Shown here: in pieces, positions 1 to 22,179 of the stretch
Layout: every line of letters begins with the position of its first letter
Numbering within the stretch: the stretch's first letter is position 1
DNA from: a virus
Virus record (IMG/VR): IMGVR_UViG_3300033143_003059
Coordinates: 1 to 22,179 of that record
Reading direction: 5' to 3' (one strand)
Length of the DNA stretch: 22,179 bases
Translations under genes and position numbers: made by a program
Notes under the pieces: model-generated
Database searches by the model: none
What the model was told of the DNA's origin: nothing
What the model saw: the letters and a program-made list of their open reading frames with translations, nothing else

Positions 1-66
1 CTGGAGGGCTTTAGCTCCTAGTTTTAGATTCTCCTCTTCGTATGCCTGCAGTGAATTATCGTGCAT
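1..66 (-). CDS. Start of a further small ORF (partial)
   Basis: The ORF starts at ATG 66 and is open to the window edge (MHDNSLQAYEEENLKLGAKALQ). It overlaps the end of the coiled-coil gene by 11 bases, as in the rest of this run, and AGGA lies upstream. It cannot be identified from 22 residues. Confidence 0.5.
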   Translation of the reverse strand, partial: MHDNSLQAYEEENLKLGAKALQ

Positions 67-214
67 CCTCTATTTCCTGTATTTCTTTCTCTAGTTCCTG
101 CTGTTCTTCGTAGAGGGCGGCGAGCTTAGCTATCGCAAGCTCCATCTCCTGCTGATTCTTTCTTAGGTCTTCACCTAGTCTGCAAAGTTCTTCTGTGCGT
201 GGGTCTGGTGTCAT
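56..214 (-). CDS. Small coiled-coil protein (52 residues)
   Basis: Hand-translated. It starts MTPDPRTEELCRLGEDLRKN and continues as one long charged helix (QQEMELAIAKLAALYEEQQE), a clear coiled-coil pattern. It overlaps the previous gene (ATGA) and ends 11 bases into the next. One Cys at position 11. It may dimerise with a phage or host partner; function unknown. Confidence 0.65.
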   Translation of the reverse strand: MTPDPRTEELCRLGEDLRKNQQEMELAIAKLAALYEEQQELEKEIQEIEDAR

Positions 215-351
215 AGTATTACTTTCTTTGTTGTTTCTATATGTTTGGTTGTTGTGGTGATTACTTTGGGCTTATGTTCCTGTTTCTCTGGTTCAATGTA
301 AACCCTGCGTTTCTCCGCTAGTTTAAATATAAGCTTCTCTCTCTTGGTCAT
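211..351 (-). CDS. Small basic protein, unknown (46 residues)
   Basis: Hand-translated. It starts MTKREKLIFKLAEKRRVYIE and ends in a Thr/Lys-rich tail (TKKVIL). It is strongly basic. AGGAGG sits 4-5 bases before the ATG. Both ends overlap neighbours by 4 bases in the ATGA manner, so translation is probably coupled. No family is recognised. Confidence 0.65.
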   Translation of the reverse strand: MTKREKLIFKLAEKRRVYIEPEKQEHKPKVITTTTKHIETTKKVIL

Positions 352-545
352 CCTGCCTCCTGTGCTTCGTAAAGCTCGCTAAGGGTTTTGCCGTTGGAGT
401 CGAATGAATGGCTTGACTCAATAAACTCCAGCTCTGCCTCGGTAAACTTATAGCCTGTCCCGATGAGGTCGTAAATGCGCTCCCATTGCAGATCGTAGTC
501 TGAGTAGGGATTAGAGAAGCTTGATAGTTGTGATGGTTCGATCAT
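348..545 (-). CDS. Small acidic protein, unknown (65 residues)
   Basis: The product starts MIEPSQLSSFSNPYSDYDL, is acidic and Ser/Tyr-rich, and has a helical C-terminus (FTEAELEFIESSHSF). No Cys or membrane segment. A good ribosome site (AAAGGAAC before ATG) and an ATGA overlap with the next gene support it. Function is not recognised. Confidence 0.65.
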   Translation of the reverse strand: MIEPSQLSSFSNPYSDYDLQWERIYDLIGTGYKFTEAELEFIESSHSFDSNGKTLSELYEAQEAG

Positions 546-574
546 GTTGTTCCTTTTGTTTGTTGTTTCCCTTC

Positions 575-602
575 ACTTTAGGGAGGGAGGATTATTTGTC
601 AA
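575..602 (-). promoter_or_regulatory. Candidate promoter before the 65-residue gene
   Basis: A perfect -35 TTGACA (602-597) and TAAAGT (580-575, 4 of 6) are separated by 16 bases. A CCCT/AGGG hairpin overlaps the -10. The start would lie about 25 bases upstream of the 65-residue gene's ATG, giving it an independent promoter. Confidence 0.4.
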
Positions 603-604
603 CA

Positions 605-805
605 TTATTTCTTGTAGGTGATGCCGTTTATTTTCTCTGCCACCTTATAAGGCAGGATGAAGGTTTGCTTAATCGTCTCCCTTACCGCGTCCACTGGATA
701 GCCTCTTAGGTTTGTTACTGTTCCCTTGGGGAGTCGTATTCCCCAATGCTCCAGCTTCTCCCCTTCGGGCTTTCTTGGTCGTCCTCTTGTGTTTGGTGTA
801 GTCAT
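605..805 (-). CDS. Small DNA-binding-like protein with AT-hook motif
   Basis: The 66-residue protein begins MTTPNTRGRPRKPEGEK; RGRPRKP is a textbook AT-hook core that binds the minor groove of A/T-rich DNA. Residues 18-60 (EHWGIRLPKGTVTNLRGYPVDAV) faintly resemble a ribbon-helix-helix repressor core with IRLPKGTV as the strand. It may regulate phage or host genes. There is no Shine-Dalgarno sequence; only 6 bases separate it from the preceding gene, so coupling is likely. Confidence 0.55.
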   Translation of the reverse strand: MTTPNTRGRPRKPEGEKLEHWGIRLPKGTVTNLRGYPVDAVRETIKQTFILPYKVAEKINGITYKK

Positions 806-811
806 AAAGTT

Positions 812-1015
812 TTAGGCGGGGATGATCTCTACATTGTTAGGGCCGTATTCCTTGGCTAAGTCTTTAGCTATGCGGGCTGCCCTCTCGCCGTCAAAGCTGT
901 CAGCGTGTTCCTCGTTCACATAAGCGAAGGGGTTGAACATGTCAGTGGTGGCCTTTACCCACGACTCTGAGAAGCCTGCTTTGAGGTAGAATTTCTTTAC
1001 TTTAATCTTATTCAT
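812..1015 (-). CDS. Small protein, unknown (67 residues)
   Basis: The product starts MNKIKVKKFYLKAGFSESW and ends NNVEIIPA. It has a basic N-terminus, an aromatic middle (MFNPFAYVNEEHAD) and a helical part (AARIAKDLAKEYG). A good ribosome site (AAAGGA, 7 bases before ATG) supports the start. It leads the run of small genes after the structural module. No family is recognised. Confidence 0.65.
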   Translation of the reverse strand: MNKIKVKKFYLKAGFSESWVKATTDMFNPFAYVNEEHADSFDGERAARIAKDLAKEYGPNNVEIIPA

Positions 1016-1049
1016 TTGTCTGTCCTTTGTTTGGGTCGTTTGCCTTACG

Positions 1050-1120
1050 GCTCTTGTTGTTTGATGATGCTAGAAAAACATACCTCCATACCCATTGCAA
1101 GCTTTTTGTGAACTTTTATT
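1050..1120 (-). promoter_or_regulatory. Candidate promoter for the small-gene operon
   Basis: In the 214-base gap (1016-1229) an A/T-rich stretch (about 1108-1134, AATAATTAAATAAAAG) lies upstream of TTGCAA (about 1095-1100). A -10-like TTTTCT follows after 17 bases. The -35 is the same TTGCAA used for the scaffold gene, with an UP-like element; the -10 match is poor. GTTCAC at about 1105-1111 is a half-site of the palindrome seen in the two head promoters. No tRNA or other gene is seen in the gap. Confidence 0.3.
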
Positions 1121-1206
1121 TAATTATTTTCACTAAGCTATATACGCCTCTATATGGGGCTTGTGTTGCAGGTGTGATACAATTGCCCTATTAATCATTC
1201 AAAGGG

Positions 1207-1224
1207 CTTCAGCGGGAGCTGAGG
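1207..1224 (-). terminator. Possible weak terminator after the ADP-ribosyltransferase gene
   Basis: TCAGC and GCTGA (1209-1213 and 1218-1222) pair perfectly across GGGA, just after the TAG at 1230-1232. A further C-G pair lies at 1207/1224 with a wobble or mismatch between. On the minus strand only a short TTTG run follows, so termination would be weak. It marks the end of the structural genes. Confidence 0.3.
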
Positions 1225-1229
1225 GGGCT

Positions 1230-4200
1230 CTATTGACGCCTGCCACGCATAAGCTCTAGCGTACTTGCGGGAGAGTCGTCTGCCTGCAATATCTCAATGT
1301 CGAAATCATCAAATATAACAAAATTATGCGTTCCCTCTCCCTTGTCCCTGCTGGCTCTGTCTAAGTACTTAATCCCTCTTATACCCCTGTCAAGTAATGC
1401 CTCGGACGCCGCGGGCTGACTACCGCCTCTATACTCCGTGTAAAGGTTGTATATTCCCTGACCCTTGAGTTGCCCCTCATCCACTCCGGGGTTAATTTTC
1501 TTTACGCTCTCGATTACATCCTTAAGAGCTTCCCTGACTTTAGGGCTCTGCTCTGATAGCGGCTTATCCCATAAAAGATAATCTTCCTGCTTAGGCTTCA
1601 AGTCTACCTTAAATGTGGTGCCGCCAACTTCCTCCCTGTAGTTGACGCGATCCCTGAACCTTTCAAATGATTTTGTTATTTTATTTATATTCTCCTGTGA
1701 AACACCCTGATCCTCAAGCCTAGCAATATATACTTCTGGCGTTCCATAGGCTCCGGGCTTCGCTAAAGCTTCAACGGCATTACGATCAGCCCAATCCAAG
1801 TCCATTATATCGATCTTCTTTCCGTCTATCTCGTAAACGTGGTCTATCTTTGATAGTGTTGATCTGTATATATTAGCAACCTGCTTACTGTCTGTAAAAT
1901 ACAATCCGTGTCCAAACGCCTGATTGCCCTCTCCTGTGCCTATTTTACTTAAGCTAAATTTATCAAAAGGCTTACTAGGACTCCCGTGAAAAGCTGGATG
2001 GGCAAACACTAACCCTCTCTGACCTCTTGGCTGTCCAAAGAGAGCATCACCCTGCGCTGGAGCATAGCCTATCATTGTATCAACATCGAAATTCTTTGTT
2101 GTCCTTCTCTCGCTGTTGTTGGGAACGTCCCAGCCCTGCCAAGCACCTTCTAGGCTTTTGCCGTCTCTCTTGCGCTTCTCACCCATTAAAGCCCTAGTCT
2201 GGTCGCTAACTTCAAAGTCTGGGTTATTATCAAACTGCTGTAAATCTACCAACACTTCAGTCTGTATCTGGTCGGCTGTCTTATTACCCGTTCTCCCTTC
2301 CTGCATGGCTACTTGAATATTCGCATTGATTGCGTCCATATCCCTAACCTGCATCTGTATCTCATTCTTCTTGTTGATGACAAACCCACCCTCTGCTACA
2401 GCGTAGCGCCTGCGCAGTTCCGGGGATTGTCTTGGGCCTGTCTTTGTCTCATATCTAAAAGTCATTGCCTGCCTGTTAAGGGCATCTGCCTCCACTTTAT
2501 CTATCCAAGCCCTAGCCTCTGCCTGCTTGCTCTTCGGGAATTGCTCAACCCATACTGTCTTAACGTTCTCTGGGATGGCTCCACGTATTACAGCCTGCCC
2601 CCGCTCGATGGGGATGCCTGCGTTTTTAGCTGTCTTTATCAAGTCTCCCTCCCTGAGTTTTGTCTGCTTCTTTAGCTCTGGGGCTATAACTGGCTGACCT
2701 GTAGACACAGGATCGTTTTTAAGGTCATCCACAGCGCCTTTACGGGTCTTTACGTCCTTGGGGCTGGTGTAGGTCTTCAGCGCATCATCAACGGCCTTAT
2801 TGAGTGTTCTAGCCTCCTGCTGCCAAATCCTATACTGCTCCCGAACATACTTGCCTGTGGGGGTGTTGGCCGCTTGGTCTATGCTCTTTGCGTAGCTTGG
2901 GGTATTTCTGGGCTGTTTGCCCATGAAGTTGAGTAGTTGCTGCCTGCCTGCGTGTACCACCTTCTGCGCCCATACCGGCATCTTAGGGCTGAATACACTT
3001 TGATTGCTCGCCATATCAATACCTGCCTGCGCTCCATAGTATTCCACTACCGCCTGCTCAAAGCTTTCTATTCGTGGGGCTCCGCTTGCATCTGCCTCTC
3101 TATTGTAAGCATCTACAAAGTTTGACAGCTCCTTATTTACCTTCACCTCTCCCGTGTCAGTCTGGAGGGCTCTGCCTTTCGGGTCTTCAAATCTCTTTGC
3201 TTCTCTCTGTATAATACTTGGGTCACTCTTCATTACCTGAGTCATAGCTACATGCCCCAACTCTTCCCCGATAATGCGTAAACCTTCAGCCCCAGAGAAA
3301 TCCTGATCTGAATTAAGCATAATCACATTGTCATCCGCAAAGTATAGGGCTCCGTTGTTAAACTCTCCAGCTACATCGGGCTTAGACTTTAGCGCCTCAA
3401 CAGCCCTACCAAAGTCTTTATTATCTAAAAGTATTATATCGTCCGGTAAGAATCCCGCCTCCTGCGCCTGACCCAATGCTGCTTTTACCTCGTTTGGCAT
3501 AGCCTCTAGCTTCTTGCTCTGGTCTATGTCCATTAGGGCCTGACTCTTCCTTGAGTTGATTTCCTGCTGGGCTAGGTTAAAGCTTCCTTTTGATCGTGCT
3601 GTCATTTCGCCTGTCAAGGGGTCTACAAGCCTCGTAGAAGCGCCTGCGCCTGATTCCCCTAGTGTTGCCCCTAATGCGCCGCCAAAAGCCGCTCCTGTGC
3701 CGAATGCCTCGCCAAGCCCCCCAGCGTCTAACCCTCTAAGGTTTGCTTCTGCTGCGTTAAGGATACCTGCTTGGGTTCCATCTACTACCGCATTGAATAA
3801 TACGTCTCCCGCTTGAGTGCCTCCCAGTCTGGATGCTATACCCGCCAGCTTGCTTCCGTGTTCTTGGTGGAGGATGTCTAAAAATCTTTTCTGTCTAGTT
3901 GGATTTGCTAGTGCTGAGGCTACTGCCTGTGTCTTTACTCCCAAGTTCTTTAAGCCTCTGCCTGCTAATTCTGCGGTCTTACCGCCAACAATACCGCCTA
4001 ATGCTGTGGCTGTGGCCTTTCCGCCTGTGCCTGCTACGTCTACTATTGCCGTTGTGCTTAAGGCGCTCTTCCCTCTCTGCTTGACCGCCTTGCCGAGCTT
4101 CTCCGCCCCAGAGCCTACAGTCTTCATTGTAAATCCTAGGGGTTTACCTGCTACTTTAGCCGTTCCCTTTATTACGCCTCTAGCTATAGACCGTGGAGCC

Positions 4201-4946
4201 TGCCCCATCTTCTGCGCAGCTATGCCTAGCTTACCCATTCTTCCTATCTGACCTATTGGGCCTGTCAGGTTTAGCGGGTCGCTTACAACCTCTGCTACCG
4301 CTAAAGCATCTTCGTCTACCGTCTTGGGGTCGATGATAATACCCTTATTGATTCTATTCTGCAGATCCTCGTTCTCAATCTTGCGTCTAAACTCTCTACG
4401 CTTTTCCTCAATGTCGGAAACAGCAAAGTCTCCTATGGCTCCAGCTAAGTTCTCTGCAGCCTTGCCGATTCCAACAACATTACGCGCCAAACCCTCAGCC
4501 CCCACCTTAACGTCCTCAATCATCATATCGAGGCGCTCCTGCGGGCTTCCGAATGCTAGGGTCTTTCCGCGTCTAACGGCATTCCTAACTAAAGACCCGG
4601 CTATACTAGACAAACCCCTACCCGCTCCAGCCACGAAATCCCCCGTTTTCTGAAGGGCAGTCTTATCTGCGTCTTGAGATAAAAACTCATTAAAACTAGG
4701 TAGGGCTGGATTATTAATCTTAGCCTCCCTCCATGCGTCTGCAAGTTCTGTGTCAAACTCGTCTGCTATGTTGTTATACTGAAGTTCTGCAAACTGATCC
4801 TCTGTAACCAAACCAAAGTCTTCCGGGTTGAAAGACTCAGGAGATGAACTAACCTCGACCAATCCCAAGGATGCGGGGTCAAAGCCTTGCTGTGCTGGTT
4901 CTATTTCAACTAGCCCTAAAGATGCTGGATCAAAGCCGTTTGCCAT
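1230..4946 (-). CDS. Large virion protein with C-terminal ADP-ribosyltransferase (ART-PolyVal-like)
   Basis: The 1238-residue protein is the third of the probable ejection set. N-terminal tandem repeats with FDPASLGLVE (residues 4-37) plus a diverged copy (38-49) precede a long Gly/Ala-rich helical region (about 100-450) and charged helices. At 561-565 it has EELGH, close to HExxH but with Glu in place of the first His. The C-terminal part (about 985-1215) matches phage polyvalent ADP-ribosyltransferase domains: FHGSP (His987), FDKFSLSKIGTGEG, GHGLYFT (Tyr1016), GIKYLDRASRDKGEG and THNFVIFDD. These transfer ADP-ribose from NAD to host targets in related phage proteins. The start overlaps the preceding stop (TAATG). 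The toxin-like enzyme riding on an ejected protein suggests modification of host proteins at DNA entry; the target is unknown. Confidence 0.8.
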   Translation of the reverse strand: MANGFDPASLGLVEIEPAQQGFDPASLGLVEVSSSPESFNPEDFGLVTEDQFAELQYNNIADEFDTELADAWREAKINNPALPSFNEFLSQDADKTALQKTGDFVAGAGRGLSSIAGSLVRNAVRRGKTLAFGSPQERLDMMIEDVKVGAEGLARNVVGIGKAAENLAGAIGDFAVSDIEEKRREFRRKIENEDLQNRINKGIIIDPKTVDEDALAVAEVVSDPLNLTGPIGQIGRMGKLGIAAQKMGQAPRSIARGVIKGTAKVAGKPLGFTMKTVGSGAEKLGKAVKQRGKSALSTTAIVDVAGTGGKATATALGGIVGGKTAELAGRGLKNLGVKTQAVASALANPTRQKRFLDILHQEHGSKLAGIASRLGGTQAGDVLFNAVVDGTQAGILNAAEANLRGLDAGGLGEAFGTGAAFGGALGATLGESGAGASTRLVDPLTGEMTARSKGSFNLAQQEINSRKSQALMDIDQSKKLEAMPNEVKAALGQAQEAGFLPDDIILLDNKDFGRAVEALKSKPDVAGEFNNGALYFADDNVIMLNSDQDFSGAEGLRIIGEELGHVAMTQVMKSDPSIIQREAKRFEDPKGRALQTDTGEVKVNKELSNFVDAYNREADASGAPRIESFEQAVVEYYGAQAGIDMASNQSVFSPKMPVWAQKVVHAGRQQLLNFMGKQPRNTPSYAKSIDQAANTPTGKYVREQYRIWQQEARTLNKAVDDALKTYTSPKDVKTRKGAVDDLKNDPVSTGQPVIAPELKKQTKLREGDLIKTAKNAGIPIERGQAVIRGAIPENVKTVWVEQFPKSKQAEARAWIDKVEADALNRQAMTFRYETKTGPRQSPELRRRYAVAEGGFVINKKNEIQMQVRDMDAINANIQVAMQEGRTGNKTADQIQTEVLVDLQQFDNNPDFEVSDQTRALMGEKRKRDGKSLEGAWQGWDVPNNSERRTTKNFDVDTMIGYAPAQGDALFGQPRGQRGLVFAHPAFHGSPSKPFDKFSLSKIGTGEGNQAFGHGLYFTDSKQVANIYRSTLSKIDHVYEIDGKKIDIMDLDWADRNAVEALAKPGAYGTPEVYIARLEDQGVSQENINKITKSFERFRDRVNYREEVGGTTFKVDLKPKQEDYLLWDKPLSEQSPKVREALKDVIESVKKINPGVDEGQLKGQGIYNLYTEYRGGSQPAASEALLDRGIRGIKYLDRASRDKGEGTHNFVIFDDFDIEILQADDSPASTLELMRGRRQ
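4800..4937 (-). repeat. N-terminal tandem repeats of the large virion protein
   Basis: Two 17-residue units starting GFDPASLGLVE and a third diverged copy (SFNPEDFGLVTE) sit back to back at residues 4-20, 21-37 and 38-49. Similar short FDP-type repeats occur at the N-termini of other phage internal proteins and may dock the protein inside the capsid. The repeats are nearly identical at the protein level, so they may have expanded recently. Confidence 0.75.
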
Positions 4947-6319
4947 TACTCTGGTTTCTTAAATCTTCTACCGTCTGGAAGTTCAATTGTTGCGCCCACT
5001 GGTGCATCCTGAACAACTTGAGCAATATTCTGGAAGGTTGCTGGTATCACACCTGAACCCTGACCACCTCTTACTGCTGGCTGTTTAACTAAAGCCTTCT
5101 GGAGCGCTTTGGGTAATGGTATGCCCTGATTCTCTAGGTCTGCCGCTACGCTTTGAAGGGCTCTCTGCCTTGTGTCCCTGAAGTCGTTTAGCTGTTTAAC
5201 AAAGTCATCCCTCGAAAGGTCTGGGTTAAGGGTTCCAGCCTGACTCTCCAAGAGCGCTAATTCCTGATTAGATACCTGCCCAAGCGTTGCTCCGCTTTTC
5301 TTAATATCCTTAAGGGCTGTGAACGCTGCATCTGCTTTAACACGCTTAACAAGCTGACCAATCTTACCCGCGTCTGTGAAAGTTGAGAATGGGAGGGCTC
5401 TGATAACTTCACCCCTACCGCCTGTTGCCGGGAAGAATGAACTCTGCTGATCTACCACCGCAATAATCTCGTCAACCGCGTCTGTAATATCGTCAAACTT
5501 CTGGGAGGCATCTATCGCCGCGTTAAACTTGGCCCGCTCCTCATCTATGAAAGCTTTATTATTCTTCTCGAACGCCTGAGTCTGGGCTCTAACCTCACCC
5601 TCAAGCTTTGCTAGTTTAAGCTGGGCTGATTTCTTCGCGGTTTCACCCGCCGCGGCCTCTAGGTCTGCTTTAGCCTGTGCGAGTTCTACCTGTTTGGTTG
5701 CAATGTCTAACCCCATCTTCATGCGTTCTGCCTTGGCCTTGGGGTCTGCCTGTGCCGCTCGGTTGGATTTTAGACTCTGGAATATTGTGAAGTTTGAATC
5801 CCCCCTATCCATTCCAGCCTGAACCGTAGCTTGCTCTGATTCTGATAGCCCCATAGCTGATAAGCCGTTAAGAGCGTTGCCCTGCCTAATGTTTTCAAGG
5901 TCGCTTTCAAACTGTCCAAACTCCTCAGAGAAGCTTTCAACAGTCTCCCCCGCTACTTGTGCTTGTGGCCGTCTTATGGCTGTCTGTTGCTGTGTTGCCT
6001 CAGTCCCGGCTATAGTGCCTGCTACATTGGCCTCTCTCTGGGCCTGCTCTGATCCAAACTGGTCTAACTGTTGCTGAAACTGTATGCCTGCCTTAATACC
6101 CTGCATGTCTGCTAAGGCCCCCATCTGCTGTTTCCTTTCGCCTGATGAAAATGCCTCTAATAGACCTGCCGCTTGATCGTCGGGTATAACTCCCGCCCTC
6201 TGCATGGCACCAAGCTCCTGCTCTGCGGTTTGAACCGCAAGCTCTCTCTGTTGTCTCTGCTGGCGACCCTGTTGGATAGCCTGCCCGAACTGATTAAATA
6301 TGCTCTCTATAGTAGCCAT
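4946..6319 (-). CDS. Probable ejection protein 2, coiled coil
   Basis: The 457-residue protein is Gln/Ala/Glu-rich with long helices and coiled coils (about 15-60 and 190-270). Residues about 344-360 contain ATLGQVSNQELALLES, a motif common in phage DNA transfer/ejection proteins (gaLGqvSd-e-LalL pattern). The C-terminus ends LPDGRRFKKPE, also recurrent in such proteins. It lies between ejection proteins 1 and 3 and its stop is coupled to the next start (TAATG). Ribosome site weak (AAGAAAGA). It is expected inside the capsid, to be ejected to form a channel across the periplasm. It has no signal peptide. Confidence 0.65.
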   Translation of the reverse strand: MATIESIFNQFGQAIQQGRQQRQQRELAVQTAEQELGAMQRAGVIPDDQAAGLLEAFSSGERKQQMGALADMQGIKAGIQFQQQLDQFGSEQAQREANVAGTIAGTEATQQQTAIRRPQAQVAGETVESFSEEFGQFESDLENIRQGNALNGLSAMGLSESEQATVQAGMDRGDSNFTIFQSLKSNRAAQADPKAKAERMKMGLDIATKQVELAQAKADLEAAAGETAKKSAQLKLAKLEGEVRAQTQAFEKNNKAFIDEERAKFNAAIDASQKFDDITDAVDEIIAVVDQQSSFFPATGGRGEVIRALPFSTFTDAGKIGQLVKRVKADAAFTALKDIKKSGATLGQVSNQELALLESQAGTLNPDLSRDDFVKQLNDFRDTRQRALQSVAADLENQGIPLPKALQKALVKQPAVRGGQGSGVIPATFQNIAQVVQDAPVGATIELPDGRRFKKPE

Positions 6320-6337
6320 GATATTTTATCTTTCTTA

Positions 6338-7135
6338 TTAGCTGAATAAACCTTGAATCTTCTCACCAACAACATCCCCGAACGCGGGAGCCGCCAAACT
6401 TCCGAAGCCCTTAAGAAGTTTGCCTCCGATACCGCCTGTCCTCCGGCCTGCGAGCATGTTTTGGGCATCTGCCCCGGCTTGGAAGATGTCCTGTGAAAGT
6501 CCTACGCCTGCGCTTAGTGCGCCCTGACCTAAGTTCTGTCCTGCCTGCATTAACATACCCGGTGTTATACCAGCTGCGTCTCTGGGATCAAGGAATAAGC
6601 TTCCCCTATTGGCTATACCCTGCTGTCTTAGACCGCTCTCCAGTCCTAAGAAACTCTGTCCTGCCTGTAGGTTTCTAAGCCTTCTGTTCTGGTCTGCGTC
6701 AATACGTCTTACAAGCTCGTCTTCAATGGCGGCTGCGTCTCTAAAGCGCCCTCTGCTTGTGAAGGCTCCGCGTGATGCTTCTCGTAAGGCTCTTTCCTCG
6801 TCAAAGCTAATGCCCTGTCCTACGCGCCCCAGAACATCCTGCTGCATTGCCTGAAAGATAGGGCTCTCAAGCATAGCCTCCTGTTGGGCTATCCCGCTGA
6901 ATAATTCAGGGTTAAACTGCATCTGCGCCTCCCTGATTCTAGGCATGGCACCTATATTAATATCTAATGCAGTATCTGCTGCGGTTCTGCCAGCCTGTCC
7001 TGCCGACTCAACCCCCTGAGTTAATAGGCGTCCCTGCGCTCTGGCTAGGTTCTCGCCTATCCCTATTCCTACGTCTGCAACCGCCCTAGGGTCGAGTGCC
7101 GCTTCCTGTACCTTCTTGCCTTTTAAAAATGACAT
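6338..7135 (-). CDS. Probable ejection protein 1 (T7 gp14-like position)
   Basis: The 265-residue protein is Ala/Gly/Gln-rich and helical, with IGIGENLARAQGRLL, repeated Gly-Gln turns (QAGQNLGQGALSAGVGLSQDIF) and a C-terminal Gly/Ala-rich part (GGIGGKLLKGFGSLAAPAFGDVVG) that could insert in membranes. Such small, Gly-rich virion proteins sit with two larger ones downstream, as T7 gp14-gp15-gp16, and are ejected into the host with the DNA. A strong ribosome site (AGGAGA) precedes the start. There is no specific family match that I can name; the assignment is by context. Confidence 0.5.
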   Translation of the reverse strand: MSFLKGKKVQEAALDPRAVADVGIGIGENLARAQGRLLTQGVESAGQAGRTAADTALDINIGAMPRIREAQMQFNPELFSGIAQQEAMLESPIFQAMQQDVLGRVGQGISFDEERALREASRGAFTSRGRFRDAAAIEDELVRRIDADQNRRLRNLQAGQSFLGLESGLRQQGIANRGSLFLDPRDAAGITPGMLMQAGQNLGQGALSAGVGLSQDIFQAGADAQNMLAGRRTGGIGGKLLKGFGSLAAPAFGDVVGEKIQGLFS

Positions 7136-7147
7136 AATATTTTTCTC

Positions 7148-7906
7148 CTAGTAAACCTCTGTTATAACTGAGTGGTTGAAATAAGCCGTTCCATTGTAGG
7201 CTAGATTTGACTGAACATTGTTGTCGGTTATCGTTACCGTTAGTGTGGCTGTCGCTGTGGTAGACACATCGGTTCCGTGGTTAATTGTTCCAGATGCGGT
7301 CGTGTTGGTTCCCGATGAAGATCCGTTGATCTTTACAAAGTTGAAGGTTGCAGAGCAGAAATTTTGAAATGTTGGGTTTGGGCCTCCTGAGAAATAAACC
7401 GTTCCCGATATTCTGCTTGCCGCCGCAAGCGTCTTAGATGTTGTTACATTAATAGTGCTGGACGTTCCGGATGTAGGGGCTACGTCTGTCCCTGATAACA
7501 GCTCTGAAGGAACAAAGCCCGCTGCTGACGGATCAATTTCCTCTGTCGTTCCTGCTGTGTCTACATATCTAAGGAGTGATCCCACTGTAGTAAGAACTGT
7601 ATCTCTGCGCACAACCCTGTCTAACACGTCCTGATTGAGCTTTACGTAGGTCACAGCCCCGTCTGCTATCTTAGCCGCAGTAATAGAACCGTCTCCAATA
7701 ATAGCGTCTGCATTAATCTGATCTAATACATCTTGTGCAAGTTTATCTGATGTTACCGCGCCGTCTGCTAATTGATTAGTGTTAATCGCTCCGTCATTAA
7801 CCGTAACGCTCGGAAGTCCTAGCCTGTTAAGCTTTGAGAGGTCATTGGTTTCCCCGTTAACCTCGTCGTAGGTGTAGCCTCTTGTGGTTGTTGTTTCTCC
7901 GCTCAT
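7148..7906 (-). CDS. Tail fibre-like protein with DGAVTxxKL repeats
   Basis: The 252-residue product has two repeats of the form A-DGAVT-[SY]-x-KL-x-QDVLD (about 43-66 and 75-98), a motif common in phage tail fibres, followed by a Thr/Ser-rich beta C-terminal half (ATATLTVTITDNNVQSN). A strong ribosome site (GGAGG, 6 bases before ATG) supports the start. It follows the 192-residue gene (TAATG overlap) and precedes the ejection-protein genes. The role is probably a fibre or fibre-adaptor on the tail. Confidence 0.65.
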   Translation of the reverse strand: MSGETTTTRGYTYDEVNGETNDLSKLNRLGLPSVTVNDGAINTNQLADGAVTSDKLAQDVLDQINADAIIGDGSITAAKIADGAVTYVKLNQDVLDRVVRRDTVLTTVGSLLRYVDTAGTTEEIDPSAAGFVPSELLSGTDVAPTSGTSSTINVTTSKTLAAASRISGTVYFSGGPNPTFQNFCSATFNFVKINGSSSGTNTTASGTINHGTDVSTTATATLTVTITDNNVQSNLAYNGTAYFNHSVITEVY

Positions 7907-8484
7907 TATGCTCCTCCGTATGCTATGCTGTAATTAACCAGTATTTTGGCTGATCCGTCTGTGAGGGTGTCGCAGTTGCCACCTACACAGTCTATTTTGG
8001 CTAGCAGGTCGGTTGATGCGTTCTCTGTTAAATAATCCGTCCCGCTGTAGGTTCCTGCCGCTGTCGTTGTTGTAGCGGTCTGGATGCTGGAGCCGTTAAT
8101 ATACTCATTAGGGTTGCCGGGGGTTGTTCCAAACTTTAGGGTAACGTCTGATATTGGGCCTGCTCCATCGTCAAATCCTGTAGTAACAACAACCTTAACA
8201 TTGTGAATAACCGCCCCCGCTCCTAGGCTAACAACCGTGTGGTCTGCTGAACTTGTTGCCGCTGTCGGAAAGTCCGTGTAATCAATCTGGAATGTTCGCC
8301 ACCCTGAAATTGTGCCGTTTATGCCGATTTTGTTATTGCTTACCTTTAACCCCTCAAAAGTTATGCCGTCGTTTACGTCGGGGTTGATTAGGTCTGCTGT
8401 AGGTCGCAGGTTTTGAACATAGTCCGTCAAATCCGCTTGCGTAAACGGGTCTGGAATTGCTGAATCTTCTAATAATCTACTCAT
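7906..8484 (-). CDS. Fibre-like structural protein (192 residues)
   Basis: Residues 1-45 are mixed (MSRLLEDSAIPDPFTQADLTDYV), and the rest is a beta-rich Thr/Gly/Asp domain (NVKVVVTTGFDDGAG ... DVTLKFG ... AKILVNYSIAYGGA). It shares a pattern with the probable decoration protein at 16683-17174. The start is coupled to the nozzle stop (TAATG). Two Cys lie near the end (DCVGGNC). It is likely a tail fibre or knob-type protein; the receptor is unknown. Confidence 0.55.
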   Translation of the reverse strand: MSRLLEDSAIPDPFTQADLTDYVQNLRPTADLINPDVNDGITFEGLKVSNNKIGINGTISGWRTFQIDYTDFPTAATSSADHTVVSLGAGAVIHNVKVVVTTGFDDGAGPISDVTLKFGTTPGNPNEYINGSSIQTATTTTAAGTYSGTDYLTENASTDLLAKIDCVGGNCDTLTDGSAKILVNYSIAYGGA

Positions 8485-10487
8485 TATGCCTGTAGTGTTG
8501 CTGGTCGGTTATATGTAAAGCCGTTCATTTTAATACTGTGGACTTTGATTCGTCCTTGGTTTTGATCAATTCTGACAGTGGCATACTCTCCCCTAACGTT
8601 AATTGCCTTGGGGATTTCCACTCGCTGTAATTGATCTAAATTTACTCCGTTGCCCAGACCTCCGTATTGGACTGTCTCTGTTACGGTTCCAACTACACCC
8701 GTACCTGTGCCCCCATAGTCTACACTGTAGTCTTCCCTGTAGGGGTTGCCGTGGTCGTCGTTTACATTAGTCACGTCATAGGCTGGCGTGCCTGTCGTGT
8801 GGTATTTTTTGCGGTTTCTGGTTATGGGGGTAGGCTTAAGGTTGCTTACCTCATTGACGCCGTCTGTATTTATACTTATTGTATAAGACGGGTTCCACTC
8901 GCTCACATCCAGCTTAACCATACGCATTTGCTTTCGCTCCAATTCTGCCGCCCCGTATCCGCGTGTCTCTACTGACGCGCTTATATTCTTCCGCTCGTCC
9001 ATGAAATCAATGATTGTCCAGTCGCTCTCCGATAAAGGGTTTGCGGTTCCGTTTGTTGGCGTGGCGTTGTTTCTATTAGCCACAAGAATATCACCACGAA
9101 CAACTGCCTTAGAGTAAAACGTTCCAGCAGTTCCCACATACCAAGCGTCTCCCGCCTCTATAGTTCCGGGCGTTGGTGTGTTGTCTAGGTTGGGAAGGTT
9201 GGCTGCGGCGTCGTAGCCCCCTCTGTAGTTTTTAATCAAAGTATTAGAGAGTGGAAATCCTTTGTCTTCAAGGCCCACATACATACGGAAGATAGCCCCC
9301 GAATTAGACACATAGTAAAGATACTTCTCTGCATTCTGGAAGTTCACAAACATGCGCTCTGCGTCCAAAAAGTCTCCTGTGTGGTATCCGTGCCAGCTTT
9401 GAGTGATAAAGCTATATACAATCACAGCGTTATTCTTGGGGCTGTCGTCTAAGGCTACAGCCAGATAATAGCTATTTTCCCAAAACGCGCTTCTAAATTG
9501 GCTCTTAACATTCCAGTTGATTCTGCGGAATACAGGCTCCATAGGTGCGCTTAGGGGCTCTGCGTTGCTCTGTAGTTTGTTGTCTAGGGCTTGGCTTACA
9601 CTAAAAACCCCGCGCTCAGATAGGAACCATAGGTCTCGCCCTACGTCTGTTATACAACTAGGGGATGCCAAGCCAATCTCTCCGCTTAACCTCGTTCTCG
9701 TGCCGTTTAAGTTCAGGTCGCCCTGTAGGTTTTCTAGTATATCAACGCTCTTCTCCTTAAATACAATAATAGCATTATCTCCCCACGCCTTCATGCCGAC
9801 AACAGAATCAAAGCTTCCGGTGTCAATCTTGAAGCTGTTTGTAATATTAAAGTCTGTCTCTACGCCTATGTCTGAGTATAACACCTCATCCTTACCTTTT
9901 AACACCCATAGCCTATTTAGGTAGTAGATGGCTAGGGAGCTTTTAGGCATTGGCTCCACTCCAGGCTGTAGGTTTGTGCGCTGAACGGGAACAAACTTAG
10001 GCTCTGATGTTGAGAGACTGATAGAGCCGTCCCATACGAGCGGATCAAGTTCCTTTCCTCTAAACATATAAACCTTGTCAAAAGCCTGAACCATCTCAAC
10101 ATCGTCTGTAAGTTCCTGCGTTCTGCAGTTAGATTCATTTAATGGGTATTGTATCAATACCGCTGTCCCTGAGTCGTGTATCCTTAACGCATAACGCTTA
10201 AGGGCTAATATAAAGTAATCTTCTCCTTTGTCGGAGGTGTAGGGGATTGCGCCGTAAATCTGACCATGCCCGCAGTCCTCATCAAAGCTTGCTGGGAATG
10301 ATACAGGAAAGGCTATGCCCTGCCCCTTGTGTCCGGGGGTAGCATACATCCCTTTGCGGGTTTCAATCTCTCCCCTTGTCAAATCAATGTTTATGCCTTC
10401 AGACAGTACGCCTCCCTCTAGCTGACCCGGATCTCTCCGCTCGTCAACTGCCTCAAATCGTCTGTCTCCGTCTTCTATTACTGGCAT
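8484..10487 (-). CDS. Tail nozzle / stabilization protein (P22 gp10 or T7 gp12-like)
   Basis: The 667-residue product starts with a short region containing GVLSEGINIDLTRGEIETRKG, characteristic of tail nozzle proteins, followed by a propeller-like series of beta segments (YGAIPYTSDKGEDYFIL, VQAFDKVYMFRGKELDPLVWDG, WGDNAIIVFKEKSVDIL, WFLSERGVFSVSQ). Such proteins close the portal/connector channel and form the tail tube end. A module at about 440-492 (GDAWYVGTAGTFYSK ... GDILVAN ... SDWTIID) looks like an inserted small beta domain seen in other phage tail proteins. Gene order, after the connector and before the ejection proteins, agrees. No Shine-Dalgarno sequence precedes the ATG, which is 1 base after the preceding stop. 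Confidence 0.7.
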   Translation of the reverse strand: MPVIEDGDRRFEAVDERRDPGQLEGGVLSEGINIDLTRGEIETRKGMYATPGHKGQGIAFPVSFPASFDEDCGHGQIYGAIPYTSDKGEDYFILALKRYALRIHDSGTAVLIQYPLNESNCRTQELTDDVEMVQAFDKVYMFRGKELDPLVWDGSISLSTSEPKFVPVQRTNLQPGVEPMPKSSLAIYYLNRLWVLKGKDEVLYSDIGVETDFNITNSFKIDTGSFDSVVGMKAWGDNAIIVFKEKSVDILENLQGDLNLNGTRTRLSGEIGLASPSCITDVGRDLWFLSERGVFSVSQALDNKLQSNAEPLSAPMEPVFRRINWNVKSQFRSAFWENSYYLAVALDDSPKNNAVIVYSFITQSWHGYHTGDFLDAERMFVNFQNAEKYLYYVSNSGAIFRMYVGLEDKGFPLSNTLIKNYRGGYDAAANLPNLDNTPTPGTIEAGDAWYVGTAGTFYSKAVVRGDILVANRNNATPTNGTANPLSESDWTIIDFMDERKNISASVETRGYGAAELERKQMRMVKLDVSEWNPSYTISINTDGVNEVSNLKPTPITRNRKKYHTTGTPAYDVTNVNDDHGNPYREDYSVDYGGTGTGVVGTVTETVQYGGLGNGVNLDQLQRVEIPKAINVRGEYATVRIDQNQGRIKVHSIKMNGFTYNRPATLQA

Positions 10488-10488
10488 C

Positions 10489-10728
10489 TCAGTTAATTCT
10501 GTTTACTATGCTTTCTGCTATGTGTGATTTGAAATAAAGCATGCCAAAAACTATAACAGTCCAAGCCATTGTTACCCACGTTATTATCCTGCCGTGGTGG
10601 GCCGTTTTTTTTTCAACATCATGTAAGCGCTGGACAATGCCTTGCTGTCCCATTGCAGGGTTCCCGCATAAGGCTGTTTTTATCTCGTCTACAGTGTCCT
10701 GTAATTTCTCTAGTTTGTCGTCGCTCAT
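10489..10728 (-). CDS. Small membrane protein, XhlA-like topology
   Basis: The 79-residue protein has a helical, charged N-terminal half (LEKLQDTVDEIKTAL) and one membrane segment at about 47-66 (IITWVTMAWTVIVFGMLYF), then a short basic tail. This coiled coil plus C-terminal anchor matches XhlA-like phage lysis accessory proteins in outline. The start overlaps the holin-like stop (TAATG), so the two are coupled. A spanin or antiholin is an alternative. It has one Cys (position 21). Confidence 0.5.
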   Translation of the reverse strand: MSDDKLEKLQDTVDEIKTALCGNPAMGQQGIVQRLHDVEKKTAHHGRIITWVTMAWTVIVFGMLYFKSHIAESIVNRIN

Positions 10729-11171
10729 TATCTGCGAATCCTTGACATTACGTTAGCACCTGCTGCGCCGAACAGGAAGCCCGTGAGCAGTCCAACGCTT
10801 GAAGGTAAATATGGAGGGATGACAAACCCTTCAGCCGTCACTGGCTTAAGTTTGCCTCCCCATTTAAAAGGGCCAAATTGTTTAATTGACGTATGCTCCA
10901 TTACCGTAGTAGTCCACTCCTGCCAAGGGGCTATCAGTAAGCCGCCAAACGCTACAACTGCTATGATTATGCCTATAGTAGCCCGAAGCCAAGGGGCCGA
11001 ACGTTGAGCGGCGTCATTGCTGTTCTGATTGTCTTCCTTATTCATCTGCAAGGCTATGTTCATAGTCTCCATGAACATAGCTTCATTTTGAGCCTTCATA
11101 CGGATATAGGCACCCATGCCTGCCCCGACCATGCCCGTGAATGTTGGATCTTTTATAAGTTCTAGTAACAT
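10728..11171 (-). CDS. Holin-like membrane protein
   Basis: The 147-residue product has two clear membrane segments, about 61-82 (WLRATIGIIIAVVAFGGLL) and 119-140 (SSVGLLTGFLFGAAGANV), plus a Gly/Met-rich N-terminal stretch that may be amphipathic. It ends in basic SRIRR, and Trp/Pro-rich loops lie between the segments. The size and the pairing with another small membrane protein fit a holin of the GTA/3-TM type, which makes pores in the cytoplasmic membrane at lysis. Weak AAGG lies 8 bases before the ATG. An 11-base inverted repeat lies inside the coding region. Its stop overlaps the next start (TAATG). Confidence 0.5.
   Translation of the reverse strand: MLLELIKDPTFTGMVGAGMGAYIRMKAQNEAMFMETMNIALQMNKEDNQNSNDAAQRSAPWLRATIGIIIAVVAFGGLLIAPWQEWTTTVMEHTSIKQFGPFKWGGKLKPVTAEGFVIPPYLPSSVGLLTGFLFGAAGANVMSRIRR
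11053..11081. repeat. Perfect 11-base inverted repeat inside the holin-like gene
   Basis: GCTATGTTCAT (11053-11063) and ATGAACATAGC (11071-11081) are perfect reverse complements, separated by 7 bases. It falls in the part coding for AMFMETMNIAL, about residues 31-40. A hairpin there could slow or gate translation or transcription into the membrane-protein genes. Coding constraint alone would not require the symmetry. Confidence 0.7.
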
Positions 11172-11191
11172 AATTAGTGCCTTAGCCCGTC

Positions 11192-11220
11192 GTCATATTG
11201 AAGGTTTTTCCTGCATTCAA
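11192..11220 (-). promoter_or_regulatory. Candidate promoter of the lysis-like genes
   Basis: TTGAAT (11220-11215), a 17-base spacer and TATGAC (11197-11192) match sigma70 boxes at 4 of 6 each, with an A/T-rich run upstream. The start point would be near 11185, about 14 bases before the ATG of the holin-like gene. The surrounding 63-base gap is the first one after the AT-rich cassette. It has only weak matches, so it could be chance. Confidence 0.3.
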
Positions 11221-11234
11221 AAATAATAATCATA

Positions 11235-11726
11235 CTATACATAATTGTTGTTAATATAGTCATCTATGCCGTTATAAATACTATCATACCTATCCTGTGT
11301 AAGGTCTGCATCTATGGTAACTGTAAGCATTTTTTCTCTGGCAGTCATCCAATGCCCTTGAATAAGCTTTAATGAAACCAGCTCTAGCTTATCTTCAATC
11401 CTATAAACGCTGTCTATTGGCCTGCTTCCTGTTTTAAATTCCAGTGCTAAATCCGCCATGTAATCTTCATAAAAAGAATTACCATCAATCCTATAATCCT
11501 GATACTCTGTTTTGACCTTTTCCTTGTTCAATACATCTTGATCCGTCAATGATGCATATTCATTTTTTATTTCAGAAATAGACTCGGCGGTTTGCTCAGA
11601 TTCAAAATAAACCTTAAGACTACTGCCTACCGTAAAACCTTTATTCAGGGGGTGGGCTTCGTTAAGCCAATCGCTAAAGTATTTACTGTCAGCATTTTCA
11701 TTCTTGGGCGTTTCTACTACAAACAT
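11235..11726 (-). CDS. Hypothetical protein of the AT-rich cassette
   Basis: I place the start at the internal ATG 11726 (163 residues, MFVVETPKNEN) because GGAGG lies 7 bases upstream of it; the ATG at 11744 has no such site. The protein is acidic and mixed helix/strand, without Cys or membrane segments, and Tyr/Asp-rich (YQDYRIDGNSFYEDYM, IYNGIDDYINNNYV). It shares the low GC of its partner (17 of 60 at 11521-11580). No family is recognised. Overlap with the cysteine-cluster gene and shared composition suggest that the two form one transferred unit. Confidence 0.7.
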   Translation of the reverse strand: MFVVETPKNENADSKYFSDWLNEAHPLNKGFTVGSSLKVYFESEQTAESISEIKNEYASLTDQDVLNKEKVKTEYQDYRIDGNSFYEDYMADLALEFKTGSRPIDSVYRIEDKLELVSLKLIQGHWMTAREKMLTVTIDADLTQDRYDSIYNGIDDYINNNYV

Positions 11727-12067
11727 TCCATAACCTCCCGACATCTCTTAGATTGATTGCTAAACTCTACGCAGGCAGACGGCCTATTTTCATAAATCCC
11801 ACAAAGCCTAGATGTTCTGTCTAAAAATGCACAATAACCATCCTCATCCTTATCTAACGTGGCATAAGAATCTTTGCAAAGATCGTCTATTAAACCTTTT
11901 TTGTTTTCGTAGTAAGGGTTTTCTTTTAAAAAATCATTTACCCTTACACTTATCCTATCACCATAACCCAGCACATGCAAAGAATCAGATTCCTCCTTGG
12001 TTATGTCTACTTGTAGTTTACAGCAGTTCGACTTGCACTTAAGGCATATGTTTTCTTCTAATTCCAT
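11717..12067 (-). CDS. CxxCxxCC (YkgJ-type) metal-binding protein
   Basis: The 116-residue product has ten Cys: 8, 11, 15, 16, 64, 79, 89, 99, 109 and 115. It starts CLKCKSNCC and contains GYCAFLDRTSRLCGIYENRPSAC (split as GYCAFLD, LCGIYENRP and SAC), the hallmark of the YkgJ/CxxCxxCC family (putative zinc- or iron-chelating). The biochemical role of the family is poorly known; a relation to lysine modification (as in FliB) is a possibility only. The gene overlaps the fibre stop by 10 bases and the next gene by 10, so the three could be translated together. Base composition is clearly AT-rich (15 GC of 60 at 11881-11940), unlike the neighbouring capsid genes, which suggests a transferred cargo gene. 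It could modify or load metal into the fibre, or serve as a host-directed accessory gene. Confidence 0.8.
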   Translation of the reverse strand: MELEENICLKCKSNCCKLQVDITKEESDSLHVLGYGDRISVRVNDFLKENPYYENKKGLIDDLCKDSYATLDKDEDGYCAFLDRTSRLCGIYENRPSACVEFSNQSKRCREVMECL

Positions 12068-13911
12068 GTTGCAATAAATATTTCGGCTTCAGTCCACGTC
12101 GTTGAATCGCCTAATGTTGATAAAAATAGATGAACCTTGTCGCCTGCGTTTAAATTAACCTTTCCCCATAATCCTTGTATGCCGTTTGCCCTGTTCTTTT
12201 TGGCCTGTTGAGCCTGAGCCCACGGCTGACCTCCAACAACAGCACCGCTACCCGTATCAATGCCATACGCTAATTCTATGGCACCATTATCTCTGTTTAG
12301 GTCTGTTCCGATGTTTAATTTTCCGTGAATCAAATACTCTCCCGTCCTAGCAACATCTATTTCTAGCGTCCCTGAAGATGGAACACACTCTAAGGGTGAA
12401 CCATAGGCCGCGTTCACAGTGCCGCCAACTGTATTTACAGCAACTTGACTGTAATACTTGTCTGCGTCTACTGCAACCGTTGCCTTATTACTGCCTTCAT
12501 CTGTTACGCTTAGGTTTGATCCTTCAAAATTTAATGTGCTATTAACCGTGCCTATTGTTGAATCATTTTCTTGAACAATTATATTGGCCCCTGCGCCCGT
12601 ATCTCCTTTATCGCCTTTAAATGCTTTTAATTGGATGGCTGAAAAACTAGACTCATCACCTTTAAATGTTCCTGTAATTGTGGTTGTAGCCTGTGACTCA
12701 ACCTGAGTCTGAATTTCCACATAATCACCTGAGTTTAATTTGACGGGCGGTGGGTTGACTGAGCATGTCCAAAAGTCAGAAGCATTGCCGCTGTTTCTAA
12801 TATAAGAAGAACCGTAGGGCTGAGACTGTAGAACACCATTAATCAATATTCTTGAAACTGCTTGCAGTCTTTGCGCTGAAGACTCTAGCCGAATATTAGC
12901 CGCGATTTGATACGTTCCGTCATCTACAATATTTATCCTGCTATTATTTACGGTATTACTGTGCGTAAATGCGCTATCCTTTTCCCGTTCAACATCCCAT
13001 GCTAACACTTGCGGGGTTGATTGGTTTATTGTGGTTGTTGTATCTGTTGACGTTAGGCTAATTATAGGCAGCGGAGACTCTGTTCCCGAACTAGCTGGAA
13101 CCCAGTTGGAGCCGTCCCACTCAAGAACCTCACCAACGCTTGGTGGGCTTGTCGATGTGTCTACATCGCTGTGAGTGTCTATGCTTCCATCTGCGCTTAC
13201 CTTAGCTGTATTGGCGGTTACAGAGGCATTATTGCTTACCTCAGTGTCAAAATCGGATATGGTAGAGGCTGTCTGAGTTCCCGTGTGATTGGCCCTGTCT
13301 AGCGGGTTGGTGGACAACGCTCCATTAGGTATTCCTGTAAAGTTTGCCCCGTCGAATGTTGGAGAGCTTCCAGATGTTACATCCTGATCAATAAAGGTGT
13401 GGTCTGATCCGTCAGATGTGCGGTGTGTAGTATTGGCGGCAACATCCGTATTATTACTTACTTCCGTGTCAAAGTCCGTGACCTGAGAAGCCGTTATTGT
13501 TAAATTAGATTCATCAACATCTATATCAATTTCGCTGTTGCCTGCATCATCCGTAACAGTAATTTTGTTGCTGCCCGCATTGATCCCTTTAAACTCTAGG
13601 TTTACCCCTGTCTTCTGTTTAAAGACTCCGACTCCTCCTGCATTAACATTAGAAGCTGTATTAACCTCACCGCCGCCAGTGGCGTTAAGGGTAGTGCCAG
13701 ACATGGCTAGGTTTGACCCTAGCGTGATCTCTTCGTAGTTTCCGTCTCCAGAGTCACCCCTACCAAGAAGCTTAGAAGCCTCAACATCCTTTAGCGCCTG
13801 AATGTTCGTCAGGTCTGTAGACGTAATATCCGCAGCAGGAGATGCGAGAAAAACCGGATCGGTTTCTCCTCCTACTATATCAATAGAGTTGTCTACGCGT
13901 TCCAGTGACAT
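12058..13911 (-). CDS. Tail fibre with two C1q-like heads and a collagen-like link
   Basis: The 617-residue protein has a modular fibre build. The N-terminal ~135 residues have short beta repeats. Two copies of a TAS-[QT]-[VI]-[TS]-DFDTEVSNN unit lie at about 138 and 212, with SSPTFDGANFTG between them. Residues about 280-430 look like a C1q/TNF-like jelly roll (NIVDDGTYQIAANI, LNSGDYVEIQTQV). A tiny collagen-like GDKGDTGA follows at about 431-440, and residues about 485-617 form a second C1q-like domain (ARTGEYLIHGKL, VNLNAGDKVHLFLS). C1q-like trimers bind surface glycans or proteins, so host recognition is the likely role. The last codons overlap the cysteine-rich gene by 10 bases. Confidence 0.75.
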   Translation of the reverse strand: MSLERVDNSIDIVGGETDPVFLASPAADITSTDLTNIQALKDVEASKLLGRGDSGDGNYEEITLGSNLAMSGTTLNATGGGEVNTASNVNAGGVGVFKQKTGVNLEFKGINAGSNKITVTDDAGNSEIDIDVDESNLTITASQVTDFDTEVSNNTDVAANTTHRTSDGSDHTFIDQDVTSGSSPTFDGANFTGIPNGALSTNPLDRANHTGTQTASTISDFDTEVSNNASVTANTAKVSADGSIDTHSDVDTSTSPPSVGEVLEWDGSNWVPASSGTESPLPIISLTSTDTTTTINQSTPQVLAWDVEREKDSAFTHSNTVNNSRINIVDDGTYQIAANIRLESSAQRLQAVSRILINGVLQSQPYGSSYIRNSGNASDFWTCSVNPPPVKLNSGDYVEIQTQVESQATTTITGTFKGDESSFSAIQLKAFKGDKGDTGAGANIIVQENDSTIGTVNSTLNFEGSNLSVTDEGSNKATVAVDADKYYSQVAVNTVGGTVNAAYGSPLECVPSSGTLEIDVARTGEYLIHGKLNIGTDLNRDNGAIELAYGIDTGSGAVVGGQPWAQAQQAKKNRANGIQGLWGKVNLNAGDKVHLFLSTLGDSTTWTEAEIFIATWN

Positions 13912-13912
13912 A

Positions 13913-14212
13913 TTAGACGTTGTAACCTACGCCCGCACCGTATTGTACGGCTGCCTTAACGATAGACTGCACCTTGTTTTCGTGTGTGTCCGCTGAGTCC
14001 AGAATGGACTTCAGCTCGTCCTGATGGTTAAAGAGGCACTTCTGAAGAGGCACACGGGCATTAGCTAGGCGAGCCTGAACCAGATAGTTGTCGTCTGCGT
14101 CCCTCTCGGTTATGAGAAAGCGAACATCAACCGCTGGCTGATTTGATACGACTTCCTTAGCTACAAGCTCAATGTCTTGGTTTGAATCGAATGTTACTCT
14201 TATATTTGACAT
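13913..14212 (-). CDS. Hypothetical 99-residue protein
   Basis: A small protein with a beta-rich N-terminal half (IRVTFDSNQDIELVAKEVV) and a helical second half (LNHQDELKSILDSADTHEN-like), ending in QYGAGVGYNV. It carries one Cys. It lies between two fibre genes, its stop is 1 base from the start of the 617-residue fibre ATG, and no Shine-Dalgarno sequence precedes its own ATG. It could be a fibre assembly chaperone by position only. Confidence 0.6.
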   Translation of the reverse strand: MSNIRVTFDSNQDIELVAKEVVSNQPAVDVRFLITERDADDNYLVQARLANARVPLQKCLFNHQDELKSILDSADTHENKVQSIVKAAVQYGAGVGYNV

Positions 14213-14224
14213 GATGATTTTATA

Positions 14225-14974
14225 TTAAACTGCGTTTGCGTTGATCTCGTAAGTAGTCGTCCCGATGACCACTGTTAGGGTTGTGTCGTTTGTTACAGCA
14301 CCGCCTCCTGCTGTAGCTGTAACAATAGGAATATCACCGCTTCCGTCCGACCAAGATTGACTCCTTCCTGTAGTCATGGAGTCTGCGTCGATATTGCAAG
14401 ATGGGCCGCTCGCTGCGTCCATTCTCAGCTTTACCCCATCTTCGAGCCATAGGTTCGTTTTATTGAACGTGCCGACCTTATCAGTAGTGCCGTCGTCTAT
14501 GTAGAAATCTATAAAGTTTGAAGACGCTCCGTAGTCTATACCTGTATTAGAGCCGTGAGATATATACTGCCTAAACTTTAAGTATCTGGAAGTTGTGTCT
14601 GCTGTAAGGATGTTTCCGCTTTCCTCCAGCCAAGAGTTTACAAGCTCTCCTGTTGTAGACCCTTGAACGACATGGTTGCCAGCCGTAGGTGTCTCAGTGT
14701 CTTGGAACACCATGATCTCGCCGCTTACATTGGGATGCCTCTGTGTCTTGGAGGTAGAGGCTACTAAAGACGTGTCTAGTGTCAGGTCTATGCCTCCGCC
14801 CGTATCGACAATAATATCATTACCGCTCTGACTGAGTATCGAATCTTCCAAGCCGGATCCTGCGGCATTATATTTTACAATATAATCACCCGTTCCCGCG
14901 TTTCCTGAACCTATGCCGTCAGCAGATCCCCCACTGTTTGGTATTAGGTTTGTTAAACTATTGCTGTTAGACAT
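14225..14974 (-). CDS. Fibre-like structural protein
   Basis: The 249-residue protein begins with a Gly/Ser/Asn-rich flexible stretch and continues in short repetitive strands (SGNDIIVDTGGGIDLTLDT, SGNILTADTTSRYLKF, IDFYIDDGTTDKVGTFN). The pattern is common in phage tail and head fibres. It ends with DTTLTVVIGTTTYEINANAV, another beta segment. It lies only 4 bases from the 106-residue gene. An adsorption or decoration fibre is likely; no receptor-binding or chaperone domain is identifiable. Confidence 0.55.
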   Translation of the reverse strand: MSNSNSLTNLIPNSGGSADGIGSGNAGTGDYIVKYNAAGSGLEDSILSQSGNDIIVDTGGGIDLTLDTSLVASTSKTQRHPNVSGEIMVFQDTETPTAGNHVVQGSTTGELVNSWLEESGNILTADTTSRYLKFRQYISHGSNTGIDYGASSNFIDFYIDDGTTDKVGTFNKTNLWLEDGVKLRMDAASGPSCNIDADSMTTGRSQSWSDGSGDIPIVTATAGGGAVTNDTTLTVVIGTTTYEINANAV

Positions 14975-14978
14975 CTTA

Positions 14979-15299
14979 CTACGCCTTCATTGGTTGCATT
15001 AGCAAGACTCCATCGGAGGCTCCAGTACGAGACCAGTTTGATGTCGCAAGCGTTGCCACCTGCCAAGTAGAGGAAAACTTATTGTCTACCTGAAACGCTG
15101 TTCCCGACGCGTTTGTGCCGTCCAGCGTGAACTGACCCCCTGTGCTTCCTTGATACTGGATCGCATAGAACTTAATAGAGTCTCCTTTTTCAAGATTAAC
15201 ACTGGAATCAATGTTCTTGTTTGTGCCGTCTATGGCGAGTGTTACCATTGGGCCTGCTGGGTACAGACTGCTTGCCTCGTTTTTAATTAGTGTTGCCAT
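14979..15299 (-). CDS. Small beta-rich virion protein, unknown
   Basis: The 106-residue product is rich in Ser, Thr, Gly and Gln and predicted mostly beta (SIKFYAIQYQGSTGGQFTLDG). It has no Cys, signal peptide or membrane segment. A good ribosome site (AGGAGA, 7 bases before ATG) supports the start. It lies between the connector and a fibre-like gene, so a small structural or fibre-accessory role is likely. It is not recognised. Confidence 0.65.
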   Translation of the reverse strand: MATLIKNEASSLYPAGPMVTLAIDGTNKNIDSSVNLEKGDSIKFYAIQYQGSTGGQFTLDGTNASGTAFQVDNKFSSTWQVATLATSNWSRTGASDGVLLMQPMKA

Positions 15300-15310
15300 T
15301 TCTTATTCTC

Positions 15311-16237
15311 CTATAGGGTTCTTAAAGTGTAATTTGATGTGATGTTCTGGTGGCTCCATGTCTTGTAAGCCTCGTCTTCTAAAGATTCTAATGCCCGCTT
15401 CTCGTTGTATGAGGCTAGACCTACGCTTGATTGCGTATCGCCTAGGGCTGTTCCGCCTCCACCCGCTCCAAGCCAATCTGCCAAAGCTCCACGCTTCACC
15501 ATCTCTGCTAATACGTACGGGAAGTTAAATTTTTGGAAGAGTGATGGGTTGTCCCGTGGGTTCTGTCCTGCTGTGGTAGCCGTTACAACCTGATAAGCTT
15601 CACCCTGTAACGGGGTTGTGCTTCCTTGGTAGTAAATCCATTCACCTGCAGCATAAGTGTCGTCTTCGTCCCATTCAACCATCCCAGACAGGTCGGGAAG
15701 TCTTTCCCTGAACTCAACGTATATAACGTCTGGAGTGTCGCTTATAGGGCCTACGCCGTTGTAGGTGATCCTTTTGTGGATTGGGCCTACTAGCTGGTTG
15801 GTTCGTGGGTCTTGGTCGTAAATCTCTTTAACAGCATCAATCTCTGTGCTTGCTGTTGTGTTGCTTCCGCCTGTCTGCGCATACGGCACATAGCGGTCAA
15901 AGTCTCCCGGTTCACTCCAGTCTGTTGCTGTGCTAGATGGGGTTTCTGTTGTGGGGCCTCCAGAGTCGTTGATGTAGTATTGCTCGTCTGGTTCGTAATA
16001 AACAATATCACCGTCTTGGTAGGTTCCTGCCTCCCATAGCCCCTCTCTGAAGTAGCGGGTTTCTACGATTGTCCACTCAGGCCAAAACGCATACTCCCAT
16101 CCCTTGCGGAGTCTCTGGTATATAAACTCAAATAACAGAGAACTCGTCTCTGTCAAAAGCTGGTCACGTTTAACGCCTCCTAGGTTAGCTATGCCCCTTA
16201 ATACGCTTTCGTATGTCGATGTTCTTGCTACTGGCAT
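15311..16237 (-). CDS. Head-tail connector (tail tubular A-like) with two CBM5/12-like repeats
   Basis: The product has 308 residues. Its N-terminal helices (about 1-50) and C-terminal helical part (about 240-308, FNFPYVLAEMVKRGALADWLG) look like the adaptor/TTPA type that sits beneath the portal. Two beta segments follow a W-x-Y-x-G-x-YY pattern: about 65-115 (GLWEAGTYQDGDIVYY ... TDWSEP) and about 186-240 (EWDEDDTYAAGEWIYY ... YQVVT). This pattern matches small CBM5/12-like carbohydrate-binding modules. Initiation appears coupled to the preceding stop (TAATG). Identification as connector rests on position and shape and is moderate; the repeats are visible directly. Confidence 0.55.
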   Translation of the reverse strand: MPVARTSTYESVLRGIANLGGVKRDQLLTETSSLLFEFIYQRLRKGWEYAFWPEWTIVETRYFREGLWEAGTYQDGDIVYYEPDEQYYINDSGGPTTETPSSTATDWSEPGDFDRYVPYAQTGGSNTTASTEIDAVKEIYDQDPRTNQLVGPIHKRITYNGVGPISDTPDVIYVEFRERLPDLSGMVEWDEDDTYAAGEWIYYQGSTTPLQGEAYQVVTATTAGQNPRDNPSLFQKFNFPYVLAEMVKRGALADWLGAGGGGTALGDTQSSVGLASYNEKRALESLEDEAYKTWSHQNITSNYTLRTL

Positions 16238-16590
16238 TAGTTGATTGCGTATTTATCTTGTGGCTTAAAACCGCTTACAGGAACGTGAAGGCCTCTGCTC
16301 TCGTTCTTTACTCGGTGCTCTGGGTAGTTCTTCCATACCCAATCTTGAAATTCTACGTCCTCCCAGATTTGGTCTCCAAATACTAGGCGGGCTGAGTGAT
16401 ATAACTCTTGGCTTACGCTTAAATAGATTTCACCGAATCCATCCATGAATTTCGGTCTATTGTTTTCGTAGTGGTTAGCTATGTCTTTCTGTGCGTCTGC
16501 TCCAAATGCGGATTTCTCCTTCATTTCGTCGGCAAAGAGTTTATCCAACTCTGGCTTTATATTTACTCCATCTACTACGAAATCACCCAT
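16237..16590 (-). CDS. Hypothetical protein between capsid and connector genes
   Basis: The 117-residue protein is acidic and mostly helical, with aromatic-rich segments (IWEDVEFQDWVWKNYPEH) and a C-terminal GFKPQDKYAIN. It is not recognised. The stop overlaps the start of the connector gene (TAATG), which suggests translational coupling and a role at the head-tail junction. Its own ATG follows the strong hairpin and has no Shine-Dalgarno sequence (AACAAATAT before the ATG). Confidence 0.65.
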   Translation of the reverse strand: MGDFVVDGVNIKPELDKLFADEMKEKSAFGADAQKDIANHYENNRPKFMDGFGEIYLSVSQELYHSARLVFGDQIWEDVEFQDWVWKNYPEHRVKNESRGLHVPVSGFKPQDKYAIN

Positions 16591-16619
16591 ATATTTGTTT
16601 TGGTTAGAAATTGGGGGTA

Positions 16620-16667
16620 GCGGGGGAGGTAAAGGAAGTGGCTGAACGAGCCGAAACCCTCCCCCGC
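16620..16667 (-). terminator. Strong hairpin after the capsid/decoration genes
   Basis: Two 10-base arms, GCGGGGGAGG and CCTCCCCCGC, pair perfectly at 16620-16629 and 16658-16667. A second small stem, GGCT/AGCC (16640-16643 and 16649-16652), sits in the loop. It lies in the 92-base gap after the decoration gene. No T-run follows, so it is not a textbook intrinsic terminator; partial termination, RNase processing, or protection of the abundant capsid mRNA 3' end are all possible. Confidence 0.6.
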
Positions 16668-16682
16668 GTTATCCCAAATAAT

Positions 16683-17174
16683 TTACTTAAGGCTGCGGAA
16701 CCATGCCTTAACAATCAACTTACCCTGGGTAAGCTCATTGAGGCTGTAGTCCGTTCCCGTTGAAGCGTTTGGCGTAATAAGGATGTCAATAGTGTCGTCG
16801 GAGGTATAAACCTTTCCGCGAGCGCCAGAGCCACCTACTACAAATGCACCAGTATTAGCTACCGATGTAATTGGTGTGTCGTCAGTGTGAAGCTGAGCAG
16901 AGGTAAGGTAGCCGTCTGGGTCTGCTCCGTCACCAACAGTAACGTTAAGCTCGTCGCCTGCACCGCTGTCGTCGAATGCCTGTTCGAGGTATGCGCTTAC
17001 GCGCTCAACCTCAGTGTTGGCATCAACAGCAATCTTGAAGGTTGCTGTGTCGTTATCAGCGAATGTGCCTGCGTTGCGAATGTCCTTAGCAGTAATAGTC
17101 ATGCTTGCGCCTTGTGAAGCGCCTTCATTGATTGACTGTAATACCGCTGCTTTTGTGCTGTCTATGTTAGCCAT
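16683..17174 (-). CDS. Probable capsid decoration (cement) protein
   Basis: The 163-residue product is beta-rich, acidic, without Cys, and Asp/Thr/Ala-rich, with AFDDSGAGDELNVTVGDGA (about 66-84) in the middle and a hydrophobic C-terminal strand GKLIVKAWFRSL. Directly following the capsid gene and with a strong ribosome site (AGGAGA, 9 bases before ATG), it is a good candidate for a decoration protein on the shell. It shares a pattern with the 192-residue fibre-like product at 7906-8484 (FDD-AG, VT-G, DPxxY, then a final strand), so a tail role is an alternative. Confidence 0.55.
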   Translation of the reverse strand: MANIDSTKAAVLQSINEGASQGASMTITAKDIRNAGTFADNDTATFKIAVDANTEVERVSAYLEQAFDDSGAGDELNVTVGDGADPDGYLTSAQLHTDDTPITSVANTGAFVVGGSGARGKVYTSDDTIDILITPNASTGTDYSLNELTQGKLIVKAWFRSLK

Positions 17175-17199
17175 CTGATTATGTCTCCTGTGTTAAGGG

Positions 17200-18219
17200 T
17201 TATGCAGCAGTTGGCTTGAATGCACCGTGCTTAAGTGGGTTGCCGACCATCTGACCCATGTAAGACTGAACGTAACCTCGGGGGCCGCCGCCTAGATCTG
17301 GAAGAGGGTGGAACTTTGGCATAATACCGAAGTTGAGGTTAATGTCCTTCATGTCTACAATATACATACGGCCATCACCAACGGCGTCATCACGGCCTGT
17401 GCTTGAGTATCCAGCATACTTAACTGTGTGAAGCTGTAGTGTGCCGAAATCACCGCGTACGATGTCAATCTTCTTGTGGATGGTGTTATTAACCTGATCC
17501 TTATTAACTGTGCGGGCTGCGATCTGGGCAGTACCTGCTGCTGTGTTTGGATCATAGAGCTGTAGGTCGCTGATGCGCTGACGCATAGCTGGGCCTACGA
17601 AACACTGGAACACCTTGTCCACGCCAGTTTCATCATAGATGCTTTTAAGAACGCTGTTAATAGCGGCTTCAGTAGCAGCTGCAGTTGATACTGTGCTGTC
17701 AATAGATGTTGTAGGTGTGCGGAAGTTAGAGTCTACCGGAAGAACACCTTGAGCGGCGTTATTGATCCAAGATCCAAGACCGCGGGTTTCGTATGCGCCT
17801 GAAACGCCTTCTGCCTGTGTGTCTTCGTCTGAGAGACAACGAGCCTCCATAGAACGCTTAACTTTAGTAAGAAGCTTTTTAACTGTGCGGGCCATTTCCG
17901 AAGGAATAGCTGCTACATTAGAAATGTCTTCTGCGAGTACACCAACACCGCCGTCTGCACGGAAAAGCTGTCCGTAGACAGATACCGTTGCACGGTTTGG
18001 TGATGCGTTTCCAACTGAGGTAACGTCTGTGAAGTCGCGGACACCTTCGATGTCTACGTCCAACTCATCGTCAACCTGCCATGTCATAATGGTGTTTTGA
18101 GGCTTTGCGCCTTTGGGGGCCATAGAAGTATAAGGAAGCTGGTCTTGGTCTGCTACTGAAAGCAAATCAAGAAGGTGTTCTCTTTTACCTACCTGTCCCG
18201 GTTCTGTTAATGCTGCCAT
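17200..18219 (-). CDS. Major capsid protein, SU10/DUF5309-like
   Basis: The 339-residue protein forms the icosahedral shell. It resembles the DUF5309 (SU10 major capsid) family: an N-terminal arm with GKREHLLDLLSVADQDQLPYT-like sequence and SMAPKGAKPQNT, NRATVSVYGQLFRADGGV (about 74-92), then KVKRSMEARCLSD (about 116-129) and RGLGSWI (about 145-151). The rest is a mixed HK97-type fold with a conserved tail rich in Gly/Pro (PLPDLGGGPRGYV). The length is normal for the family. The upstream site is weak (AGAAAGAA). The codon region is richer in GC (33 of 60 at 17281-17340) than the fibre-cassette genes. No delta-domain or maturation cleavage site is obvious. Confidence 0.88.
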   Translation of the reverse strand: MAALTEPGQVGKREHLLDLLSVADQDQLPYTSMAPKGAKPQNTIMTWQVDDELDVDIEGVRDFTDVTSVGNASPNRATVSVYGQLFRADGGVGVLAEDISNVAAIPSEMARTVKKLLTKVKRSMEARCLSDEDTQAEGVSGAYETRGLGSWINNAAQGVLPVDSNFRTPTTSIDSTVSTAAATEAAINSVLKSIYDETGVDKVFQCFVGPAMRQRISDLQLYDPNTAAGTAQIAARTVNKDQVNNTIHKKIDIVRGDFGTLQLHTVKYAGYSSTGRDDAVGDGRMYIVDMKDINLNFGIMPKFHPLPDLGGGPRGYVQSYMGQMVGNPLKHGAFKPTAA

Positions 18220-18251
18220 TTTTAATTCTTTCTAGTGTTAATTAAGTTATA

Positions 18252-19223
18252 TTAAGTGAACATTTTTAGTAGTTCGCTGTGCAGCGCGTCATCATCTCCA
18301 TTAACTATTTTTTCAAGCGTTTCCTTGGATGCTCCCTCTGAGGGTTTAGGCTTGGATAGTCCTGCCTTTTCCTCTGGGTTCCCTAGGTTGGGTGCCTTCT
18401 CAATAGGTTGTTTAGTCCTTCCAAGCTTGGCTTTCTTCGCTTTCGGCTTAGACATATTAGCAAGCTGAACTTCTCCCAGATAGAGGGCTATTGCCGCTCG
18501 CTTGCGGTCTGCTCTCCCTTTGATCTCTGGATAAAGCCCAAATACCTGATCTAGTGCCGCGCTCTCGTCGCTGTCCTTATCCGCTAGGGATGGGAATGCT
18601 TTGAGTATTTCTGCGTCTGCTGCTTCTGCTTGGTCGATTACTTTCCGTCTTGAGCGTATTTCTTTGAGTGTGGCTCTGGCTGTGTCTCTTCGGGTGCGTA
18701 GCTCTGCCCCTGAATACTCAACCTCTTTGCCGTCAACCTCCAGAACTACCCCGTTTGGATCGTAATTGTCTGTAATATAGTCAATTACTCCCTGTGCATT
18801 TGTTTCTAGTTCGTCGAGTTCATCATGGTCTAATGATGACTTGACGCGGTCTAGTGCTGGGATAGGTGCTTCTTTTTCGCCTTTTTCGAGTCGTTTAATG
18901 CGGGCTTCAAGCTCGTCGGCTCTTTCCTCCGCTTCTTTCTTCTGTCTAATGGCTTTATTGATGCGCTTCTGAACGCCTTTAGAGTCGTCTGAGTGAACTA
19001 ATTCTTCGTCCTCGTCTTGTACCTCGGCCTCTTCTGATTCTTGGGTTTCCTCCGTGGTCTGAACTTCTTCCTCAGTCTCTTCTGTCTCGGTTTCCACGCT
19101 TTCTGGCTCCCCCTCTTCGGGAGTTAGCAAGCTGGTTAGCTCGTTTTCGATGAAGTCGTCGCTGTCAATGAACGGGTTTTCTTTCTCTACTGTTTCCGTT
19201 GTAGGCTCGGTTTCTGTTGCCAT
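18252..19223 (-). CDS. Capsid scaffolding protein
   Basis: The 323-residue protein has the usual scaffold build. Residues 1-80 are extremely acidic (runs of Glu with Thr/Ser), residues about 85-115 form a charged coiled coil (KRINKAIRQKKEAEERADEL), the middle is helical, and a lysine-rich stretch (KPKAKKAKLGRTK, about 255-270) precedes the C-terminus SELLKMFT. Scaffold proteins guide assembly of the capsid shell and leave before or during packaging; a basic C-terminal region that binds the capsid protein is typical. The gene directly precedes the major capsid gene. The ATG has no Shine-Dalgarno sequence, only the AT-rich TTAAATTATACT. No protease active-site motif was noticed, so a protease-scaffold fusion is unlikely. 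Confidence 0.8.
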   Translation of the reverse strand: MATETEPTTETVEKENPFIDSDDFIENELTSLLTPEEGEPESVETETEETEEEVQTTEETQESEEAEVQDEDEELVHSDDSKGVQKRINKAIRQKKEAEERADELEARIKRLEKGEKEAPIPALDRVKSSLDHDELDELETNAQGVIDYITDNYDPNGVVLEVDGKEVEYSGAELRTRRDTARATLKEIRSRRKVIDQAEAADAEILKAFPSLADKDSDESAALDQVFGLYPEIKGRADRKRAAIALYLGEVQLANMSKPKAKKAKLGRTKQPIEKAPNLGNPEEKAGLSKPKPSEGASKETLEKIVNGDDDALHSELLKMFT

Positions 19224-19298
19224 AGTATAATTTAATTAGCCCCTAAGTAGCTGTTAGTGTTATGTCCTACGTGAAAAGCCACGCATAGCTTAAGTGCT

Positions 19299-19326
19299 TA
19301 AATACTGAACATAGGTTCACTTGCAA
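19299..19326 (-). promoter_or_regulatory. Promoter with internal palindrome upstream of scaffold
   Basis: On the minus strand the -35-like TTGCAA (19326-19321), a 16-base spacer and TATTTA (19304-19299) form a sigma70-like promoter. The spacer is a palindrome, GTGAAC-CTAT-GTTCAG, of the same kind and phase as the one upstream of portal. A transcript would carry a leader of about 70 bases before the scaffold ATG, with a small hairpin around CGTG/CACG (19268-19285). The high demand for scaffold and capsid protein fits a dedicated promoter here. Confidence 0.5.
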
Positions 19327-19327
19327 G

Positions 19328-19358
19328 GGGTTTATAGGGGGATTACCCTCTCAAACCC
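19328..19358 (-). terminator. Hairpin upstream of the scaffold promoter
   Basis: GGGTTT at 19358-19353 pairs with AAACCC at 19333-19328. Inner GGG/CCC and GA/TC pairs close over a TAAT loop, with one mismatch and a small internal loop. It lies just after the 125-residue gene and directly before the -35 of the scaffold promoter. No clear T-run follows, so it may be an attenuator or factor-dependent terminator separating the portal transcript from the capsid transcript. Two copies of TCAGGGT lie just upstream (about 19351-19372). Confidence 0.3.
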
Positions 19359-19384
19359 TGATACACCCTGACAAACTAAGCTTG

Positions 19385-19762
19385 CTAGTAACTACCGCCC
19401 GACATTGGGCCTTGCTGACGGTCTAGGAGCACTTCATGGGCTTTTTCTATCTTTTCCTCAATCTCACCCTTAATATAGTCTGCCTGTCCGTAGTTGCCTG
19501 CGATGTGGGCTAGGATGCCGTGGTCTCTGGAGTTGGCTGGTTGGGCTAGCTGTGAAAGAGATGCTTTTTCTGCGTCTTCTATAATTTGGAGGATTGCCCT
19601 TATCTGTGGGTTGTCCTTGCCTACTGAGAGGGCCAAGGCTATCTCTTTGTCCGAAAGCCTAACCGTGGTAGGGATTTGAGGCTGTGGGGCTTCCTGTGGC
19701 TTCTCAGGGGCCTTCTTAGCCTTTTTAGCTGTCTTCTTCTTTGTGGCTTTCTTACTGGGCAT
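19385..19762 (-). CDS. Small protein with histone-H1-like basic N-terminus
   Basis: The product has 125 residues. The first ~30 are almost only Lys, Ala, Thr, Pro and Gln (KKATKKKTAKKAKKAPEKP), like the disordered tail of histone H1 or HU-like proteins, and are expected to bind DNA or acidic protein surfaces. Residues about 35-115 are helical and mildly acidic. The start overlaps the portal stop by 11 bases, with AGGA upstream, so it is probably coupled to portal translation. Its place between portal and scaffold suggests a head assembly role, for example bridging the very acidic scaffold N-terminus or packaged DNA. The function is not recognised. Confidence 0.75.
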   Translation of the reverse strand: MPSKKATKKKTAKKAKKAPEKPQEAPQPQIPTTVRLSDKEIALALSVGKDNPQIRAILQIIEDAEKASLSQLAQPANSRDHGILAHIAGNYGQADYIKGEIEEKIEKAHEVLLDRQQGPMSGGSY

Positions 19763-21914
19763 TGTTCATTCCTTGGGCTTGAAGCTGTTGGGCCTTATCT
19801 GATCCTAGGAATGGTTCTGTGCCTGTTCGTCCAATTTGTGCGTTCTGCTGTTGGGCGAGTGTCTGTTCGTAGCCTGCTATGCGGGCATCTATCATTCCTT
19901 TATAAATTTCGTCCTCCCGATAACGCTGCGTAAGCTGTGGGTTTTTCGTAATGCTTTCCTGTATAACCTGCAGTCTTGCTTGTGCGTTTTTGTCAGTGGG
20001 GTCGAACTTTGGTTCAATACCGCCGAAAATCTTTGTGAGAGCATCCTGCTCGTCTGTGACATCTTCCATCTGAACCTGCTGAACAGGCTTAAGGGTTTCC
20101 AGAGAGCCTACGGGGTCAATCCACTCAACGAAGCGTTTAACTACCGCTGCTGTGTCGATGGTTCCCTGTGTGTCCATGCTCATAGCCTCTTTGTAGCCGT
20201 TAATCTTTTCCCTTACCTGCTCTGCGTCAAAGTCTCTAGCGTCGAACTGAACGTTCATGTCGAACCTGCCTTGGATCTGCTGACGGCTCATGCGGAGAGG
20301 AGGCTGGTTAGTGTTCAGCACGATAGAGGTGGTTTGCTCGTCCATGAACTGCTGCATGAGGGCTAGCGTCATAGCTAGGACGTTCTTTACTTCGTGGAGG
20401 TAGCCGTCTACTAGGGCTTGATTGTAAATTTGGGTCTTGGCGGGGTTGTTTGGATCTCTACCGAAATAGTCATTTACCCGCTCCATGATGTGCTGCATGG
20501 TCAGTTCCGCATTACCCATAGCATTAGGTAAAACGATTGGCTCCTCTATGCCGTTGCGCTTACGGGGAACCTGCTTGCCGGGGCCTAACTCCATTGGGAC
20601 GCCTCCCCGGTCTGGGCCTACCCAGAACATTGGGAGAATGTCTATGCTCGTTCTGTCGCTGTTGTAGTCTGTCTGGACTTTCATTGCGCTCTGGTCGGTC
20701 TGGAGGATTTCACCTATACCACGGCTTTGTATCATGCCCCGTGTGGTGTTTTCTCTCTGCATCTTGACGAAGGGGTACATACCGTGCTTATAGTTAAGAA
20801 GTTCTGCTTCTTTGGCTCCCTCGTCATTGACGAACATACTTATAGGCTGAACGTAAATGGCGGGAACTCCCTTCTTGTTGGTGCTTTTGCTGTAGACATA
20901 GAAGATTTCTATTAATTCTTCATTGTCTTCCAGAGCCAGCTCAAAAGATGATTCAGCGCCGAATTTACCTTGATTCAGGCGCTCATACCATGAATCCAAG
21001 TGGGTTTTCCCCTTATGCTCAAGCACCTTATCAATAAAGGATTTGCTCCAACCCTCGCTTACTTCTTTCTCACGGACTTGATTTTCTGTGAGATAGTATT
21101 TATCTGCTATCCAGCGGGCAGAGTCTATGCTTTCAGTTTCATTGGGGAAAAATACATCTCTGTAGATACGGCGGGCACTCCAGCGGGGTCTGTTGACTTT
21201 CAGGTATGATACGGGGTACTCTGCTACTCCTGTCTCTCTGAGGTCTTTTACGGCCTTCTTAGCGTCCTTCTTCTCTATGTCTGGGGCCATTGACATCAGC
21301 ATCTCTGTTGCTTCGTCGTCTAAGCCTCCATCCATTATAAGGGCAATAAATTCTTCTAGCTGTGGGATTTCTGTGGCTAGGGTCTGGATTTCTTCTAAAG
21401 TTATTTCTTTTTGCTCGGTGTCGGTCTCCTGATTCCACCATACACGCATTAGGCAGGCTCCTGCCCCTTGTCGGTGCTCTGTAGCCAACTGCATCTCGTC
21501 GCGACTCGCGTGCATCTGGTTCTTTACCATCCAGTCTAGGAGTAGCCCTACCTGTCCTGCCGACTGCCAGTCGCTCTGCTCTGTGCCTGCTACACGCTTC
21601 TTAGAGCGGTCGAAGGCTATCATGAGTTTAGAAACTTCTTCGTTGATAATGGTTTCTGCGAGTCTTACGCGGGCGTCTGATGCTCCCTCCCAAGGGAATG
21701 GCTTGTTGTTGCTTATAGATCCTTCAACACTTATCCCGTTGAGGCTCAAGCCTGTACGTCTATTTGACCATTTCCTGCCGTCTGTGGTTTGGCCTGCCCA
21801 TCGTGCATAACGCACATTATCATTGATGATTTGACGGTCTAGGAAGAACGTACTGTCGTGTACGCTCTCTTCTAATTCATTGATTAGGTCTTTTATTTCT
21901 ATGCCCTTAGCCAT
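19752..21914 (-). CDS. Portal protein
   Basis: The 720-residue product matches the size of P22-type portals (about 725). It would form the dodecameric ring at the capsid vertex through which DNA enters and leaves. The N-terminal part contains PFPWEGASDARVRL (about residues 70-83), a motif I associate with this portal family. A long helical stem/wing region follows, and the C-terminal 100 residues are Gln-rich and helical (QQLQAQGMNNAQ end), reminiscent of a barrel. An in-frame TAA lies immediately before the ATG, so the start cannot be further upstream; there is no Shine-Dalgarno sequence. Its stop overlaps the next gene by 11 bases. Position before scaffold and capsid genes fits the classic head-module order. 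Identification is by motif, length and order rather than by a search. Confidence 0.88.
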   Translation of the reverse strand: MAKGIEIKDLINELEESVHDSTFFLDRQIINDNVRYARWAGQTTDGRKWSNRRTGLSLNGISVEGSISNNKPFPWEGASDARVRLAETIINEEVSKLMIAFDRSKKRVAGTEQSDWQSAGQVGLLLDWMVKNQMHASRDEMQLATEHRQGAGACLMRVWWNQETDTEQKEITLEEIQTLATEIPQLEEFIALIMDGGLDDEATEMLMSMAPDIEKKDAKKAVKDLRETGVAEYPVSYLKVNRPRWSARRIYRDVFFPNETESIDSARWIADKYYLTENQVREKEVSEGWSKSFIDKVLEHKGKTHLDSWYERLNQGKFGAESSFELALEDNEELIEIFYVYSKSTNKKGVPAIYVQPISMFVNDEGAKEAELLNYKHGMYPFVKMQRENTTRGMIQSRGIGEILQTDQSAMKVQTDYNSDRTSIDILPMFWVGPDRGGVPMELGPGKQVPRKRNGIEEPIVLPNAMGNAELTMQHIMERVNDYFGRDPNNPAKTQIYNQALVDGYLHEVKNVLAMTLALMQQFMDEQTTSIVLNTNQPPLRMSRQQIQGRFDMNVQFDARDFDAEQVREKINGYKEAMSMDTQGTIDTAAVVKRFVEWIDPVGSLETLKPVQQVQMEDVTDEQDALTKIFGGIEPKFDPTDKNAQARLQVIQESITKNPQLTQRYREDEIYKGMIDARIAGYEQTLAQQQNAQIGRTGTEPFLGSDKAQQLQAQGMNNAQ

Positions 21915-21983
21915 TTAGGAGGCATAAAAGTGAACATCTGCTCACTAGTCAAGATATTTTTACTATGCGGGGATCTGCTTCAT
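21915..21983 (-). promoter_or_regulatory. Promoter with internal palindrome upstream of portal
   Basis: On the minus strand a -35 element TTGACT (21952-21947), a 17-base spacer and a -10-like TTTTAT (21929-21924) precede the portal ATG. The spacer holds a near-perfect palindrome, AGTGAGC-AGAT-GTTCACT, with 7-base arms and one mismatch. The same palindrome occurs in the spacer of the scaffold promoter. The expected transcription start, about 7 bases past the -10, falls only 3-4 bases before the ATG, so the mRNA would be nearly leaderless. The palindrome may bind a phage or host regulator, or may be part of a phage-specific promoter; this is inference. Confidence 0.5.
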
Positions 21984-22118
21984 TTATGTCTCATAATCTC
22001 CTATTATCACTTGGATTTCATTGATCAGCTTTTCGTATTCTGTGTTGTATCCGTTGCCGTATTCATCCCACAACAGATCCAGCAAGCTCTGTAGTTTGGT
22101 TAGTATCTGCTCATTCAT
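21984..22118 (-). CDS. Small 44-residue protein upstream of portal
   Basis: Found by hand translation. The ORF starts at ATG 22118 and ends with TAA at 21986-21984. A good ribosome binding site (AAAGGA, 7 bases before the ATG) and an ATGA overlap with the preceding gene support translation. The product starts MNEQILTKLQSLLDLLW and is acidic and probably helical throughout, with no Cys and no membrane segment. It fits the small unknown genes often found between terminase and portal. I do not recognise its function. Confidence 0.6.
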   Translation of the reverse strand: MNEQILTKLQSLLDLLWDEYGNGYNTEYEKLINEIQVIIGDYET

Positions 22119-22179
22119 TGTCCAGTCCTTTCTTTCGGTTTTGGGGTGGCTAAAATCCTATCCTTTGCGGCTTGGAAGT
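22115..22179 (-). CDS. C-terminal end of an upstream gene (partial)
   Basis: One minus-strand frame stays open from the window edge to a TGA at 22117-22115. It encodes the last 20 residues of a protein, ending in the basic stretch KPKERTGQ. The TGA overlaps the ATG of the next small ORF (ATGA arrangement), as between the tiny genes at the far end of the window, and this supports it being a real stop. In phages of this layout the gene just before the portal is usually the terminase large subunit, but 20 residues are too few to identify it. The other two frames stop within 10 codons. Confidence 0.5.
   Translation of the reverse strand, partial: FQAAKDRILATPKPKERTGQ

Follow-up and report, generated by a model that had tools for sequence, protein, structure and literature searches.

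An exchangeable phage fibre tip linked to a CxxCxxCC protein and a second accessory protein

Transferable modules made of a fibre and its chaperone are already known. In the Alteromonas phages A5 (gp8/gp9), V22 (gp26/gp27), and P24, such a module is common to podo-, myo-, and siphophages (PMC10579305). In phage T5, the gene for Llp, a periplasmic lipoprotein, lies adjacent to and downstream of the gene for the receptor-binding protein pb5 (PMC9586334). The enzyme FliB carries a CX4CX3CC motif, likened by its authors to PF03692, which holds the [4Fe-4S] cluster needed to methylate flagellin lysines, that is, surface lysines of a filament protein (PMC8598068). Here, a locus is described that resembles the Alteromonas module in that a fibre and a directly downstream accessory gene are common to phages otherwise unrelated. 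Whereas the Alteromonas module has one chaperone with beta-hairpin tentacles, two accessory genes are present here, and one of them encodes a CxxCxxCC protein (PF03692). No paper among those searched describes a protein of this family as an obligate fibre-tip partner, or links the family to phage fibres at all.

The window, as the whole stretch of DNA under study is called here, is a 22,179-base IMG/VR virus contig with the minus-strand late genes of a tailed phage, and the virus is known from this metagenomic contig alone. The late genes upstream include those for a portal-sized protein and an SU10-type major capsid protein (PF17236, E 1.4e-30). The fibre gene (12058..13911, minus strand, 617 aa) is followed by two real ORFs on the same strand, gene A (11717..12067, 116 aa) and gene B (11235..11726, 163 aa from a conserved second ATG, or 169 aa from the ATG at 11744). 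The original prediction had described a ten-cysteine YkgJ-type gene and a partner that overlap the fibre gene and each other by 10 bases. This was borne out, as A has ten cysteines and a PF03692 match above the gathering score (38.5 bits versus 23; E 1.9e-9), and both overlaps were found. In the fibre/A overlap (12058..12067, minus strand), the ATG of A lies on the invariant terminal Trp codon of the fibre (A-TGG). The A/B overlap (11717..11726, minus strand) would be 28 bases if B started at the first ATG; it is taken as 10 bases because relatives conserve the second ATG (11726) as the start of B; most of these relatives have 13 bases. No clear ribosome-binding site was found before A, which together with the 10-base overlap suggests that translation of A is coupled to that of the fibre gene. 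Promoter- and terminator-like sites were no more frequent than expected by chance, and no tRNA was found. The "lysis genes" said to lie downstream are plausible by position and by their small, membrane-like products, but no family model confirmed lysis.

Searches with A, B, or the tip (the last ~136 aa of the fibre, 12061..12468, minus strand) showed the tip, A, and B in that order in 14 of 14 distinct contigs. The tip profile recovered L009 to L011 and later L025, L026, L029, and L031, and an independent A profile recovered L015, L017, L018, and L019. No tip lacking the A-B pair was found among the 14 contigs, and no A-B pair lacking the tip was found among relatives with E <= 1e-25. In addition to these contigs, L020 carries a fragment of A followed by B. 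The contigs come from one collection and the counts are small; because L018/L029, L017/L031, L009/L020, and the window/L002 are kin pairs and not independent, it is fair to count about ten separate module lineages. Thirteen of the 14 contigs have a fibre/A overlap of exactly 10 bases; in L015 it is 1 base. The unit linked to A and B is the last ~135 residues, since in L011, L025, and L026 the gene before A encodes only 160 to 212 aa. The distances of tip, A, and B were correlated (Mantel r 0.56 to 0.67, p 0.0005), a result that is inflated by related contigs. At the sensitivity of the tools used, searches of 50,697 isolate phage records gave no match for the tip or for B, and 84,980 species genomes yielded no tip. 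When related phages were compared for presence or absence of the pair at the fibre end, as had been proposed, the tip was always accompanied by the pair, which did not fit the expected cargo. The coupling part of the proposal about A and the fibre gained support from the same strict linkage. We hold with high confidence that the tip, A, and B form one receptor-binding module.

The nearest relative, L002, retains the fibre-A-B arrangement, with 86% identity to the window in A and 80% in B. In the fibre, the last 406 residues are 96% identical between the two, and those before them about 60%. In the DNA, identity to the window jumps from 0.5-0.7 to about 0.92 at ~13,190, runs at 0.72-0.98 through the tip, A, and B, and drops sharply right after the stop codon of B. 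The exchanged part of the fibre gene (12058..13190, minus strand; the upstream edge is approximate) begins at about aa 240 and comprises a linker, a first beta-rich domain, a collagen-like stretch (GDKGDTGAG), and the tip. The N-terminal part of the fibre is that of the resident phage, and the C-terminal part is that of the module. Between the window and L002, pS was 0.30 in the fibre C-terminal part and tip, 0.43 in A, 0.70 in B, and 0.74 to 0.79 (saturated) in the flanking genes; from this gradient toward B, B may have been exchanged earlier than the tip. In the fibre stem, "DFDTEVSNN" repeats occur at ~13,190-13,500 of the window, and L002 lacks about 76 residues there, so stem length changes at the edge of the exchanged block. 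In the more distant L003, homology extends from fibre aa 276 on (55% identity) into A (44%), with the same 10-base overlap. The B homologue of L003 (8336-8937) is interrupted by a frameshift close to an A-rich run, with MYKIELSINTNAK in one frame and KYFTEWLRLNYSLNF... in another; a sequencing error, recent decay, and a programmed shift would look alike at this site.

Backbones were compared on fetched flanks of 2 to 20 kb per contig, and they fall into at least five groups that share no gene or at most a stray one, "unrelated" being meant over the stretches compared. No ORF is common to any two of the groups {window, L002}, {L017, L031}, {L018, L029}, and {L026}. The fifth group is a loose cluster (L003, L009, L010, L011, L015, L019, and L025), of which L019 and L025 have one ORF in common with {L018, L029}. 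Tail sheath and tube genes are present in L029, a P22-type coat protein gene is present in L026, and tape-measure proteins are encoded in L017 and L009, with no sheath seen in L017. The phages bearing the module thus include a myophage with a sheath, a podophage of the P22 kind, and a phage with a tape measure, so the module moves between tail types. L019 has five ORFs in common with L015, that is, an L015-type backbone. The identities of its tip, A, and B are 72, 53, and 56% to L018 versus 53, 41, and 35% to L015; L019 thus combines an L015 backbone with an L018/L029-like tip, A, and B. For 14 of 14 contigs, the same tip and accessory genes were found in unrelated genomes with different tail types, as expected of a transferable fibre and accessory module. 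The original prediction of transferred cargo was therefore right as to transfer, but the unit is the fibre tip with A and B and not a two-gene cargo placed on a resident fibre.

The tip is well conserved, with 37 of 137 columns invariant, including C29 and K91-K92-N93 (137-aa tip numbering), and a mean column identity of 75%. Its sequence pattern suggests that it may fold as a jelly-roll of the C1q/TNF type. In the L018 fibre, a weak BclA_C match (E 0.056) precedes the tip. For A, the eight cysteines C8, C11, C15, C16, C79, C89, C99, and C109, that is, the motif CX2CX3CC plus four more, are invariant in 14 of 14 contigs, and a ninth is present in 13 of 14. A PF03692 match was obtained for all 6 A members scanned at E <= 1 (best 8.1e-12), and the signature RLCxIYxxRPxxC is the same as in the bacterial YkgJ/YcgN proteins of this family. 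The nearest cellular relatives of A are from Bdellovibrionales (35% identity, E 3e-12), and no fibre gene lies beside them in the six loci inspected; unlike them, the phage A stands next to a fibre gene and has a conserved C-terminal Cys tail.

As in FliB, the Cys cluster of A is N-terminal and PF03692-like, and each protein has eight conserved cysteines; by analogy, the substrate of A could also be an extracellular filament protein. Unlike FliB, A is only 116 aa long and is missing the other ~290 positions of the FliB model NF038110, to which it gave 19.7 bits versus a cutoff of 85 over positions 12-86 of 373 and hence no full-length match. The FliB model had no match in the control genomes, and no SAM or methyltransferase domain was recognizable in A. 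Since A retains only the cluster part of FliB, its role may be that of a modifying enzyme acting with a partner, of a donor of metal or clusters, or of a redox helper. The AlphaFold model of A was poor and unreliable (pLDDT 59), whereas that of B was good (mean pLDDT 92.5). B is predicted to have a beta-alpha-beta-beta-alpha N-terminal domain followed by a helical part, which differs from the Alteromonas chaperone. The N-terminal part of B is the better conserved, and the C-terminal parts are of different types. B had no significant match in Pfam, PHROG, or PDB sequences, including the known fibre-assembly families, and thus matched no known family by sequence; searches of PDB sequences with A, the tip, and B gave nothing convincing.

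Several other matches were set aside. The match in the record of Pseudomonas phage Y11 (OQ572412.1, ~22729-23013, L004) stands among bacterial-looking ORFs in an unverified, unannotated record; these ORFs are oxidoreductase-, glycosyltransferase-, and transporter-like, and are probably host sequence in a phage record. The viral matches L005 to L008 are short CxxCxxCC proteins of 84 aa in other contexts without the tip. By eye, those of L005 (3716-3970) and L008 (7809-8063) lie directly behind a radical-SAM-like ORF and before a sulfotransferase-like ORF, and those of L006 (546-800) and L007 (7965-8219), in a second phage type, lie behind a short HNH-like gene that itself follows a terminase-like gene.

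The strict linkage, the translational overlap, and the joint exchange indicate a dependence between them: either the tip owes its value to the phage to A and B, or A and B owe theirs to the tip. We prefer, with moderate confidence, the reading of an exchangeable module in which both accessory proteins act on the tip, B in assembly and A in modifying or loading it. That A and B act on the tip at all is the part we consider probable. Both would do so on the newly made tip in the infected cell, with B as its folding, assembly, or capping partner. A gene immediately following a fibre gene typically encodes an assembly helper; for this reason, and from the Alteromonas precedent, B is read as an assembly partner or cap, although its varied C-terminal types are not what a strict one-tip chaperone predicts. 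A, a probable binder of iron or zinc, would hold an iron-sulfur cluster or metal by means of its eight invariant cysteines. With it, A would modify the tip or load it with metal, and the invariant Lys-Lys-Asn and the invariant Cys are candidate targets. A new tip would work only with its own A and B, which would explain their joint movement. The chemical action of A on the tip, proposed by analogy with FliB, is tentative and somewhat short of an even chance. The most specific form of this proposal is doubtful: covalent modification of the tip (for example, at Lys-Lys-Asn) by A as a dedicated iron-sulfur or metal enzyme, with binding specificity partly post-translational and the enzyme travelling with its substrate from one phage type to another. 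The invariant Lys and Cys residues may serve receptor binding or folding instead.

The reading of the pair as AT-rich cargo (a moron) taken up recently from a low-GC donor and unrelated to the fibre draws, like the original prediction of transfer, on base composition. The pair is indeed low in GC: 11235-12067 has a GC of 0.367, the lowest of any 833-base stretch of the window (others, minimum 0.419, mean 0.480, sd 0.020). The lines with 15 to 17 G+C of 60 cited for it are among its lowest, the mean being 21.8/60 versus 28.6 elsewhere. As evidence of transfer, the composition fails, and low GC as the sign of a foreign donor was rejected. In every one of the 14 contigs, the AT content of A and B together exceeds that of the genome they lie in, by 0.04 to 0.14 and across contigs of 32% to 48% GC; their GC follows that of each phage genome (r = 0.82), and the AT-richness lies mainly at codon positions 1 and 2 (for A, a mean deficit of 0.109 at positions 1-2 versus 0.064 at position 3, with exceptions). 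The low GC is therefore a property of the A and B proteins. Since, in addition, the pair was never seen without the tip among relatives with E <= 1e-25 and the block common with L002 includes the C-terminal part of the fibre, unrelated cargo is already contradicted and very improbable. Within the fibre gene, a GC3 step was suggestive at first and was dropped after a permutation test (p 0.255).

The main rival is receptor masking, in which the tip sets the receptor and A and B change or block it in the infected cell against sticking of progeny or superinfection, like Llp of T5. A receptor-specific blocker would likewise stay linked to its tip, so the tip-A-B linkage alone would also fit masking. 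Llp stands next to pb5 on its downstream side (PMC9586334); FliB, the studied PF03692-like enzyme, also modifies a host surface protein (PMC8598068). This rival is nevertheless unlikely, because A and B, in contrast to the lipoprotein Llp, have by inspection no signal peptide, lipobox, or membrane segment, masking would require two proteins, and exclusion proteins are typically expressed early, while the gene to which the pair is overlap-coupled is a late, structural one. Alternatively, A and B could be virion parts of the fibre end, B as a distal adhesin or cap remaining on the tip and A as a metal-stabilized adaptor, with no enzymatic step. Proteins of the T4/T2 gp38 type are encoded at the same position behind the fibre gene, and the variable C-terminal part of B is as expected of a receptor-contacting protein. 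The conserved element here is the tip itself, however, and PF03692 proteins are not known to be virion parts, which makes this arrangement distinctly improbable.

If, as in the preferred reading, A modifies or metal-loads the tip, a maturation step in phage receptor binding has been overlooked, and host-range prediction from sequence and heterologous expression of fibres would miss it. The phage A is also a small, stand-alone version of its family, FliB being the one enzyme there for which a description of the chemistry was found.

Two further genes were noted. In four contigs, another gene lies shortly behind B (L018 7031-7750, L019 6991-7623, L025 6404-7027, and L029 6420-7139); the L029 copy had no Pfam match, and the products have a membrane-like N terminus and a conserved C-terminal domain ("SPKCSVRYTF...FNCKxLF"). 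In the window, 1230-4946 (minus strand) encodes a large virion-type protein of 1238 aa with a weak match to ART-PolyVal, the ADP-ribosyltransferase of polyvalent proteins, at residues 986-1038 (E 1.7e-4, 22.8 bits versus a cutoff of 31.2), and it is possibly an injected ADP-ribosyltransferase.
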